Assembly: GCF_023806485.1 (NCBI RefSeq) | Contig: NZ_JAMSLR010000001.1 | Location: 248,001-312,000 of the forward strand | Source of the DNA: Thermalbibacter longus | GTDB lineage: Bacteria; Chloroflexota; Chloroflexia; Thermomicrobiales; Thermomicrobiaceae | DNA: 64,000 nt | Direction: 5' to 3' | Shown: piece by piece, positions 1-64,000 of the stretch | Layout: each line of letters begins with the position of its first letter | Position numbering within the stretch: position 1 is the first letter of the stretch | Translations under genes and position numbers: made by a program | The notes under the pieces: model-generated | What the model saw: only the letters and a program-made list of their open reading frames with translations | Databases searched by the model: none | What the model was told of the DNA's origin: nothing

Positions 1-284
1 GCGAACCCAGCGAATGCGAGCGCGATAGTCCCGGTGCCGAACAGACCGCAGCCGATCACCATCGAGCGGCGGAAGCCCAGCCGGGGTAGCAACAGTCCAG
101 TAGGGAGATCCGCGAGCAGGGTGCCGATCCAGGCGGCCGACACGACGAGTCCAGCGAGGCCGTAAGAGCCGCCGAACTCCAATGCGTACAGGGGCAGGAT
201 GGGTACCATCACGCCCTGCCCGAATGCGAGCAGGACAGTGGGCAGGTAAACTGGGAGGAGAAGCCGCTGGTGCTCTCGCTGCAT
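1..284 (-). CDS. MFS transporter, N-terminal part (runs off the left edge)
   Basis: This gene is cut by the window edge, so only about the first 94 residues are visible. The start ATG at 284 is preceded by GGAGGG five bases upstream. The translation begins MQREHQRLLLPVYLPTVLLA and gives hydrophobic helices followed by DLPTGLLLPRLGFRRS, which matches the cytoplasmic loop 2-3 motif A (DxPxGxxxxRxGxRR) of major facilitator superfamily permeases. The protein is therefore a multi-pass inner-membrane carrier. The substrate cannot be told from this fragment, and the downstream part of the gene lies outside the window. Confidence 0.8.
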   Translation of the reverse strand, partial: MQREHQRLLLPVYLPTVLLAFGQGVMVPILPLYALEFGGSYGLAGLVVSAAWIGTLLADLPTGLLLPRLGFRRSMVIGCGLFGTGTIALAFAGF

Positions 285-421
285 CCAGCCCTCCGCGCGG
301 ACGGCGTCCTGCAGTCGCAGGCGCCACGCCGGACAACCAATCCCGCGACGCCCTGGCCGCGTTCCGTATGCTACCAGATCGCCGGTGAAAGCGACGCTCG
401 CCAGCGAGACCGGGAGGCAGT

Positions 422-1561
422 ATGACAGGTCCGATTGCTCGACGCGTCTTCACCGATCAGGAATTCGCGCGGCGCTGGCAGTCCCTGCGGCGCATTCTGA
501 CCGACCATCAGGTCGATCTCGCTGTGCTGGTGGACGCCGACACGATCTATTACCTGACCGGCTTCGCCGGCTCGGGTTCCGCGTTTCAGGCACTGCTCGT
601 ACCGATGGATAACGAACCGGTCCATCTGTTGAGGTACACTGAGGAGTTGTCCTTTCTCAGCACATCCTGGCTCGATGTACCAGCGTTCTACAACGACTGG
701 GATAATCCGGTGGTGCTGGCCGCCCGGCTGGCCAGGAAGCTCGTGCCGCGACTGCGGCGGGTCGGCATCGAGAAAGCGTCGTACCACCTCGCTGCGCGCC
801 GGTATGAGCAGCTTATGGCCGAGTGGCCGGGCGCCCTCGGGGTTGATCTCTCGGATGCGATCGGCTGGCTCCGGCTCGTGAAGTCCCCCGAAGAGATCGA
901 GCAGCACCGGCAGGCTGCCATAGCCGTTCAGCGGGGCCTGGAGACCGGCGTTGCGGCTGTCCGTGCCGGCGTGCGCGAGCGGGAGATCGCTGCAGCCCTG
1001 GCCGGCACACTCGTTCGCGCGGGAGCCGACACGTTGTTTCCCGGCACCATCGTCTCTGGGGAGCGACTGCGCGACGTCGATGGTCGACTCGGTGACCGCA
1101 CCCTGCAACATGGCGATCTGGTACGAATGGAGATGACCAACAGCGTGAATCGCTACTGGGCGCGGCTGACCAGGATGGTGTCAGTGGGTCCTCCCTCCGC
1201 CGAGATGGCTGAGCTATACGAGCAGGTGCGGCTCGCGCAGGAAGAGCAGATCACGCGTCTGGTTCCGGGCGCGATCCCCTCAGAGCTCGACGCGTTCGTT
1301 CGGTCCAAGCTGCCGATTGGGCTCTGGACCATGCAGCTCTCGGGCTATGCGCTCGCCTGCCATGAGTGCCGGATCGGGTGGAGCGAGCTCGACCGCTTCT
1401 GGATCGTTCGCGACGAGTATCGACCGCTGGCTGCCGGCATGGTCTTCCATATGGTGCTCACTGCCGGTCCTGGTCTATCGGTCGGCGATACCGTCGTCGT
1501 GACCGAGCAGGGTGGCCGGTATCTGACAACGTACCCTCGCGATCTCATCGTCGTCGAGTGA
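422..1561 (+). CDS. M24 (creatinase/Xaa-Pro aminopeptidase fold) family protein
   Basis: The 379-residue protein has the two-domain plan of the M24 family: a creatinase N-terminal domain (VDLAVLVDADTIYYLTGFAG) and a C-terminal pita-bread domain. GGAGG lies just before the ATG. In metallopeptidases of this family the segment after 'GDLV' carries two metal-binding aspartates and ends in D-x-T-R. Here it reads GDLVRMEMTNSVNRYWARLTR, without either aspartate. This suggests a non-metal member, as in creatinase-type hydrolases, rather than a true aminopeptidase. It stands alone, divergent from the MFS gene. The substrate is unknown. Confidence 0.8.
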   Translation: MTGPIARRVFTDQEFARRWQSLRRILTDHQVDLAVLVDADTIYYLTGFAGSGSAFQALLVPMDNEPVHLLRYTEELSFLSTSWLDVPAFYNDWDNPVVLAARLARKLVPRLRRVGIEKASYHLAARRYEQLMAEWPGALGVDLSDAIGWLRLVKSPEEIEQHRQAAIAVQRGLETGVAAVRAGVREREIAAALAGTLVRAGADTLFPGTIVSGERLRDVDGRLGDRTLQHGDLVRMEMTNSVNRYWARLTRMVSVGPPSAEMAELYEQVRLAQEEQITRLVPGAIPSELDAFVRSKLPIGLWTMQLSGYALACHECRIGWSELDRFWIVRDEYRPLAAGMVFHMVLTAGPGLSVGDTVVVTEQGGRYLTTYPRDLIVVE

Positions 1562-1623
1562 AGGGGAATTTCCCTCGTCCATCAGATTCCCCGGGGCACG
1601 TCGGCCTGAGGCTTCTCGCCTCC

Positions 1624-2739
1624 CTATTCCAAGGCGAGGCTGCCCGTCTTCAATCCGGAACCCGTCAGCACGATCACCGCCTCGCCGGCGGGCATCGGCC
1701 GGCCGCGCGCGACGGCTTGGCGGAACGCTGCCGCACCGAGCGCAGCGGTGGGCTCGACGTAGAGTCCCTGTCGCCAGAGCTGGCGGAGCGTGTCCACCAG
1801 CGAGTCTTCATCGATCGCCTCGACCCACCCATCGCTCCGGCGGATAGCCGCCAGCATCTGGCGCCCTCGCGGTGGCGCGGCGATCCGAGCACCCTCAGCC
1901 AGGGTGGTCGCTGGAGCGACCGGTGACACGTCTGGTTCCCCGCGCTCGAACGCCTGCACGAGCGGCGCGCAGGCGAGCGGCTGAGCCGCAACGAGTTTCG
2001 GGTACGGTCCGGGAAGGGCCTGGCAGGCCCGCCAGGCGCCGATGAGCAAGCTCCCTCCGCCGACTGGCAGAAAGCAGGCACTCGGGAAGCGCCCTCCGAG
2101 CTGCTCCCACACCTCGAGCAGCCACGTCTTCGTTCCCTCGACGAAGACCGGATGCCAGTTGTGGCTCGCATAGGCGGCCGCGGGGTCGGCTGTGGCGGCA
2201 CGCTGGGCAGTCGCGGCAACGCGCTCCCGGGAGCCCTCGACGAGCGTCACCTCTGCGCCGTAGGCGCGTGCCTGGGCCAGCTTGGCTGGTGATGTGGCCG
2301 CCGGCGCGAAGACATGGCATTCGAGCCTGGCGGCAGCGCAGTAGGCAGCGAGCGCGGCGGCGGCGTTGCCGGACGAGTCCACGACCAGTCTCCGGTAGCC
2401 CTGGCAGCGGAGATGGCTCACGAGGACTGCAGCTCCGCGATCCTTGAACGAACCGGTCGGCAGCAAGAAGTCGAGCTTGAACCATACGGGGTGGCCCGAG
2501 AGTTCCCCCGGCACCAGCGGCGTCATCCCCTCGCCGAGCGAGACCGCCTCCGATCGAGCGGTCGGCAGAATCTGCTCGTAGCGCCAGAGCGTGTGCTCGG
2601 CCGGGAGGAGCCGCTGGATATCGAAGAGGTCAGGGCCGCGCAGGATCCAAGCTGCGCCACAGTGCGGGCAGCGCCAGCCGGCGCTGTCCAACGGATCCTC
2701 AGCGCCACAGCGTTCGCAGAGCACCGTCCATCCGCCCAC
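1624..2739 (-). CDS. Threonine synthase-like PLP-dependent enzyme with N-terminal zinc ribbon
   Basis: The protein is about 371 residues. It opens with a CxxC...CxxC zinc ribbon (CERCG, CPHCG) and continues as a fold-type II PLP enzyme. GSFKDRG holds the Schiff-base lysine, DSSGNAAAALAAY binds the PLP phosphate region, and PVGGGSLL is the glycine loop. This layout is typical of threonine synthase and its paralogue cysteate synthase. The GTG at 2739 was chosen because GGGAGGG lies six bases upstream; in-frame GTGs at 2769 and 2724 are possible. No thrA or thrB neighbour is present, so the substrate (phosphohomoserine or phosphoserine-like) is unresolved. Confidence 0.75.
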   Translation of the reverse strand: MGGWTVLCERCGAEDPLDSAGWRCPHCGAAWILRGPDLFDIQRLLPAEHTLWRYEQILPTARSEAVSLGEGMTPLVPGELSGHPVWFKLDFLLPTGSFKDRGAAVLVSHLRCQGYRRLVVDSSGNAAAALAAYCAAARLECHVFAPAATSPAKLAQARAYGAEVTLVEGSRERVAATAQRAATADPAAAYASHNWHPVFVEGTKTWLLEVWEQLGGRFPSACFLPVGGGSLLIGAWRACQALPGPYPKLVAAQPLACAPLVQAFERGEPDVSPVAPATTLAEGARIAAPPRGRQMLAAIRRSDGWVEAIDEDSLVDTLRQLWRQGLYVEPTAALGAAAFRQAVARGRPMPAGEAVIVLTGSGLKTGSLALE

Positions 2740-2984
2740 GCCTCGCCCTCCCACGGAACCCGATCTCACACGAGCTGTCGCCGGCTACTCGCCTCGACCA
2801 GCATGCACTCTCGAGGCACATGCGCCGCTTCCCAGGCAGCCGTTCTCCGGCCGAGCCGAATGCCCATATCCCCCTGATCGCTCATCCGCGTACAGCACTC
2901 AAGTACCAGGACCTTCGTGCCGAAGAGACTAATGAGAGCAGAACCGTTTCGGTGCACGGACCGTTTGCCGGGTGGGGGCGCGAG

Positions 2985-3233
2985 ATGGATCCACTCGATG
3001 AGTTCGCTACCGACCCAGTCCAGCAGCTTGCGGCGGCGGTGGTCCGCCAGGCGGTCGAGGATGCGGTCCTGAATAACGCAGCGCTTCAGTGGCTCGCCAG
3101 CCCGGCGGCGCTCGGCTGGCTCGCGTTGCTCACGCCGGCCGGGCTGGCCCCACAGGATGTGCAAGAGACTGCACTTCGGGCGGTGCGGCGCCGGCGCGCT
3201 ACCTTGAACCGGCGCTTCGCGCGCGCCGGCTGA
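2985..3233 (+). CDS. Small hypothetical protein (82 aa)
   Basis: The reading frame is open further upstream, but the ATG at 2985 follows a G-rich stretch and begins the part with protein-like composition (MDPLDEFATDPVQQLAAAVV). It has an amphipathic helix and a basic tail (VRRRRATLNRRFARAG). There is no signal peptide or motif I recognise. It lies alone between two minus-strand genes. Its function is unknown, and it could be a spurious frame in GC-rich DNA. Confidence 0.4.
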   Translation: MDPLDEFATDPVQQLAAAVVRQAVEDAVLNNAALQWLASPAALGWLALLTPAGLAPQDVQETALRAVRRRRATLNRRFARAG

Positions 3234-3338
3234 GTCTTGCCTCCCTAGGGTAGTCCTGCTTTCTCCCCGCACCCGGCCGGCTGGTGCCAGGCTACGGCAA
3301 GCCCAGCTCCGGGCGCGCGGGCATGGCTTCATCATGTC

Positions 3339-4409
3339 TCACTCGAAGACAATGATACTGCGCGCGACCTCCCCTGCCCGGAGGGCATCGAAGGCCTGGT
3401 TGATCTCCTCCAGCCGGTACCGGCGGCTGATCAGCTCGTCCAGTTTGATCCGCCCGGCGAGGTATAGATCGACATAGCGTGGGATGTCGACGTGGGGCTG
3501 TACCGATCCGTAGAAGCACCCGACCAGGCTCTTGCCGCTGCGCATGAGACTGGCCGGCAAGCGCACGAAGTCGTCGTCGGCGCCGAAGCCCACCACCACG
3601 GCGACACCGCCGCGACGCACCATCTCGTACGCCTGCTCGATCGTCTTCGAGAAGCCGACGACCTCGAACGCGTAGTCAGCTCCCCGGCCGCCGGTGTAGC
3701 GGCGCACCGCTTCGATCGGGTCTTCCTGCTGCGCGTTCACAACGTGCGTCGCGCCGAACCGGCGAGCGAGCTCCAGCTTGTAGTCGAGCGTGTCGATCGC
3801 GATGATCCTGGCGGCGCCAGCCAGCCAGGCGCCCTGCACCACGTTGAGGCCTACGCCACCGATACCGATAACAGCTACGCTCGATCCGGGCTCGACTCTC
3901 ACGGTCTTGGTCGCTGCCCCGATGCCGGTCGTCACGCCGCAGGCAATCAGCGCCGCCCGATCGATCGGCATCTCGTCGGGGATCGGGACGAGGTTGGTGG
4001 CGTCCACGTTCGCATACTCGGCGAAGGATCCCACGCCGAGCAGCGGGGTCAGGGGCTGCTCACCCTTGCGCAGCCGTACATGGGCCGGAAGCGGCTTCTC
4101 ACAGAGGTGGTCGAGACCCCGGAGGCAGAAGTAGCACTCCCCGCACTTGGAGCCGAAGGCGATGATCACCCGATCGCCGGGCTTGACCCGGGTGACTCCC
4201 GGACCGACGGCTTCGACCACTCCCGCTCCCTCGTGGCCGAGCACGGCGGGGAGAACCAGATAGGTGTCCCGCAGGATGTGGTGCAGGTCGGAGTGGCACA
4301 CGCCGCTCGCCAGGATCCGCACTCGGGCCTCGCCCGGTGCCGGGTCAGTGATCTCCACCTCTTCGATGACCAGGGGAGACCGGCGCTCCCACAGCACGGC
4401 CGCCTTCAC
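3339..4409 (-). CDS. Zinc-dependent alcohol dehydrogenase (medium-chain dehydrogenase family)
   Basis: The GTG at 4409 follows GAAGGAGG at ideal spacing and gives the usual family start MKAAVLWE. The catalytic zinc site is seen in CHSDLHH and [15 protein letters not shown]. The structural zinc loop has four cysteines ([15 protein letters not shown]). A Rossmann motif follows ([15 protein letters not shown]). The enzyme should oxidise a primary or secondary alcohol, or reduce an aldehyde, with NAD(P) in the cytosol. The sequence is close to the formaldehyde/S-hydroxymethyl and aryl-alcohol dehydrogenase branch, but the substrate cannot be fixed. Length (356 aa) is normal. Confidence 0.88.
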
Positions 4410-4490
4410 CTCACCGCCTCCTTCGCTGTTGCGGTACCGCTGTTGCGTCCATGCTAGCTGGCTGCTGGCCATTCGTAAAGCGGCGCGTCG

Positions 4491-5558
4491 CTACTGGTAG
4501 ATCACCACATCCGGCTGCGGCGTCAATGCCACCACCTGTTCCGGCATCATCAGATCCAGGTCTTGCGCGTAGAACAATTTGAAACCGCCGTGCTCAGCAC
4601 CATCGGCACGGACGAACTGCTCGTAATTGGCGACCTTCTGTTCGGACCGGCCGAAGCCATCCTGATCGATAACCAGGTCGACGTTAGGGAAGTCCTGAAT
4701 CTCGCTCTTCTTGCGAATCATGCTGGGCACAAACTGATGGACAATGAGGATTTTGTCGGGGAGCCGGTGCTCTTCGACCAGTCGTTGCAGCATCTCCTGC
4801 GCGCGGTTGATGTCCGACGCGTCAACTCCACCGACGATCGTACCCGGCGCATGATCCGGACCGGTAGCGAACTCGGGATCGAGTGCCAGGTGCACGCGCG
4901 GCTGCTCGAGGTACCCGAGGATGCGCGATAGCTCGGCATCGACGGTGCTGTGCCCGAGCTGGATGTCGAGAAAGACCAGGAGGTCGTGCTGCTCGGCGGC
5001 GGCCAGATAGCGGCGCAACGTTTCCTCGGGCATCCGAGCCAGGTACGAGCCATCAGCGGTCGGGTTCGCCTGCGCTACCGCGTAGATCAGATGTAGAGCC
5101 GGGGCGACCGCGCGCGGTCCGTTCACAGCGTCGTAGGCCGCAGCCTGCTCTAGGAGCTTCGGTATGACCTCCTCCGGCTCGCCACTGCCGAGCACGCCCA
5201 TGCGTGGCTCCCCCGGGTAGCCGTAGAGGGAGACGACCTGGCAACTCTGGAAGAGCGAACCCGGCCCGGCTGGCTGGAGGACGAGCGGCGGGCTTTCAGT
5301 TCTCGCGCCAGGAGCGTCGGAGCGCGGCTGGTAGCAGTGGGCGAGAGGGAGTGGCGGCGGCGTGGGAGTCGGAAGTGGGGTCGGAGATGGGGTGGGCGTG
5401 GGAGTCGGCATCGCGGTGGGCGTCGGGGCATCGTGGGGCACCCCCGGACTTCCCGCCGAATCACCGCTTGCTGTCGGCGGGGCTGGCCGTCCGGGGTCCA
5501 CACGACATCCGGCGAGGATTAGGATGAGGATCGCGATGATCTGGTGCCATCGACTCAC
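4491..5558 (-). CDS. Secreted lipoprotein with proline/threonine-rich linker
   Basis: The 355-residue protein has a lipoprotein signal peptide (IIAILILILAGC, lipobox LAGC with Cys18). A low-complexity stretch of Pro-Thr repeats at residues 45-70 follows, and then a globular domain of about 270 residues. The repeats should act as a flexible spacer between the membrane anchor and the domain. The domain has alternating hydrophobic strands with acidic ends (LVFLDIQLG, VHLALDPEF, KILIVHQF, VDLVIDQDGFG), which suggests a TIM-barrel, hydrolase-like fold. I do not recognise a named family with certainty. Confidence 0.7.
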   Translation of the reverse strand: MSRWHQIIAILILILAGCRVDPGRPAPPTASGDSAGSPGVPHDAPTPTAMPTPTPTPSPTPLPTPTPPPLPLAHCYQPRSDAPGARTESPPLVLQPAGPGSLFQSCQVVSLYGYPGEPRMGVLGSGEPEEVIPKLLEQAAAYDAVNGPRAVAPALHLIYAVAQANPTADGSYLARMPEETLRRYLAAAEQHDLLVFLDIQLGHSTVDAELSRILGYLEQPRVHLALDPEFATGPDHAPGTIVGGVDASDINRAQEMLQRLVEEHRLPDKILIVHQFVPSMIRKKSEIQDFPNVDLVIDQDGFGRSEQKVANYEQFVRADGAEHGGFKLFYAQDLDLMMPEQVVALTPQPDVVIYQ

Positions 5559-5643
5559 GCGCTGGTCCTCTCCGCTCAGCCTCGCGCCTTGGAACGCAAC
5601 GCCGCAAGGCTAGCCCAGAGAGCGCCGTGAGCCAACTGCACGT

Positions 5644-6516
5644 TTACCCTGCTGGAGTGAAGGCTGCCACGATCATCCCGTAGTAGCTGGGCGCCTCATA
5701 GCTGAGCACCTCGCCGCGCATGGGTACGCGGCGCATCGCGCCAGCGAGCATGAGCGTCTGCCAGAGGCCGTCGATCGCTGCATTGGCGACCTGCTCCTCT
5801 GGAAGGTCGATGAGCCGGCCTGGATCGTTGTCGCGCAGGGCCGCCACCACGAGCTCGTCGACGACGGCTGCGTCCGGGTGGAAGCCGTACGGGCCGTCGG
5901 CTCGGTGCGTGTGTGCCCAGTCGCAGGAAGCGATGAACGCGACGCGCCGGCCGTCACGAGCAGCAGCCTCGGCGATGGCTTCCCCGAAGGTGACCATGGC
6001 GGCCCGCGGGAGCGCGCGTGACGGTGTGGCGATGACGACTGGGGGGCCGGAGTCCTCTTCAGGACGCGGAGCCAGAACATCCCCGTAGCCGGCCAAGTTA
6101 CGGTCGTGGCCGAGGAACCAGAGCGGCGTGATGGTTCCCCAGTCGAGCGGAATCACGCTCTGGTCGCGCCGGTTGCCAGCGAAACCGGCCAGAGCGATCG
6201 GTAGGCCCATCTCCCGAGCGGTCGCGGCGATCGAGTCGGTGAGGCGGCCGTCGACCGGCACGTTCATCTCGACCTGGCGCCCGTGCCAGCGCAGGGTCCC
6301 AGCGCCTCGAGCCACGTTGGCCAGGCAGATAGTGCCATCCACCCGGACGCCATGCGGCGTGGCTACGACCAGCACCTCGGGCCGCGCGGCGGCACAGCGT
6401 CGCCCCAGCTCTTGCATCGCGGCGCGCGTGGCCAGTGCCCCTTCCGCGTCCTCGCTGAGTTCGGGGATGATCGGGAATCCATGAGGAGCGACCGCAGCGA
6501 AGACGAGACCAGCCAT
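5644..6516 (-). CDS. Class III extradiol dioxygenase, LigB subunit family
   Basis: The ATG at 6516 follows a G-rich Shine-Dalgarno sequence, GGAGGGGGG. The 290-residue protein shows the LigB-fold pattern: a histidine-bearing first strand (AAVAPHGFPIIPEL), a central VVATPHGVRVDG and a late CDWAHTHRADGPYGF. These histidines fit the non-haem Fe(II) site of extradiol ring-cleavage and AMMECR/MEMO-related proteins. It may cleave a catechol-type ring, but no aromatic catabolic operon surrounds it, so an alternative substrate or a MEMO-like role is possible. Confidence 0.75.
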   Translation of the reverse strand: MAGLVFAAVAPHGFPIIPELSEDAEGALATRAAMQELGRRCAAARPEVLVVATPHGVRVDGTICLANVARGAGTLRWHGRQVEMNVPVDGRLTDSIAATAREMGLPIALAGFAGNRRDQSVIPLDWGTITPLWFLGHDRNLAGYGDVLAPRPEEDSGPPVVIATPSRALPRAAMVTFGEAIAEAAARDGRRVAFIASCDWAHTHRADGPYGFHPDAAVVDELVVAALRDNDPGRLIDLPEEQVANAAIDGLWQTLMLAGAMRRVPMRGEVLSYEAPSYYGMIVAAFTPAG

Positions 6517-6740
6517 CGTTTCCCCCCTCCGTCGGTGCGTCCTACTCACACCGCGGCAGTATGGCCGAGGGTTCGGATGCCGTCAAATGAGGACGCCATG
6601 GATTGATACGAGCCACTGGCCAGGAGCGTCACTGATCGGGCCCTCAATGACGGGGGATAACTCGACCGGCCGCGGGTTCAGCGCCAGCGTTCGGGGTAGC
6701 CTAGCAGATTTCGCTGGGCTGGCAGCCGGAGTGCCGCGAT

Positions 6741-7049
6741 TCAGGGCATCGCGCGGAAGCGGACGCGCTGGCTCGCGAAGTCGAGGAGGACAGCTTCGAT
6801 GGCGAAGACAGCGGCTGGCACAGCCGGGTCCGGCAGAAGCAGCGAGAGGAGCGCCCACAGGCCCGTTGTTAGTCCGAGAATTCCGGTACAGATGAGTGTC
6901 CAAATACTGATCAGCCGGCCACGCGATCGAGCAATCATCAGCACGCGGCGTTGCCCGGAGAGCGACCGTGATGCCCGGCGAGAAAGCACAAGGCCGCCAA
7001 AAGAGACGAGGAGCACGATCGAGAGCATCCGGTCTGGCGAGAGCTCCAT
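6741..7049 (-). CDS. Small membrane protein (102 aa)
   Basis: The ATG at 7049 follows GAAGGAGC. The translation MELSPDRMLSIVLLVSFGGL starts with a hydrophobic segment, has a basic middle (SRRASRSLSGQRRVLMIARSRGR), and then two more hydrophobic stretches (WTLICTGILGLTTGLWALLSLLLP and AAVFAIEAVLLDF). It is predicted to be an inner-membrane protein with about three helices. No family is recognised. It ends downstream of the cysteine dioxygenase gene on the same strand. Confidence 0.6.
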   Translation of the reverse strand: MELSPDRMLSIVLLVSFGGLVLSRRASRSLSGQRRVLMIARSRGRLISIWTLICTGILGLTTGLWALLSLLLPDPAVPAAVFAIEAVLLDFASQRVRFRAMP

Positions 7050-7233
7050 TGTGCTGCTCCTTCTAAAAATTGGTAATTGGCAGCCGGCAACGAAGAATCT
7101 CCGACACCAATGCTGATGTAACGATCGACGGAGCTCGTCGCTATGACCGAGAAGTCCTGGTAGACACCAGGAATTCCCGTTCAGCCTCCGACCGGCCGGT
7201 TTGGCGTGCTGGCGCTCTGATGCCTGCCGCCCG

Positions 7234-7806
7234 CTACATCGTTCGACCAGTGACGGCCTCGACCGTGCCGCGTTCGGGGTCGAAGATATGCCGGTGTTGC
7301 CGAGATAGGTCGGCGCCCAGGACATGCAGTGAGTAACTCGGTTCCGCACCGACGGTCTCGATCCGGTGGATATCGTCGGGAGGCATGAGCGGGTACACCG
7401 CACCCTGCTCGAGCACCGTGTCCTCGATGACTTCGAGGACAGCGCGGCCTGGCTGGCTGCCGTCGTCCAGCCGGCGGTAGCGGGTGGTGCGCTGCTTACC
7501 GCGACAGACGCCGATAATTCCCCAGGTCACGTGGTCGTGGACCGGGGTGGGCTGGCCAGGGGCGAACTCGACCATGTAGATCTGCAGAGATCCGTCCGGG
7601 GCGCGATAGTAGACGTGCCGTGGTCTGCCGTTCTCTGGCTCGGCCCGGTAGCGCTCGTCGAACAACCTCTCGTCCCGGACGACTCTCTCGACTAGCGGTC
7701 GTAACCGTTCGATGACGCGCGCTCGATCGTCACCGCACTCTGCCATCACCGCCCGCGCGTCCGCGACGAAGTCCTCGATCGTGTAGGTGCTCGCTGGCTC
7801 TCTCAT
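7234..7806 (-). CDS. Cysteine dioxygenase type I family protein (thiol dioxygenase cupin)
   Basis: This 190-residue cupin carries the three-histidine iron site of thiol dioxygenases: H90 and H92 in TPVHDHVTWG and H147 in MPPDDIHRIE. SYSLHVLGADL in the last strand is typical of the cysteine dioxygenase family. It should oxidise cysteine, or the related 3-mercaptopropionate, to the sulfinic acid with O2 in the cytosol. The sequence alone does not separate these two substrates. It is a monocistronic gene read divergently from the HAD hydrolase. Confidence 0.85.
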   Translation of the reverse strand: MREPASTYTIEDFVADARAVMAECGDDRARVIERLRPLVERVVRDERLFDERYRAEPENGRPRHVYYRAPDGSLQIYMVEFAPGQPTPVHDHVTWGIIGVCRGKQRTTRYRRLDDGSQPGRAVLEVIEDTVLEQGAVYPLMPPDDIHRIETVGAEPSYSLHVLGADLSRQHRHIFDPERGTVEAVTGRTM

Positions 7807-7948
7807 CTCTCTACCTCCGCTCAGTAGCGCGCCGCTTCAACAGTCTAGCCGAACGCGGCTCTCCCTCGAGCCCTCTGCATCGTAGCGCTTGACGGCTCCT
7901 CTGTGCCTGCGTAGGCTTGCTGACTGTACCGGAGGGATAGGCAAAGCC

Positions 7949-8656
7949 GTGCGCGCTGGGCAACGCTCGGGACCCTCGCTGAAGCTCGTTCTCTTCGACC
8001 TCGACGATACTCTATGCGATCAGGCCACCTCGTTCCGGCGACGTGTCGAACGCGCCGTTCAAGCTGCGCTCGCCGGAGAGCGTCATAGCGACACCGAGGC
8101 GATCATCGAGCGCGTTGTGACCGGGGCGCTGATGCGGACTGAAGACCTGGTGGAGGTGCTCGCCGAGTTCGGCCTGGCCGACTCCTGGCGAATCGAGCGC
8201 GCGATCGAGGCGTACATCAGTGATCGCTTCATCGACCTCTGCCTCTTCGATGAGGCGCTCGAGGTCGTCAGAGCCGTGCAGCAGCGCGTGCTGACCGGGC
8301 TGGTGACCAACGGGCCGAGCCAGATCCAGCGCGAGAAGCTGCACCGCCTCGGAATCGCCGATCTCTTCCCGATCGTCATCATCTCTGAAGAGGTCGGGGT
8401 GGCGAAGCCTGATCCAGCGGTCTTTCGGCTCGCCCTCGACCGCGCGGGTGTACCGGCGTCGCAATCTGCCTTTGTCGGCGACAACCCCGCCGTAGACATC
8501 GCTGGAGCGCAGGCAGCCGGGCTGATGAGCATCTGGTACAACCGCCAGGGCCGGCCCTGGCCGGGGGGACCGCCTCCCGATGCCGAAGTGCAGGCGCTTG
8601 GAGAGTTGCTGCCACTGCTCTTTCCGGACGAGCGGCGCGTTTCTCGGCTGGGATAG
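7949..8656 (+). CDS. HAD-family hydrolase
   Basis: The GTG at 7949 is preceded by GGAGGG and gives about 235 residues. The haloacid dehalogenase motifs are all present: motif I LVLFDLDDTLCD with the two catalytic aspartates, motif II LVTNGP, motif III lysine in GVAKPDPAVF, and motif IV FVGDNPAVDIAGAQAAG. A helical cap lies between motifs I and II. It is probably a phosphatase of small phosphorylated metabolites (YjjG/PhoG-like). It sits directly upstream of ispH on the same strand, about 200 bases away. Confidence 0.85.
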   Translation: MRAGQRSGPSLKLVLFDLDDTLCDQATSFRRRVERAVQAALAGERHSDTEAIIERVVTGALMRTEDLVEVLAEFGLADSWRIERAIEAYISDRFIDLCLFDEALEVVRAVQQRVLTGLVTNGPSQIQREKLHRLGIADLFPIVIISEEVGVAKPDPAVFRLALDRAGVPASQSAFVGDNPAVDIAGAQAAGLMSIWYNRQGRPWPGGPPPDAEVQALGELLPLLFPDERRVSRLG

Positions 8657-8854
8657 CTAGGCAGAGCGCCTACGCTGCTGCCCCGGTATACTCTATCCGG
8701 TGGCGAAGCTCGCCGGTGCTCCCGCTGGCGCTTTGCTTCACCTGGTCTCCTGCCAGGGGGAGCCGAACGCAGGCGGAGGTGCTGGCTGAGAGCCTTCTCA
8801 GCGGCTGCGACTCGAGGACGACCCGGCGAGGGCCGCGGGTGGAAGTAGGGAGCG

Positions 8855-9820
8855 ATGACAGTAACGACCAAGGAGCGGCGGATCGTCCTGGCTGAAGTCA
8901 TGGGCTACTGCTGGGGAGTCCGGCGCGCACTGGAGATCATCCAGCAGGCGGCGCAGGAGGGCGGGCCGGTCGCGACCGTTGGCGACGTGATCCACAATCC
9001 GCAGGTCGTGCAGCGGCTGCGTGGCCAGGGTATCGAGCCTCTGCCCTCGGTTCCCGAAGCCAAAGCCCGCGGCTTCCAGCGCGTCGCCATTACGGCGCAC
9101 GGAGCCGGACCCGACCGCGCTCAGGAGGCCCAGTCTCACGGGCTAACCCTGATCGACACCACTTGCCCGCTCGTGACCAAGGTGCAACGCCTCGCGGAGA
9201 AGCTGGTCCGGCAGGGATATTTCCTGGTCGTCTACGGCGACGCGCACCACCCGGAGGTGCGTGGCGTGCTGGGGTGGGCAGGGACTAGCCGGGCGGTGGC
9301 CGCCAAGCACCTGAGCGACCTCCCCTGGACTGGCCCGCGGGGCGTACCCGGAGTCGTGGCCCCGCCGCGCAAAGTGGCGCTGGTCTCGCAGACGACCAAG
9401 CAGACCGACGAGTTCCTCGCATTTGCCGTGGAGCTGACGTCGTGGGTGGCGCGGCACGGGGGCGAGGTGCGGATCATCAACACGATCTGCCAACCGACCT
9501 GGGAACGACAGGAAGCGCTCAAGGCGCTGGCACAGGAAGTCGACGTGATCCTGGCGATCGGGGGGAAGAAGAGTTCGAACACGGCTCGGCTGGCTGAGGT
9601 CGGCCGGGCCTGCGGTGTGCCCAGCTATCACATCGAGGGGCCAAGCGAGCTCGACCCTGGCTGGTTCCAGGACGCCCAGGTCGTCGGGCTCACCGCCGGT
9701 GCCTCCACGCCGGACGAGGTGGTCTGGGAGGTGATCGAGGCACTGGTAGGTATGGGGTATCGCCGGCCAGAGAAGCTCTGGCGCTACGAGGCCCCCGATC
9801 TTGACGACTTCGCCGAGTAG
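8855..9820 (+). CDS. ispH: 4-hydroxy-3-methylbut-2-enyl diphosphate reductase
   Basis: The protein catalyses the last step of the MEP isoprenoid pathway, reducing HMBPP to IPP and DMAPP with a [4Fe-4S] cluster. The three cluster cysteines appear in GYCWGVRRA, DTTCPLVTKV and NTICQPTWERQ. The substrate-binding histidines (GDVIHNPQVV and GDAHHPEVRG), the QTT motif and SSNTARL are conserved. Length (321 aa) is normal for the family. The 200-base leader before it contains a TATACT box at 8687, but no convincing -35 partner. Confidence 0.95.
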   Translation: MTVTTKERRIVLAEVMGYCWGVRRALEIIQQAAQEGGPVATVGDVIHNPQVVQRLRGQGIEPLPSVPEAKARGFQRVAITAHGAGPDRAQEAQSHGLTLIDTTCPLVTKVQRLAEKLVRQGYFLVVYGDAHHPEVRGVLGWAGTSRAVAAKHLSDLPWTGPRGVPGVVAPPRKVALVSQTTKQTDEFLAFAVELTSWVARHGGEVRIINTICQPTWERQEALKALAQEVDVILAIGGKKSSNTARLAEVGRACGVPSYHIEGPSELDPGWFQDAQVVGLTAGASTPDEVVWEVIEALVGMGYRRPEKLWRYEAPDLDDFAE

Positions 9821-10020
9821 AGCCTGCCTGGCCGGTAACGGGAGGCCCGGCGCACCTGTCTTGGAGCTCGGCTCGACGGCTCGCTGCTGTGCCGAGGGCC
9901 TGCTCGGTGGTGATCCGTTCCGGGGCGGGAAGCGCGGCAGGCTGGCTTGCGGGCTGAGCTGAGACCGTTGTGGGGTAAAGGTTGATCCGCGCGGGGTGGC
10001 AAGCGGAGCCAGTCGAGATT

Positions 10021-10764
10021 ATGATGCCGCGAACCGCCGGTTGTCGCAGGCCGGCCACACCTCTCCTGGTGGTACCGCTTCTTTATAGCCTTGTCGCATT
10101 CCTCTTCTACCTCGTGCTGGCGCGCCGGGTGCGCCAGCAACCGGAATCCGCGCTCGATCTCGCGGTGACGCTGCGTGTGCAGCGCCTCGATCATCCGCTC
10201 CTCGGCAAGCTGATGAGCTGGGTGAGCTGGCCTGGCTTTCGTCCGCAAAGCCTGATCTTGCCCGGCCTGGTGGTTGGCTCCCTATGGGTTACGAGACGCC
10301 GGCTCGAGAGCCTGCTGCTGTTGGTGGCCTGGATGGCGAGCATGGGAAGCTTCCTGACGAAACTAGTCATCCGCCGCCCTCGGCCGCGACATCCGCTCAT
10401 CCGGGTGACGCTGGCGAAGCTGCGCGACACGAGTTATCCCAGCGGGCACACCCTCCACTACACGGCGTTCTGGGGAATGGCAGCCTACCTCGCTGCGCGC
10501 GCCACCCCCTGGCGGCCGCTGCGCCGGCTGATCGCGGGCGCGGCAGCGGTGCTCATCGCGCTCGTCGGGCCATCGCGGATTTATCTCGGTCACCATTGGT
10601 TGACCGACGTCCTCGGCTCGTACCTGCTGGGGTCTTCCTGGCTGGTGGGGTTGATCTCGCTGCATCGCTGGCTCCGCGGTCGCCAGTCCTCCGCCGAGCA
10701 GGTCCCGCCTGCCACGAAGTCCGAGCGGGCGCGGCCGGCCGTGCTGGTCGGGAGATTCTGGTGA
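10021..10764 (+). CDS. PAP2-family membrane phosphatase
   Basis: This integral membrane protein of about 247 residues carries the three phosphatase signature motifs of the PAP2 superfamily: KLVIRRPRPRHP (motif 1), SYPSGH (motif 2) and GPSRIYLGHHWLTD (motif 3, with the catalytic histidine). It should dephosphorylate a lipid phosphate such as undecaprenyl diphosphate or phosphatidic acid at the outer face of the membrane. The ATG at 10021 is the likely start. The end overlaps the GDPD gene in GTGA, which implies translational coupling in a phospholipid-related pair. Confidence 0.85.
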   Translation: MMPRTAGCRRPATPLLVVPLLYSLVAFLFYLVLARRVRQQPESALDLAVTLRVQRLDHPLLGKLMSWVSWPGFRPQSLILPGLVVGSLWVTRRRLESLLLLVAWMASMGSFLTKLVIRRPRPRHPLIRVTLAKLRDTSYPSGHTLHYTAFWGMAAYLAARATPWRPLRRLIAGAAAVLIALVGPSRIYLGHHWLTDVLGSYLLGSSWLVGLISLHRWLRGRQSSAEQVPPATKSERARPAVLVGRFW

Positions 10765-11618
10765 GCAATCCAGCCAGCGTGCGGCGACCGGTCGTCATCG
10801 CGCACCGGGGCGGCGCGCCGCGCGAGATCGAGAACAGCGCGGCTGCTTTCCGCCATGCTATCGCGGCCGGCGCCGACGCGCTCGAGTGCGACGTGCGCGC
10901 CACGGCCGACGGCGTGCTCGTCCTCATCCACGATAGCGAGATCCGCCTCGAGAGCAACGTCCGGCTCATCGTGCGGCAGACCCCCTATTCCGTGCTGAAG
11001 GATGCGCTTCCCTGGCTGTTGACCCTGGAGGACTTTCTCTCCGAGTTCGGGGGCCAGGCTCTCATCAACCTCGACCTGAAAGGGAAGGGGTACGAGGAGC
11101 AACTGGCGCAGACGGTGCGGGCCTGGGGACATCCGGAGCGAGTCTTCATCACTGGCCAGCGTTCGGCCAGTCTTCGCCGGTTGGCGGACATGTTGCCCGA
11201 AGCCACCTTCGGCCTCTCGCGCGGCCATATGTTGACCCGCTGGCCGGGCCGCCTTCAGGCCCGTGGCACTGCGGCCGCGCGCTGGCCGCTCGCGCTCCAG
11301 ATGGCGATCGGCCTGCCGTATGCCAGGGCCGATGCCGTGGCACTCCATCACTGGATGGTGACGCAGCGCCTGGTGAGCTGGTTGCGGCGCGCCGGCTATG
11401 CCGTCACCACCTGGACAGTGGATGAGACCAGAGAGGCGCGGCGAGTGGTCGAAGCCGGCGTGTGGGCACTCACGACCAACGAGCCGGACGACCTCATCCC
11501 TGCCCTGGGTTGGAGCCGCCGGCCGGCCTTCGCAGGTTGCCCGGGTTGGCGCGAAGTCTTCGACCGGGACGCGCGGGCCGGCTCGACGTCGTCAAGCTGC
11601 GAGCGTTGCCCCAGATGA
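10761..11618 (+). CDS. Glycerophosphodiester phosphodiesterase family protein
   Basis: The start GTG at 10761 overlaps the stop of the PAP2 gene and is preceded by GGGAG. The N-terminus carries the GDPD catalytic signature: IAHRGGAPREIENSAAAF, then GADALECDVRATADGVLVLIHD, with the E/D pair and histidines that bind the metal. KGKGYEEQL and TWTVDE are typical later motifs. It should hydrolyse glycerophosphodiesters to glycerol-3-phosphate and an alcohol. There is no signal peptide, so a cytosolic role is expected. Length is 285 aa. Confidence 0.88.
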   Translation: MSNPASVRRPVVIAHRGGAPREIENSAAAFRHAIAAGADALECDVRATADGVLVLIHDSEIRLESNVRLIVRQTPYSVLKDALPWLLTLEDFLSEFGGQALINLDLKGKGYEEQLAQTVRAWGHPERVFITGQRSASLRRLADMLPEATFGLSRGHMLTRWPGRLQARGTAAARWPLALQMAIGLPYARADAVALHHWMVTQRLVSWLRRAGYAVTTWTVDETREARRVVEAGVWALTTNEPDDLIPALGWSRRPAFAGCPGWREVFDRDARAGSTSSSCERCPR

Positions 11619-11740
11619 TCTGAGCTGGCACGGGCTCTGGCCGAGGATCGCCATCCTACTGAGCGAGAGCGCGGTGGAATGTGCGTGCCAAGAGCCGTCG
11701 ACAGGCCAGGCCATTTCCGAGTATCCTAGTAAGTTTTCTC

Positions 11741-11769
11741 TTGTCGCGATGCGCCGGGGTGCGTAGAAT
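11741..11769 (+). promoter_or_regulatory. Candidate sigma-70-type promoter of the hem operon
   Basis: TTGTCG (11741-11746) and TAGAAT (11764-11769) are separated by exactly 17 bases. The -10 matches consensus at five of six positions and the -35 at four of six. It lies about 170 bases upstream of the hemC ATG, in a locally AT-rich stretch. Transcription would start near 11776. Confidence 0.5.
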
Positions 11770-11795
11770 CAGCCCGGCATTTGTAGATGAGCAGG

Positions 11796-11820
11796 TTTGA
11801 ACAGATTTGATGATATTTGA
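11796..11820 (+). repeat. Three TTTGA direct repeats at 10-base spacing in the hem leader
   Basis: TTTGA occurs at 11796, 11806 and 11816, each exactly one helical turn apart. The repeats sit just downstream of the candidate hem promoter and about 120 bases before hemC. This arrangement would place three half-sites on one face of the DNA. A protein-binding role is inferred, not shown. Confidence 0.4.
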
Positions 11821-11940
11821 GCAAAGAGAGTCATGCAGGGTGGGAGTGGCGACAGTGCCCGGAAAAATCGTCGAGTGGCCTGGATGTGAAGCGATTGCCG
11901 AGTTCTCGCGCCGGCAGTTTGCCCGTGTTGGGGGGCGGGA

Positions 11941-12867
11941 ATGATCGGTCCACGCCGATCGGTACGCGTCGGTACCCGGGGCAGCCAGCTCGCGCGAGCG
12001 CAGACCGAGCTGGCGCTCGCCCGCCTCCGGGAAGCCTGGCCAGAGGCCTCGACGGAGGTCATCGTCATCACCCCGGCCGGTGACCGCGACAAGACGACGC
12101 CGCTGACGATCCTCGGCGGCCAGGGCGTCTTCTCGAAGGAGCTGCACGAGGCGCTGCTCGATGGCCGAGTGGATCTTGCCGTGCACAGTGTCAAGGATCT
12201 GCCTTCGGAGCTCCCGGAGGGCGTCGTGCTCGCTGCCGTCGTCATCCGCTCCGATCCACGCGACGCGCTGGTCAGTCGCGACGGATCTCGGCTCGCTGAG
12301 CTGCCTCCGGGCGCTCGGGTGGGGACGAGCTCGCGGCGTCGCCAGGCCCTGATCCGTGCTGTGCGGCCCGACCTGACCCCACTCGATATCCGCGGAAATG
12401 TCGATACCCGGCTGCGCAAGCTGGACCAGGGCGACTACGACGCGGTGGTCCTGGCCGCCACGGGGCTGCACCGGCTGGGCTGGGAGGACCGGGTGAGCGA
12501 GTACCTGTCACCTGACGTCTTCGTCCCCGCGCCGGGCCAGGGAGCGCTCGGTGTCACCTGCCGGGCGGGCGACCAGGAACTGCGAGAGTTGCTCGGGCGA
12601 ATCCACGACGCGATCGCCGGGCTGGCGGTCGAGGTCGAGCGAGCATTCCTGCGCGCGCTTGGTGGTGGATGCCAAGCTCCGATCGGTGCCTATGCCACCG
12701 TGGACGACGGGCAGGTCACGCTACGGGTACTGCTCGGCGACCCGTCGCTGCGCAGGCTAGAACGACGGCAGGTGATCGTCCCGGAGGAGCAGGCGCTGGG
12801 GGCGGCTCGCGCACTGGCCGTCGATCTGAAGGGGGCGCTCGGCATCGAGGAGGTGGTGCGGCCGTGA
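11941..12867 (+). CDS. hemC: Hydroxymethylbilane synthase (porphobilinogen deaminase)
   Basis: This 308-residue enzyme polymerises four porphobilinogens into hydroxymethylbilane. Diagnostic segments are RVGTRGSQLARAQT at the N-terminus, the active-site region VDLAVHSVKDLPSE, GTSSRRRQALIRAVRPDL, DIRGNVDTRL, and the dipyrromethane-cofactor cysteine in LGGGCQAPIGAYA. GGGGGGCGGGA lies before the ATG. It opens the hem operon, and its stop overlaps the hemD start in GTGA. Confidence 0.96.
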   Translation: MIGPRRSVRVGTRGSQLARAQTELALARLREAWPEASTEVIVITPAGDRDKTTPLTILGGQGVFSKELHEALLDGRVDLAVHSVKDLPSELPEGVVLAAVVIRSDPRDALVSRDGSRLAELPPGARVGTSSRRRQALIRAVRPDLTPLDIRGNVDTRLRKLDQGDYDAVVLAATGLHRLGWEDRVSEYLSPDVFVPAPGQGALGVTCRAGDQELRELLGRIHDAIAGLAVEVERAFLRALGGGCQAPIGAYATVDDGQVTLRVLLGDPSLRRLERRQVIVPEEQALGAARALAVDLKGALGIEEVVRP

Positions 12868-13679
12868 CGAGCCGGCTCGACTTGCTTGAGCGCTCCGGAG
12901 GTACGCGGCCCCTGGCCGGCCGGCGGGTGCTGGTGACCCGCGCCCTGGCCCAGGCCGGGGAACTGGTAGCCCGGCTGCGTGAGCTCGGTGCCGAGCCGGT
13001 GCTCTGCCCGGTCATCGAGATCGCCCCGCCGGAGGACACCGGCCCGCTCGACCGGGCCATCCGGGAGCTCGAACGGTATGACTGGCTAGTCTTCACGAGC
13101 GTCAACGGGGTAGATGCCTTCTTCCGCCGGCTTCGCGAGCTAGGCCGTACGCCCGATTCCCTAGGGCGCATTCGGATCGCCGCGATCGGCCCGGCCACGG
13201 CCGCGCGGCTGCGCGCCTACGGCCTGGGAGCCGACCTCGTGCCTGGCGAGTTCGTGGCCGAGGCGGTCGCGGCCGCGCTGGTCGAGCGCGGCATCGCCGG
13301 CCGGCGCGTGCTGTTGCCGCGCGCCGCCGAGGCTCGCGAGACGTTGCCCGAGACGCTGCGGGAGGCGGGGGCTGCGGTGGATGTGGTGCCTGCCTACCGG
13401 ACGCGGCCGGTGGATCCCCCGCCGGAGGCGCTCGAACGGCTGCGGGCAGGCGAGGTGGACATCGTGCTGCTGACGAGCAGCTCGACGGCCCGCAACCTGG
13501 TCGCCGCGCTCGGCCATGACCTCAGCGTGCTCGAGCGCCCGGTGATCGCCTGCATCGGGCCGATCACCGCGGCTGCCGCCCGCGAGGCAGGGATTCGGGT
13601 CGACCTGGTGGCGGACGAGTACTCGATCCCGGGATTGCTGCGGACGGTCGTTGAGGCCCTGGAGGAGAGATTGCGATGA
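12864..13679 (+). CDS. hemD: Uroporphyrinogen-III synthase
   Basis: The GTG start at 12864 overlaps the hemC stop, and the end overlaps hemB in ATGA, so translation is coupled on both sides. The 271-residue protein has the two-lobed HemD plan: [22 protein letters not shown], then [31 protein letters not shown], and in the second lobe [15 protein letters not shown] and [13 protein letters not shown]. It cyclises hydroxymethylbilane with inversion of ring D. Sequence conservation in this family is low, but the motif order and context make the call secure. Confidence 0.93.
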
Positions 13680-14701
13680 ACCCAGCAGAGCTGAGCTTCC
13701 GGCGCTTCCGCCGACTTCGTCGCAGTGAGGGGCTGCGACGGCTGGTGCGGGAGACGCGGCTCTCGGTCGACGATCTGATCTATCCCCTGTTCATCACCTA
13801 CGGGACCGGGGTGCGCCGCGAAGTGCCGTCGATGCCGGGCGTCTACCAGCTCAGCGTCGACCAGCTCCCTTCGGAGGTCGAGGAGCTGCGGGGACTCGGG
13901 ATCGGAGCCGTGCTGCTCTTCGGCATCCCGGAGCACAAAGACGAGCTGGCGTCGGGGGCCTACGACGAGCACGGGGTGATTCAGCAGGCCGTCCGGTCGA
14001 TCAAGCGCTACGACCCGGAGATGGTCGTCATCACCGATGTCTGCAACTGCGAGTACACCTCGCACGGCCACTGCGGCGTCCTGGTCGGAGGCGAGATCGC
14101 CAACGACCCGACGCTGGAGCTGCTGGCCCGCACGGCGGTCTCGCACGCGGCGGCTGGCGCTGACATGGTGGCGCCCTCCGACATGATGGATGGCCGGGTG
14201 CTGGCGGTCCGCCGGGCACTCGATGAGGCCGGGTTCATCGAGACGCCGATCCTGTCCTATGCCGCCAAGTTCGCCTCGGCGTTCTACGGGCCGTTCCGCG
14301 ACGCCGCCGAGTCGGCCCCGGCCTTCGGCGACCGCCGATCGCACCAGATGGATCCCGCCAACCGTCGAGAGGCCCTGCGCGAGATCGAGACCGACCTCGA
14401 GGAGGGCGCCGATGCCGTCATCGTCAAGCCGGCCCTGGCCTACCTGGACGTCGTCGCGCTGGCGCGCGAGCGCTTCGACGTGCCGATCGCGGCCTACAAC
14501 GTGAGCGGCGAGTACGCGATGGTCAAGGCGGCGGCCCTTAACGGCTGGATCGACGAGCGGCGCGTGGTGCTGGAGGTGCTGACGGGCATCCGGCGTGCCG
14601 GCGCTGGCATGATCATCACGTACCACGCCAAGGACGTGGCCCGTTGGCTCCGCGAGGAAGCCGGAGCCGAGGCGACAGCGCTGCTGGCCGCCGAGCGCTA
14701 G
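13676..14701 (+). CDS. hemB: Delta-aminolevulinic acid dehydratase (porphobilinogen synthase)
   Basis: This 341-residue enzyme condenses two 5-aminolevulinate molecules into porphobilinogen. The zinc-binding cysteine cluster [14 protein letters not shown] is present, so this is a zinc-type rather than a magnesium-only enzyme. The two active-site lysines lie in [15 protein letters not shown] and [22 protein letters not shown] and [10 protein letters not shown] are further family motifs. It starts inside the hemD stop (ATGA) and is followed by a 39-base gap to hemL. Confidence 0.96.
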
Positions 14702-14740
14702 AGAGCAGAAGGCAACGGCACGGGCAACCGGAGGCGGACG

Positions 14741-16036
14741 ATGCTGAGCTTAGCGCGCTCGGAGCTGGCCTGGCAAGAGGCCCAGCGATACTTGGCGGGT
14801 GGCGTGAACAGCCCGGTGCGAGCCTTCCGCGCGGTCGGCGGCACGCCGCCGTTCATCCAGCGTGGTGCCGGCGCCCGGCTCTACGACCTGGACGGCAACG
14901 AGTACATCGACTATGTCTGCTCCTGGGGCGCGCTGATCGCCGGGCATGCTCACCCGGACGTGGTCGAGCGGCTCCAGCGGGCCGTCGAGCGCGGCACCAG
15001 TTACGGGGCGCCCACCGAGCTGGAGACCGCGCTCGCCCGGCGAGTCGTCGAGCTCTTCCCCTCAATCGAGCTGGTGCGCTTCGTCAATTCGGGTACCGAG
15101 GCGACCATGAGCGCGATCCGGCTGGCGCGCGCGGCCACCGGGCGGGCGAAGATCGTCAAATTCACCGGCTGCTATCACGGTCACGCCGACCCGCTGCTGG
15201 CTACCGCCGGCTCCGGCCTGTTGACGTTCGGGATCCCGAGCAGTCCTGGGGTCACACCGGGCACTGCGGCCGATACGATCTCGCTGCCGTACAACCAGCT
15301 CGAGCCGGTGGAAGAGGCTTTCTCTCAAGCTGGCGGTGAGATCGCTGCTGTGATCGTGGAGCCGGTGGCTGGCAACATGGGTGTGGTCCCACCGGCGGAG
15401 GGCTTCCTCCAGGGGCTGCGCGAGATCACCCGCCGGCACGGCGCGCTCCTCATCTTCGACGAGGTGATCACCGGCTTCCGGCTGGCTCCCGGTGGAGCCC
15501 AGGAGCTCTACGGTGTGCAGCCAGATCTGACCTGTCTCGGCAAGATCTTGGGCGGTGGCCTGCCGGTCGGCGCCTACGGCGGGCGCCGCGAGCTGATGGA
15601 GCTGCTGGCTCCGCTCGGCCCGGTCTACCAGGCCGGCACGCTCTCCGGGAACCCGCTGGCGATGGAGGCCGGCCTCGCCACGCTGGAGCTGTTGCGCCGT
15701 CCAGGCGCGTACGAGCGCCTGGAGGCGCTGAGCGCTCGCCTAGCCGATGGCTTGCGCCGGGCCAGCGAGCTGGCCGGCGTGCCGGTGGCGGTCAACCGGA
15801 CCGGCTCGATGCTGACCGCCTTCTTCACGAGCGAGCCGGTCACGAGCTACGAGACGGCGACGCTGGCCGACACGGCACGCTACGCCCGGTTCCACCAGGC
15901 GATGCTTCGACGGGGCGTGTACCTGGCGCCGTCGCAGTTCGAGGCGGCGTTCGTCTCGCTGGCGCACGGCGACGAAGAGATCGACCGCACGCTCGAGGCT
16001 GCCGAGGAGGCACTGCGCGAGATCGCGTCGTCCTGA
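14741..16036 (+). CDS. hemL: Glutamate-1-semialdehyde 2,1-aminomutase
   Basis: This PLP-dependent enzyme converts glutamate-1-semialdehyde to 5-aminolevulinate. [17 protein letters not shown] at the N-terminus, [32 protein letters not shown] and [11 protein letters not shown] are class III aminotransferase/GSA motifs, and the PLP lysine lies in [19 protein letters not shown]. Length (431 aa) is normal. The ATG at 14741 has GGAGG eight bases upstream. Together with hemA it forms the C5 route from glutamyl-tRNA. Confidence 0.96.
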
Positions 16037-16057
16037 CGAAGAGCGGGGTGAGCCAGG

Positions 16058-17308
16058 ATGCCGGTCGAGCTGCTCAGCGTTACTCATCGCACCGCGCCGG
16101 TCGGAGTCCGGGAGCGGCTGGCGCTGGGCATGGACGCCCGGTCTGCGCTGATGGCCCGGCTGGCCAGGATCGCGGGTGAGGGGGTCGCGCTCTGCACCTG
16201 TAACCGCACCGAGCTCTACTGGGTCGCGGGGCCCGCTACTACCCCTGGTGATGTCCTGGCGCTGCTGGCTGCGGAGTCAGGGCTCGATCCTGAATCGCTA
16301 CAGCCCTACGTGATCCACTTGCGGGGAGCGGAGGCGGCGCGACATCTCTGCCGGGTTGCGGCTGGGTTGGAGTCGCAGATCGTCGGCGAGCCGCAGATCC
16401 TGGGCCAGGTGCGGGACGCGGCTGAGGAGGCGCGGGCGGCCGGGGCGCTCGGCCCGGTACTCGACCGGCTCTTCACCCTGGGGGTCGTGGCCGGCAAGCG
16501 CGCCCGGACCGAGACCCCGATCGGACGGGGGGCCGGCTCGATCGGGCAGGCGGCCGTACAGCTCGCCCGCTCGATCCTAGGCGAGCTGGCGGGAATGCGG
16601 GCGCTGGTGATCGGCGCTGGCGAGATGGGCCGGCTGGTTGCGGCCAGCCTGGCCTCGTATCGTCCTCGCTGGCTCGGGATCGCCAACCGCACCGGCGATC
16701 GGGCGCGGGAAGTCGCGCGCGATGTGGGCGCACATCTGGTTCCCTGGGAATGCCTGGACGAGACGCTTGCTACTGTAGACCTCGCTGTGATCGCGACCGG
16801 GGCTCAGGAGCCGGTGTTGACTTACCAACGGCTCGAGCCGGTGGTCGCCGCGCGGGGTGGACGGCCGCTCCTGCTGATCGACGTCGCCGTGCCGCGCAAT
16901 GTGGAGCCTGCCGTCGCTGGGCTGCCGGGGATCGAGCTGCACGACATCGACGGTCTCCGGGAACTGTGCGAGGAGGGCCGGCGCGCTCGCGAGCGCGCTG
17001 TTCCGCAAGTCGAGGCAATCGTCGAGGAGCAGGTGCAGGAGTTCCTCGAATGGGAGCATGCCCGTGCAGTCGTGCCGGTGATCCAGCAGTTGCGGGAGCG
17101 GGTCGAAGCGATCCGCGAGGAGGAGACGGCCCGGGCGCTGCGCCGGCTCGGCCACCTGAGCGAGCGAGATCGGCAGGTGGTGCTGGCGCTCAGTCACGGG
17201 ATCGCCAACAAGCTCCTCCACCTGCCCATCAGCCGCCTGCGCGAGCGCGGGGCCCAGGAGCCCTACATTTACGCTATCGCCGACCTCTTCGGCCTGGATG
17301 ACCGCTGA
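16058..17308 (+). CDS. hemA: Glutamyl-tRNA reductase
   Basis: This 416-residue, NADPH-dependent enzyme makes glutamate-1-semialdehyde from glutamyl-tRNA, the committed step of the C5 pathway. The catalytic cysteine is in LCTCNRTELYW. SQIVGEPQILGQVRDA, the NADPH-binding MRALVIGAGEMGRLVAASL, IANRT and the C-terminal dimerisation helix region are all present. Being the last gene of the cluster, rather than the first, is unusual for a committed step, but all five genes lie on one strand with tight spacing. Confidence 0.96.
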   Translation: MPVELLSVTHRTAPVGVRERLALGMDARSALMARLARIAGEGVALCTCNRTELYWVAGPATTPGDVLALLAAESGLDPESLQPYVIHLRGAEAARHLCRVAAGLESQIVGEPQILGQVRDAAEEARAAGALGPVLDRLFTLGVVAGKRARTETPIGRGAGSIGQAAVQLARSILGELAGMRALVIGAGEMGRLVAASLASYRPRWLGIANRTGDRAREVARDVGAHLVPWECLDETLATVDLAVIATGAQEPVLTYQRLEPVVAARGGRPLLLIDVAVPRNVEPAVAGLPGIELHDIDGLRELCEEGRRARERAVPQVEAIVEEQVQEFLEWEHARAVVPVIQQLRERVEAIREEETARALRRLGHLSERDRQVVLALSHGIANKLLHLPISRLRERGAQEPYIYAIADLFGLDDR

Positions 17309-17347
17309 TCCGAGCTGCGCGGTCACTTCGGTCGCAGGGTATGGGGA

Positions 17348-18184
17348 TCACCCCTTATAGGTCAGCACCCGGCCCCACAGGCTGGAGGTGCCCCAGAGGC
17401 CTGAGCGCATACACTCCAGCTCCACGATCTGGCTGTGGTCGACGAACAGGTTGACCTCGGGGCCGTAGTTCTTGATGTACCACTCGAAGACAGGCGGGTC
17501 GGCAGCTTCGAACATCACTCGCTCCAACCCGAGCGCGTTGATGATCTTCGCCACTGCGTCGGTGCGCCAGGTCCGGACGTTCTCGGTGATCCCCTCCGAC
17601 TCGATCATAATCATCCACGCCCCGGCATCTAGGTAGCGCCTGGCCTGCGCGATGGCCCACTCCACGTCGCGGGTGCCTTCAGCCTCCAGGGCTTCGACTG
17701 CGCTGGCCCCGCCAGCTCCGAACTGGATGCCGACTTCCGGCTTCGGCTTGAGTCCCGCCTTCTGCACCCGCTCGATCAGCCGCAGCACGTCGTCGGTCGG
17801 CAGCGTGATGAATCCGGCCGAGATCTCGACGATGTCGAAGCCGACCTCCCGGCACTCCTCGACGTAACGGTCGACCGCCTCCGGCCCTTGGAGGAGAACA
17901 CGCTCGAGGAAGCCGCCGGTCGAGACCTGGACGTCGTAGCGGTGGCAGAGCTCGATAATCTCGGCCAGTCGATCGCGTGGCATGAGCGCGAACGATCCGC
18001 CAGCGAACTTCAGGCTATCCACCCAGGCGCCCATGGTCTCTAAGATGTCCTCGAGATAGCGCTTGCCCATCGGTGTGTAGTAGGGGCCACGGATCTCGGT
18101 GATCCCGCGGGTCCGGGGCTTGCTCCCCCGCTCGTTGAGCCGGATGAACGAGAATGCTCGCTCTTGTTGCTCGATAGCGCTCAT
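17348..18184 (-). CDS. Phosphosulfolactate synthase (ComA) family protein
   Basis: The ATG at 18184 follows AAGGAGG and overlaps the stop of the MmgE/PrpD gene in ATGA. The 278-residue protein begins with the ComA-like stretch KPRTRGITEIRGPYY, then LEDILETMGAWVDSLKFAGG, and later TGGFLERVLLQG, FDIVEISAGF and MIMIESEGITEN. ComA joins phosphoenolpyruvate and sulfite into phosphosulfolactate in coenzyme M synthesis. Homologues occur in bacteria of unclear role. The next enzymes of that route are not visible here, so the true substrate may differ. Confidence 0.82.
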   Translation of the reverse strand: MSAIEQQERAFSFIRLNERGSKPRTRGITEIRGPYYTPMGKRYLEDILETMGAWVDSLKFAGGSFALMPRDRLAEIIELCHRYDVQVSTGGFLERVLLQGPEAVDRYVEECREVGFDIVEISAGFITLPTDDVLRLIERVQKAGLKPKPEVGIQFGAGGASAVEALEAEGTRDVEWAIAQARRYLDAGAWMIMIESEGITENVRTWRTDAVAKIINALGLERVMFEAADPPVFEWYIKNYGPEVNLFVDHSQIVELECMRSGLWGTSSLWGRVLTYKG

Positions 18185-19557
18185 CGTGTTCCCTCCTTGC
18201 CGATCGCTTCGAAGAGTCGCGTGAGATCGCGCACGTTCACTGCCTCCAGCCCGGTCACCGCCTCCACCAGCGCCCGGCGCTGGCCGGCATCGGTGAACGG
18301 CGAGGCCAGCCGCTCGAACTTCTGCACTACACGCTCCCACGACATCGGGCGGGTATGGAAGCCCTCGTAGTCGCGCTTCTCGACCGAGAGGACCTGGCCG
18401 TCGTGGAGGACGACCTGCAGCCGAGCAGGCATCTCGGCCGGGAAGCGCCGGCTGAGCTCATCGTCGGACCGGATCACCACGCGGCGGAGCAGCGACTGCA
18501 CGTCCTGGCTCGCGATCCGCTCCGGCGCGTACTGCTCCGGGCCGAGCTGGCCGTCCAGCGCGGCGACAGCCAGCATGTAGGGTAGGCTGTGGTCAGCCTC
18601 CTCCTTGGTACGCACGTGGTATTTGTCTCCCTCTTCGCCGCCGCCGATGATGTGGAAAGCGACGTCGAATGTGTCGAGCTCGATGCGCTCGATCTCCTCG
18701 CCGCGAAACCCGGAGGCGGCCTTCAGCTCTAGCAGTCCTTCGATCGCGGACTGTGAATGAATCTCGGCGTTGTACTTCTTCAGGATCGTGCGCCGGACGG
18801 CCTCGAGGTCTTCCTGCTTCCAGTCCATGCTGAAGCGGCCAGCGATCGCGTCCATGAAGCCCTTGTTGCCTTCGAAGACTTCCAGCGGCCCGGTGATCCC
18901 GCGCATGGCGAGGAAGACAGCATGCGTGGCTCCGAAGGCGGTGTTGGGGTAGGCCAGCCCCTTCCAGTGCGAGAGCCGGCCGGTGCGGGTGACGCGGAGC
19001 GCGTTGAAGGCCGTGCCGCTGATGGCGATCCCGTGCGCCGCGCGCGCGGCGTCGAGTCCGAGCGCCCGGGCGACGCCAGCGGCCGCGGCGTAGGCCCCCT
19101 GGGTCACGTGGTCGAAGCCCCGAGCCCGCACCGGGGCGACCTCCGAGAGCCGGCACTGGACCTGGTAGGCGACGGCCAGCGCCGCGAGCAGCTCACGGCC
19201 GCTGGCACCAGCGTACTCGGCGGCCGCCAGCACGGCGCTCAAGTTATCGCTGGGATGGCAAGTCTCGCCGGGCGCCAGGAAGCTGTCGTTGTAGTCCAGG
19301 TAGCGAACCAGGGCGCCGTTGTAGAGGGCTGCGCGGTCCGGCGTGGTCTGGCCCCCGCCGATGAGCGATGCCAGCGGCCGGCCTCCGAAGTCCTCCAGGT
19401 GCTGGCGCAGTCCGCGGATCGGCGCGCCGTCGAGCGCGCCGATAGCGCAGCCGAGCGCGTCGAGAATCCGGCTCTTAAGCTGCTGCCGGGCTGCCTGCGA
19501 GAGGTCGTCGTAGCTGGCCCGCACCGCGAAGGCTGCCAGTTCCTCGACCATCGTCAT
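18181..19557 (-). CDS. MmgE/PrpD family protein (2-methylcitrate dehydratase-like)
   Basis: The protein is about 458 residues, with an ATG at 19557 behind GAGAGGAG. It has the MmgE/PrpD N-terminal helical domain (MVEELAAFAVRASYDDLS, LKSRILDALGCAIGAL, VRYLDYNDSFLAPGETCHPSDN) and the smaller C-terminal lid with KYHVRTKEEADHSLPY. Members dehydrate 2-methylcitrate or isomerise related dicarboxylic acids, and many are uncharacterised. It is translationally coupled to the ComA-like gene, so the two likely act in one pathway. There is no prpB or prpC nearby, which argues against the propionate cycle. Confidence 0.88.
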   Translation of the reverse strand: MTMVEELAAFAVRASYDDLSQAARQQLKSRILDALGCAIGALDGAPIRGLRQHLEDFGGRPLASLIGGGQTTPDRAALYNGALVRYLDYNDSFLAPGETCHPSDNLSAVLAAAEYAGASGRELLAALAVAYQVQCRLSEVAPVRARGFDHVTQGAYAAAAGVARALGLDAARAAHGIAISGTAFNALRVTRTGRLSHWKGLAYPNTAFGATHAVFLAMRGITGPLEVFEGNKGFMDAIAGRFSMDWKQEDLEAVRRTILKKYNAEIHSQSAIEGLLELKAASGFRGEEIERIELDTFDVAFHIIGGGEEGDKYHVRTKEEADHSLPYMLAVAALDGQLGPEQYAPERIASQDVQSLLRRVVIRSDDELSRRFPAEMPARLQVVLHDGQVLSVEKRDYEGFHTRPMSWERVVQKFERLASPFTDAGQRRALVEAVTGLEAVNVRDLTRLFEAIGKEGTR

Positions 19558-19752
19558 GGCCCGTCTCCTCTCCCCGGCGAAGTCATGGTAGCACGCCGGC
19601 CGTCGCGCTGCCGGGCGGCGGGGACAGGAACGACCATGCCCCGGCAAGTCTCTCCGCCAGCCAGGATGGCGCGAGTTCCCGGACGCAGCCTGTCATGTGG
19701 GAAGGGCGCTCTCGGGGTCATCAGAGGCGCTGCGACTGTTCTACCATTCCGC

Positions 19753-19776
19753 AGGGGCGAATGATCATTCGCCCCT
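19753..19776. repeat. 24-base perfect palindrome, possible hairpin or REP-like element
   Basis: AGGGGCGAATGA is followed immediately by its exact reverse complement TCATTCGCCCCT. It lies in the gap between the end of the penicillin acylase gene (19821) and the start of the MmgE/PrpD gene (19557), both on the minus strand. It could end acylase transcription, although no T-run follows on either strand. It could also be a member of a dispersed intergenic palindrome family. Confidence 0.5.
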
Positions 19777-19820
19777 ACGGTACTGTCGTGCGCCGCGCTG
19801 TAGCCTTCCCTGCCGGGCGG

Positions 19821-22190
19821 TCAGTGCGGGCGATGTGCTTGCTGCGTGCCTTCGGGTACCAGCTCGAGGGTGGCGACCGTCTCTCGGGCGACGGCCTCAG
19901 GCGTCCAGGCGAGCCGGAGTCCCTCACCGCGCCGCCAGAGGCGAAGCTGATCGGCGTAGTGGGGCGAGAGTGGATTCCCCGACTGCCCACCAGGCAGTAC
20001 CACCCCGGTCTCGTCCCAGTTGCCGACGTCGACGACGAGCCGCAGCGACGCCATGAAGGTCACCGGTCCGGTCGGGTCGAGCGGCGTAGTGCCGGCGGCC
20101 GAGACGGTATTCGCGTCGCCGCCCCAGGGAAACGACCCGAGGTTGAACAGCATCTGCAGCACCCGCGGGGCGCGCAGCGGGTCGGCCAGCGGGTGCAGGA
20201 GCGTCAGCGGGCGCACGCGTCCCCAGGCCCAGGCTGCCGGCCGGGGGCCGTACCGGTTCTCGAGGTAACGGACAGCCGCCGCCAGTGCCTCGGCGATCAC
20301 CTCAGCCCAGGGGCGATCGAACCAGCCCGGCGGCTGGGTCCGGAGCAGCCGCACCAGGTGGCCGGTACGCCGGATGCTCCAGCTCGACCCGTCGGTGAGG
20401 CCGCCGAACACCAGGCCGAGTACCCAGTTCGCGCTGCGCGGCGCCTTGGCAGCAGCTACTCGGCGGCACATCTCAGCGAGGAAGATCTCGAAGACGCTGG
20501 CGGCGGGCGAGCCAGCGGTGACCCGACCGTCCCAGTCGCGCAAGAGGGCCAGGGCGCGATTCGCTGCTGGGTTAGGAGTCTCGATCGAGAGCACGATGTC
20601 GCGTAGCTCGCGCCAGGGGATGGAGAGGACATCGAGCTGGAGCGCCTGGGTGCTCCGGATATCCCAATCAGATCGCGATGCCAGCGCCTCGGCGATGCGG
20701 GCAGCCCGGTAGCCGTCGAGGTAGTCGGCCCCGAGGAACGGGCCATCCCCCTCGCGTCGGGGCCGGTTGTTCGCGGTGGCGATGAAGCCGGCGGCCGGGT
20801 TCTCCGACCAGGGCAGCGCGTCGGCGGGCAGCAGATCGGGCTCCCAGCCGGCGCCGGGTAGCCAGCCAGGCTGCGGGATCAGGCCACTGCCGCGGCGCCG
20901 TCGCGGCACCTGGCCGGCGAGCTGCCAGCCGATCGTCCCGGAGACATCGGCGTAGACGACGTTGAGCGGGATCTGCGGCCACTCGGCTAGGGCCTGGCGG
21001 AACTCGGCGAACGAGCGCACCCGGTGCAGCCGGAGCAGGCCGCCGATCGGCAACGGGTCGAGCCAGACGGCCCGGAGCGAGAGCGCCCAGGGGATGCCAC
21101 TGAGGATCGGGCTGATGATCGGGCCACGCGGCGTTTCGAGAACCACGTCCTCGACGGCTCGTGAGCCTCGGACTTCGATCCGCTCGTGCCGGAGCGCGCA
21201 GGGGACGAAGCGCTCGCCCTCCCGGATCGAGCGTCCATCGGGCCCGATCTCCTCCAGGAACAGGTCGGTGTTGTCGGAGAGTCCCGCGGTAACGCCCCAC
21301 GCCGCGAACCCGTTATGCCCGGCGGCGATGGCTGGAGTCCCGATGAGCGCGGCGCCGGCGACGGCCCAGTCCGGCGTTTGCAGGTGTGCCAGGTACCAGT
21401 AGGGCGGCAGCGTCGGGTCGAGGTGCGGGTCGTTCGCCAGGATGGGACGGCCGCTGGCCGTGCGCCAGCCGGCGATGACCCAGTTGTTCGATCCGCCCGC
21501 CGGGACGAGCGCGGCGAAGCGCTCGAGCTCCTCGGCCAGGCGATCGAGAAGCGGGCCGGCCTCGACGCCGGGCGGGTCGGTCACCGGGTGCCATTCCGGG
21601 TAGCTCGGGTCGAGCGCGCGCAGGGCCTCGGGCCCGTCCTCGGTCAGCACCTTGAGCCGCACCAGCTCCGAGGTCCAGTTGGAGGCCAGGGAGAACGACA
21701 TGATCTTGACCATGCCCAGCACGTCGGCGAGGTCCCACGTCCCGGGCCGGCTGCGCAGCAGCACCAGCTCGTGCGGGCGGCGCTTGAGCCCATACCGCAT
21801 ACCGGCGTTGATTCCCTGGACGAAGGCGCCGGCCAGGGCACGCAGCTCGGGTGCCACCGCGCTGAGCTGGCGCTCGGAGGTGTGGCGGAAGCCGATCCGG
21901 CGCGAGAGGCGGTCGATCGGCAGCGCCGGCGGGCCGAGCAGCTCGGCCAGCGTGCCCCGAACCACGCGGCGCAGCAGCTCGAGCTGGAAGGCCCGGTCCT
22001 GCCCCTGGCAGAAGCCGAGCGCGTACCAGGCGTCCGCGTCGGTCTGGGCGGCGATGTGCGGTATGCCCCAGCGATCGCGGCGGATGAGGACCGGCTGCTG
22101 GAGACCGGGCACGGCCAGCCGGCCCTGCGTAATCGGGAGCCGGCATCCGAGCAGCAGGCGGGCGAGCAGGCGTACCAAGAACCTGGACAT
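19821..22190 (-). CDS. Penicillin acylase family Ntn-hydrolase
   Basis: This 789-residue precursor fits the penicillin amidase family: an alpha region (VLIRRDRWGIPHIAAQTDADAWYALGFCQGQDRAFQLE), a spacer, and a beta chain beginning at the autocatalytic serine in PAGG/SNNWVIAGW (Ser234). HGFAAWGVTAG-like and NNRPRREGDGPF segments follow. The N-terminus is a short hydrophobic stretch (FLVRLLARLLLG) that could be a membrane anchor. It should hydrolyse an amide such as an acyl-homoserine lactone or a beta-lactam side chain. The natural substrate is unknown. Confidence 0.9.
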   Translation of the reverse strand: MSRFLVRLLARLLLGCRLPITQGRLAVPGLQQPVLIRRDRWGIPHIAAQTDADAWYALGFCQGQDRAFQLELLRRVVRGTLAELLGPPALPIDRLSRRIGFRHTSERQLSAVAPELRALAGAFVQGINAGMRYGLKRRPHELVLLRSRPGTWDLADVLGMVKIMSFSLASNWTSELVRLKVLTEDGPEALRALDPSYPEWHPVTDPPGVEAGPLLDRLAEELERFAALVPAGGSNNWVIAGWRTASGRPILANDPHLDPTLPPYWYLAHLQTPDWAVAGAALIGTPAIAAGHNGFAAWGVTAGLSDNTDLFLEEIGPDGRSIREGERFVPCALRHERIEVRGSRAVEDVVLETPRGPIISPILSGIPWALSLRAVWLDPLPIGGLLRLHRVRSFAEFRQALAEWPQIPLNVVYADVSGTIGWQLAGQVPRRRRGSGLIPQPGWLPGAGWEPDLLPADALPWSENPAAGFIATANNRPRREGDGPFLGADYLDGYRAARIAEALASRSDWDIRSTQALQLDVLSIPWRELRDIVLSIETPNPAANRALALLRDWDGRVTAGSPAASVFEIFLAEMCRRVAAAKAPRSANWVLGLVFGGLTDGSSWSIRRTGHLVRLLRTQPPGWFDRPWAEVIAEALAAAVRYLENRYGPRPAAWAWGRVRPLTLLHPLADPLRAPRVLQMLFNLGSFPWGGDANTVSAAGTTPLDPTGPVTFMASLRLVVDVGNWDETGVVLPGGQSGNPLSPHYADQLRLWRRGEGLRLAWTPEAVARETVATLELVPEGTQQAHRPH

Positions 22191-22353
22191 CGACTACCTC
22201 CCTCCCGCATCCAGGTAGGTGAACCACCGGGACGAATGCTAGCGCGATCTGGCGCGATGGACGAGCGCCGAGACCATGTGCCTGCCGGGTGATCCGGCAC
22301 GCGGCAGCTCTGATAGAATCAGGCAGCGCGTGCGAGAGGAGCCGGCAAGCATC

Positions 22354-22986
22354 GTGGTTGAGGGCGGCGCCGAGCACCTGGTGACGAGACTCTTGGCCGG
22401 CGGCCCAGAGGGAGATGCAGCCGCCCGGGAACTGCACGATCTCCTGGTGCGCGCAGCCCTAGCCCACCTCGTTCACCAGGGGTACTCGCTCGAGGCCTTC
22501 GGCGCGGACGACCCGGAGGCGCTGGCCGAGGACTTCGCGCAGGAGGCACTCGCCACTATCCTGCGCCAGCTCCATACCTTCCGCGGCCAGAGCCGGTTCA
22601 CCACCTGGGCGTATCGCATTGTCATCAACTTGATCTCCGATGAGTTCCGTCGTCGCGCCTGGCGGCGGCGCCCGCTGCCGACAGAGCACGAGGCCCTGCC
22701 GCACCCGGTCGATCCTGCTGACGACCCGGTCGCTGCGGCCGAGCGCGACGAGGTCTGGGGGCTGATTGCCCGAGTGATCCGGGAGGAGCTAACTCCCCGC
22801 CAGCGGCAGGTGCTAGTGGGCCGCTTCTTCCAGGACAAGCCACTGGTCGTACTGGCCGAGGAGCTGAATACCAGCAAGGACGCCGTCTACAAGCTCTTGC
22901 ACGATGCGCGCAAGCGCCTCAAGCGGGCCCTATTGGCCCATGGGTTCACCGAGGCGGAGGCTTTGGCCGCCTTCGAGCGGCGCTAG
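22354..22986 (+). CDS. ECF-type RNA polymerase sigma factor
   Basis: The protein is about 210 residues. Region 2 is seen in EDFAQEALATILRQLHTF and RFTTWAYRIVINLISDEFRR. Region 4 is a helix-turn-helix in LTPRQRQVLVGRFF followed by VLAEELNTSKDAVYKLLHDA. The GTG at 22354 is a reasonable start, with GAGAGGAG upstream at a slightly long distance; an in-frame GTG at 22330 is possible. A cysteine-rich small gene follows about 60 bases later and probably encodes its anti-sigma factor. The controlled genes are unknown, though the ABC/two-component block follows. Confidence 0.85.
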   Translation: MVEGGAEHLVTRLLAGGPEGDAAARELHDLLVRAALAHLVHQGYSLEAFGADDPEALAEDFAQEALATILRQLHTFRGQSRFTTWAYRIVINLISDEFRRRAWRRRPLPTEHEALPHPVDPADDPVAAAERDEVWGLIARVIREELTPRQRQVLVGRFFQDKPLVVLAEELNTSKDAVYKLLHDARKRLKRALLAHGFTEAEALAAFERR

Positions 22987-23043
22987 GCGGCTCGGCGGTA
23001 AGATCGCGGCGCGCAGCGCGCCTAAACGGCAGAGGAGCCAGCA

Positions 23044-23340
23044 TTGAAGGAAACGAGCCATCGGGTGAAGCAACTGCTCGAGGCGATCGCGCTGACGCAA
23101 GACGACGAGATCGACTGTAGCACCTGTCTCGACCTGGTGCCGATCTACGTCGATCGGGAGCTTGCCGGAGCCGACCCCGCCCGTGAGCTGCCGGCCCTGC
23201 GCCAGCATCTGGCTGTCTGCCGCGAGTGCCTCGAGGAGTACGAGGCGCTGCGCGAACTCGCGCGCCTGGAGGCCGCCGGCGGGCTGCCCGGCCGCCAGGA
23301 GCTGCTGCGCCAGCTCCGGCAGCAGCGACCTTCCGCCTGA
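23044..23340 (+). CDS. Zinc-finger anti-sigma-like protein (98 aa)
   Basis: The TTG start at 23044 has GAGGAG close upstream. The small protein contains CSTC near residue 25 and HLAVCREC in the middle, the H-x3-C-x2-C signature of zinc-binding anti-sigma (ZAS/zf-HC2) domains. There is no membrane helix, so it would be a soluble, probably redox-sensitive partner of the sigma factor encoded just upstream on the same strand. The partnership is inferred from position and domain type. Confidence 0.7.
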   Translation: MKETSHRVKQLLEAIALTQDDEIDCSTCLDLVPIYVDRELAGADPARELPALRQHLAVCRECLEEYEALRELARLEAAGGLPGRQELLRQLRQQRPSA

Positions 23341-23541
23341 GCGGCGATCCCGCTGTCTCGGTCTTCTTCCTGACTGGCTCTCCAGTTCACATTCCTGTGA
23401 CAAATCCGACAATTGCCTGTCAACCCTCTCCCGTAGCCTGAGGATCGCAAGGCGGACGGTAGGGTGCGCAGGGGAAGGGCCCACCCCGCGTATGGTGACC
23501 GAGGCCGCGCGATCGGTTCGACCGGTAAGGAGGGCTACAAG

Positions 23542-24531
23542 ATGGTCATGACCGACGGGAGAGCGGTCCTTCGGGGCAGGGGCACGAGGGACGAGCGAGT
23601 CCTGGACACCGTCCTGCGCGTGGAGGGTCTGACAAAACGCTATGGGCGGCGCGTGGCCGTCCAGGGGCTGGCGCTGAAACTGAGGCGCGGTGAGGTGCTG
23701 GGCCTGTTGGGGCCCAACGGTGCTGGTAAGACCACAGCTATCGCAATGATCCTCGGCCTGGTGCGACCCGACGCCGGGACCATCGAGATCCTCGGCGTCG
23801 ATGCCACACGCGAGAGAGAGCGTGCCCTGCGGCGAGTCGGCGCGATCATCGAGTCGCCGTCGTTCTACCCGTACCTCTCAGGAATCGACAACCTGCGGGT
23901 GCTCGCGCTGGCGCGCGGTGGCGTGCCGGAGCGGCGGTTCGCTGAGGTGCTGGAGCTTGTGGGGCTGACCGGACGTGAGCGGGAACGAGTGAGCTCGTAC
24001 TCACTCGGGATGCGACAGCGGTTGGCGATTGCCGGCGCGCTCCTCCACCAGCCCGAGCTCTTGATCCTCGACGAGCCGACCAACGGGCTGGACCCGCAGG
24101 GCATGGCCGAGATCCGCCAACTCATCCTGCGGCTCGCGGCCGAGGGCCAGACGATCCTGCTCTGCAGCCACTTGCTGTACGAGGTGCAGCAGGTCTGTGA
24201 TCGCGTCGTGATTCTCTCGCAAGGCCAGGTCGTGGCCGAGGGGGATGTCGAGGAGTTGTTGGCTCAGCGAACGCGGACGGCATTGCGGGTGGATGACCCG
24301 CCTCGCGCGATCGAGCTGCTGAGCGAGGTCGAGTGGATCGAGCGGATCGAACAGGAAGGCGATCTGTTGCTGCTGACGATGCCGTCGGAGCGGCAGTTCG
24401 AGCTGAGCGCGCTGCTGCACGCGCACGGGATCGCGGTTGGGGAGCTGCGGGTGCAGTCACGCACGCTGGAGGAGTTCTTCCTGGATGTGACCGGGCCTTC
24501 CACCACGCCCGGTGGTCGAGGGGTGGCCTAG
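23542..24531 (+). CDS. ABC transporter ATP-binding protein
   Basis: The ATG at 23542 follows AAGGAGGG. The 329-residue protein has Walker A GPNGAGKTT, the Q-loop region, signature YSLGMRQRLAIAGALL, Walker B LLILDEPTNGLDP and the switch histidine in LCSHLLYEVQ. A C-terminal regulatory-like segment of about 80 residues follows, as in bacitracin and Nod-type exporters (BcrA-like). It pairs with the permease starting 57 bases downstream and the two-component system beyond it, which is the usual layout of antimicrobial peptide or lipid exporters. Confidence 0.92.
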   Translation: MVMTDGRAVLRGRGTRDERVLDTVLRVEGLTKRYGRRVAVQGLALKLRRGEVLGLLGPNGAGKTTAIAMILGLVRPDAGTIEILGVDATRERERALRRVGAIIESPSFYPYLSGIDNLRVLALARGGVPERRFAEVLELVGLTGRERERVSSYSLGMRQRLAIAGALLHQPELLILDEPTNGLDPQGMAEIRQLILRLAAEGQTILLCSHLLYEVQQVCDRVVILSQGQVVAEGDVEELLAQRTRTALRVDDPPRAIELLSEVEWIERIEQEGDLLLLTMPSERQFELSALLHAHGIAVGELRVQSRTLEEFFLDVTGPSTTPGGRGVA

Positions 24532-24588
24532 CCGGCGCGCTCGCGGGAGACGCGCATGGCCGCGGGAGTGAGACAGAAAGGATGTCCA

Positions 24589-25434
24589 ATGCGAACGCTC
24601 ATCCGAATGGAGCTACTGAAGCTGCGCAAGCGGCGGATGACCTGGATCATGCTGGGAATGCTCGTCGGGCTGCGGCTGGCAGGGACAGCGTTCTCCGTCT
24701 TCTGGTCGAGTCAGGCCGGTGTCGAGCCGGAGATCCGCGAGCGCATCCTTGCCTCGGCAACGCTGCCGAACACCATTCCCGATGCGCTCAACTTCATTGC
24801 CGGGCTCGGCGCGTTCCTGCTGGCTATCCTCACGGCGGCATCGATGGGCAGCGAGTATAGCTGGGGAACGTTGCGCGCCATTATCGGCTCAGGCGTGCCG
24901 CGCAGCCGTTTCCTGGCGGCTAAGCTCATCGCGCTCAGTACAGCGGCGGTGGCGTATACCGTGGTGCCTCTCGTGATCGTGGTTGGAGCAGCGGTACCGA
25001 TGGCATGGCTGCTCGATCGGCCGATCATGGCGAGCGGGATCGATGGTCCCTGGGTGGGAGACGTGCTCCTCATGATGGCACGTACGGTGCTGCCGCTGCT
25101 GGCGCAGGTCGCGATGGCGTTCGCGATCACCGTCGTCACGCGCTCCCAGGCGGCTGGAGTCGGTGTTGCCCTGGCGGCAACGTTCGTCGAGCCATTGGCA
25201 GCACTCGTGCTCGACATGCTGGGTGGGGCGCTCGCTGCGATCGCGGACTATCTCCTGCTGGTCAATGCCCAGGCGCTGATGCAGTACAACGGCTTCGGCA
25301 CGGTTCAGGTACCGCAAGGCACACTCAGCCAGACACATGCGGTGCTGGTCATCCTCGACTGGATGGCACTGTACGTGACCACGGCACTGCTGGTCTTCCG
25401 TCGCCGGGACATCGAGGTTCGCAGCGCCGCGTAG
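24589..25434 (+). CDS. ABC transporter permease (ABC-2 type)
   Basis: This 281-residue membrane protein starts with LIRMELLKLRKRRMTWIMLGM, the cytoplasmic-entry motif of ABC-2 permeases. About six hydrophobic helices follow (FIAGLGAFLLAILTAAS, AAVAYTVVPLVIVVGAAVPMAW, VLPLLAQVAMAFAITVV, VLVILDWMALYVTTALLVF). AAAGGA precedes the ATG. It forms the channel for the ATPase encoded upstream. A strong hairpin just after its stop suggests that this transcription unit ends here. Confidence 0.88.
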   Translation: MRTLIRMELLKLRKRRMTWIMLGMLVGLRLAGTAFSVFWSSQAGVEPEIRERILASATLPNTIPDALNFIAGLGAFLLAILTAASMGSEYSWGTLRAIIGSGVPRSRFLAAKLIALSTAAVAYTVVPLVIVVGAAVPMAWLLDRPIMASGIDGPWVGDVLLMMARTVLPLLAQVAMAFAITVVTRSQAAGVGVALAATFVEPLAALVLDMLGGALAAIADYLLLVNAQALMQYNGFGTVQVPQGTLSQTHAVLVILDWMALYVTTALLVFRRRDIEVRSAA

Positions 25435-25441
25435 GCGCGAT

Positions 25442-25475
25442 CTCGAGGGCGCGGGGACCACTCCGCGCCCTCGAG
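25442..25475 (+). terminator. Hairpin after the ABC permease gene
   Basis: CTCGAGGGCGCGG (25442-25454) and its exact complement CCGCGCCCTCGAG (25463-25475) form a 13-pair stem with an 8-base loop, eight bases after the permease stop. The sequence that follows is only mildly T-rich (GTGTCTCTCC), so it is either an atypical intrinsic terminator or an mRNA-stabilising hairpin. Confidence 0.6.
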
Positions 25476-25585
25476 GTGTCTCTCCACGCTCCGGCGGAGT
25501 GGCGGGGAGACGCGGGAAACCGCTGGCCTGCGGTATATGGTTGATTCGAGTTGAGGGAATGTCTCTCCACTGGAGAGTGTGCACC

Positions 25586-26296
25586 GTGGCGACCATCGCT
25601 GTGATCGAAGATGAACGGGAACTGGCAGCGCTGCTGCGGACGCATCTGGAGAATGCGGGACATACGGTGCTCCTGGCATTCGATGGTCCAAGCGGTGTCG
25701 CGCTGGTGGAGCGGGAGCGGCCGGATCTGATCGTGCTCGACCTGATGCTGCCTGGCTTCGACGGCCTGGAAGTCTGCCGGCGCGTACGACGTACCATGGT
25801 GACTCCGATCCTCATGTTGACGGCCAAGTCGACCGAGCTGGACAAAGTGGTCGGCCTCGAGCTGGGAGCGGATGACTACGTCACCAAGCCGTTCTCTCCG
25901 AGGGAACTGGTCGCACGTGTCAACGCCATACTGAGGCGCGTGGAGCTCGTCCGCGAGCATTCGCGGACGCGCGAGGGTGACGAGCCGATCGTCTACCCAG
26001 ATCTCCGGATCGATCCGGTTACGCGCGAAGTCGTGAGTGGCGGCCGACCAGTCCATCTGACTGCGAAGGAGTTCGAGCTCCTGCGGCTGCTGGCGGCAAA
26101 CCCCGGCCGCGTGTTCAGCCGGGAGTATCTTCTGGATCGCGTCTGGGGAAGCGACTACGAGGGGCTCGAGCGAACGGTCGACACGCACATTGCGAGACTG
26201 CGCCGGAAGCTGGGCGGCCCAGGCTCGCCGGGCGACCGCATCACCACGCTGTGGGGCGTGGGCTACCGGTTCGAGCGCCGGGAGGGCGAGCCATGA
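25586..26296 (+). CDS. OmpR/PhoB-family response regulator
   Basis: The GTG at 25586 gives the typical start MATIAVIEDE; an in-frame ATG at 25559 is possible. The receiver domain has the acidic pair ED, phospho-acceptor D52 in IVLDLMLPG, the T/S in LMLTAKS and the lysine in YVTKPFSP. A winged-helix domain follows (LTAKEFELLRLLAANPGRVFSREYLLDRVWG). It should bind DNA after phosphorylation by the kinase encoded immediately downstream, whose ATG overlaps its stop. The ABC exporter upstream is the likely target. Confidence 0.92.
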   Translation: MATIAVIEDERELAALLRTHLENAGHTVLLAFDGPSGVALVERERPDLIVLDLMLPGFDGLEVCRRVRRTMVTPILMLTAKSTELDKVVGLELGADDYVTKPFSPRELVARVNAILRRVELVREHSRTREGDEPIVYPDLRIDPVTREVVSGGRPVHLTAKEFELLRLLAANPGRVFSREYLLDRVWGSDYEGLERTVDTHIARLRRKLGGPGSPGDRITTLWGVGYRFERREGEP

Positions 26297-28008
26297 AGCC
26301 TTGGGGCAGGGCACGGGCGTGGGTCGGCTCGATGCGGGAGCGGTTCGCGACCCGCCTGGGCTGGAAGCTGGCTGCTTCGCATCTGGTCGTTGTCCTGCTG
26401 ACACTGGTGTTGCTGATCGCCCTCCTGGGACTCCTCTCGATTGTGTCCTCCCGTCTCACTCGCAACAGCGGTCCGAGCCTCGTCTACGACCCCGATATGG
26501 CTGAATTGACGCGCATCCTCGCTACCCTGATGCGGGAACACCTCGCATCAGGGGATACGGACGAGCTGACCGCGCTGCTCGAGCAGCTTAAGCCGGAGGT
26601 ATACACCGGGAGCGGGCCACTCGGCGGCAGCCTCAACCCCGGAACCGGGATCGTGCTGGCGACTCCGGATGGCACGGTGCTGGCCGCTTCCGGCATTCCC
26701 CGGGCGACGACCGGCACCCCGCTGGCCTCGCTCGATCCGCCCGAGCTGGGGAGCGTGCTCCAGGCTGCTCTAGCCGGCGAGCGTGACATCAGTCGTCTCG
26801 GCCCGCTGATGCAGCATGCCGGAGGCGGCCAGATGCTCGTGTCTGCCTACCCGATCACCGATCAGGAAGGGAGGGTGATCGGGGCGCTAGGATTGCGAAC
26901 CCGGCCACCAGAGCTCGGATCGACTGGTGTGCCGCTCACGTTCGTCGTCGTCGCGATCTCGGTCTCGCTGATCGCGCTGCTGCTCACCGCGGCCATACCG
27001 GCCGGCCTGCTCTCGAGTGGTGCCGGGTTCCTGCTGGCCCGAAGCTTCGGGCGGCGGCTGGCGGCGCTCGAGGAGGCAACCGAGGCGATGGCGAGGGGCG
27101 ATCTCTCGCGCCGCGTAGCGGTCACCTCCCGCGACGAACTGGGACGCCTGGCCGAACGGTTCAACCTGCTCGCCGAACGCTTGCAGGAGATCGAGCGTCG
27201 CCGACGCGCATTCGTGGCCAACGTCTCGCACGAGCTGCGCACACCGCTGGCGGTGATCCGCGGGCATGTCGAAACTCAGCTCGAACGCCTGTCGACACAG
27301 AACGGCAGCGCCGATCTGCGAGAGACGCTTCAGATCATCGGACGCGAGGCCGAGACGCTCGATGACCTCGTCGATGACCTCTTCACGCTGACGCGACTGG
27401 AGGAAGAAGCCTTACCGCTCGCGCCGACCAGCATCTCGCTCGCCTCGGTTGCGCAGGAAGCTGTCGAGGCCATCCGGGCGCTGGCGCTGGCGCATGGCCG
27501 AATCAGCGTCAGGTCCCTGGTGCCGCCTGATCTGCCGATGGTGCTGGCCGACCGTACCCGGTTGCGCCAGGTGCTCAACAACCTCCTGCACAACGCGCTG
27601 CGCCACACTCCCGACGGGGGCGTGGTCGTCGTCGAGGCACGGGCAACCGGCGGTGAGATCGAGGTCGCGGTGACCGACACCGGTACCGGCATCGCTCCGG
27701 AAGAGCTTCCCCACATCTTCGATCGGTACTACCGCAGCGAGCGCAGCGGTCGCCATCAGGGTGGTAGCGGCTTGGGCCTGGCGATCGTCAAGCAGCTTGT
27801 GGAGGCCCAGGGTGGCCGCGCTGGGCCGAGAGTCGCCCCGGCGAGGGCACGAGCATACACTTCACGCTGCCGATGGCGACTGGTTTCGCGCGCGCCACTG
27901 GTTGACCACACTACCTCTCTGCCGCCCGCGCCGGGACGCCAATCCGTGTGCCGCCGTGCAATCCGCCCGCAGGGGAAAAGCGCGCTCCCCCTCAGTTCCC
28001 GCTCGTGA
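26293..28008 (+). CDS. Sensor histidine kinase with frameshifted C-terminus
   Basis: It overlaps the response regulator by ATGA. There are two membrane helices (near residues 30-55 and 220-245) flanking an extracytoplasmic sensor domain. A HAMP domain, the H box NVSHELRTPL (His313), the N box NNLLHNALRH, the G1 box DTGTGIAPEE and the G2 box GGSGLGLAIVKQLV follow. After residue 509 the frame leaves the family pattern. The expected ending WAESRPGEGTSIHFTLPM is encoded one frame over, from 27822, stopping at 27905. A missing base near 27820 would explain this. As read, the last 65 residues are an unrelated basic tail. Confidence 0.85.
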   Translation: MKPWGRARAWVGSMRERFATRLGWKLAASHLVVVLLTLVLLIALLGLLSIVSSRLTRNSGPSLVYDPDMAELTRILATLMREHLASGDTDELTALLEQLKPEVYTGSGPLGGSLNPGTGIVLATPDGTVLAASGIPRATTGTPLASLDPPELGSVLQAALAGERDISRLGPLMQHAGGGQMLVSAYPITDQEGRVIGALGLRTRPPELGSTGVPLTFVVVAISVSLIALLLTAAIPAGLLSSGAGFLLARSFGRRLAALEEATEAMARGDLSRRVAVTSRDELGRLAERFNLLAERLQEIERRRRAFVANVSHELRTPLAVIRGHVETQLERLSTQNGSADLRETLQIIGREAETLDDLVDDLFTLTRLEEEALPLAPTSISLASVAQEAVEAIRALALAHGRISVRSLVPPDLPMVLADRTRLRQVLNNLLHNALRHTPDGGVVVVEARATGGEIEVAVTDTGTGIAPEELPHIFDRYYRSERSGRHQGGSGLGLAIVKQLVEAQGGRAGPRVAPARARAYTSRCRWRLVSRAPLVDHTTSLPPAPGRQSVCRRAIRPQGKSALPLSSRS

Positions 28009-28035
28009 GAGAAGGGGTGGGCTCACCGAGATGCC

Positions 28036-28064
28036 TTGACAGGTTCAGTACGTGTATATACACT
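28036..28064 (+). promoter_or_regulatory. Promoter with overlapping palindromic operator before the MarR gene
   Basis: TTGACA (28036-28041) and TACACT (28059-28064) are 17 bases apart. A perfect 12-base palindrome, GTGTATATACAC (28052-28063), overlaps the -10 box. This is the usual layout for a repressor that controls its own gene. The predicted transcript start is close to 28071, so the MarR mRNA may have almost no leader. Confidence 0.55.
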
Positions 28065-28071
28065 GGTTTCC

Positions 28072-28503
28072 ATGGACGCCGAGATCGATCTCACAGCGAC
28101 GCAAGAGTGCTACTGCCTGGCCGCGCGGCGGTACGCGCGGGCCCTTACCCGGCTGTACGAGCAGAAGTTGCGGCCGCACGGCCTACGGGCGACGCAGTTC
28201 TCGATCCTCGCTGCCCTGGCCTTGAAGGGACCGACTCCCATAACTGAACTCGCCTCCTTCCTGGTACTGGATCGCACCACGCTCAGCCGGAGCGCGGCGC
28301 TGCTCCAGCGCAGGGGATGGGTCGAGATCGCACCTGCCGAAGACGCACGGGAGCGGCCGCTTCGGCTGACACCGGCCGGACGCCGGAAGCTCGAGGAGGC
28401 GTTTCTTGCCTGGAAGGAAGCGCAGGATCTGGTGTCGGCCGGTCGGGCGAATTCGGATCGGCAGCGTGTCGATCCGGCCGCTCCCTGTGCGACGTCTATG
28501 TAG
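28072..28503 (+). CDS. MarR-family transcriptional regulator
   Basis: The ATG at 28072 gives 143 residues. The winged helix-turn-helix is clear: LRPHGLRATQFSILAALALKGPTPITELASFLVLDRTTLSRSAALLQRRGWVEI, then the wing DARERPLRLTPAGRRKLE. A C-terminal dimerisation helix starts in EAFLAWKEAQDLV, but the last 25 residues look atypical, so a frameshift near the end cannot be excluded. It probably represses its own promoter through the palindrome upstream. The effector is unknown. Confidence 0.8.
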   Translation: MDAEIDLTATQECYCLAARRYARALTRLYEQKLRPHGLRATQFSILAALALKGPTPITELASFLVLDRTTLSRSAALLQRRGWVEIAPAEDARERPLRLTPAGRRKLEEAFLAWKEAQDLVSAGRANSDRQRVDPAAPCATSM

Positions 28504-28575
28504 AGACGTGGTGTAGCCGGTGCCCGATCGGATAGGCGCTGGGTCCCGGCTCAGAGACGGAAAGGAATACTCACC

Positions 28576-28992
28576 GTGCGAGTGATGGTTCTGGTCAAAG
28601 CCAACGAGGATTCGGAGGCAGCGACGCTCCCCACGCGGGAGGACCTTGTTGCCATGACTAGGTTCAACGAAGAGCTGGTGCGCGCCGGGGTGATGCTAGC
28701 TGGTGAGGGACTGCATCCCAGCTCCAGGGGCAAGCGGGTTCGCTTCGACGGTGAGCAGCGTACAGTGATCGATGGGCCGTTCACCGAGACGAAGGAGCTG
28801 ATCGCGGGATTCTGGTTGTGGCAGGTATCGTCCCTGGACGAGGCGGTGGAGTGGCTCAAGCGCGCGCCTTTCCGGGAAGGAGAGGTGGAGATCCGGCCGG
28901 TGATGGAGACAGAAGACTTCGGTGAGGCCGTCACGCCCGAGATTCGAGAGGCCGAGGAGCGCATGCGGGCTCAAATCGAACGCCGTCAGTAA
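28576..28992 (+). CDS. YCII/DGPF-domain protein
   Basis: The GTG at 28576 follows AAAGGA. The 138-residue protein begins MRVMVLVKANEDSEAATLPT and contains the hallmark VIDGPFTETKELIAGFWLWQV, typical of DGPF/YciI-like ferredoxin-fold proteins. These proteins are commonly encoded beside ECF42-type sigma factors, and here a broken member of that sigma family lies 0.8 kb downstream on the same strand. The biochemical role of DGPF proteins is not established. Confidence 0.85.
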   Translation: MRVMVLVKANEDSEAATLPTREDLVAMTRFNEELVRAGVMLAGEGLHPSSRGKRVRFDGEQRTVIDGPFTETKELIAGFWLWQVSSLDEAVEWLKRAPFREGEVEIRPVMETEDFGEAVTPEIREAEERMRAQIERRQ

Positions 28993-29120
28993 CACGACGC
29001 GGTTGGGGGCCTGGCTTTCCTCGCCTGGGATGTGCTGACGCCGCCAGGCCCAGACGCTGTCTTTCGGCCTAGTTGCCAGGCATGGTAACGGTCCGGAAGC
29101 CGGCCAGCAGGAGGCTGCTG

Positions 29121-29591
29121 ATGATCGAGACACCCCGTATTGTCGACACGGAAGCCCAGATGGCTGCCGTCATCCACCTCACGGTTTCACGGGACGAGAT
29201 CCAGGACGTTATGGGGCCGGCATTCCAGGAATTACTCGACGTGGTAACCGCGCAGGGCATTGCGCCTGCGGGGCCATGGTTCACGCACCACTTGCGGTTG
29301 GACCCGGACGTCTTCGACTTCGAAGTCGGGCTGCCGGTCACGACGGCTGTCGCCGCGGAAGGCCGGGTGAGGCCGGGCTGGCTTCCCGCCGGCCGGGTCG
29401 CGCAGACCGTCTACCATGGTGACTATGAAGAGCTCGGCGTTGCCTGGGCAGAGTTCGATGCCTGGATTGCGGCCCAGGGATATACGCCGGGCCCTGATGT
29501 CTGGGAGCGGTACCTGACCGGTCCGGACACTAGCCCGGACCCGGCTGACTGGCGCACCGAGTTGAACCGGCCTCTGGTCGGGCCCGCCTGA
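29121..29591 (+). CDS. GyrI-like effector-binding domain protein
   Basis: The ATG at 29121 has CAGGAGG six bases upstream and gives 156 residues. The sequence pattern (VSRDEIQDVMGPAFQELLDVV, GPWFTHHLRLDPDVFDFEVGLPV, GRVAQTVYHGDYEELGVAW) matches the GyrI-like small-molecule binding domain also found at the C-terminus of BmrR. As a stand-alone domain it probably binds or sequesters a small hydrophobic ligand. It lies between the YCII gene and the sigma pseudogene in the same direction. Confidence 0.78.
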   Translation: MIETPRIVDTEAQMAAVIHLTVSRDEIQDVMGPAFQELLDVVTAQGIAPAGPWFTHHLRLDPDVFDFEVGLPVTTAVAAEGRVRPGWLPAGRVAQTVYHGDYEELGVAWAEFDAWIAAQGYTPGPDVWERYLTGPDTSPDPADWRTELNRPLVGPA

Positions 29592-29786
29592 CCTGGCAGC
29601 GGGGCTGGTATCGCACTGGCTGCCTTGCGGGTGGTGGGCGGCTGCGACGTGGAGGCAGCCACCTGCGCGTGAATGCGCGGGTTATCTCGCCGCACCTTCT
29701 ACCCGAGGGAGTGGTCCGCCGACCCGGCTGTTGTGGCGCAGGCAGCGGCGACGTTTAGACAGTTTCGAGCAGGATGCGGAGTTCGG

Positions 29787-31067
29787 GTGACAGCCTCTAA
29801 CACTGATCGCGCCGTTGACGCCGTCTGGCGCATGGAGTCTGCCCGGATCGTCGCTAGTCTCACCCGGATGGTGGGTGATGTGGATCTAGCCGAGGATCTC
29901 GCGCAGGACGCGCTCGTCGCGGCCCTGGAGCAGTGGCCGCGGACCGGCACCCCGGTCAATCCCGGTGCCTGGCTCATGACTGTGGCGAAACGCCGTGCTG
30001 TCGACTACCTTCGCCGCTCTCAGCGAGTGCAGCGCGGGCAGGAGAAGCTAGGCCGTGAACTGGAAGCCCAGCAGGAGGCGACCGCTCCAGAGCTGGCAGA
30101 GGCGATGGACGATCCGGTGGGGGACGATGTGCTCCGCCTCATGTTCATTTGCTGTCACCCGGTTCTCTCGCTCGAGGCACGCGTCGCGCTCACGCTCCGC
30201 CTCGTTGGCGGCCTTACGACTGAGGAGATCGCGCGAGCGTTCCTCGTCCCGGTGCCGACGCTTGCCCAGCGTATCGTCCGTGCCAAGCGAACGCTCCGGG
30301 CGGCATGTGTCCCCTTCGAGGTCCCAACGAGGCCGGAGCTGGCTGCCCGGCTGTCGTCCGTGCTCGCCGTGATCTACCTGATCTTCAACTAGGGCTATAC
30401 GGCGACCGCCGGGGATGAGTGGATGCGGCCATCGCTGTGCGAGGACGCGCTCCGGCTGGGGCGGATCCTCGCCGAGCTGATGCCGGGAGAGCCGGAAGTC
30501 CATGGACTGGTAGCACTTATGGAGCTCCAGGCGTCGCGCCTCCGCGCTCGGATCGGGCCAACCGGGGAGCCGGTTCTGCTGCTGGACCAGGACCGCGGGC
30601 GGTGGGACCAGCTCCTGATTCGTCGTGGCCTTGCGGCGCTGGGGCGGGCCGAAGCACTGGGCGGCGCCCTGGGGCCGTACACGCTACAGGCCGCCATCTC
30701 CGCCTGTCACGCGCGAGCGCGGGCGCCAGAAGAGACCGACTGGGCGCGAATTGCCGCGCTGTACGATGCGCTAGTCGAGGTGGCGCCATCACCCGTCGTC
30801 GAGCTGAACCGGGCGGTTGCCCTCGCCATGGCGTATGGCCCCTCAACTGGGCTAGAGGCAGTGGACCGGTTAATCGAAGAAGCATCGCTTCGCGATTACC
30901 ACTTCCTGCCGAGCGTGCGGGGCGATCTACTGGCCAAGCTCGGCCGTCTGGACGAAGCGCGGATGGAGTTCGAGCGGGCAGCCTCGCTCACGCGCAATGC
31001 CCGTGAGCGGGCCTTACTGCTCGAACGTGCCGCCGCGTGTGCCGAGGGTTCGCCGCTATCGCGATGA
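29787..31067 (+). pseudogene. ECF42-type sigma factor with C-terminal TPR-like domain, interrupted by TAG
   Basis: From a GTG at 29787 the frame encodes sigma region 2 (DVDLAEDLAQDALVAALEQW, NPGAWLMTVAKRRAVDYLRR) and region 4 (LTTEEIARAFLVPVPTLAQRIVRAKRTLR), then LAVIYLIFN and an amber stop at 30390-30392. The same frame continues without another stop to 31067 and encodes the rest of the family sequence (GYTATAGDEWMRPSLCEDAL and helical repeats). In intact relatives a glutamate follows the asparagine, so GAG to TAG is the simplest change. Either the gene is dead or it makes a truncated sigma factor lacking the regulatory C-terminal domain. Confidence 0.8.
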
Positions 31068-31494
31068 TCCAGGCTGCATGCGTCGCGAATACCCCTGCGG
31101 GGGCTGCGCCGCACGTACCGGCAGCTCGCCCGCGATCTCCTGTGTCCCTATGTTGATTCGAGCCCCACGGTTCCGCGTTTCCCGACGCTCCTGACGAGCG
31201 GGTCGAGATGCGCTGCGCGGCCGCCGCCCGGGCGTTCGACCACCAGCCCGGTACCTCGGCGGTAGAGGCAGTGATGCGTCCACGCACAGTTCACAGCGGT
31301 TCTTGGGACTGCCGGTGATCCAAGGGGAACATCGCTCACCGATCCGGTAGCTAGACCTTGCCCGGCGGAGTGGGGATTAGCGCCCGCCGGTAAGAATCGC
31401 AGTGCCACCGCCTCTAACAGGCAGAGCACAGGCTGGGGCGGCGAATCGGCGGTGCCCGTATCGAGAGCCGGGTCGCGCAGAGAGGACGTGAGAC
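31068..31494. other. Intergenic stretch without a supported gene
   Basis: This 427-base stretch lies between the sigma pseudogene and a small membrane protein gene. Reading frames on both strands are low in protein-like pattern. I saw no tRNA, repeat or strong promoter. A minus-strand frame contains a phrase resembling a decayed protein (LYRRGTGLVVERPGGG), which is not enough to name a gene. Confidence 0.4.
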
Positions 31495-31842
31495 GTGACG
31501 TATCGATCGGGCCGCCGGCCGGTCCGGGCCAGCTTATGGTCTGCCCTGGCGAAGGGCCGCGTGCTTCCGCCCGTCCTGCTGATCGGGCTCTCCCTTCTGG
31601 TCGTCGGTGGGGCGATCGACCTCGTGGCCCATACCGTACCGGCTAGCTGGATTGGGTTGTCGCCTGGTGTGGTCGCTGCCCTGGGGGAGGCCGGCCACGT
31701 GGTGAGCTTCGCCGGGATGGCACTGTCGGTCGCTGGACTGGTGCTGATTGGCCTGGCGCCGGATCGGGGCGAGCAGCTACGGCGCAGGCAGCGGGGTAAG
31801 GTTCCGCCGGCCAGCGCGTCTAACGATGTAGAACGGCGATGA
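31495..31842 (+). CDS. Small membrane protein (115 aa)
   Basis: The GTG at 31495 has GAGAGGA upstream. It has two hydrophobic helices (VLPPVLLIGLSLLVVGGAIDLVAH and VVSFAGMALSVAGLVLIGLAP) and a basic C-terminal tail. It is the first of three short same-strand genes ending in a cupredoxin, so it may help to anchor or mature that copper protein. This is inference from position only. Confidence 0.6.
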   Translation: MTYRSGRRPVRASLWSALAKGRVLPPVLLIGLSLLVVGGAIDLVAHTVPASWIGLSPGVVAALGEAGHVVSFAGMALSVAGLVLIGLAPDRGEQLRRRQRGKVPPASASNDVERR

Positions 31843-31905
31843 GGCCGCTCTCCAGGGTGTCGGTGAGGTCACGGTGAGCGTGCCGTACGGAAGGAGCGAT
31901 GCGAG

Positions 31906-32211
31906 ATGCCGATCGGGAGCTTCGTCAACGCGTTGCCGCCAGCGTTCTTCATCCTGGTTCACCTGGTCGCCTTCATTATCGGGGCCTATTTCGCCTACCG
32001 GGCGTTCGGCGCGCAGGTACGGGCGCTGGGATGGGCCTTCACCCTCTACGCTGTGGCCGAGCTGATCTACATGAGCTATCACCTCAACTGGACGGTGATC
32101 CTGTTCGCCCATACCCTCGCCGAGGTGCTGGACCTGGTGGCCTTCATTCTCATCTTCGCCAGCGCCGTCCAGCGAGTGGCGGTGGCGCGGCGGGCGCAGG
32201 CGACCTCGTAA
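31906..32211 (+). CDS. Small membrane protein (101 aa)
   Basis: The ATG at 31906 follows GGAG. The protein is almost wholly hydrophobic with three predicted helices (PPAFFILVHLVAFIIGAYFAYRAF, ALGWAFTLYAVAELIYMSYHLNW, ILFAHTLAEVLDLVAFILIFASAV). Several histidines sit at helix ends (HLV, SYHLNW, AHTL), so metal or haem contact is conceivable. It lies 17 bases before the cupredoxin lipoprotein gene, so co-expression is likely. No family is recognised. Confidence 0.65.
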   Translation: MPIGSFVNALPPAFFILVHLVAFIIGAYFAYRAFGAQVRALGWAFTLYAVAELIYMSYHLNWTVILFAHTLAEVLDLVAFILIFASAVQRVAVARRAQATS

Positions 32212-32228
32212 CCGAGAGAGGGGCATCG

Positions 32229-32582
32229 GTGCGGCGCGTTGCCTGGATCGCGGGCATCGTGCTCGCGCTCGCGCTCGGGCTGGCTGGCTGTCGCACGGCA
32301 ACGAGCGCCGGCAGCACGCCGGTCGCGACGGCGCGAGTGGAGATGCCGCCGAGCTACCGGTTCGATCCTCCGGTGATCACGGTCAAGGCCGGCACGACGG
32401 TGACCTGGCACAACAGTGACCACTTTACCCACTCGGTGCGATTGCTCGATGGAAGCGGCGTGGAGAAGGTAGCCGCGCCGGGAGAGTCGGTGAGCATCAC
32501 GTTCAACGATCCTGGCGAGTACGAGTACGATTGCAGTTTCCATCCCCGAGACATGCGAGGGAAGGTCATCGTGACCGAATGA
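32229..32582 (+). CDS. Cupredoxin (plastocyanin-like) lipoprotein
   Basis: The GTG at 32229 follows GAGAGGGG. The 117-residue protein has a lipoprotein signal peptide (GIVLALALGLAGC) and a blue-copper fold: FDPPVITVKAGTTVTWHNSD, the first copper histidine in FTHSVRLL, and the C-x2-H-x3-M cluster in YDCSFHPRDMRG. The mature protein would be a membrane-tethered type 1 copper electron carrier or copper-binding protein outside the cell membrane. It ends a three-gene run with two small membrane proteins. Confidence 0.88.
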   Translation: MRRVAWIAGIVLALALGLAGCRTATSAGSTPVATARVEMPPSYRFDPPVITVKAGTTVTWHNSDHFTHSVRLLDGSGVEKVAAPGESVSITFNDPGEYEYDCSFHPRDMRGKVIVTE

Positions 32583-32744
32583 GCTCCCCGGCGAGAGCGG
32601 CCGGAGATAAACGATCGATCGAGCCTTCCCGTGTTCCCCTTGTCGCCCCGCACGCGGCGCCTGGGAGGTGTCCATCCTGTCCGGGCGCCACGTGCGGATG
32701 TCGGCAAATTCCTCGCAGTCTGGCACGACATCGCTCGAGGGTGC

Positions 32745-32903
32745 TCAGCGAAGCTGGCTGAGGAGCCCGAGCAAGAGCAGAGAGAGGAAGACGACCAGGC
32801 ACAGGACTGATCCGAAGAAGACGCCGAGCAGCGCGGCCCGCTGTACCTGGCTCCCGTCAGTCCTCCTCACCCGGTCTAGCCAATCCGCTGGCCCTCTACT
32901 CAC
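32745..32903 (-). CDS. Small single-helix membrane protein (52 aa)
   Basis: The GTG at 32903 has GGAGG six bases upstream, which decides the start over a longer frame to 32957. The translation begins VSRGPADWLDRVRRTDG and ends with one hydrophobic helix (AALLGVFFGSVLCLVVFLSLLLLGLL). It lies 46 bases after the end of the larger membrane protein gene on the same strand, so they are probably co-transcribed. The function is unknown. Confidence 0.5.
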   Translation of the reverse strand: MSRGPADWLDRVRRTDGSQVQRAALLGVFFGSVLCLVVFLSLLLLGLLSQLR

Positions 32904-32949
32904 TTGCTTCCTCCGCTCGCGTCCGGCCCGTACTACCGCCGTATCGCCG

Positions 32950-33504
32950 TCACGCAACGCAGGATGTCACTGAGCAGGTAACCGTCACACCACCAACGAC
33001 CACGAGTACCCCGAGGGCCAGCAGGCCCAGCGAGAGAGCGAGATCCCGGCGCAGTGACCTGGAGGGGCTGCGGAGGCGAGCGGTCATGAGACTCGCGACG
33101 ATCCCGATGGCGGCCATCAAGACCACGATCGCCAGCAAGGCGGTCTCTCCGAAGCCGAGCGCTCCGGTAACGCTGGCGATGAGCGTGAACAGGTCGGAGA
33201 TCCCAACTAGCCAGGGTAGGACGAAGCCAACGACGATGACGGCCACAGCGGTTCCCTCGGCGAGCCCGACGATTGCCGGGAGCCGGCTCCGCGCGCGAGC
33301 TGGATCGAGCAGGTTGGCGGCCCAGGCGGCGGCGAGCGCCGCCAGCAGCGTACCGAACCCGATCGCAAGCGGCCATACCGCTCGCTCGGGTACCGCGAGG
33401 GCGAGTGGCGCCACCAGGGTCGCCCCAGCAATGCCGGCGACAGTGGCGCTGGCGACCATCCCGACGATAGCAATGGCTCTCGGTGTCCAGCGTGCGGTTG
33501 TCAC
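32950..33504 (-). CDS. Integral membrane protein (184 aa)
   Basis: The protein has about five hydrophobic segments (AIVGMVASATVAGIAGATLVAPLAL, PLAIGFGTLLAALAAAWAANLL, GTAVAVIVVGFVLPWLVG, TALLAIVVLMAAIGIVASLM, LALSLGLLALGVLVVVGGVTV) and a short C-terminal CSVTSC. No catalytic motif is evident. It is read away from the moxR operon, so the 147-base gap at 33505-33651 must carry two divergent promoters. A TACAAT box at 33604 faces moxR, without a good -35. Confidence 0.6.
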   Translation of the reverse strand: MTTARWTPRAIAIVGMVASATVAGIAGATLVAPLALAVPERAVWPLAIGFGTLLAALAAAWAANLLDPARARSRLPAIVGLAEGTAVAVIVVGFVLPWLVGISDLFTLIASVTGALGFGETALLAIVVLMAAIGIVASLMTARLRSPSRSLRRDLALSLGLLALGVLVVVGGVTVTCSVTSCVA

Positions 33505-33651
33505 GAGACGGAGCCTTTCGCGTGGCCTCCGGAGGGCGCCCTCCGGGAACAGGAGCCTCTTGTTTTCCTGCCTGTGTGAACGATACTTCGCTGCCGGGGA
33601 AAGTACAATTGTGCGTATCGAGACACATTAGGCGAGGGGGAGCGCGTTGCC

Positions 33652-34599
33652 GTGATCAGTACCGTCGCCGCCCTGGGCCAGCGGGTGATCGAGAACGTCG
33701 GCCGGGTGATCATCGGCAAGGATGCTGTCACCGAGCTGATCCTGGTCGCGCTGCTCTGTGAGGGCCATGTCCTCATCGAGGATGTGCCTGGTGTGGGCAA
33801 GACGACGCTGGCTCGGGCGGTTGCCCGCTCCATCGGCGGGCAGTTCCGGCGCATCCAGTTCACGCCCGATCTGCTTCCGTCGGACATCACCGGCCTGACG
33901 TTCTTCAACCAGCGGACAGGGGAGTTCCAGTTCCGGGCCGGCCCAGTGTTCACGAACGTCCTGCTCGCCGACGAGATCAACCGCGCAACCCCCCGTACGC
34001 AGTCGGCGCTCCTCGAGGCGATGCAGGAGCGGACGGTGACGATCGAGGGCGAGACCATACCGCTGCCGCGCCCCTTCCTCGTGCTGGCGACCGAGAACCC
34101 CGTCGAGATCGAAGGAACCTTCCCGTTGCCCGAGGCCCAGCTCGACCGCTTCTTGCTCCGCATCGTCATCGGCTATCCGGAGCCGGCCGAGGAGGTAGCG
34201 ATGCTAGCCCGCTTCCAGGAGCGGAACCCGCTGGACGAGCTGGAGCCGGTGACCACGCCGGAGGAGCTGCTCCGCGCCGCCGCGGCCTGCCGGTCGATCT
34301 ACGTCGAGGACGACCTGCGCTGGTACATTGCCGAGATTGCGCGGGCGACCCGGCGGCACGAGGCGATCGAGCTGGGGGTAAGCCCCCGGGGCACGCTCGC
34401 CCTCTTCCACTGCGCGCAGGCGCTGGCAGCGATCCGAGGGCGCGACTTCGTGCTCCCCGACGACGTCAAAGAGCTGGTCACTCCAGTCCTCGCGCACCGG
34501 ATCATTTTGAGTCCGGAGGCGCGGCTGCGTGGGCGCGACGCCCGGCAGCTTCTCGAAGAGATCGTCGAGACGGTCAACGTCCCGGTCGAGCAGCTATGA
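33652..34599 (+). CDS. MoxR-family AAA+ ATPase
   Basis: The GTG at 33652 follows GGCGAGGGGG. The 315-residue protein has Walker A DVPGVGKTTLARA, Walker B LLADEINRATPRTQSALLEAM, sensor FLVLATENPVEIEGTFPLPEAQLDRF and a C-terminal lid (ELGVSPRGTLALFHCAQALA). MoxR ATPases act as chaperones that help assemble or activate large complexes, together with DUF58 and VWA-domain proteins. Its stop overlaps the DUF58 gene start in ATGA, forming a three-gene operon. Confidence 0.93.
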   Translation: MISTVAALGQRVIENVGRVIIGKDAVTELILVALLCEGHVLIEDVPGVGKTTLARAVARSIGGQFRRIQFTPDLLPSDITGLTFFNQRTGEFQFRAGPVFTNVLLADEINRATPRTQSALLEAMQERTVTIEGETIPLPRPFLVLATENPVEIEGTFPLPEAQLDRFLLRIVIGYPEPAEEVAMLARFQERNPLDELEPVTTPEELLRAAAACRSIYVEDDLRWYIAEIARATRRHEAIELGVSPRGTLALFHCAQALAAIRGRDFVLPDDVKELVTPVLAHRIILSPEARLRGRDARQLLEEIVETVNVPVEQL

Positions 34600-35930
34600 G
34601 TATCACGGCCCTTATCCAGGCCCTGCGAGCCCTTCGCTCGAAGCTCCGTATCGAGGGGCAAGGGCCGGTCGAGAGCCGCTTTTTCTCCGCCCTCTGGTTT
34701 TACGGAGCCGGCATCCTGCTCGTCGCCGGCGTACTGGCCGGCCAGCCGGCGCTCTCGCTGCTGGCCACTGCGGTGCTGGCCGCGGCCGTCGTCGGCTGGC
34801 TGTGGGCGCGCTCGAGCCTTGACTCGGTCGATCTTACGGTTTCCCTTTCCGAGAGCCGCGTTTTCCCCGACGAGTCGGTCGTGCTGGCGGTCTCGCTGGT
34901 CAACCGGAGCTGGCGTCCGGTGCCCTGGCTCGACCTGACGCTCCAGATTTCCGACCGCCTCAGGGTGCGCGATTTCGAGGTCGTTCCCAGCTCGTGGTAC
35001 GGGATGAACGCGTTGCATCTGACGACCGCGCTGCGCTGGTACGAGCGGGTGCGCCTCACCTTCACGCTCGACTGTCCCGAGCGGGGCGCGTTCGTCGTCG
35101 GGCCTGCCGAGCTACGTGCTGGCGATCTCTTCGGCTTCTTCGCGCGGAGCGAGCGGCGGGCGGTCTCGCAACCGCTCCTCGTCTACCCCCGGCGCGTACC
35201 GCTGGGCGAGCTGGGGCTACCGGCACGCTATCCGTTCGGCGAGACCCGGTTACAACGGTACCTGCTGACCGACCCGACCCGGCCGATCGGCGTGCGGGAC
35301 TACCACCCGGAAGACAGCTTCCGCACGATCCACTGGAAGGCCACCGCCCGCGCGCAGCGCATTCAGGTGAAAGTCTTCGAGCCGACGGCCGCCGTGCAGG
35401 TCGGCATCTTCCTCAACCTGGACACGTTCGAGCGCTACTGGGAGGGGATGGACTACGTCCGGGCCGAGAGCGCGATCGTGGCGGCGGCCTCGCTGGCGAC
35501 TGACGGGCTGGCCCGTCGCTGGCTCGTGGGGATCTATGCCAACGGCGTGCTGTCCGGCTCGGATCAGCCGCTGCGTATCCGGCCCGGCCGCGGGCCCCGT
35601 CAGGCTGAAGCCATCCTCGAGGGACTGGCGAAGCTCACCCCGCTCGCAGCGAGCAGCTTTCCTCGCCTGCTGCGGGAGGAGGCACGGCAGTTTCCTTGGG
35701 GAAGCACGATCGTCGTGATCTCGGCGCTGATGACCGACTCGCTGGAGGCCGTGCTGACCCGGTTGCTCGACGAGGGCCGGCAGGTGATGCTGCTCCAGAT
35801 CGGAGATTATGACACGCCCGCGCTCCCTGGCTTGTACGTGCACCGCTTGCCTGAGAACCTGTTAGGACCACAGTGGGCTGGGCGGCACCGCTACGTGTTC
35901 GCGGTCGATGGCGGGAGGGTGCTGCCGTGA
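34596..35930 (+). CDS. DUF58 domain protein
   Basis: This 444-residue protein has two membrane helices near the N-terminus (WFYGAGILLVAGVLAG and LSLLATAVLAAAVVGWLWA), a beta-rich middle domain, and the DUF58 signature RPIGVRDYHPEDSFRTIHWKATARAQRIQVKVFEP. DUF58 proteins resemble VWA-domain proteins and are encoded with MoxR ATPases in most bacteria. The coupling on both sides (ATGA, GTGA) supports a single membrane-associated assembly. The exact role is unknown. Confidence 0.92.
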   Translation: MSITALIQALRALRSKLRIEGQGPVESRFFSALWFYGAGILLVAGVLAGQPALSLLATAVLAAAVVGWLWARSSLDSVDLTVSLSESRVFPDESVVLAVSLVNRSWRPVPWLDLTLQISDRLRVRDFEVVPSSWYGMNALHLTTALRWYERVRLTFTLDCPERGAFVVGPAELRAGDLFGFFARSERRAVSQPLLVYPRRVPLGELGLPARYPFGETRLQRYLLTDPTRPIGVRDYHPEDSFRTIHWKATARAQRIQVKVFEPTAAVQVGIFLNLDTFERYWEGMDYVRAESAIVAAASLATDGLARRWLVGIYANGVLSGSDQPLRIRPGRGPRQAEAILEGLAKLTPLAASSFPRLLREEARQFPWGSTIVVISALMTDSLEAVLTRLLDEGRQVMLLQIGDYDTPALPGLYVHRLPENLLGPQWAGRHRYVFAVDGGRVLP

Positions 35931-37453
35931 CGGCGAGGCGGCGACGAGCCCGACTCTCCTCGCTGGCTCTGCCCCGGCCGGCGTTTGACTGGCGGATCGA
36001 GTCGCTGACCGCGATGCTGATCCTTGCCGAGGCGGCAATCGTCTACGTCTACGTGGGCGCGCTGCTCCCAGGCAGGGCGGTGCCGCATGCTCCCTTCCCA
36101 GCGCTACTGCTGGTCGGCCTGCTGCTGGCTGGCTATGCGCTGCCACGGCTCTTGGAGGCGCTCTACGTGCGTAGCGGCGCCTACGAGGTGGTGCTCAGCG
36201 TGGCGGTGTGCTTCTCGCTGCTGCTGGCGAGCAAGCTCGCGATGTTCCCATCCGCTCCCTGGCTGGACGGCGACTGGGTCGCGGGCTTTGGCCGGTCTCT
36301 GATCCTCCGCCCGAGCGAGGCTGAGCGGCCGGCCTGGGGCGTGGTCGCCGTCGTCGGCTATGCCTGGTGGCGGGGGCGGGCGCGTGGCGAGCCGTCGCTC
36401 GAGTCGACCTACGAGGTGCTCCGCTGGGGGAGCCTGCTGCTTGCCGGAGGCCTGGTACTGGCACTGATCGCCTCGCCGCCGGAGGAAATGATTCGACTGA
36501 GATTGCCGGCGGCGGTGCTCTGGTTCGTGACTGCGGCGCTGGCTGGGATCGCGCTCGCGCGCTTGCGGCTCGAGGCGCTCCGGAGCAGTGGTCCCCTCGG
36601 CGGTACCTGGTTGCTGGCGGTGGCGGGCGCGCTGGCTGGGATTGTGCTCCTCGCCATATTCCTGGCTGGGATTGTCAACCGTCAAGTTCTCGAGCTGCTC
36701 TGGATGATCCTCTGGCCCGTGCTGTGGCTGATTGGGCTTCTGTTCCGGGTTGTCATCCTCTTGCTCGCTCTGCTCACGTTCATCCTCATCTTGCCGATCC
36801 TCTGGTTTCTCGAGCGGCAAGGGCTCGGGCGCTCGCTGACCGGAGGCCGCGCTGGCTGGTGGCTGGAACCGCTGAGCCGGCTCCACGAAGCGGTACGGCT
36901 CCAGATCCAGGTGGCCGATCCCGTGCGCTATCTGCTGGCCGGGCTGATCCTAGCCACAGTTGTCTCCTGGCTCGGGCGTTGGGTCTACCGGCGGCGCCGG
37001 CGCTGGCGGGTGCCGACGCCAGAGGTGCGCGAGCTGGTGCTCGAAGGGCCACCCTCGCTCGACGGGCTGCGCCGTCGCCTGCGCCGGGCGCTGCGCCGTC
37101 GATCCGGGCGGCAAGATCCGCTCGACGCGCTACGAGGAGATCCTCGCTGGCGTTACACGCTCCGTGTCCGCTTGGCGTACCGCCGGCTGCTTCGGCAGGC
37201 GGGCCGGGTAGGGTTGGGACGTCGCCCGGCGCAGACGCCACAGGAGTACGAGCGGCTGCTGGTCGAGCGGCTGCCTGGGGTAGCCGGGCCGCTCGACGAG
37301 CTAACGCGGCTGTATCAGGCCGCGCGTTACCGGCCGCTGCCGGCGGAACCGGCAGACGCCGAGCGGGCACAGCGCGCGTTGTCCACGGCTCTCGCCGCAC
37401 TGCAAATGACTGGTCGGTTACGGGATGCGCTCGACCCGCGGCAGCGGGAGTAG
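35927..37453 (+). CDS. Membrane protein with C-terminal DUF4129-like domain
   Basis: The GTG at 35927 overlaps the DUF58 stop. The 508-residue protein has about nine hydrophobic helices in its first 360 residues (for example MLILAEAAIVYVYVGALLPG and LLWMILWPVLWLIGLLFRVVILLLALLTFILILPIL). A soluble C-terminal domain with DPRWRYTLRVRLAYRRLLRQAGRVG and PAQTPQEYERLL follows, which is the DUF4129 pattern seen at the end of TgpA-like transglutaminases. The transglutaminase domain itself is absent. It completes a MoxR-DUF58-DUF4129 module. Confidence 0.8.
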   Translation: MTARRRRARLSSLALPRPAFDWRIESLTAMLILAEAAIVYVYVGALLPGRAVPHAPFPALLLVGLLLAGYALPRLLEALYVRSGAYEVVLSVAVCFSLLLASKLAMFPSAPWLDGDWVAGFGRSLILRPSEAERPAWGVVAVVGYAWWRGRARGEPSLESTYEVLRWGSLLLAGGLVLALIASPPEEMIRLRLPAAVLWFVTAALAGIALARLRLEALRSSGPLGGTWLLAVAGALAGIVLLAIFLAGIVNRQVLELLWMILWPVLWLIGLLFRVVILLLALLTFILILPILWFLERQGLGRSLTGGRAGWWLEPLSRLHEAVRLQIQVADPVRYLLAGLILATVVSWLGRWVYRRRRRWRVPTPEVRELVLEGPPSLDGLRRRLRRALRRRSGRQDPLDALRGDPRWRYTLRVRLAYRRLLRQAGRVGLGRRPAQTPQEYERLLVERLPGVAGPLDELTRLYQAARYRPLPAEPADAERAQRALSTALAALQMTGRLRDALDPRQRE

Positions 37454-37507
37454 GGCCGGCAACGCCGGCGTGGGCCGGGCTGCCGTGCGAACAGGGGGAG
37501 GGGTTCG

Positions 37508-39019
37508 ATGCGGATCGCCATCGGTGGCATCAGCCACGAAAGCAGTACGTTCTCCGTCGTGCCGACCACGCTCGACGACTTCGCGCAACGCGCGCTCTCC
37601 GAGGGCCCAGCGCTGGTCGAGCAGTACACCGGTACTCGTACCTGCCCTGGCGGCTTTATCGATGCGGCACGCGACTGCCACTTTACCGTCGTGCCGACGC
37701 TCATGGCCTCGGCAGTGCCGGGCGGACCGGTGACGGCGGACGCGACGATCGAGCTGACGCGCCGGCTCTGCAAGGGGCTGCGCAGGGCGCTGGCCGAGGG
37801 GCCGCTGGACGGCGTCCTGCTGGCGCTCCACGGCGCTATGGTCTCGGAGCTGGACGACGACGGCGAGCGCTACATCCTCCAGCGTGTGCGGGAGGTCGTC
37901 GGCCCGGAGCTACCCATCGTCGTCACGCTCGACCTCCACGGCAACATCTCGCAGGAGATGGTCGACCTGGTGAGCGTCGCGGTCGCCTACGACGAGTACC
38001 CGCACACCGATACCTGGCAGCGGGGCTACGAGGCAGGCCTGCTGATGGCCCGGATCGTGCGCGGCGGCGTGCGCCCGGCTTCCGCGCTGGTCAAGATCCC
38101 GCTGCTAGCTGGGCTCCAGCGGCAGTACACCCACGCCGAGCCGATGCTGGGGGTCAAGCACCTGTCCCGTGACATCGAAAACGAGAGCGGCATCCTCAAC
38201 GTAAGCTACCTGCCGGGCTTCCCCTGGGCCGACATCCCGATCACCGGCTTCAGCGTGATCGTGACCGCCGAGGGGGATCGCCTGCAGGCCCAGCGCGCCG
38301 CTTCACGACTGGCGCAGGAGATCTGGAACCGGCGCGAGCAGTTCGTCGTGCAGCCGACGCCGGTGGACGAGGCAGTACGGCGGGCCATGGCCGCTCCGGA
38401 GGGGCCGGTCGTGCTGGCCGACATCGGCGACAACCCTGGAGGAGGCGCCCCGGCCGACGGCACGGTGCTGCTGGAGGCGCTGCTACGGCTCGGAGCCAAA
38501 CGCGCCGCGCTCGCGCCGATCCGGGATCCCGAGGTGGTCGAGGCCGCGCGGGCGGCCGGCGAGGGAGCAGTCATTACCGTGGCTCTCGGAGGCAAGACGG
38601 ACGACCGGCACGGCCGGCCGCTCCAGGTCACCGCCCGGGTCGTGCGGCTGACCGAGGGCCGCTTCACCCACACCGGCCCGATGAGCACTGGTATGACCGT
38701 CGACCTCGGGCCGACGGCGGTGCTCGAGCTGCGCGGCCAGCGTGATGGCTGCGTGCTGGTCGTGGTCACGACGCACCGCTACCAGCCGACCGACCTCGGG
38801 ATCTTCCGCAGCCAGGGGATCGAGCCGACGGCGCAGCAGATCCTGGCCGTCAAGTCCTCAGTCCACTTCCGGGCCGCCTTCGGGCCGATCGCCCACGAGA
38901 TCATCGAGGTGGACACCCCGGGCATCACCAACCCGCGGCTCGACCCGGCGGCTTACCGCAAGCTCCCCCGGCCGATCTACCCGTTCGACCGGGAACTCGA
39001 GTGGCGGATCGACCTGTAG
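37508..39019 (+). CDS. M81 family metallopeptidase (MlrC-like)
   Basis: The ATG at 37508 follows GGGGGAGGGG. The 503-residue protein matches the M81/microcystinase C family: MRIAIGGISHESSTFSVVPT, VLLALHGAMV, VVTLDLHGNIS, VAYDEYPHTD and DIGDNPGGGAPADGT. The conserved histidines and aspartates form the proposed zinc site. Family members hydrolyse small or linearised peptides, and many occur with amino-acid or peptide transporters, which are absent here. The natural substrate is unknown. Confidence 0.88.
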   Translation: MRIAIGGISHESSTFSVVPTTLDDFAQRALSEGPALVEQYTGTRTCPGGFIDAARDCHFTVVPTLMASAVPGGPVTADATIELTRRLCKGLRRALAEGPLDGVLLALHGAMVSELDDDGERYILQRVREVVGPELPIVVTLDLHGNISQEMVDLVSVAVAYDEYPHTDTWQRGYEAGLLMARIVRGGVRPASALVKIPLLAGLQRQYTHAEPMLGVKHLSRDIENESGILNVSYLPGFPWADIPITGFSVIVTAEGDRLQAQRAASRLAQEIWNRREQFVVQPTPVDEAVRRAMAAPEGPVVLADIGDNPGGGAPADGTVLLEALLRLGAKRAALAPIRDPEVVEAARAAGEGAVITVALGGKTDDRHGRPLQVTARVVRLTEGRFTHTGPMSTGMTVDLGPTAVLELRGQRDGCVLVVVTTHRYQPTDLGIFRSQGIEPTAQQILAVKSSVHFRAAFGPIAHEIIEVDTPGITNPRLDPAAYRKLPRPIYPFDRELEWRIDL

Positions 39020-39114
39020 TCGGCGAGGAGATCCTCCACTGGATGGCGGTGCTCGCGGCGGCTTACGGCACCGTCATCGACGTCGTGGACGGCGTGGGGC
39101 GCGTCCGGCTCTGA
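39001..39114 (+). CDS. Possible 37-residue protein overlapping the M81 gene end
   Basis: A GTG at 39001 opens a frame (VADRPVVGEEILHWMAVLAA...) that overlaps the last 19 bases of the M81 gene and ends at TGA 39114. The composition is protein-like, with a short hydrophobic helix. The Shine-Dalgarno match (CGGGAAC) is weak. It may be a small coupled product or chance. Confidence 0.25.
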   Translation: MADRPVVGEEILHWMAVLAAAYGTVIDVVDGVGRVRL

Positions 39115-39597
39115 GCAGCTACACCACCCGCGCTCACCTGCCCTCTGGGCACGGTTCTCCCGTGCCTCCCGCTCACTATACCTTCGGTTCCCGCTCCCGC
39201 GAGGCGCGGTAGAGGGGCCTGATGCCGTACGAGGTGGCGCGGTCCCACAGCTCGCGTGGGCGTGCGTCCCCCTCTCGGAGGTTCAGGAGAGGGGAGATCG
39301 GCCGGTCGGCCCTACAGCACACCGCGGTCCACCCTCCGGACGCGCCGTCGATTTCCGGCGAGCGAGCCCGGCGGGAACCACTGTGTTCCCGGGAGATCAC
39401 TACCCTGGTGACAAACGATTCAGGTCCGAGTAACAATATGTGTGACACAGATACTAACGCGACATAGGGGAGTTGTCGTTCGTCTAATCGAATTTCAGGG
39501 TTCGCGGGCAAACGATCGACGGCGTGGCGAATGGGGCAGCAACCCGACCCATGCTCTGCATAAGCGATCCGATTCAGGTTCGGGGAGGGGGTTGGGG
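39115..39597. other. Intergenic region before the accessory locus, with a hairpin
   Basis: No gene is supported in this 483-base stretch. CCCCTCTC (39269-39276) and GAGAGGGG (39287-39294) form an 8-pair hairpin with a 10-base loop that may end M81 transcription. From about 39410 the sequence turns unusually AT-rich for this genome (CAATATGTGTGACACAGATA), as expected for a regulatory region ahead of the regulator gene at 39598. Confidence 0.4.
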
Positions 39598-40350
39598 ATG
39601 GACGTGTTGCTCTTCAGCCAGGATCAGCAGCTCGCCACGCTGCTGGGGCGCATCCTCCGCAGCCGCTGGGACAGCGCCTGGGTGCACCTGGTCGCTAACC
39701 TCGACGAAGCCGTCGAGCGACTGGACACCGCCGAGCTCGTGTTCGTCGATCTGGCTGCCTATCCTCGCGACTTTGCCCGGCTGATCCAGGAAATCCGCGA
39801 GGCCTGGCCCGGGCCGCTGGTGGCGCTGTGCGACGAGCACGCTGAATCGGAGCGACAGGTCATCGCGCTGCGGGCCGGCGCCGACGAGGTCTACGAGCTT
39901 CCCCCGGAGCCGCTTCTCTACCTGGCGCGCATCCAGGCGCTCCTGCGCCGCACCGAGGCGGCGCGCCGGATGCGGGTCGGCCGTCTGGTGCTCCTGCCCG
40001 ACACGGCGGAGGCGCTGGTCGATGATCGGCCGCTGGCTCTGACGCCGCGCGAGTTCCGGCTGCTGCACGCCCTGGCAGCCCGCGCGGGCCGGATCGTGCC
40101 CGTCGAGGAGCTGATCGAGGCCGTCTGGGAGGGTGAAGCAGTCGACCGCTCGACGCTGCGCAAGTTCATCCAGCGGCTGCGCCAGAAGCTCGGTCCCCAG
40201 GCCGGCGTCCAGATCGTCGCTAGACCCGGCATCGGATACAGCCTCAAACCGGTGAGTTTTCAAGATGTGCTGGAACAGATCCAGCGAGCGGTGGCCCTGG
40301 CCGGGCCGCTCGCCGCGTCCTGTGCCCCGCTCTGCCTGAGCTGGATCTGA
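39598..40350 (+). CDS. Winged-helix regulator with degenerate receiver-like domain (first copy)
   Basis: The ATG at 39598 follows a G-rich stretch. Residues 1-115 resemble a receiver domain (MDVLLFSQDQQLATLLGRIL, LVFVDLAAYP with Asp51), but there is one N-terminal acid instead of two, and the conserved lysine region reads ELPPEPLLY. Residues 120-220 are an OmpR-type winged helix (LALTPREFRLLHALAARAGRIVPVEELIEAVWEG, TLRKFIQRLRQKLG). No kinase gene is adjacent. It probably controls the exported-protein locus downstream without classical phosphorylation. Confidence 0.75.
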   Translation: MDVLLFSQDQQLATLLGRILRSRWDSAWVHLVANLDEAVERLDTAELVFVDLAAYPRDFARLIQEIREAWPGPLVALCDEHAESERQVIALRAGADEVYELPPEPLLYLARIQALLRRTEAARRMRVGRLVLLPDTAEALVDDRPLALTPREFRLLHALAARAGRIVPVEELIEAVWEGEAVDRSTLRKFIQRLRQKLGPQAGVQIVARPGIGYSLKPVSFQDVLEQIQRAVALAGPLAASCAPLCLSWI

Positions 40351-40465
40351 CGCTCGAGTAACCGAGATGTAACGGCGCAGTCACCGGCTGTCCACGCCGA
40401 ATTCACGGTCGTGATCCACACTGGATTTGGGTACGGGGAGCCAATTACAGTCGGGTTTCGTCTCC

Positions 40466-41098
40466 ATGAAACTCCTGCTCGTGGTCGAGCCAACTGGCCA
40501 AAGCACGTGGGGTGACCGGCTCCAGCGGGCGCTGGCCGGGACCGACTGGCGGGTCTGCCGGTCGTCCCCGGCCGAAGCCCGGCGGGCGGCGCTGAGCACG
40601 GCGGCGCTGGTGGTCGTGGTGACCGAGGCGGCGCTGGCGGCGAGCCCGGGGCTGCTCCCGGCGCTGGCAGGCGCCATCCGGGCGCCGGTGGTGGTGGCCG
40701 GGCGAGACGACCGCCAGGCGGAGCTGGTCGCGCTGCGCGCCGGAGCCGTGGCCTACTTCCGGCCTGAGCAGCCGGATGACCTCCTCGTGGCCCGGCTGGA
40801 AGCGCTGCTGCGGCGACACCCGTTCCGGCCCGTGCTGGAGCGGTTGCCCAAAAGGCTCGGGCCGCAGGAGCGCGCGCTGGCGCACGCGATCCTGGCCCAC
40901 CGCGGCCCGCTGGACCGGCTGCGGGCGGTGGAGGTGCTGTGGGGCGGGTTCGCGAGCGAGAGCGCCTACCGGGTGGGCTTGCTCCGCCTGCGGCGGAAGC
41001 TTGCGGCGGCGGGCCTGCTGGTGGAGGTGCGGCCCGGCCTCGGCGCGCGGATCCTGGTGGCGCCCGAGGCGGCGACCGGCGGCGCGCGACCCGGCTGA
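40466..41098 (+). CDS. Winged-helix regulator with degenerate receiver-like domain (second copy)
   Basis: This 210-residue protein has the same plan as the preceding gene but is further decayed. The receiver-like half (MKLLLVVEPTGQSTWGDRLQ, AALVVVVTEAALAASPG) has no phospho-acceptor aspartate and no lysine. The C-terminal half keeps a winged-helix pattern (LGPQERALAHAILAHRGPLDRLRAVEVLWG, YRVGLLRLRRKLAAAG). The ATG at 40466 lies in an AT-richer leader of 115 bases. The pair may form a heteromeric, ligand-controlled regulator. This is inference. Confidence 0.65.
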   Translation: MKLLLVVEPTGQSTWGDRLQRALAGTDWRVCRSSPAEARRAALSTAALVVVVTEAALAASPGLLPALAGAIRAPVVVAGRDDRQAELVALRAGAVAYFRPEQPDDLLVARLEALLRRHPFRPVLERLPKRLGPQERALAHAILAHRGPLDRLRAVEVLWGGFASESAYRVGLLRLRRKLAAAGLLVEVRPGLGARILVAPEAATGGARPG

Positions 41099-41400
41099 GC
41101 TTCTGAGGGGAGGTGGTGCGGCTCGCGAGGGAACACAGGAGAAGACCCCAGGCAGGTGCAGGCTGCCCGGGGTCGGAACGGGACCAGGCTCGCCGCCTGA
41201 TCGCCGCGCTCCGAGCGGGATTGTACCAGGCGCCGGCGGGCCGGGTCGAGACGAGGCGCGATCGACGAGCCGCTACGACCTGCCGCGGGCGCGTCGATCG
41301 CCGGAGTGGGCAGCGGCCGCCGGGGACCGGCCTCCGCCGGGCGACCGCTGGTGGACGGCACCAGGCGGCCGCGGGAGAGACGAGGAAGGATCGGGAGCCA
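41099..41400. other. Leader region of the exported-protein genes, with a hairpin
   Basis: This 302-base stretch lies between the second regulator and the first exported protein. GACCCC plus GGCAG (41144-41155) pair with CTGCC plus GGGGTC (41163-41174) to give an 11-pair stem with one mismatch, which could act as a terminator or attenuator after the regulators. GAGGAAGGATCGGGAGCC provides the ribosome site for the gene at 41401. No protein is convincingly encoded. Confidence 0.4.
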
Positions 41401-41816
41401 TGAAGCGAGTGTTCGTATCGCTGGCGCTGGTGCTGGCCCTGGCGGCGGCGGCCTTCGGCGCCGCGGCCGCGCTCAACGTGGACGGCGGCGTCATCCAGGC
41501 CGGCGCGGACACGAACCTGCAATGCGACACCGACGGCGTGCGCGTGGCTGGCTGGGGGTTGGAGACGGATACCGGCCTGGTCGACTTCGTCCGCATACAC
41601 GATATCAATCCTGGGTGTGAGGGAGCCGAGCTCTTCGTGAACATCACCCAGAACGGCACCAAGATCGCTGAGGGCAGCGCGACTATCCCGAGCGACGGTG
41701 CTGGTGGGGACAACGACCTGGATCCCAATGAAGTCGGCGTGAAGGTGGACTTCGAACCCGATCAGCCGGCCGCGGACATCACGGACATCGAGGTGTTCAT
41801 CGAGGGCGGCAACTAG
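41401..41816 (+). CDS. Exported protein A, probable substrate of the SipW-type signal peptidase
   Basis: This 138-residue protein has a signal peptide (MKRVFVSLALVLALAAAAFG) followed by GGVIQAGADTNLQCD, reminiscent of the AG-x-LxL segment just after the signal in SipW-dependent proteins such as TasA. Two cysteines (LQCD and NPGCEG) could form a disulfide. The C-terminus reads ADITDIEVFIEGGN. It shares the pattern GGVIQAGAD-x2-L-x-CD-x-DGV, TGLV and ITDIEV-x-IEG with the next gene. It probably forms a surface or matrix structure, but the function is not established. Confidence 0.7.
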
Positions 41817-41886
41817 GGCGCAGTGAGGTCGCGGCGGTGGCCGGCACGCCGGCCATCGCCGTCGCCCCGATTGACAGGGGACGATC

Positions 41887-42282
41887 ATGCTGGCGCGTCT
41901 CGTGCTAAGCGCAGCGCTCCTGAGCCTGCTGCTCGCCGCGGCCCTGGGATCGGCCGCCCTGCTGGGCGTCTCGGGCGGTGTCATCCAGGCCGGCGCGGAC
42001 GACGACCTGGCCTGCGATGAGGACGGCGTCCACGTGGTCGAGTGGAACCTCAACACGAACACCGGCCTCGTCACCTCGGTGACAATCGGCGGTATCGATG
42101 AAGGCTGCCAACAAGGTGACACCGACCTGTGGGTGACGCTGACGCATCTGGGATTCCCGCTGGTCGGCGGCCACTACGACGACATCGACGGTACCGAGGT
42201 CGTGGTTCCGCTCGATTTCCCGATGTCGGCCTGGAACATCACCGACATCGAGGTGTACATCGAGGGGGAGGCGAACGACTAG
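41887..42282 (+). CDS. Exported protein B, paralogue of protein A
   Basis: The ATG at 41887 follows AGGGGA, 70 bases after protein A. The 131-residue protein has a signal peptide (MLARLVLSAALLSLLLAAALG), the shared SGGVIQAGADDDLACDEDGV, two cysteines in matching places, TGLVTSVTIGGIDEGC and the common end NITDIEVYIEGEAND. The charge pattern is strongly acidic. The pair looks like a tandem duplication that has diverged, as in matrix fibre subunits with a partner. Processing by the signal peptidase encoded 75 bases downstream is inferred. Confidence 0.7.
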   Translation: MLARLVLSAALLSLLLAAALGSAALLGVSGGVIQAGADDDLACDEDGVHVVEWNLNTNTGLVTSVTIGGIDEGCQQGDTDLWVTLTHLGFPLVGGHYDDIDGTEVVVPLDFPMSAWNITDIEVYIEGEAND

Positions 42283-42357
42283 GTCTGGTGGAGCGGCAGT
42301 CGCCCTTGCCCGTGGCCCGTGCCACCGGCGGGCGGTGGGCAGTCCCGGAGGGCAGCG

Positions 42358-43767
42358 GTGCGGAGGTGGGCGTACCTGACCACCATGTTCGCGCTCTTTT
42401 GGGCCTGGTTTTTCCTGTTCCGGCCCGCCGCGCTGGGCGGGCCGGCGTCCTACGTCATCGTCTCCGGCATCAGCGTGGAGCCCACCCTCTATGCCGGCGA
42501 CCTGGTCATCACCCGGCGGCAGGACACCTACCAGATCGGCGACGTCGTCGCCTTTCGGGTCGACGATGGCCTCGTCATCCACCGCATCGTGGGCCTGACG
42601 CCGGAGGGCACCTATGTGCTGCGGGGCGATAACCGTAACTCCGACGACCTGTGGCACCCGACGGCCGACGAGGTCGTCGGCCGGATGTGGCTACGCCTGC
42701 CGGGGATGGGCCGCTGGGTGCAGCGGCTCCGCGAGCCGGCGAGCTTCGCCGCTCTGGTGGCTGTCCTCGGGCTGATCTCGCTGCCGGGTCTGGGCACGGC
42801 GCGCGATGCGCGGAGGAGGCGACGGATGAGGGCCGCAACCGGTTCGAGCGGGTGGGGTACGCTGAGCCTCTGGGTGAGCGCCGTGGCCGTCGCGGCGGCG
42901 CTGGCAGTGGCCTTCGGAGCACTGGCGGTCTATGCGTTGCGGCAACCGCTGCAGCGCACCGAGGAGGTCGAGCGGCTCCGCTACGAGCACGCCGCTGCCT
43001 TCAGCTACACCCTCGAGGTCGCGCCGTCGACCCTCTACCCCGAAGGCGCGGTCGGGCCGGTGACGCCCTCGGTCGCCCCCGCGCAGCAGCCCGCCGGAAC
43101 TGCACCGCCGCCGGGCGCGGGCGCTGATCGCGAGCGGGTGACGGGCACTGCGGTCTACACTAGGGAGCCCCGGCGGCTGCTGCTGGACATCCGCTACAGC
43201 CTGAACGCTCCGGAGCCGGCCTACGTCGCCGGCGAGTACCGAGTCGATCTCGAAGTGCGGGCGGGCGCCGACGGCTGGAGCAAGGTGCTGCCACTGGTCG
43301 AGCCGGCGTCCTTCGGCGGCACGCAGTTGATGCTGAGCGTCCCGGTCGACCTCGAGCAGGTGCGAGCGCTGATCGCGGTGGTGGAGGAAGAGACCGGCTT
43401 CGAGCCAGGGGCGTACCAGCTCACGGTGATCCCGGAGATCCGGGTGCGGGGCCGTATCGGCGACCAGCCGGTGGACGAGGTCTACGCGCCGCCCTTCCGC
43501 ATGACCTGGAACCGCAGCCACCTGGTGCTCGACGGCGAGCTCGCGCGCAGCGAGCCGCACAGCGTCGCCGAGCCGGTCGCGCGGCCGGCGCAGATAGGAC
43601 TGCTCGGCCTCGACATGCCGGTCGGGATGGCCAGGATCGTCGCTCTCGCCGGGCTCGTCGCGAGCCTGCTGGGACTGGCGGCTGCCGGCGGCCTGCTGGT
43701 GCGCCACCGCGCCGCTCCTCCGGCGGGCCGAGCGCGACTGCGACGCCATCGCTGGTCCGGACCGTGA
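42358..43767 (+). CDS. SipW/archaeal-type signal peptidase I fused to a DUF5305-like extracytoplasmic domain
   Basis: The GTG at 42358 has GGAGGG six bases upstream; the product is 469 residues. The N-terminal 130 residues form a signal peptidase: a membrane helix (LTTMFALFWAWFFLF), the serine box VSGISVEPTLYAGDLVI, then GDVVAFR, and GLVIHRIVG with histidine in place of the bacterial lysine, as in SipW and archaeal enzymes, and LRGDNRNSDD. After a second helix come a third (SLWVSAVAVAAALAVAFGAL), a beta-rich domain of about 230 residues (YTLEVAPSTLYPEG, VYTREPRRLLLDIRYSL) and a final helix. This fusion differs from stand-alone SipW. Confidence 0.8.
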   Translation: MRRWAYLTTMFALFWAWFFLFRPAALGGPASYVIVSGISVEPTLYAGDLVITRRQDTYQIGDVVAFRVDDGLVIHRIVGLTPEGTYVLRGDNRNSDDLWHPTADEVVGRMWLRLPGMGRWVQRLREPASFAALVAVLGLISLPGLGTARDARRRRRMRAATGSSGWGTLSLWVSAVAVAAALAVAFGALAVYALRQPLQRTEEVERLRYEHAAAFSYTLEVAPSTLYPEGAVGPVTPSVAPAQQPAGTAPPPGAGADRERVTGTAVYTREPRRLLLDIRYSLNAPEPAYVAGEYRVDLEVRAGADGWSKVLPLVEPASFGGTQLMLSVPVDLEQVRALIAVVEEETGFEPGAYQLTVIPEIRVRGRIGDQPVDEVYAPPFRMTWNRSHLVLDGELARSEPHSVAEPVARPAQIGLLGLDMPVGMARIVALAGLVASLLGLAAAGGLLVRHRAAPPAGRARLRRHRWSGP

Positions 43768-44005
43768 TCCGCGCCGACCCGGATACAATGGGCTCGCTGA
43801 AGTCGAGCACGACCGCCGGCGGGCTGGTGCCCAGCCGCTCGCCCGGCCGCGGCGTGGTGCGCACCAGGAAGGCGTGCGCGCTGGCGATCCCCGGCAGGAC
43901 AAGCCCCAGGACCACGATCAGCGCCGCCAGGAGGAGTCGGACCGCCGCGTTCCCGCCGCTCCGTCTCGAGACCGGTGCGCTCGTGTGGTCATCAGTCCGG
44001 GGCAT
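43740..44005 (-). pseudogene. Truncated CopC-like copper-binding protein
   Basis: The ATG at 44005 with GGAG upstream starts a signal peptide (LLLAALIVVLGLVLPGIASA) followed by the CopC N-terminus AHAFLVRTTPRPGE and VVLDFSEPIVSGSARITV. After about residue 88 the family pattern stops, and the frame runs antisense into the signal peptidase gene until a stop at 43421. The C-terminal half of CopC, including the second copper ligands, is missing. An intact CopC domain is encoded at 60252. The break lies at the right edge of the accessory locus. Confidence 0.7.
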
Positions 44006-44035
44006 GACGTGCTCCAGAGCGTTCGTCTCGCCGAC

Positions 44036-46177
44036 TCACGAGCGCAGCATGCGCAGGCCGCTGGCGATCACCACAAACTCGCTGATCTCGTGCCCCAGCA
44101 CGGCGATCGGCAGGGTGAAGACGCCCGCGATCGCCCCTACCACCAGGGCGCCGATGACCGCGGCCGAGAGGGCCAGGTTCTGGTTGACCACGCCCTGGGT
44201 GCGTCGGGCCAGGCGGAGCGCGTAGACGAGCTTCTCCAAGTCGTCGGCCATGAGCGCCACGTCGGCCGTCTCGAGCGCCACGTCGGTGCCGGCCGCGCCC
44301 ATGGCCACGCCGACGGTCGCCTCGGCCAGCGCGGGCGCGTCGTTGACCCCGTCGCCCACCATCGCCACGTGCCCGTGCTGCTGCGCGAGCTCGCGCACCT
44401 TGGCCACCTTGTCCTCCGGCTTGAGGTCGGCGTACACCTCGTCGATCCCCACCTCGCGGGCGATGGCGTGGGCCGTGCGGGCGTTGTCGCCGGTCAGCAT
44501 CGCCACCTTCACGCCCAGCTCGTGCAGCGCCGCGATCGCCTGGCGGGCGTTCGGGCGGATGGTGTCGCGGATGGCGACCAGCCCCCAGGGCCCCCGCTCG
44601 TCGCCGACCAGCACCACCGTCTTCCCCTCGCCCTGCAAGCGTTCGATCTCCTCCCGCACCGCGTCGACCGCTACGCCGAGCCGTGATTGGAACAGGTCTG
44701 GGCTACCGATGTACACCGTCGCTCCGTCTAGCCGCGCCATTGCCCCCGCCCCGGGCAGGGCGCGGAATTCCGCTGGCTCCGTCGGCCTTGCACCCGTGGC
44801 CTCCGCGTAGCGGACGATCGCGCGCGCCAGCGGGTGCTCGCTGCGGCGTTCGATGCCCGCGGCGACGGCCACCAACTCATCTGACGAGCTGATGCGGCCC
44901 GCGACGCCATCCGGACACAGCAGGACATCCGTGACCTCCGGCTCGCCGCGGGTGATGGTGCCGGTCTTGTCCAACGCCACGACCCTGACCTTGGCCAACT
45001 CCTCCACGTACACGCCGCCCTTGATCAGCACGCCGTTGCGGGCGGCGGTGCCCAGCGCGGCCACCAGGGTGATGGGGATGGAGATGACGAGCGCGCACGG
45101 CGCCGCCGCCACGATGAAGACGGTGGCGCGGGTGATCCAGGTCTCCCACGGGGCGCCGAAGGCGAGCGGCGGCACCACGGCGAGCAGCACGCCGAAGAGC
45201 AGGACGGCCGGGCTGTAGCGCCTGCCGAAACGTTCGATGAAGCGCTGGCTCTTGCCCTTGCGCTCCTGGGCCTCTTCGACCATCTGGATGATGCGGGCGA
45301 TGGTGTTGTCGGCGAAGGTCTTCGTCGCGCGGACCTCCAGGGCGCCCTCACCCGCGTTGATGGTGCCCGCGAATACCGTGTCGCCGGGCCCCTTCTCCAC
45401 GTGGACGCTCTCGCCGGTCACCGGCGCCTGGTTGACACTGGACTCGCCGACGAGCACCACGCCGTCGGTGGCGACGGCCTGCCCCGGCCTGACGATGAAG
45501 ACATCATCGACGGCGAGCTCCTCGACCGGAATCTCCACCTCGCGCCCGTCCCGCCGCACCAGCGCCATCTTCGGGGCCAAGTCCATCAGCGCCCGGATGG
45601 CGGAGCGGGTCTTGTCCTCGGTGTAGCCCTCGGCGGCCTCCGAGATGGAGTACAGGAAGACGAGCATCGCGCCCTCGGCGGCCTGGCCCATCGCCGTCGC
45701 GACCACCGCCGCCGTGCTCATCAGCAGCTCGATGCCGATCGCGCGCTCGAAGATCAGTTCCTCGATCGCCTCGCGGCCGAAGAAGTAGCCGCCGGTGACG
45801 ATGGCGACGAGGTAGAGGCCGGTCGAGACGGGCTCCGGCACGCCGGCCAGCCCGACGAGCCAGCCGACCAACAGCAGGACTCCCGAGGCGGCCGAGGTCA
45901 GCACCTTCGGGTTGCGCCAGGGCTTCGGCGGCTCGGCCAGCACCCGCCCCCGCTGCGGCGGGAAGCCGAGGGCCTGGAGCCGCTCCTTGAGCGTCTCGTC
46001 GGAGGTGCGCTCCGGGTCGTAGGTGAGGACGACCTTGGCCGCCTTCGGGTAGATCCTCACCTCGAGGAGCCCCGGCACGCCGTCCAGGCCGCGCTCGATA
46101 ACGCCGGCGTCGTGCTCGCAATCGAGATTGGTCACGTAGAGCTCAAGCTCTTTGCCGCGCTTGGCGGTCGTCGCCAT
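44036..46177 (-). CDS. Heavy-metal translocating P-type ATPase (CadA/CtpG-like)
   Basis: The protein is 713 residues. It has an N-terminal HMA-like domain with a single cysteine (VTNLDCEHD), membrane helices, the phosphatase loop VTGES, the metal-path motif APC (residues 359-361) in helix 6 and the phosphorylated aspartate D403 in DKTGT. MLTGDNARTAHAIA and MVGDGVNDAPALAEA complete the cytoplasmic domains. APC in place of CPC sets it apart from classical CadA/ZntA. With the CmtR-like repressor 12 bases upstream, cadmium/lead efflux across the inner membrane is the likely role. Confidence 0.92.
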   Translation of the reverse strand: MATTAKRGKELELYVTNLDCEHDAGVIERGLDGVPGLLEVRIYPKAAKVVLTYDPERTSDETLKERLQALGFPPQRGRVLAEPPKPWRNPKVLTSAASGVLLLVGWLVGLAGVPEPVSTGLYLVAIVTGGYFFGREAIEELIFERAIGIELLMSTAAVVATAMGQAAEGAMLVFLYSISEAAEGYTEDKTRSAIRALMDLAPKMALVRRDGREVEIPVEELAVDDVFIVRPGQAVATDGVVLVGESSVNQAPVTGESVHVEKGPGDTVFAGTINAGEGALEVRATKTFADNTIARIIQMVEEAQERKGKSQRFIERFGRRYSPAVLLFGVLLAVVPPLAFGAPWETWITRATVFIVAAAPCALVISIPITLVAALGTAARNGVLIKGGVYVEELAKVRVVALDKTGTITRGEPEVTDVLLCPDGVAGRISSSDELVAVAAGIERRSEHPLARAIVRYAEATGARPTEPAEFRALPGAGAMARLDGATVYIGSPDLFQSRLGVAVDAVREEIERLQGEGKTVVLVGDERGPWGLVAIRDTIRPNARQAIAALHELGVKVAMLTGDNARTAHAIAREVGIDEVYADLKPEDKVAKVRELAQQHGHVAMVGDGVNDAPALAEATVGVAMGAAGTDVALETADVALMADDLEKLVYALRLARRTQGVVNQNLALSAAVIGALVVGAIAGVFTLPIAVLGHEISEFVVIASGLRMLRS

Positions 46178-46189
46178 AGTTCTCCCCCT

Positions 46190-46519
46190 TCAGTCCTGAT
46201 AGCGGGTGCACGCGTACACCCGCGCCGCCACGTCCGCGAGGATGCCCTCGGCGTCGCGCAGCACGTCCTCAACCCGCGGGTCAGCGAGCGCGTAGTAGAC
46301 GAAGCGTCCCTCCTGGCGGCTGGCCACCAGGCCGCACTCCTTGAGACAGGCCAGGTGGCCCGAGGCATTCGGCTGTGAGAGTCCGGTGTCCGCGACGAGC
46401 TCGGAGACGCTCTTCTCGCCGGAGCGAAGCGCTTCGAGCAGCGCGAGACGCGAGGTATCCGCCAGGCCGCGGAAGAACTTGGCCTTCAGGGTGAGGGACA
46501 GATCCTGGACTACAGCCAT
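46190..46519 (-). CDS. ArsR/SmtB-family metal repressor, CmtR-like (second copy)
   Basis: This 109-residue winged-helix repressor carries the metal-site pattern CLKECGL (Cys58, Cys62) and a late VYACTRYQ (Cys104). This closely parallels the Cys57/Cys61/Cys102 cadmium-lead site of mycobacterial CmtR. The DNA-recognition helix is VSELVADTGLSQPNASGHLACL. AGGAGGAG lies before the ATG. It is translated just ahead of the ATPase gene and directly behind a truncated ATPase fragment, so it relies on a promoter upstream of the whole block. Confidence 0.9.
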   Translation of the reverse strand: MAVVQDLSLTLKAKFFRGLADTSRLALLEALRSGEKSVSELVADTGLSQPNASGHLACLKECGLVASRQEGRFVYYALADPRVEDVLRDAEGILADVAARVYACTRYQD

Positions 46520-46535
46520 CGCAGGCTCCTCCTCG

Positions 46536-47105
46536 AGTGGTGGCGCGCTCCACGAAGTCGCCGATCCGCATGAAGAAGACCACGACGGCCGCCGCCGCCC
46601 ACTCGCCGACGGCGATGGCGGCCAGCAGGCCGACGGTCATCAGCGTGTGGGCGATGATCTGGCGACGCAGCGCCGCTCGCAAGACATTGCGGAAGACCGG
46701 CCAGCCGCCGGCCAGGATGGCCACGAGCCAGAGCGGCCAGGGGACGCGATCGGTCACTGCCTCCACCAGGCCCAGCCACTCGCCGAGCACGACGACGAGC
46801 AGCACCGCGCAGAAGACGAGGCCGAGTAACCGGAAGACCGACCGGGTGTAGGCGCGGGACGTATCCGTCTCGGCTCCGCCTGCCACGTCGTAGCCGGAGC
46901 GCCGCACAGCCTCGCGGATGGCGTCGAGGTCGGCCCGCGCCGGGTCGTACTCGACGAGCGCCCGCTCGGCGGCCAGCAGCACCCGGGCGCTCAGCACCCC
47001 CGGCACGCCGGCGATGGCGCGCTCCACGTGCCGGGCACAGTCGGCGCAGTCCATGCCGAGGACGGCCAGCTCCACGGTCTCAGCAGCCGGCGTGCGCTCG
47101 CTCAT
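46536..47105 (-). pseudogene. Truncated heavy-metal P-type ATPase (N-terminal third)
   Basis: The ATG at 47105 overlaps the first repressor gene. The frame encodes a full HMA domain with the CxxC pair (VLGMDCADCARHVERAIAGVPG) and three to four membrane helices up to FFMRIGDFVERATT near 46536. At that point the ATPase sequence stops and the frame runs on, out of register, through the second repressor gene to 46281. The actuator, phosphorylation and nucleotide domains are missing. A recombination between two tandem repressor-ATPase units would give this structure. The fragment could still be made as a metal-binding membrane protein. Confidence 0.75.
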
Positions 47106-47545
47106 CGTCGTGCCTCCCTCTCAGGGTCAACCCGCGCGGTATCGGGCCACGCCGGTCGGCGCTCACGCGCCGGGGCGATACGCTCCGGGGCATCGCCGCC
47201 CTCCTGGGAGGCGGGCAGCTCGTACCGGGTGCAGGCGTAGACGCCGCTGGCGACGTCGGCGAGGAGCTGGTCAGCCAGCGCCAGCAGCGTGTCGATACGC
47301 CGGTCGCTGAGCCGGTAGCGGACGAAGCGGCCCTCCTGCTCGCGGTCGACCAGCCCGCAGTCCCAGAGACAGCGCAGGTGGTTGGAGGCGTTCGACTGGC
47401 TGAGCCCGGTGGTCTCGGCGATCTCTCCGACGGTCATCGGGCCGCGCCGCAGCGCTTCGACGATAGCCAGCCGCGAGGGGTCGGCAAAGCCGCGGAAGAG
47501 CTTCGCCTTGAGGCTGATAGCGCGCGGGTTGGCTTGCAGCAGCAT
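47102..47545 (-). CDS. ArsR/SmtB-family metal repressor, CmtR-like (first copy)
   Basis: The protein has 147 residues: the same winged-helix and cysteine pattern as the copy at 46190 (CLWDCGL with Cys59 and Cys63, then VYACTRYE with Cys105), plus a 35-residue charged tail. Recognition helix: MTVGEIAETTGLSQSNASNHL. GAGGAG precedes the ATG. The gene follows a near-consensus promoter whose -10 box meets a 20-base inverted repeat, so self-repression relieved by Cd(II), Pb(II) or a similar soft metal is expected for the entire block to 44036. Confidence 0.9.
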   Translation of the reverse strand: MLLQANPRAISLKAKLFRGFADPSRLAIVEALRRGPMTVGEIAETTGLSQSNASNHLRCLWDCGLVDREQEGRFVRYRLSDRRIDTLLALADQLLADVASGVYACTRYELPASQEGGDAPERIAPARERRPAWPDTARVDPEREARR

Positions 47546-47569
47546 GCGTGATCATCTCCTCGTTCAACG

Positions 47570-47589
47570 ATATCAGCACTTGCTAATAT
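47570..47589 (-). promoter_or_regulatory. Operator for the CmtR-like repressor
   Basis: ATATCAGCA and TGCTAATAT are separated by CT and are complementary at all but one position, giving a 20-base imperfect inverted repeat. It starts within the -10 region and covers the predicted transcript start, 25 bases before the repressor ATG. Size and position fit ArsR/SmtB operators. Confidence 0.7.
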
Positions 47590-47616
47590 GATAACTCGCC
47601 CCGACGTGTTTGTCAA
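47588..47616 (-). promoter_or_regulatory. Sigma-70 promoter of the metal-efflux block
   Basis: On the minus strand TTGACA (47616-47611) is a perfect -35, and TATCAT (47593-47588) lies exactly 17 bases further on, matching the -10 consensus at four of six positions. The operator begins inside the -10. It drives both repressors, the ATPase fragment and the ATPase. Confidence 0.75.
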
Positions 47617-47952
47617 ATGCTCAGCAACAAGGAGAGGCGGCGAGCGGTGGGTGACGAGCTGGTTGCCCCTGCTCAGTCGCCAGTGGCCACACGCCCGGGT
47701 GTGCCCGTGGGGGCGTCCGCATCGGCGAATACCGGTGGCCCAGGGACTCCGGGCTTTCGGGGACTAGGGCGTGTGCTCACAGCGTGAGGCCGGCCGGCCT
47801 GTGCCTCAGCTCGGAAGCGGAGCCTGATCCATGAGCCCGGTGCTTCAGCGCTGGGCGACACCCGTGTAGAGGCCGCATGCCCCGCAACCACGGATCGCCC
47901 TCGGGGAGTAGGGTGGGAAAGCTGGGGCGAGGGCCGGAGCGGGGCCGCCCAT
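47617..47952. other. Intergenic stretch after the formate dehydrogenase operon
   Basis: This 336-base gap lies between the promoter of the metal-efflux block and the end of the NrfD-like gene. I see no supported gene and no clear terminator or tRNA. GC content is typical of the genome. Confidence 0.4.
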
Positions 47953-48963
47953 CTACCGCTTGCGGGCCAGCTCGAAGGTCGCCTGCGGGTCGTCGGCCGA
48001 GCGGTGGCCGGCGAAGACCATCACATAGCGGAGCAGGAAGCCACCGGCGAGCACCAGTAGCCCGACCAGCAAGCGCAGCGCCTGGGCCATCCCGCTGTGG
48101 CGCCCGCGGGCGAGCGCCTGGAGAAGGAGCGGCGCCACCACGCCGGCCCCCAGCACGCCGCGGAACGCCTGGCCAAGGCGCCCCTCGTCGAGCGGCCGGC
48201 CGATCACCGGGCCGCTGTTGGCGCGCAGGCCGAACAGGAGCGCCAGCTCTGCCAAGAGCGCCAGCCGGTCGAGCCGCTCCAGCCGCTCGAGTGCCTGGCT
48301 GCCGGCCTGCCGCGTCGCGCTCAGCAGGAGGAACAGTGCCGCGACCGCGTTCGAGAGCGCGGAGCTGAGGAAGAGCGGCCCCAGCAGCAGGAAGTTCTTC
48401 GTCCAGAGGGGAACCGCGGTGGCTGCCAGTAGCACGCCGGTGTAGCCGCTGAGGAAGAAGGCGGGCCCGCTGCCGAGCAGGCCGACGAGCCGATCCGGCA
48501 TGGCCCGGAGCAGCCGCGCCGGCCCGCGCCGGCCCAGGAGCCCATCCTGAGCCGCCTGGATCAGCGCGCTGAGGCCCGAGAACAGGCTGAAGGCGATCAG
48601 CCCCCAAACGCCGAGCGACATCGGCGAGCGCAGCTTGAGCACCCGGAGCATGTGGTGGAACCGCTCTGGCCGCCCCAGGTCGTAGATCAACAGCAGCGGG
48701 CCGGGGAGCACGGTCAAAAAAGAGAGGTAGCGACCGGCGCGGGCCACTGGGCGCATCTCCGGTCCGCCGAAGAGCCGGGCCAGCGTCGCGACTACGTAGC
48801 TCGCGCCGGAGATGCCACCCAGGAAGAAGTAGAGGACGATCGACCACTTCCAGTGAGGTTTGTGGATAGCCGGCAGACCGTAATAGCTATCGCGCGCCTC
48901 GTCCGCGGCCGAGCGCCCGGCCTGACGCCGCGTCTCCCATCGCCGCTCGTAGCCGATGCTCAT
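47953..48963 (-). CDS. NrfD-like membrane subunit of formate dehydrogenase
   Basis: This 336-residue membrane protein has eight or more hydrophobic helices and the NrfD/PsrC-family start (HWKWSIVLYFFLGGISGASYVVATLARLFG; LLIYDLGRPERFHHMLRVLKLRSPMSLGVWGL). Family members carry electrons between the iron-sulfur subunit and the quinone pool without bound haem. It is the third gene of the operon, 31 bases after the beta-subunit gene, and replaces the cytochrome b556 gamma subunit of the E. coli FdnGHI enzyme. Confidence 0.88.
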   Translation of the reverse strand: MSIGYERRWETRRQAGRSAADEARDSYYGLPAIHKPHWKWSIVLYFFLGGISGASYVVATLARLFGGPEMRPVARAGRYLSFLTVLPGPLLLIYDLGRPERFHHMLRVLKLRSPMSLGVWGLIAFSLFSGLSALIQAAQDGLLGRRGPARLLRAMPDRLVGLLGSGPAFFLSGYTGVLLAATAVPLWTKNFLLLGPLFLSSALSNAVAALFLLLSATRQAGSQALERLERLDRLALLAELALLFGLRANSGPVIGRPLDEGRLGQAFRGVLGAGVVAPLLLQALARGRHSGMAQALRLLVGLLVLAGGFLLRYVMVFAGHRSADDPQATFELARKR

Positions 48964-48994
48964 CTGGCTTGCTCCCTGTACCCCGATCTGTGCG

Positions 48995-49843
48995 TCACCG
49001 CCGCCGCAGCGAGAGCAGCGCGGCGAGCCCCAGCCCGAGCGCGGCCGCCGCCGTGCTCAGGAAGGCCGGCAGGACCTTGCGCTGCGGCAGCTCCGGCTGG
49101 GCTGGCAGGTTGTAGACCTCCGGCGGCGCGGTGAGGATGAAGAAGGCGTTCAGCCCCTCGATCCCGCCGGTGCCGCCGACCTCCCGGTCGCCGTAGATGT
49201 AGGCCTCGGTCACGCCCTGCGTGTGCAGATCGGCCACACGCCGCTTGGCGCGCTCCATGAGCTGCTCCACCGGGCCGAACTGGATGGAGTCGGTCGGGCA
49301 GGCCTTGGCGCACGCCGGCTCCAGGCCGTCCTTGAGGCGATCGTAGCAGAGCGTGCACTTGTGCGCTTTGCCGTCGGTGAGGCTGAGCGCCGGCACCCCG
49401 AAGGGGCAGGCTGGCACGCAGTAGCCGCAGCCGTTGCAGATATCTTGCTGGATGACGACGGTGTCGAACTCCGTCCGGATAATGGCTCCGGTGGGGCAGG
49501 CTTCCAGGCAGCCGGCGTAGACGCAGTGCTTGCAGACATCGCTCATCATCAGCCAGTTGCTCTGAAAGGCCTTGAGCCGGGTGGGCCGGCGTCCCTCGCG
49601 GTCGCTGACCCGTTCGATGAAGGCGACGTGTCGCCACGTGGTGGCCCCCAGGTCGCCGGTGTTGTCGTAGCTGTAGCCGGTGAACCCGAAGTCATCCATC
49701 GGGAGCTGGTTCCACTGCTTGCAGGCCACCTCGCAGGCCTTGCAGCCGATGCACAGCGTCGTGTCGGTCAGGAAGCCGAGCGCGCCTGGCCGGGCTCCTG
49801 TCGTGCCGGCGCGGCCGTTGCCCTGGGATTCCCTCGCGCTCAT
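48995..49843 (-). CDS. Formate dehydrogenase beta subunit, four-cluster ferredoxin
   Basis: This 282-residue electron-transfer subunit has sixteen cysteines in ferredoxin arrangement: CIGCKACEVACKQW, CKHCVYAGCLEACPTGAI, CNGCGYCVPACPFG and CTLCYDRLKDGLEPACAKACP, enough for four [4Fe-4S] clusters. It ends with one membrane helix (VLPAFLSTAAAALGLGLAALLSLRRR) that would dock it to the membrane subunit. Its ATG overlaps the alpha-subunit stop in ATGA. It resembles FdnH/FdoH. Confidence 0.93.
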   Translation of the reverse strand: MSARESQGNGRAGTTGARPGALGFLTDTTLCIGCKACEVACKQWNQLPMDDFGFTGYSYDNTGDLGATTWRHVAFIERVSDREGRRPTRLKAFQSNWLMMSDVCKHCVYAGCLEACPTGAIIRTEFDTVVIQQDICNGCGYCVPACPFGVPALSLTDGKAHKCTLCYDRLKDGLEPACAKACPTDSIQFGPVEQLMERAKRRVADLHTQGVTEAYIYGDREVGGTGGIEGLNAFFILTAPPEVYNLPAQPELPQRKVLPAFLSTAAAALGLGLAALLSLRRR

Positions 49844-52800
49844 AGCGGTCGCTCCCCTTCCCGGGCGATCCGGCCCTTGCGCAGGTTGCAGGTGAACGAC
49901 TTGGCCTCGTGGATCCGAGAGTTCGGATCCTCGATCAGCGCCGACAGGTTGTTGGCGATCCCGCCCTGCGCGTATCCCTTGTAGCCGAAGTGCCAGGGCA
50001 TGCCGATCTGGTGCACCTTCCGGCCGTGGATAACGAGCGGCTGGATCCGATCGCTCACGAGCGCGCGGGCCTCCGCCTCGCCGCGCAGCGTCGAGACGAC
50101 TACCCAGTCGCCGTTGGCGATCCCCAGTTCGGCGGCCAGCTCCGGGCTGATCTCGACGAACCCCTCGGGCTGCAGCTCGGCCAGCCAGGGTACCGTGCGG
50201 CTCATGCCGCCGGCGGTGTGGTGCTCGGTCAGTCGGTACGTCGTGATGACGTACGGGAACCGGGGGTCGCCGATCTCGTGGTAAGGATTGTCGGGCCGCT
50301 CGAAGAGCGGGGCGACCGGGCTGCGCGGCGTCTTCGGATAGAGGAGGTTGCCGACCGGCGACTCCCAGGGCTCGTAGTGCGTCGGGAGCGGGCCGTCGAG
50401 CAGCCCGGAGGGCACGAAGAGGCGGCCGCGCCCGTCGGGCAGCATGACGAACGGCTTATCCCCGGCATGGGCATCCAGCCCTCTGGCTCCCTCCGGCGGC
50501 CGGTAGTCGGGTGGCTTGTTGGCAGGGAAGTCCGGCACGTCGTAGCCTGTCCAGCGGCCCTGCTCGGCGTCCCACCAGATCCACCGCTTTCGCTCGCTCC
50601 AGGGCCGGCCCTGCGGGTCAGCCGAGGCGCGGTTGTAGAGGATGCGCACGTTGTTCGGCCAGGAGAAGCCCCAGTCGAGCGCGGCTTTGTCGTCGCCCTT
50701 GCGGTTGCGGGCCCGGTTGTAGCCCTTCTCGGGCATGATGCCCGAGTAGATCCAGCAGCCGCAGGCTGTGGAGCCGTCGTCAGCGAGCTCGCGGAAGCTC
50801 TTGACCGGCTTGCCGTCGGCCACGGTAAAGCCGTTGATCTCCTCGAGCACCGCCTCGAGGTCCGGCTCGTCGTAACGGCCCTTCGTGGGGTAGTCCCAGG
50901 TCAGTGCCCTGATCTGGCGGCCTTTGGGCGTATCGTCGTCCTGGTAAAGCTCCTTGAGCCGCTTGCCGAGGTGGTAGAGGAACCAGGGCTCGGAGCGACA
51001 GTCGCCGGGTGGCTCGACCGCCTTGTCGTGCCACTGGACGAGCCGCTGGGTGTTGGTGAAGGAGCCTTCCTTCTCGCCGGGCAGCGCGGCCGGGAGGAAG
51101 AAGACCTCGGTCTTGATCTGCTCCGGCCGCAGCTCGCCGCGGCGCACCTCCGGCGAGTCGTACCAGAATGCCGCGGTCTCGATCTCATACGCGTCGCGCA
51201 CTACCAGCCAGTCGAGGTTGGCGAGCGCCTTGCGCACCAGCACGGCGTTCTGCCCGCCGACCGCCGGGTTCTGGCCTAGGCAGAACAGCCCCTTCATGAC
51301 CCCGTCGGCCATCATCGGAATCATCGCCTCGAAGGAGTAGTCGCCCGAGATCTTGGGCAGGAGGTCGTAGGCGAAGTCGTTCTCCGGGGTGGCGGCATCG
51401 CCGTACCAGGCCTTCAGCAGGCTGACCATGAAGCGCGGCATGTTGAACCACATCCCGGTCGGGGATTGCTCCGCCGCCAGGTACTCGCGGAGCGAGCGAT
51501 GCCCCGCCTGGGTGCTCGGCATCGGCAGGTAGCCGGGCAGCAGGTTGTAGAGCGTGGGGATGTCGGTGCTGCCCTGGATGGTTGCATGGCCGCGCAAAGC
51601 CAGGATGCCGCCGCCCGGTCGGCCGATATTGCCGAGCAGGAGCTGGAGCAGCGCGCAGCAACTGATGATCTGCGTGCCGATGGTGTGCTGCGTCCAGGCG
51701 ACCGCGTAGCAGAAGGCGCTCGTGCGGTCGCGGCCGGAGTTCTGGAGGAGCGTCTCGGCCACCGTGATCAAGAGGTCGCGTGGCACCCCGGAGATCTGCT
51801 CTACCAGCTCCGGCGTGTAGCGAGCGAAGTGGCGCTTGACGATCTGGAAGACGCATCTCGGGTGCTGCAGAGTCATATCGACGAGCGGCGGGGCGTGCGG
51901 CACGACCTGCGCGCTGTAGGGCTCGGCGGTTTGCCCGTGATCCTGTTCGGCTTCCTCGGCCTGGTGGCTTAGGGCGGAGCCGTAGTTGCCGGTAACAGCT
52001 TGCCCTTCCTCGCCGGTCTGGCCGGTGGCGTGGCGCTCGGGCTCTGATCCGGCCTGGGGTTGCTGGCGCTGGGCTGAGGTTGCAGGCTGGCTCGCGAACT
52101 GCCAGCTATCGGTGTTATAGCGCCGTCGCCCCGGGTCGTAGCCGGAGAAGAGTCCCTCGAGCTCTTCCGTGTCCTTGAACTCCTCGCCCACGATGAGCGG
52201 CGCGTTGGTGTAGTGGGTGACGTACTCCTTGAAGAAGGGGTCGCTGTTCCAGCGCTCGCTGTTGAGCACGTAGTTGATGATCCCCCCGAGCACTGCCAGA
52301 TCGGTCCCTGGCCGCAGCGGGACGTGGATGTCGGCCAGAGCCGAGGTGCGGGAGAATCGCGGGTCGACGTGGATGATGGTCGCTCCCCTGGTCTTGGCCT
52401 TGAGCACGAAGCGGAAGCCGACCGGGTGATTCTCGGCCATGTTGGAGCCCATGATCACGATGCAGTCGCTGTCAGCCAGGCTCTGCTGGGTCGTAGTCGC
52501 GCCGCCGCGACCGAGCCGAGCGCCCAGACCGGGCACCGTGCTGGAGTGTCATATCCGAGCCTGGTTCTCGACTGCCACGATGCCCAGCCCGGCCGTCCAG
52601 AGCTTCTTGATCAGGTAGTTCTCCTCGTTGTCGAGGGTCGCGCCGCCCAGGTGGCCGATGCCGAGCGTGCGGTTGACCGGCACCCCATGCTCGTCGGTTT
52701 CCTCGTAGGTAGCGTCGCGCGTCTGCTTGACGAGCTGGGCGATCCGCTCCATGACCCAGTCGAGCGAGCGCTCCTCCCAGTGGTCGCTGTAGGGAGCCCG

Positions 52801-53085
52801 GTATTTGACTCGTGTCTCGCGGAGCGGGCTCGTGAGCAGTCCGAAGGTCGCGGCGCCCTTGGGGCAGAGCGTGCCGCCGTTGATCGGGCTCTCGTAGTTG
52901 CCCTCGATGTCGATGATGCGCCCGTCTTTGGTGTAGATGAGCTGGGAGCAGCCTACCGCGCAGTACGGGCACACGCTCACCGCGACGTCGGCACCTCGTA
53001 TCCGGGCGTGTGCCTGCCTGGTGGCTTCGCTCACCGGGTTGGGTACCCGGCCGGCGTGGGTCTTGAGAAGTTGCACCACGCGCAT
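49840..53085 (-). CDS. Formate dehydrogenase alpha subunit, selenocysteine-containing
   Basis: A single 1081-residue protein is read from ATG 53085 through an in-frame TGA at 52551-52549, which must encode selenocysteine (residue 179). The context ENQARI-[Sec]-HSSTVPGLG matches the active site of FdnG-type enzymes. The [4Fe-4S] cluster cysteines are C39, C42, C46 and C74, and molybdopterin-binding segments follow (GRGGATTTQQSLADSDCIVIMGSNMAENHPVGF, SRTSALADIHVPLRPGTD, LEDNIGRPGG-like). There is no twin-arginine signal, so the enzyme may face the cytoplasm. Residues 332-403 are a Gln/Glu-rich insertion of low complexity. It is the first gene of the operon. Confidence 0.92.
52520..52551 (-). 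promoter_or_regulatory. Bacterial SECIS element at the UGA codon
   Basis: After the UGA at 52551-52549 an 18-base spacer leads to a loop GGUCU (52530-52526). The loop is closed by a six-pair stem, GUGCCC (52536-52531) with GGGCGC (52525-52520). The loop sequence and the 18-base distance are the same as in the E. coli fdhF element recognised by SelB. This is strong support for selenocysteine insertion. Confidence 0.85.
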
Positions 53086-53192
53086 GTACGCCTCCCACGG
53101 CTATGGGTTCAATCCAGCTCGATCATAGCGCAGCGGGCAGGGCGACCGCAGCTTCGCCCGGCGCTGTCCGCCCTGCTGTTCCTGGATCTTGC

Positions 53193-53558
53193 TCAGCCAG
53201 TGGCTGGTGGGGGTGAGCCGGGCGAGCGTGTCCGGTAGAGTCGCACGTCTACCGGCATCAGAGTGAGCATCCCTTCTCGAACCATCTCTTCGAGCTGGGG
53301 CAAGATCGCCTCGATGCGCTCCGGCTGGTCGATGGCCTCGATCACGATCGGCAGGTCGGCAGCGATGTCCAGTAGATGAACGGCATGAATGCGATGGTGG
53401 GTGCCGTAGCCAGCTATCGCGCGGAACGCGGTTGCCCCGGCGATCCCGGAGTGCAAGAGGAACTCGAGCACCGCCATGTACAATGGCCGGTGATGCCACC
53501 GATCGGCTTCGCTGAGATAGATGCGTAGGCAGGTGGCACGGCCGTCACGCGTCTCCAT
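53193..53558 (-). CDS. DUF190 family protein
   Basis: The ATG at 53558 follows GAGAGGA and gives 121 residues. The sequence (LRIYLSEADRWHHRPLYMAVLEFLLHSGIAGATAFRAIAGYG, DLPIVIEAIDQPERIEAILPQLEEMV) is that of DUF190, a PII-like ferredoxin-fold family often encoded next to crcB. It lies 58 bases after the crcB gene on the same strand. It may sense or regulate the fluoride channel, but the function is not proven. Confidence 0.88.
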   Translation of the reverse strand: METRDGRATCLRIYLSEADRWHHRPLYMAVLEFLLHSGIAGATAFRAIAGYGTHHRIHAVHLLDIAADLPIVIEAIDQPERIEAILPQLEEMVREGMLTLMPVDVRLYRTRSPGSPPPATG

Positions 53559-53616
53559 CGGTCCTCTCGCCTTCAGGAATCCTCGACGCAGTATAGCACG
53601 CGCAGCAGGGGCCGGC

Positions 53617-54012
53617 TTACGGATGTCCTCGAAGCACCGCGGCCATGATCCGCACCAGTACCACGCCCAGCCATGCCGCTGCCAGGCCTGCGACGACCGA
53701 GCCAACCGTATTGAGCAAGAAGGGGAGAACGGCCTTGCTCTCCAGGAGCAGGAGGCTCTCGTACGAGAAGCTCGAGAAGGTTGTGAAGCCGCCGAGAAAG
53801 CCGACGGCGATGAGCAGCCGGGCTGCCGGTGAGAGATTGCCCGCCTCGAAGAGGCCGAGGATCACGCCGATCAGAAATGAGCCGGTGACGTTTATGATGA
53901 AGGTGCCGAGGGGGAAAGAGATGCCGACGTTTCGCTGGACAGAGGTCGAAGCCAGATAGCGCGCCACCGAGCCGGCAGCACCACCGATAGCCACCAAGAG
54001 CACGCCTGTCAC
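53617..54012 (-). CDS. crcB: Fluoride channel CrcB/FluC
   Basis: The GTG at 54012 has GAAGGAG six bases upstream and gives 131 residues. The family pattern is clear: VAIGGAAGSVARYLAS, PLGTFIINVTGSFLIGVILGLF, LLIAVGFLGGFTTFSSFSYESLLLL and a fourth helix. The GGFTTFSSF motif holds the pore phenylalanines and the central sodium site. As a dual-topology dimer it lets fluoride leave the cytoplasm. One crcB copy is present here, with DUF190 behind it. Confidence 0.93.
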   Translation of the reverse strand: MTGVLLVAIGGAAGSVARYLASTSVQRNVGISFPLGTFIINVTGSFLIGVILGLFEAGNLSPAARLLIAVGFLGGFTTFSSFSYESLLLLESKAVLPFLLNTVGSVVAGLAAAWLGVVLVRIMAAVLRGHP

Positions 54013-54065
54013 GCCCACTCCTTCTCGCGCCTTCTGCGTCTCACCCGAAGCGGCGCACACGAAGA

Positions 54066-54094
54066 GGCTCCTGCCCGCGCTCCGGGCGGGAGCC
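54066..54094 (-). terminator. Terminator-like hairpin in the crcB leader
   Basis: GGCTCC plus GCCCG (54094-54083) pair with CGGGC plus GGAGCC (54077-54066), giving 11 pairs and one mismatch around a five-base loop, 53 bases before the crcB start. It shares ATGGCTCC and a 15-base run ending GGGCAGGAGCC with the hairpin of the fluoride riboswitch at 58380. A possible promoter, TTGACG-N17-TACCCT, lies at 54190-54162. The aptamer half is not recognisable here. Confidence 0.5.
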
Positions 54095-54221
54095 ATGCGC
54101 GGACTTTCGGGTCGAACCGCTGCCGGTCCTGCCCGAACCGGCAACCCTGGTTGCCGGGCGAAGGGTAGCGATTGGAACGGTTGACGTCAACGCGGTCGAC
54201 CGATGGCGACTGCCAGGCCGG

Positions 54222-54740
54222 TTAGATCGCCAGATGGCCGCGCAGGATCAGGTAGCCCGGCAGCCAGGCGGTCAGGATGCCTTCGAGCAGGGTGACCGCG
54301 CCGACGAAGCTGGCGCTGAGCCGCCGTGGCACCAGGAGCAGGAAGTAGAAGAACCAGAGCACGGCCCAGGCTAACCAGTCGAGGCCTAGCCACCAGTCCC
54401 AGGCCTGCTGGGCGTTCATCAGGATTTCGACCCCGATCGGCACCGCGGTGATCGCTACGAACAGCGAGTACCATCCCAGACCTCGCCCATCGAGCTGAAA
54501 GATCCGGTTGATCGCCACCCACAGGTAGGTGAACGCGAACAGGAGCACCAGCGCGCCGAAGGCGATCTCTCCAGTGACCTCGGCGCCGGCACGGAACGCC
54601 GTGACGATGGCTGCCAGGAAGGCGATACCGCCAGCGAAGATGTTGATCACCGCAATCTCGCGGTCACCGATCCGGCCCATCAGCCAGAGGCCGTTGAGGG
54701 TGAGGACGGCGCCGACCCAGAGAAGCACGAGCCCGATCAT
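54222..54740 (-). CDS. AmiS/UreI family amide or urea channel
   Basis: This 172-residue protein has six hydrophobic helices. It opens with MIGLVLLWVGAVLTLNGLWLMGRI, continues with AVINIFAGGIAFLAAIVTAF and LLFAFTYLWVAINRIFQLDGRGLGWYSLFVAI, and ends with TAWLPGYLILRGHLAI, the layout of the AmiS/UreI channel family. GAGAGGGGG precedes the ATG. It lies 80 bases downstream of the formamidase gene on the same strand, which suggests uptake of formamide, acetamide or urea for that enzyme. Confidence 0.88.
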   Translation of the reverse strand: MIGLVLLWVGAVLTLNGLWLMGRIGDREIAVINIFAGGIAFLAAIVTAFRAGAEVTGEIAFGALVLLFAFTYLWVAINRIFQLDGRGLGWYSLFVAITAVPIGVEILMNAQQAWDWWLGLDWLAWAVLWFFYFLLLVPRRLSASFVGAVTLLEGILTAWLPGYLILRGHLAI

Positions 54741-54820
54741 GCCGGCCCCCTCTCACCGACGGGGCCAGGAGCCACGCCCCTGGCCCCGCGAGTAGACGAC
54801 GAGCTGGAGCAGAGACGATT

Positions 54821-56071
54821 TCATCCAGCGCGAGCGAGCTGCCCGGTGGTGGGCGCTGTCGGCGGCTCTTCCGGCATGATGTTGCGCTGGAAGATCTCCG
54901 TCGGCAGGTAGATAGTGCAGCAGGCATTCGGGATATCCACGATGCCGCTGATCCGCCCCTCGACCGGAGCCGAGCCCAGTATGATGTACGCCTGCTCGCC
55001 GGTGTAACCGAACTTCTTCAGGTACTCGATCGCGTTCAGGCAGGCCCGGCGATAGGCGACGTGGGCATCCAGGTAGTACTGTTTCCCCGCCTCGTCGACC
55101 GAAATCCCCTCGAACACCAGGTACGTGGTGTAGCGAGGCTCGAGCGGGCTGGTGCGGAAGATCGGGTTGGTGATGCCGTACTTGGCGACCCCACCCTTGA
55201 CCAGATCGACGTGCAAGTCGATCCAGCCAGCCATCTCGATGGCGCCACAGAAGCTGATCTCGCCGTCGCCTTGCGAGAAGTGCAGGTCGCCCATCGAGAG
55301 CTTGGCGCCTGGGACGTAGACCGGGAAGTAGCAACGCGAGCCGCGGGTCAGGTTCTTGATGTCGCAGTTACCACCGTGCTCGCGCGGTGGGATCGTCCGC
55401 GCGGCCTCCTTCGCCGCGCGCTCGAACTCGGGCCCCTTCAGGGTGCCGAGCACCGCGTTGGTCTCGAGCGGCGGGAGGGCCAGCGGGGGCACCCGGTTCG
55501 GGTTGGTCGAGATGAGCTCGGCCTCCCGCCGGTTCCATTCCGCCAGGAGCTCGGCGGAGGGCGCGCACCCGATCAGCCCCGGATGGGGGATGCCGACGTA
55601 ACGGACATCGGGGATGTGGCGGGACTGCGCATACGTTGTCCCCTGAAGGTCCCAGATCGCCTTATGGGGATCGGGGTAGTGGTCGGTTAGAAAACCGCCG
55701 CCGTTGACCTTGGCGAAGATGCCAGTGTAGCCCCACTCGGTGGTGGGAGAGTTGTGGGGAGTCTTCGTCCCGTTGGGGAACGGTCCCAGGTCGAGAATGT
55801 CGACGATGAGAAGGTCGCCGGGTTCGGCACCTTCGACGGCGATGGGGCCACTCAAGACGTGGTTGCGGGTCAGGTCGACGTCCCGGACGTCGTTTGCGCT
55901 GTCGTCGTTGCGGATCTGCCCGTCAGTCCACTCCTGGCACTCGATCCGGAAGACCGCACCCGGTTTCACCGAGGCGACCGGCGGGATGTCGGGGTGCCAG
56001 CGGTTGTGACCAGGAACACTTTGCTCCGGCCAGGGTTTGGTGAGGTCGACCTCGAACAAGATGTCAGGCAT
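54821..56071 (-). CDS. fmdA: Formamidase/acetamidase
   Basis: This 416-residue cytosolic enzyme is of the FmdA_AmdA family, with GGGAGGG before the ATG. Typical segments are NRWHPDIPPVASVKPGAVFRIECQEWTDGQI, GPIAVEGAEPGDLLIVDILDLGP, HPGLIGCAPS, REHGGNCDIKNLTRGSRCYFPVYVPGAKLSMGDLHFSQGDGEISFCGAIEMAG and DIPNACCTIYLPTEIF. It hydrolyses formamide to formate and ammonia. The formate dehydrogenase operon lies less than 2 kb away, which suggests a short route from formamide to CO2 and reducing power. Confidence 0.92.
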   Translation of the reverse strand: MPDILFEVDLTKPWPEQSVPGHNRWHPDIPPVASVKPGAVFRIECQEWTDGQIRNDDSANDVRDVDLTRNHVLSGPIAVEGAEPGDLLIVDILDLGPFPNGTKTPHNSPTTEWGYTGIFAKVNGGGFLTDHYPDPHKAIWDLQGTTYAQSRHIPDVRYVGIPHPGLIGCAPSAELLAEWNRREAELISTNPNRVPPLALPPLETNAVLGTLKGPEFERAAKEAARTIPPREHGGNCDIKNLTRGSRCYFPVYVPGAKLSMGDLHFSQGDGEISFCGAIEMAGWIDLHVDLVKGGVAKYGITNPIFRTSPLEPRYTTYLVFEGISVDEAGKQYYLDAHVAYRRACLNAIEYLKKFGYTGEQAYIILGSAPVEGRISGIVDIPNACCTIYLPTEIFQRNIMPEEPPTAPTTGQLARAG

Positions 56072-56208
56072 GGTAATCCCTCCCGGAGAGTCATGAGACC
56101 GCGGTGACCGGCCACGAGAGATAGCAATACTCTCTCATAGCTCACCACCACCCTTCTGGAAGAGCTTAGATAGGGGCAGATTACGTTGTGGGAAGGCTTC
56201 TTCCGCGC

Positions 56209-56244
56209 TATACTCAGCGTAGTCGCCCATAAGCATGTTGTCAA
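56209..56244. promoter_or_regulatory. Overlapping divergent promoters of fmdA and fmdB
   Basis: On the minus strand TTGACA (56244-56239) and TACGCT (56221-56216), 17 bases apart, point to fmdA. On the plus strand TATACT (56209-56214), with TTGTGG at 56186, points to fmdB. The two -10 boxes are adjacent, so the promoters may compete. Both leaders would be about 140-155 bases long. Confidence 0.5.
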
Positions 56245-56376
56245 TAGTACGTACAGGCGTGAAGAGATGCACAATTCTGGTTTGCCGTGGTGGTCAATCA
56301 CCGCTCTCGTCTCGCCTGATTTTGGCGCTGGTCTGGTGCGTACCAGCAGCCGGCTCCGGGTAGAAAGGAGGCCAGC

Positions 56377-56676
56377 ATGCCGCTGTACGAGTTCTCCTGC
56401 CTGGCTCACGGCTCGTTCGAGCTCCGGCGCCCCTTCAGTCAAGCGACGGCACCGGCGCGCTGCCCGCAGTGCGGCGAACTCGCTCGCCGGGTTTTCACCA
56501 GCCCGAACGTCCCACGCACCCCGGCCTGGATCGTCGAGGGCTTGACCCGCGAGGAGCGTAGCCGCCACGAGCCTCGAGTCGCGACGCGCGAGGAGATCGG
56601 CCTGCCGGCCTACGACCCGGAGGCCAAGCCACAATACCACGTGGCGAAAGGCCGGCCCTGGATGATCTCCCATTGA
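56377..56676 (+). CDS. fmdB: FmdB-family zinc-ribbon protein
   Basis: AAAGGAGG lies before the ATG. The 99-residue protein starts MPLYEFSCLAHGSFELRRPF, where C8 and the later CPQCG pair form the small FmdB zinc ribbon (one cysteine of the usual first CxxC is replaced by CLAH, a histidine). It is divergent from fmdA. FmdB was described as a regulator of formamidase expression, and this placement fits. Whether it binds DNA is unknown. Confidence 0.82.
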   Translation: MPLYEFSCLAHGSFELRRPFSQATAPARCPQCGELARRVFTSPNVPRTPAWIVEGLTREERSRHEPRVATREEIGLPAYDPEAKPQYHVAKGRPWMISH

Positions 56677-56688
56677 CGCGGGCTGTGC

Positions 56689-57114
56689 CTACCAGCGCAC
56701 GACCATGACCGTGCACGGGGCGTGGCGAACGACTTTGTCCGCCGTCGTGCCGAGGAACGTGCCCCAGACTCCTGAATGCCCGCTGTGGCCGATGACCAGC
56801 AGGTCGAACTCCCCGGCACGCGCTGTGCTCACCAGCGTCTGGGCCGAGTGCCCGACTTTGACCAGCGTATGGAACGAGATCCCTTCCTGCGCCGCGACCT
56901 GGCGCGCCTCATCGTGCAGTTGGCGATAACGCTCTTCGAGCAGGGCGCGCTGCTCGTCCACCTCCGCCACGGCGGCAGTCCAGTGAGGGATCTCGATGAC
57001 CGAGAGCGCCAAGACTTCCGCCGAGAACGGCGCCGCCAGCGCGAGCGCACGTCGCAGCGCCTCCCAGGAACCCTTGGAACCATCGAACCCCACCAGGATC
57101 TTGCGGAAGAGCAT
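56689..57114 (-). CDS. Universal stress protein (UspA family)
   Basis: The ATG at 57114 follows the antiporter stop by one base, with AGGAGAGGA inside the end of that gene. The 141 residues give the Usp fold: KILVGFDGSKGSWEALRRAL, then FDLLVIGHSGHSGVWGTFLGTTADKVVRHAPCTVMVVR, with the G-x2-G and GTTA ATP-binding pattern. It is translated with the antiporter, so it falls under the same fluoride riboswitch. UspA genes are known members of fluoride-switch regulons. Confidence 0.9.
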   Translation of the reverse strand: MLFRKILVGFDGSKGSWEALRRALALAAPFSAEVLALSVIEIPHWTAAVAEVDEQRALLEERYRQLHDEARQVAAQEGISFHTLVKVGHSAQTLVSTARAGEFDLLVIGHSGHSGVWGTFLGTTADKVVRHAPCTVMVVRW

Positions 57115-57115
57115 G

Positions 57116-58318
57116 CTAGTCCTCTCCTTCACTCAGTGACGACGACTCCATCGCCGGCAGGGTAGAAACGCTGGCCTGACCTGGCTCGCGCGCGCCGGCC
57201 GGAGCGGTTTCTGGCAGGAACCAGGTCTGCGCGATCAGCGTCGGGACAACGGCTGAGCCGATGACGGCGGTGACCAGCACGGTGTACTGCGACTGGTCGA
57301 TGAGCCCGTTGGTGAGACCGAAGAGCGCCGAGATGGTTCCGAAGGTCAGGCCGGTGGACATCAGCAGCGTCGTGTACGTCCCGCTACGTCGCTCCATGGC
57401 GAAGGCCCGCGTCAGCGGCCAGACTCCGACCAACTTGGCGACCATCTTCACCAGCAGGAAGGCACCGATGAGCGCGGCTCTGGAGATGATGGCCGGGATC
57501 GAGACGAAGAGACCGGCCTTGATGAAGTAGAACGGCGTCAGCGCCCCGAAAGCGATCGTCCGCAGCCGGAGCATCAGTGCCCGGCTCTCCTGGAAGACGC
57601 CGGCCACGACCAGGCCGATCAGGTAGGACGGCAGCACCGCCTCGCTCCCGGCGCGCGTCGCCAGCCAGCCGAGCGCGAACAGCACGAGCAGCAGGAACTT
57701 CACCTCCGGCTCGGAGACCCGGCCTCCCCAGGTCTGGATGACCCAGCGCGTGAGCCGGGGAAGCGGCCAGAGCACCAGCGCGGTGACCGCGGCGAACACC
57801 ACGAGCCAGCGGTCGAAGCCGGCGAAGATCAAGCCGAGCGCCAGCACCGTGCCCAGGTCGTTGATGAAGCAGGCGGCGAGGATCAGCTTCCCCAGCTCCG
57901 TCTGGTTCAGGCCGGTCTCGACCATCACCGCGTAGACGACGGCGACCGAGGTGGTGGAGAGCGCGATGCCGGCGATCCAGGCAGAGTCGGGCGCCCAGCC
58001 GGCGACGAAGCGCGCGAAGGCCGCCGCGCCGAGGAAGGGAAAGACGAAGCCGGCGATGCCGATCGCCAGGCTCGGCTTCAAGTGCCGGCGCAGTGATTCC
58101 GGATCGATCTCGGCGCCGGCTAGGAACGTCAGCACCACCGCGCCGATCCCGGCGAGGGCGTTGATCCACTCGCTCACCTCGAGGTGCAGGACGTTCCCGC
58201 CGAAGACGCCGACGGCGATCTCGACCAGCGCAACCGAGATCCCGAGTCGGATCGAGAACAGGCTCGCGACGAGCGCGAGCGCCATCCAAATCGCGGCCGT
58301 CCCCCAGACGTGCTCCAT
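57116..58318 (-). CDS. Cation/proton antiporter (CPA2, KefB/NapA-like)
   Basis: The ATG at 58318 has GGAGG eight bases upstream; the 400-residue protein has about twelve helices. GVFGGNVLHLEVSEWINALAGIGAVVLTFLAGAEID and ALSTTSVAVVYAVMVETGLNQTELGKLILAACFINDLGTVLALG are CPA2 signatures, with ND as the ion-binding pair. The C-terminal cytosolic tail is short and has no RCK domain. It probably exchanges Na+ or K+ for protons, or helps to keep pH balance during fluoride stress. The leader contains a fluoride riboswitch. Confidence 0.9.
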   Translation of the reverse strand: MEHVWGTAAIWMALALVASLFSIRLGISVALVEIAVGVFGGNVLHLEVSEWINALAGIGAVVLTFLAGAEIDPESLRRHLKPSLAIGIAGFVFPFLGAAAFARFVAGWAPDSAWIAGIALSTTSVAVVYAVMVETGLNQTELGKLILAACFINDLGTVLALGLIFAGFDRWLVVFAAVTALVLWPLPRLTRWVIQTWGGRVSEPEVKFLLLVLFALGWLATRAGSEAVLPSYLIGLVVAGVFQESRALMLRLRTIAFGALTPFYFIKAGLFVSIPAIISRAALIGAFLLVKMVAKLVGVWPLTRAFAMERRSGTYTTLLMSTGLTFGTISALFGLTNGLIDQSQYTVLVTAVIGSAVVPTLIAQTWFLPETAPAGAREPGQASVSTLPAMESSSLSEGED

Positions 58319-58379
58319 CTCTTCGCCTCCCACCGGCTCCGATGCGAATCCGCCGCTCGGCGACGGGCAGGAAAGCGAA

Positions 58380-58461
58380 GGCTCCTGCCCGCGCCGCGAG
58401 CAGGAGCCATCAGCCGTCCGGCAGTTCGAGTCGCTATCGACTCAGGCGGGCTCCATCGCCC
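58380..58461 (-). promoter_or_regulatory. Fluoride riboswitch (crcB motif) with terminator
   Basis: On the minus strand the leader reads GGGCGATGGAGCCCGCC from 58461, later AACTGCC, then GGCTGATGGCTCC ending near 58403. This is the fluoride aptamer pattern known from Thermotoga (GGGCGAUG...GCCCGCC...CUGCC...GGCUGAUGG). GGAGCC pairs with GGCTCC to close the core. The 3' arm is shared with a terminator-like hairpin, GGCTCCTGC (58408-58400) with GCAGGAGCC (58388-58380). An extra six-pair hairpin (58443-58428) is inserted in the aptamer. It should turn on the antiporter-uspA operon when fluoride rises. Confidence 0.85.
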
Positions 58462-58477
58462 TCAGGAGTACGAGTCG

Positions 58478-58506
58478 AGTGTACTGCTCAGTAAGGCGAG
58501 CGACAA
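58478..58506 (-). promoter_or_regulatory. Promoter of the fluoride riboswitch transcript
   Basis: TTGTCG (58506-58501) and TACACT (58483-58478) are 17 bases apart on the minus strand. A start near 58470 would put the first transcribed bases directly before the aptamer at 58461. Confidence 0.5.
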
Positions 58507-59033
58507 GATGATCAAGGGAAAGATCTCCATTCGCTCCGCTGCCCGGCTCGATCTTCCGGCACGCTACAACTCTCCGATGTACGATGCAGTCTCGGTGTCA
58601 CCGTTGGTCGATGCACTTGAGCACGGGCCATGACCGTCTAGGGCCGCGCTTAACTTCCGACTTTTCCCGGCACGCACAGATGCTTTCCGTCGTATAGTTT
58701 CTGGTGAGAGGTGCCGGGGTGGGACTGAGGGTAGAGTGTCGCTCTGGCATGGCGCCTCTCAGTTGACGCGCACATCGCTCGGGGACTGTCAATCCGCTGG
58801 CGGCTGTCGTTCGTAGGTAGCACGAGATGCTTCTGCCGCTCTTGCACGTCGACATCGCGAATAGTCCGGGGCTCGCTGCCAGCCCGCACGTGACGATTAC
58901 CCTGCTCTTGACAATCGCCGGGAGCATCTATCTCGTGCTGCGTCGACCACAGGGTGCGCTCACCGCGGGCGTCGTCCCCGCGTCGTACCGGGCGGGTGCC
59001 GCGTGCGTCGAGAGCGCGGACCGAGGCCGTGCC
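58507..59033. other. Intergenic stretch with no firmly supported gene
   Basis: This 527-base gap separates the riboswitch promoter from the next plus-strand gene. The frame of that next gene is open back to 58827, with a hydrophobic stretch (VTITLLLTIAGSIYLVLRRP) that might be a real N-terminal extension. Otherwise I see no RNA gene, repeat or clear promoter. Confidence 0.35.
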
Positions 59034-59441
59034 ATGCGGGTCTCATCCTTTACCTGCTCGAGTTGGCGGATGCTCGGGCGCAATGCCACGGGCGCCGGTC
59101 TGGTCCTCGCGCTCGCGCTCGTGCTCAGCCTGCTGTCGTTTCCGACCTCCTGTCGCTGTGGGGCCTCCCTGCCGCACGAACATGTCTTGTTCGATCTGCC
59201 CGGGCACTACCATCGCGGTCACCCGGCTGCCGGCACTGTGGGTACCACCGACGCCAATGACTACAACGGGCCGCTGCTGCGTGCCGCGGAGGGATCGGGG
59301 GCGATTGGCCAGCCGGCGACGGCCGTCGTTCAGCTCCTCTCGTATCCGCTGCTGCGGGTGCTTCAGGTGCCTCTCTTCTCCTCCGTCATCGCTCCGGACG
59401 GCCTGGTGCTCGTTCCCGATTCTCCACCTCCCCGCGTGTAG
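59034..59441 (+). CDS. Histidine-rich exported or membrane-anchored protein, unknown function
   Basis: From an ATG at 59034 the product is 135 residues: a hydrophobic helix (GAGLVLALALVLSLLSFPTSC) followed by CRCGASLPHEHVLFDLPGHYHRGH, a cluster of two cysteines and five histidines able to bind metal, and a second hydrophobic stretch (VVQLLSYPLLRVLQVPLFSSV). It precedes two copper-related genes on the same strand, so a copper-handling role is possible. The start is uncertain; 58827 and 59070 are alternatives. Confidence 0.5.
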   Translation: MRVSSFTCSSWRMLGRNATGAGLVLALALVLSLLSFPTSCRCGASLPHEHVLFDLPGHYHRGHPAAGTVGTTDANDYNGPLLRAAEGSGAIGQPATAVVQLLSYPLLRVLQVPLFSSVIAPDGLVLVPDSPPPRV

Positions 59442-59564
59442 CCTCCGCATCGAACCCACTAATCGAACCTACTAGAGGTTCAGCCAATACCGGTGGCAGG
59501 GCGATAGCTTCGAGCTGGTTCCCTGTGACCGGCGGAGTAGAGACAAGCGAGCGAGGAGGCTACC

Positions 59565-60239
59565 ATGAGCGCGAAACGAGCGTTGTCGTTCCCAACGCGC
59601 CTGGTCGTGGTGCTGGCGGTCGCGATTGCTGGTTTGATCGCGACCATCGGCTCTGCTAGCGCGCACGAGCACCGGCACGTCGGCGAGTACGAGATCGTCG
59701 TCGGCTTCCTGAACGAGCCGGCGATCGTCGAGGAACCGAACGGTCTCGAGCTACGCGTGATGAAAGGCGAGGGCGACGCGGCCCAGCCGGTCGAAGGGCT
59801 GGCCGACACGCTGCAAGCGGAAGTCATGTACGGCGACCAGGTGATGCCGCTCCAGCTCCGCCCAGCCTTCGGCGAGCCCGGCTCTTACAAGGCCGAGTTC
59901 ATCCCGACTGCCGAGGGCGCTTATACCTTCCACATCTTCGGCACGATCGAGGGCACGCCGATCGATGAACGCTTTACGAGCGGGCCGGAGACGTTCTCAG
60001 AGGTGCAGTCGCGTGCCGATCTCAGCTTCCCACAGCGGGTATCGCCCGCCTCGGAGATCGAGCGCATGGCGGGCGAGGCGAACGATGCCGCCGCGACAGC
60101 GCGTCTGCTCGGCATCGCTGGGCTCGTGGTCGGGCTGCTGGGGCTGATCGCAGGCGGGAGCGGGCTCGTGCTGGCTCGCCGGGCGATGCGATCGACGTCG
60201 GAGACGGCGCGGGTGATGCCGCGCGAGGCCGAGAGCTAG
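59565..60239 (+). CDS. Exported, membrane-anchored protein with YtkA/FixH-like domain
   Basis: This 224-residue protein has a signal peptide (LVVVLAVAIAGLIATIGSASA) whose mature end starts with the metal-binding-like AHEHRHVGEYEIVVGFLNEPA. A beta-rich domain (LQAEVMYGDQVMPLQLRP, GSYKAEFIPTAEGAYTFHIFGTIEGTPID) of YtkA/FixH type follows, and then a C-terminal helix (LGIAGLVVGLLGLIAGGSGLVLARR). It lies 12 bases before the CopC-CopD fusion gene, so co-transcription is almost certain. Copper delivery to cytochrome oxidase or the periplasm is plausible, not proven. Confidence 0.75.
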   Translation: MSAKRALSFPTRLVVVLAVAIAGLIATIGSASAHEHRHVGEYEIVVGFLNEPAIVEEPNGLELRVMKGEGDAAQPVEGLADTLQAEVMYGDQVMPLQLRPAFGEPGSYKAEFIPTAEGAYTFHIFGTIEGTPIDERFTSGPETFSEVQSRADLSFPQRVSPASEIERMAGEANDAAATARLLGIAGLVVGLLGLIAGGSGLVLARRAMRSTSETARVMPREAES

Positions 60240-60251
60240 CGAGTCGGGGCC

Positions 60252-62510
60252 ATGAAGCGGCGAGCGCGGCGAGGAGGGCGACGGCTTGCCACCGTCCTCG
60301 CAACTCTGCTCATTCTGATCGGCCTGCCGGCGGGGATCGCCAGGGGACACGCCTTCCTCGAGCGCAGTGACCCGGCGGCGAACGCAGTCGTGCCCCAGGT
60401 GCCCGGCGAGGTGCGGATGTGGTTTACCGAGCCGCTCGAAGCCGCCTACAGCCGGGCCGAGCTGTTCGATGCCCAGGGGCAGCGCATCGAGACAGAGCCG
60501 AGCCACGTCGGCACCGACCCGAAGGAACTGGTGCTGCCTCTGCCACCCGACCTGCCGCGCGGCACCTATACGGTGCAGTGGCGCAACGTCTCGGCGGCTG
60601 ATGGACACCCGCAGGTGGGCTTCTTCTCCTTCACCGTCGGCACAGTTGCCGATGTCCAGGTGCCGGCTCCACCCCCACCGTTGCCGGTCGGCTTCGCGCC
60701 GACCTGGCTCGACGCGCTCGGGCGCTGGTTCGGCCTGCTCGGGCTCACTGGGCTGCTCGGCGCGCTCGTGTGCTGGCGCTGGGTCATTCGCCCGAGCCTG
60801 GAGCCGTTGGAACCAGATCGGCGGGAACGAGTGGCCGCCGCTGTCCGAGCTCTGTCGCTGGCCGGCCTTGCCTTGGCCTCGATCGGAAGCCTGGTTGGGC
60901 TGGGTGTGCAGGCCTGGAACGCAGAGGGCCAGTTCTCCCTCGCTGGGATCTGGGGACTCCTCAGCGGAAGCCGGTTCGGCCTGCTCTGGTCGCTTCGCGT
61001 CGCGCTCCTGCTGGCGCTGGGAGGGTTACTGGCCAGGCACTCTGCCTGGCACGAGCCGCCGTCCGGGCGCAGGGTCTGGCTATGCCTGGGGCTGGGCCTG
61101 GCGGCGGCTCTCGCCTATTCATCGATGAGTCACGCCGCCGCGCAGCCGGCAGGGCGCCCGGCCGCCGTCGCTGCCGATTGGCTGCATCTGGTCGCGGCGA
61201 GCGTCTGGGTTGGCGGGCTGCTCGCGCTGCTGGCTGGGCTCATCCTGGTTCGGCGCGGCGAGATCGAGCGGTGGCGGGAAGTCTACGCCCTGGCTATTCC
61301 ACGCTTCTCGACGCTGGCCATCGCCAGCGTCGCGATCCTCACGCTGACCGGCCTGTACAGCGCCTGGCTCCAGGTCGGCAATCTCGAGGCGCTGCGATCG
61401 ACCGGCTACGGCCGGGCGCTACTCGTCAAGCTCGCTCTGGTGCTGGTGCTACTGGAGCTGGGAGCGATCAATCTGCTGGTCACCGGCCCACGCATGCGCC
61501 GGAGCGTGGACGCGCCGAGGCACTTCGGCTACACGGTGCTCGCCGAGGCGGTGCTCGGCATCGCCGTGTTACTGGTCGTCGGCGTCCTCACCAGCTTGCC
61601 TCCGGCCCGCGACACGCTAGCGGCCAGCTCTGGACGGGCGAGCTTTCACTTCGCCGAGGGCGAGGTGCATGCCTCGTTACAGGTCTCGCCGGGAGCGGTC
61701 GGCTTCAACCGGTACACCGTTGACCTGGCGCTGGCCGGCCAGGACGTTCCCGAGGGCACCCAGGTGCTCCTGCGCGTGACGCCACCGGGCAACCTGGAGG
61801 GTGTGCGCGAGATCGAGCTGGCCCGGCAGGCGAGCACGAGCGGGCAGCAGGCCCGCTTCGAGGCGAGCGGCAGCGAGCTGAGCGTCGTCGGCGCCTGGGA
61901 GCTGGAGTTGATCGTCCGCCGGCCCAACGCGGCCGACTGGCGTGTCTCGGTCCCGCTCGAGGTCGCCCAGGCGCCGCCAACCGAGCGCCAACCCGGGCCT
62001 CCGCCGCGCTTTGCCGGTTTGACCGCTGCGGCTGCTGTGGCGGGACTCGGCATGGCGATCATGCTGCTCACCGTTGGCCTCCGCCGGCGTGATCCGCAGG
62101 GTAACGGCCGCTTTCTCGCCGAACTGGGTGCTGGGCTCGCTTTGGTCTGTGCCGTGGCGCTCCTGGTCTCCCGTCTCGACCAGACGCCTGGGGTGGCCGC
62201 GCGCAACCCGATCCCGGCGACGCCAGAGTCGATCGCGGCCGGGCAGGAGCTCTTCGTGGCCAACTGCGCCGTGTGCCACGGCGCCTCTGGCCGTGGCGAC
62301 GGGCCAGCGGCCGCCTCGCTGGACTGGCCACAGATCAATATGGACCTCACTGCTCACCTCTACCAGCACACCGATGGGGATCTCTACTGGTGGATCAGGG
62401 AAGGGAAAGCAGGCACGCCGATGCCTGGCTTCAAGAATCAACTTGCTGATGAGGAGATCTGGCACCTGGTCAATTACCTTCGGACGCTGGACCGACGTTC
62501 GGCGCCGTAG
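60252..62510 (+). CDS. CopC-CopD-FixH-like-cytochrome c fusion protein
   Basis: This 752-residue protein has four modules. Residues 1-33 are a signal peptide, and CopC follows (mature HAFLERSDPAANA with the N-terminal copper histidine; VSAADGHPQVGFFSF with the Asp-x-His ligands). Residues about 145-455 are CopD with eight or more helices (SSMSHAAAQ, DWLHLVAASVWVGGLLALL). A beta domain follows (LQVSPGAVGFNRYTVDLALAG, VGAWELELIVRRP). After two helices comes a class I cytochrome c with CAVCH, and GTPMPGF carrying the likely axial methionine. It should move copper across the membrane and may pass electrons. Confidence 0.9.
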   Translation: MKRRARRGGRRLATVLATLLILIGLPAGIARGHAFLERSDPAANAVVPQVPGEVRMWFTEPLEAAYSRAELFDAQGQRIETEPSHVGTDPKELVLPLPPDLPRGTYTVQWRNVSAADGHPQVGFFSFTVGTVADVQVPAPPPPLPVGFAPTWLDALGRWFGLLGLTGLLGALVCWRWVIRPSLEPLEPDRRERVAAAVRALSLAGLALASIGSLVGLGVQAWNAEGQFSLAGIWGLLSGSRFGLLWSLRVALLLALGGLLARHSAWHEPPSGRRVWLCLGLGLAAALAYSSMSHAAAQPAGRPAAVAADWLHLVAASVWVGGLLALLAGLILVRRGEIERWREVYALAIPRFSTLAIASVAILTLTGLYSAWLQVGNLEALRSTGYGRALLVKLALVLVLLELGAINLLVTGPRMRRSVDAPRHFGYTVLAEAVLGIAVLLVVGVLTSLPPARDTLAASSGRASFHFAEGEVHASLQVSPGAVGFNRYTVDLALAGQDVPEGTQVLLRVTPPGNLEGVREIELARQASTSGQQARFEASGSELSVVGAWELELIVRRPNAADWRVSVPLEVAQAPPTERQPGPPPRFAGLTAAAAVAGLGMAIMLLTVGLRRRDPQGNGRFLAELGAGLALVCAVALLVSRLDQTPGVAARNPIPATPESIAAGQELFVANCAVCHGASGRGDGPAAASLDWPQINMDLTAHLYQHTDGDLYWWIREGKAGTPMPGFKNQLADEEIWHLVNYLRTLDRRSAP

Positions 62511-62713
62511 CTGCGCTCTACTGGTACCGGAGTCGATGGTTTGGAGCCGGGAGGCCCGAAATATCAGGAAGAGAGTCCGCAAGTGACCGGTCTGCGGTAT
62601 CATTGGGAAGCGGCGCACCGTGCCGAAGGGAGGGTAATGGCCCCTCTTGCGGCACCGCCCGGAACCGGAGCGCTGGCCGGGGGCGACGGCGCACGGAGGT
62701 GGGTGGGTAGACC

Positions 62714-64000
62714 ATGAGTATGGCGAGACTCTTCCCAGGGATCAACATCGGCTACGTCCTCGAGCAGTACGAGCGGTACCAGCAGGATCCCAATCAGGTC
62801 GATGCAGCCTGGCGCGCGTTTTTCGAGCGCTGGGGTTCGGTGCTGGTGGCCGAAGAGGGGCCTACGACGCCGGGCGTGGCCGCTCCGGCAGTCGACCTGG
62901 CCAAGGTGGCTGCCGTCGTAAGCCTGGCCGAGAGCATCCGTAAGCGCGGCCACCGGGCGGCGCGCCTCGACCCGCTCGGGAGCGACCCGCCGGGTGACCC
63001 GGCGCTCGATACCGGCTATCACGGGCTGAGCGAGCGTGACCTGGAGACGTTGCCAGCCAGCATCGTCGGCGGGCCGATCGCCCGGAGCAGCCAGAACGCT
63101 CGCGAGGCGATCACCCGGCTTCGTGCCGTGTACTGCGGCACGATCGGCTATGACTTCGGTCATGTCGAGGAGCCTGAGGAGCGGGAGTGGCTGATCGAGG
63201 CCGTCGAGAGCGGCCGTTTTGCCGTGCCCCCGACGCCCGAGCAGAAGCGCGCGCTGCTGGAGCGGCTCACCCAGGTGGAGGCCTTCGAGCGCTTCCTGCA
63301 CCGCGCCTTCGTCGGACAGAAGCGCTTCTCGATCGAGGGCACCGATATGCTCGTCCCGATGCTCGACCACATCGTGAGCTCGGCGGCGGAGGTGGGCATT
63401 GCGACCATCGCGATCGGGATGGCCCACCGGGGCCGGTTGAACGTGCTGGCCCACGTGCTGGGAAAGCCATATGAGCGAATTCTCGCTGAGTTTCTCGGAC
63501 TGAATCACCGCGAGCCGTTCTCCGAGGCCGAGGGCGGCAGCCTAGGCTACACCGGCGATGTCAAGTATCACCTGGGTGCCAAGCGTCCTTCTGGCGAGCT
63601 GCCGCTCCAGATCACGCTCGCTTCCAACCCCAGCCATCTCGAGTTCGTCAACCCGGTGGTAGAGGGTATCGCCCGTGCCGCGCAGGAGCGCCGTGACCAG
63701 CCCGGCGCGCCACAGCGTTCGCCTGATGCCTGCCTGCCTGTCCTAATCCACGGAGACGCCGCGTTCCCCGGTGAGGGCATCGTCGCCGAGACCCTGAACA
63801 TGGCTCAGCTTCCCGGCTATACCACCGGGGGGACGATCCACATCATCGTCAACAACCAGCTCGGCTACACCACCGAGCCATGGGAAGGCCGCTCGACGGC
63901 CTATGCGAGCGACGTCGCCCGGGGATACGAGATTCCGGTCATCCACGTCAACGCGGATGACCCTGAAGCCTGTCTCATCGCGATCCGGCTGGCGTTCGCC
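62714..64000 (+). CDS. sucA: 2-oxoglutarate dehydrogenase E1 component (runs off the right edge)
   Basis: The ATG at 62714 follows GGAGG at some distance. The first 429 residues are visible. MARLFPGINIGYVLEQYERYQQDPNQVDAAWRAFFERWG is the N-terminal segment that binds the E2 core, and the thiamine diphosphate domain starts with FVGQKRFSIEGTDMLVPMLDHIV, IGMAHRGRLNVLAHVLGKP, GDVKYHLGA, SNPSHLEFVNPVVEG and HGDAAFPGEGIVAETLN. It decarboxylates 2-oxoglutarate in the TCA cycle. The E2 gene would be expected beyond the window. Confidence 0.93.
   Translation, partial: MSMARLFPGINIGYVLEQYERYQQDPNQVDAAWRAFFERWGSVLVAEEGPTTPGVAAPAVDLAKVAAVVSLAESIRKRGHRAARLDPLGSDPPGDPALDTGYHGLSERDLETLPASIVGGPIARSSQNAREAITRLRAVYCGTIGYDFGHVEEPEEREWLIEAVESGRFAVPPTPEQKRALLERLTQVEAFERFLHRAFVGQKRFSIEGTDMLVPMLDHIVSSAAEVGIATIAIGMAHRGRLNVLAHVLGKPYERILAEFLGLNHREPFSEAEGGSLGYTGDVKYHLGAKRPSGELPLQITLASNPSHLEFVNPVVEGIARAAQERRDQPGAPQRSPDACLPVLIHGDAAFPGEGIVAETLNMAQLPGYTTGGTIHIIVNNQLGYTTEPWEGRSTAYASDVARGYEIPVIHVNADDPEACLIAIRLAFA

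Follow-up and report, generated by a model that had tools for sequence, protein, structure and literature searches.

The catalytic subunit of formate dehydrogenase, FdhA, has been described as the most widespread selenoprotein of bacteria (PMC13188914), and a survey published in 2006 listed the Chloroflexi with three selenoproteins belonging to three families (PMC1794560). Among the enzymes with solved structures, the tungsten-containing formate dehydrogenase from Desulfovibrio (PDB accession code 1h0h; best score) and FdnG from E. coli (1kqf) are closest to the protein studied here. The Desulfovibrio enzyme originates from another bacterial group, is soluble, and possesses no membrane-embedded NrfD subunit. 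The enzyme family, the operon and its occurrence in the group to which Thermalbibacter longus belongs are already known and annotated. Our search of the open-access literature for reports on selenocysteine formate dehydrogenases specifically in the Thermomicrobia found none. The T. longus genes considered here are part of a stretch of DNA of 64 kb, referred to below as the window, and comprise the following features:

49840..53085, minus strand: fdhA, predicted catalytic subunit of a selenocysteine formate dehydrogenase, 1081 amino acids with selenocysteine at residue 179 (open frame, profiles, domains)
52549..52551, minus strand: TGA codon decoded as selenocysteine (residue 179), which is predicted to bind the metal; the next residue is a conserved His (alignment with 1kqf and 1h0h)
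48995..49843, minus strand: fdhB, iron-sulfur beta subunit with a hydrophobic C-terminal tail (Fer4_11 and FDH-beta matches)
47953..48963, minus strand: nrfD-type integral membrane subunit, likely quinone-reactive (PF03916 NrfD, 4.8e-33)

Translation of the minus strand from 53085 to 49840 yields 1082 positions that contain only two stop codons, both of them TGA, one at residue 179 and the other at the end of the gene. A naive listing of open reading frames in all six frames consequently breaks fdhA into two pieces (52549-53085, 178 amino acids; 49840-52536, 898 amino acids), just as the sequence-only reading had claimed when it described an alpha subunit split by an in-frame TGA at 52551-52549. 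The flanking residues that it gave (ENQARI before and HSSTVPGLG after the TGA) are exact, and the two parts indeed share one frame without a further internal stop. The halves on either side of the TGA look like a single coding frame because their third-position G+C contents are nearly the same (88% on the 5' side, 90% on the 3' side). When read through, the FdhA protein matches the formate dehydrogenase profile NF041513 (formate_DH_Act) over residues 10-1076 with 1533.7 bits against a curated cut-off of 1400 bits, and the profile of the formate dehydrogenase-N alpha subunit (TIGR01553) with 992.2 bits against a curated cut-off of 814.2 bits; it carries the Molybdop_Fe4S4, Molybdopterin and Molydop_binding domains. 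The comparison with selenocysteine- and cysteine-containing formate dehydrogenases that had been proposed as a check places residue 179 on the selenocysteine (X) of both 1kqf and 1h0h. The codon found at this site in our first set of 83 homologues is TGA in 81 cases, and a Cys codon in the remaining two (TGC in one, TGT in the other). The mid-gene TGA codon of fdhA is almost certainly decoded as selenocysteine, as it is in many known bacteria.

Such decoding in bacteria involves an RNA hairpin positioned shortly behind the UGA codon, and a candidate for this element is present in fdhA:

52519..52537, minus strand: bacterial SECIS hairpin GGTGCCC-GGTCT-GGGCGCT with its loop at 52530-52526 (covariation, frozen loop codons)

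The hairpin lies 14-32 bases downstream of the first TGA base, exposes a GGTCT loop, and is foldable in the TGA-bearing homologues. Folding of single sequences was no better than that of shuffles (z between -0.3 and -1.0), and the same was true of the E. coli fdhF SECIS element, run alongside with an approximate sequence (z 0.2). We therefore relied on alignment-based covariation. Across 29 distinct Chloroflexota-type homologues, the stem positions pair in 96.6% of cells versus 85.1% after shuffling, the covariation score is 0.339 versus 0.140, and double changes occur in 18 cells versus 5.3; this signal is lost when the stem partner is slid. The outer stem pair alternates between GC, UA, CG and AU; at the column pair 18/30, GC, CG, UA and AU all occur. 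Furthermore, the loop is frozen at the level of its codons: Gly is encoded by GGT in all 93 distinct sequences that possess a Gly at this place, and the Leu that follows it by CTG in 94 of 95, whereas the conserved codons in the neighborhood of the hairpin have a median synonymous entropy of 1.67 bits. GGT is a minor codon in fdhA itself (3 of its 99 Gly codons). The GGTCT loop is absent from all seven homologues with Cys that we examined (L040, L100, plasmid-borne L168, L171, L173, L174 and L175), and four TGA-bearing homologues from Actinomycetota and Proteobacteria (L169, L170, L172, L176) have either GGTCT or the variants AGTCT and AGTTT.

The genes for the selenocysteine machinery had been predicted to reside elsewhere in the genome, and all four were found above their respective cut-offs in the assembly of the host genome, which spans 3.63 Mb and is 99.9% complete. 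These are selA (531 bits; cut-off 267.9), selB (322.7 bits, or 346.2 bits when its C-terminal piece is included; cut-off 242.25), selD (376.3 bits; cut-off 125), and selC, encoding tRNA-Sec (75.3 bits; cut-off 47), which ARAGORN also called as a SeC tRNA with the anticodon TCA. Hence, the genome contains both selB and a tRNA-Sec, whose absence had been named in advance as speaking against selenocysteine. The selD gene (locus L024) itself carries an in-frame TGA around position 2403 on the minus strand, in the context SCAG-TGA-AGKLG. This is presumably the position of the active-site Cys or Sec of other SelD proteins and, because of this TGA at the active site, the host SelD is likely to be a selenoprotein as well. 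A second formate dehydrogenase gene of T. longus (G000:C80:63909-66980; locus L012) encodes a paralogue that is 59% identical to FdhA and has a TGA at the same site; its operon comprises a Tat signal (LSRRRFLK), fdhB, nrfD and an FdhE-like gene, the latter recognized by eye.

The two separate ORFs of the naive annotation could also be taken to mean that a nonsense mutation or a sequencing error has produced the TGA and that fdhA is a pseudogene. The homologues refute this: 81 of 83, relatives at 90-95% identity among them, have a TGA at the equivalent site, which excludes a chance origin; in addition, the coding composition is kept in both halves, the SECIS element is conserved, and the host possesses the complete sel machinery. 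We therefore attach next to no probability to a pseudogene. Nor do we give more credit to the idea that two proteins are made on purpose, for which a GTG codon at 52536 would offer a start for re-initiation downstream of the TGA. The selenocysteine site lies between the two halves and would be lost in such a split enzyme, the position of the TGA and the SECIS element are conserved, and the homologues with Cys are encoded by one uninterrupted frame.

Reading of the UGA by a near-cognate tRNA (Trp or Cys), without any selenocysteine, is likewise extremely improbable in a cell with dedicated selA, selB, selC and selD genes, for a message that carries a SECIS element, and at a residue that is selenocysteine in the homologous enzymes of solved structure. 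Decoding of the TGA as selenocysteine by the specialized machinery is thus the reading that we adopt.

The sequence-only reading had remarked that selenoproteins appear uncommon in this bacterial group, a statement that is contradicted by the genomes. A selB gene scores above the cut-off in 18 of the 21 genomes of the host family, the other three being incomplete (54-81%), and TGA-bearing formate dehydrogenases are found in most of these 21 genomes. Among 400 Chloroflexota genomes, 162 contain matches to the pattern of the selenocysteine site. The closest relatives of FdhA are those from Bacterium HR26 (95%) and from metagenome-assembled genomes of Thermomicrobiaceae (93% and 90%), and the TGA-bearing homologues span the Chloroflexota, Bacillota, Actinomycetota and Proteobacteria. 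In RefSeq, a homologue from Thermomicrobium roseum (WP_143714751.1) is annotated as one coding sequence that spans the in-frame TGA. Given this distribution of selB and of the TGA, the existing annotation, and the published listings cited at the outset, the remark on rarity was wrong, and fdhA is an unremarkable representative of a family that is already known.

One feature of the decoding site may merit separate consideration:

52552..52554, minus strand: ATA codon immediately 5' of the selenocysteine codon, unusually conserved (homologue codon counts)

When distinct sequences are counted and their shared ancestry is ignored, the codon preceding the TGA is ATA in 40 of 44 homologues of the Chloroflexota type and in 47 of 51 of the Bacillota type. 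Of the remaining Ile codons in the same stretch, about 3% in the former set and 10% in the latter are ATA. Within seven other genes of the window, ATA accounts for one of 133 Ile codons. The matches listed in our scan of the Chloroflexota that have Ile before the selenocysteine codon use ATA about 77 times versus 11 times for ATC or ATT, as counted by hand. Ile is encoded by ATC or ATT in front of the Cys of two homologues (L040, L100), and at the same place in five putative Cys-type pattern matches from the Chloroflexota. A simpler rule, according to which the base before the TGA must be A, fails, as matches with Val before the selenocysteine codon mostly use GTT or GTC. No open-access paper on a rule for the upstream codon in formate dehydrogenase came up in our literature search, which found a general review only. 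That the codon preceding the selenocysteine UGA is under selection of its own is a tentative suggestion that we ourselves regard as rather doubtful; SelB might gain an advantage over release factor 2 from a P-site tRNA that decodes AUA, or from the local RNA context. If true, the observation could provide a simple and testable rule for the efficiency of selenocysteine recoding.

With very high probability, as judged from the gene sequences, fdhA, fdhB and nrfD encode a membrane-associated Mo- or W-containing formate dehydrogenase with selenocysteine as the metal-ligating residue and SelB/SECIS-dependent decoding of the UGA codon. The start codon of fdhB overlaps the stop codon of fdhA (ATGA). 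From the codon, the SECIS element, the sel genes and the subunits, all of which can be read directly from the DNA, we infer the following course of events. SelB, loaded with Sec-tRNA-Sec (the selC product), would bind the hairpin, which starts 14 bases past the first UGA base, and deliver selenocysteine at this codon, so that the ribosome would make a single FdhA protein of 1081 residues. As established for these enzyme families, the selenocysteine would serve as a ligand to the Mo or W atom in the bis-MGD cofactor; at this Sec/metal site, formate would presumably be oxidized to CO2, and the electrons would pass via the Fe-S clusters of the alpha and beta subunits to the NrfD subunit and from there, again by analogy with the families, into the quinone pool. 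The N-terminus of FdhA (MRVVQLLKTHAGRVPNPVSEATRQ) has no twin-arginine motif and thus no Tat signal, and the SRRRFLK motif is found at the N-termini of the C80 paralogue and of a plasmid-encoded copy from T. roseum. The catalytic subunit is therefore probably located on the cytoplasmic side, unlike that of the Tat-bearing paralogue, with the missing Tat motif as the sole basis for this placement.

Upstream of fdhA and on the same strand lie genes for an AmiS/UreI amide transporter and an acetamidase/formamidase (54222-56071), which are also found in some relatives. Because these genes adjoin the fdh operon, formamide could conceivably serve as a source of formate. The interval between the amide transporter gene and fdhA contains genes for a DUF190 protein and the fluoride channel CrcB (53193-54144). 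The corresponding loci of three close relatives (L028, L029, L030) yielded no match to these genes, which suggests an insertion or a loss. A fluoride riboswitch (RF01734; 44 bits; 58469-58394, minus strand), lying a short distance 5' of a gene of the sodium/hydrogen exchanger type (57116-58333), was the sole match in an Rfam search of the 64-kb window.

The selenocysteine finding is real but ordinary, since decoding of TGA in this manner is known in many bacteria and the genome holds all the machinery needed for it. It provides a selenoprotein that is split by simple gene callers and was spotted correctly by a tool-free reading of the sequence, a clean additional example of selenocysteine-dependent formate oxidation in the Thermomicrobiaceae, and a single genome that combines two selenocysteine formate dehydrogenases, one apparently cytoplasmic and one exported, with a SelD protein that likely contains selenocysteine as well.

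The T. longus enzyme is not strictly of the FdnG type. FdhA resembles the E. coli FdnGHI enzyme (1kqf) in its domain layout, the Cys motif for the 4Fe-4S cluster, the Sec-His pair of the active site, and the presence of alpha and beta subunits. It differs from it by the lack of a Tat signal, and the operon has no gene for a cytochrome b gamma subunit (FdnI), in whose place the third gene encodes an NrfD-type membrane protein (PF03916). FdhA also carries, in comparison with FdnG, an additional low-complexity insert rich in Gln and Glu (residues ~335-400; roughly 52080-51890), a segment that is poorly conserved among its relatives. The likeness to the Desulfovibrio tungsten enzyme (1h0h) lies in the alignment of its selenocysteine with residue 179. 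The gene order corresponds to that of T. roseum WP_143714751.1, whose gene is likewise followed by those for a 4Fe-4S protein and NrfD. The plasmid-encoded T. roseum copy (55% identity) possesses the Tat signal that is absent from the FdhA protein of T. longus.

Follow-up and report, generated by a model that had tools for sequence, protein, structure and literature searches.

We analyzed a 64-kb window (the whole stretch of DNA under study) of the Thermalbibacter longus genome, on the minus strand of which a predicted fluoride riboswitch aptamer is followed by an intrinsic-terminator-like stem, an antiporter gene, and a universal stress protein (UspA) gene (Table 1). A preliminary description of this DNA had placed the riboswitch here and had proposed a covariance search with the Rfam model RF01734 (Fluoride). 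This search (cmscan) matched the whole model of 64 positions at a score above the gathering cut-off of 34 bits, and RF01734 was the sole Rfam family matched within the window. Scored against the entire 3.63-Mb genome, the same aptamer had an E value of 8.7e-11. The conserved blocks also ran in the order originally described on the minus strand, namely GGGCGATGGAGCCCGCC (58461-58445), a hairpin (58443-58428), AACTGCC, and then GGCTGATGG.

The antiporter gene begins 75 nt past the end of the model, and the sequence GGAGG (58330-58326) lies seven bases before its ATG. By its PF00999 domain, the product belongs to the Na+/H+-exchanger family, and exchange activity is predicted for it. Because the UspA ATG lies one base past the antiporter stop (junction GGAGAGGACTAGCATG), the two genes very probably share a common transcript, and a zinc-ribbon gene beyond UspA on the opposite strand (56377-56676) probably ends the operon. 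The order PF00999 then PF00582 directly downstream bears out the previous statement that an antiporter-UspA operon, not crcB, is under the riboswitch.

Table 1. Features of the riboswitch locus (positions within the window)
Feature	Positions	Strand	Basis or remark
Promoter-like site TTGTCG-17-TACACT	58478..58506	minus	Best consensus match upstream of the aptamer, 8/12; weak
Fluoride riboswitch aptamer (RF01734), predicted	58394..58469	minus	cmscan, 44 bits, E 6.6e-9
First hairpin, stem GGCG/CGCC, loop bearing GGAGCC (pseudoknot 5' half)	58445..58460	minus	Rfam alignment; pairs intact in 16/16 relatives
Inserted hairpin GAGTCG-ATAG-CGACTC	58428..58443	minus	Insert relative to the Rfam model; six pairs covary
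Short third helix GCC/GGC	58413..58422	minus	Rfam structure line; 100% of cells paired
GGCTCC, pseudoknot 3' half and first six bases of the terminator stem; putative switching strand	58403..58408	minus	
Intrinsic-terminator-like stem, 13 pairs, tail TTCGCTTTCC	58380..58408	minus	-26.1 kcal/mol
Antiporter gene, 400 aa, ATG 58318	57116..58318	minus	Pfam PF00999, E 1.9e-36, 126 bits
Universal stress protein (UspA) gene	56689..57114	minus	Pfam PF00582, E 1.5e-31

Conservation among relatives

We compared the locus across an order-level sample of 41 genomes (40 relatives and the genome itself), which contained 31 fluoride riboswitch matches. In 8 of the 41 genomes, we identified an antiporter orthologue; when positions were compared, a fluoride riboswitch lay directly upstream in all eight, and UspA was the next gene in all eight. 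Among 120 fluoride riboswitches collected from Chloroflexota, 24 had a related antiporter downstream (with UspA next in 10), and the remaining ones preceded crcB, MFS transporters, CLC, DUF6062 proteins, and others. The antiporter target had been implied to be novel, which did not hold: PMC11139923 (citing Baker 2012) gives Na+/H+ antiporters as the most common fluoride-riboswitch genes after exporters. Additionally, uspA of Enterobacter cloacae belongs to an operon with a fluoride riboswitch and was induced 120-fold by fluoride (PMC5533749). As both links are already known, the arrangement is of a known kind.

Paired back-to-back fluoride riboswitches approximately 330 nt apart were observed in two relatives (G002:C58:3803-4280, L013/L036; G003:C110:32179-32650, L010/L037), one directed toward the antiporter and the other toward an MFS transporter; the genome of the window is without the second riboswitch of such a pair. 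Genome-wide, one further RF01734 match exceeded the cut-off in T. longus. This second fluoride riboswitch (C23:371517-371596; L002 1501-2779) precedes a gene for a DUF6062-type protein with cysteine pairs. Proteins of this type came next after about 15 riboswitches in the Chloroflexota sample, and our literature search found no paper linking fluoride riboswitches to DUF6062.

Aptamer structure and the inserted hairpin

Covariation was assessed in 16 aptamers from the family and its neighbours. Pairing over the whole structure was 96%, compared with 30-54% in slid controls. The pseudoknot between the first-hairpin loop and the 3' strand comprised six pairs, with 100% of cells paired and none broken, and three of them (columns 17/73, 18/72, and 21/69) showed double changes between G-C or C-G and A-U or U-A. 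Furthermore, the aptamer together with the terminator folded much better than shuffled sequences (z = -4.05; 0/200).

Relative to the RF01734 model, the alignment has a 15-nt insert after the first helix and ahead of the AACYGCC block, and the hairpin at this position is 16 nt long. The preliminary description had proposed an extra six-pair hairpin in the aptamer, and all six pairs were changed on both sides among the 16 aptamers (88% of cells paired). Such compensatory changes at every pair indicate a real, selected helix. Conversely, its implied novelty failed, as the insert proved to be a frequent option: among the 114 Chloroflexota riboswitches that could be parsed for it, 73 had at least 10 nt at this site, and the lengths were bimodal (0-9 nt in 41, 12-37 nt in 73). 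The insert was present in 23 of the 24 Chloroflexota antiporter riboswitches and in many riboswitches of other genes. When GTDB genomes were scanned for the exact pattern, similar inserts were found in aptamers of Bacillota, Actinomycetota, and Thermococci among the matches listed; the Thermococci fluoride aptamers L093, L097, and L113, also among the matches listed, had a short hairpin at the same site. No published description of the optional hairpin was found in the literature text searched.

The inserted hairpin would lie outside the binding core, where it most likely only stacks alongside or aids folding. Alternatively, it may be a functional addition, for instance an extra module for sensing or tuning by which fluoride affinity or the rate of folding is set. 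Its retention by compensatory change across the family is consistent with such a role, as is the observation that 60 of the 73 inserts folded better than 95% of their own shuffles, where approximately 4 were expected. However, sequence, loop, and length are unconstrained, no conserved loop or internal bulge was seen, and more than a third of the parsed Chloroflexota members of the same class (41 of 114) do without the insert. We consider a functional module unlikely; judged from these sequence features, the inserted hairpin looks like a structural spacer.

Expression platform and predicted switching

The terminator-like stem, with G-C at 10 of its 13 pairs and a 3-nt loop, is the strongest such stem in the region, and the U-tract after it is weak (TTCGCTTTCC). 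Its first strand overlaps the 3' end of the aptamer through GGCTCC, which is common to both, in agreement with the shared 3' arm and ON-switch layout claimed earlier. Since the pseudoknot and the terminator both need GGCTCC, they are mutually exclusive, as in the known ON-switch layout. A terminator that overlaps the motif has been interpreted as an ON switch (PMC2864571), and this layout of fluoride riboswitches is also given in PMC13273304. The promoter-like site upstream of the aptamer fell below the threshold of our promoter scan (9/12).

In the mechanism that we propose, GGCTCC (58408-58403) would pair with the far terminator arm in the absence of fluoride, and transcription would end ahead of the antiporter gene. 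When fluoride and Mg2+ are present, GGAGCC in the first-hairpin loop would capture GGCTCC as a pseudoknot, so that the terminator could not form and the antiporter-uspA operon would be transcribed. The antiporter would then most likely restore pH and the ion gradient once HF entry acidifies the cell. With a probability of roughly 0.95, we interpret the locus as a transcriptional riboswitch of the RF01734 class that turns on the antiporter-uspA operon. Its class and anatomy are shown by the sequence analysis, whereas the ligand response and the role of the antiporter would be those expected of the class, and we infer that the leader RNA actually switches. The weak U-tract and the promoter match of only 8/12 count against this interpretation.

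The weak U-tract also favors another outcome, in which the aptamer is intact and the switch acts otherwise or not at all: if the stem were too stable or the U-tract too weak, the leader would be near-constitutive or would act at another level. A 2026 screen that used E. coli polymerase in vitro scored as functional only 323 of the 1901 fluoride riboswitch sequences tested (17%), and class membership is therefore no guarantee of a measurable switch in that assay (PMC13273304). Nevertheless, the arrangement and the shared arm were kept in all eight family members despite differing stem sequences, and the strands overlap as they do in the known mechanism, making altered or absent switching quite improbable in our judgment. 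The probability that the locus resembles a fluoride aptamer only by chance is practically negligible. Nothing was found to support this explanation; the GC-rich genome yields some short partial matches, all with E values of 0.26 or worse. The locus, by contrast, matched the full model with an E value of 6.6e-9, with synteny and covariation in relatives.

crcB and fluoride exporters

A single crcB gene (53617-54018, minus strand) is present in the genome, 4.3 kb downstream of the riboswitch. Its leader contains a promoter-like site, TTGACG-17-TACCCT (region 53617-54190, minus strand), and a GGCTCC...GGAGCC stem (GGCTCCCGCCCGGAGCGCGGGCAGGAGCC, 54094-54066) nearly identical to the riboswitch terminator; a whole-genome pattern scan found only these two stems of the kind. 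The crcB leader folded better than shuffles (z = -2.96), and its stem and the riboswitch terminator are probably related by copying. A search of 53900-54300 against Rfam to an E value of 5 recognized no fluoride aptamer at crcB, returning only unrelated weak matches on the other strand. With no Rfam match and no GGAG-type partner seen for GGCTCC, we rejected a working RF01734 riboswitch of crcB itself. When 158 genomes of the class were searched at the DNA level for the crcB leader, the matches were limited to the terminator-like hairpin in antiporter leaders and to chance-level hits.

Regarding known exporters, a profile search did not find Fluc (PF02537) in the relatives G001, G002, G003, and G005, and in G016, where Fluc was sought by a protein query only, no close Fluc was found. 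CLC (PF00654) was not found in G001, G002, and G016. G003 and G005 encode CLC proteins that exceed 600 aa and have an ordinary GREGP motif, and the riboswitch-linked CLCs L025 and L029 have GNN and GREGT, motifs that we take to mark the fluoride-type CLC. These five genomes carried several fluoride riboswitches, with no recognized Fluc and no fluoride-type CLC. Completeness was 99% for G002 and G003 and 96% for G005. Several antiporter-carrying relatives seem to be without a recognized fluoride exporter, although such an absence carries little weight in draft genomes. If Fluc and fluoride-type CLC are missing, the work of the exporters would have to fall to what these riboswitches control, be it antiporter, MFS transporter, or DUF6062 protein. 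It is conceivable but doubtful that fluoride tolerance in this bacterial family depends mainly on the riboswitch-controlled antiporter, which would perhaps itself move fluoride or HF-derived protons. Riboswitch-linked antiporters have long been listed and little tested; if the antiporter is truly the main fluoride defense where both known exporters are missing, its role becomes directly testable. The locus itself offers a well-formed fluoride riboswitch from a thermophile, with an optional hairpin backed by covariation, and the covarying site would be useful when choosing insertion sites in engineered switches.

Comparison with known systems

The antiporter shares the PF00999 fold over 350 residues with NapA (PDB 4bwz; E 3.4e-7) and with the CPA2 subfamily TIGR00932 (E 1.8e-32). 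Its TIGR00932 score of 112.9 bits is below the curated cut-off of 238.3 bits, and by this profile comparison it is related to CPA2 but not counted as a member. In an alignment by eye, its Lys-295 corresponds to the conserved Lys of NapA, whereas it has Asn-Asp (153-154) where NapA has Asp-Asp. The operon of Enterobacter cloacae FRM (ppaC-uspA-eno-gpmA-crcB-orf5249; PMC5533749) likewise places uspA under a fluoride riboswitch, but it includes no antiporter, and the operon described here is without ppaC, eno, gpmA, and crcB. Finally, the predicted aptamer resembles the crcB motif (RF01734) in its core hairpin with a GAUG loop, pseudoknot, third helix, CUGAUGG block, and overlapping terminator, and differs in the hairpin at the insert position of the model, as do many other members.
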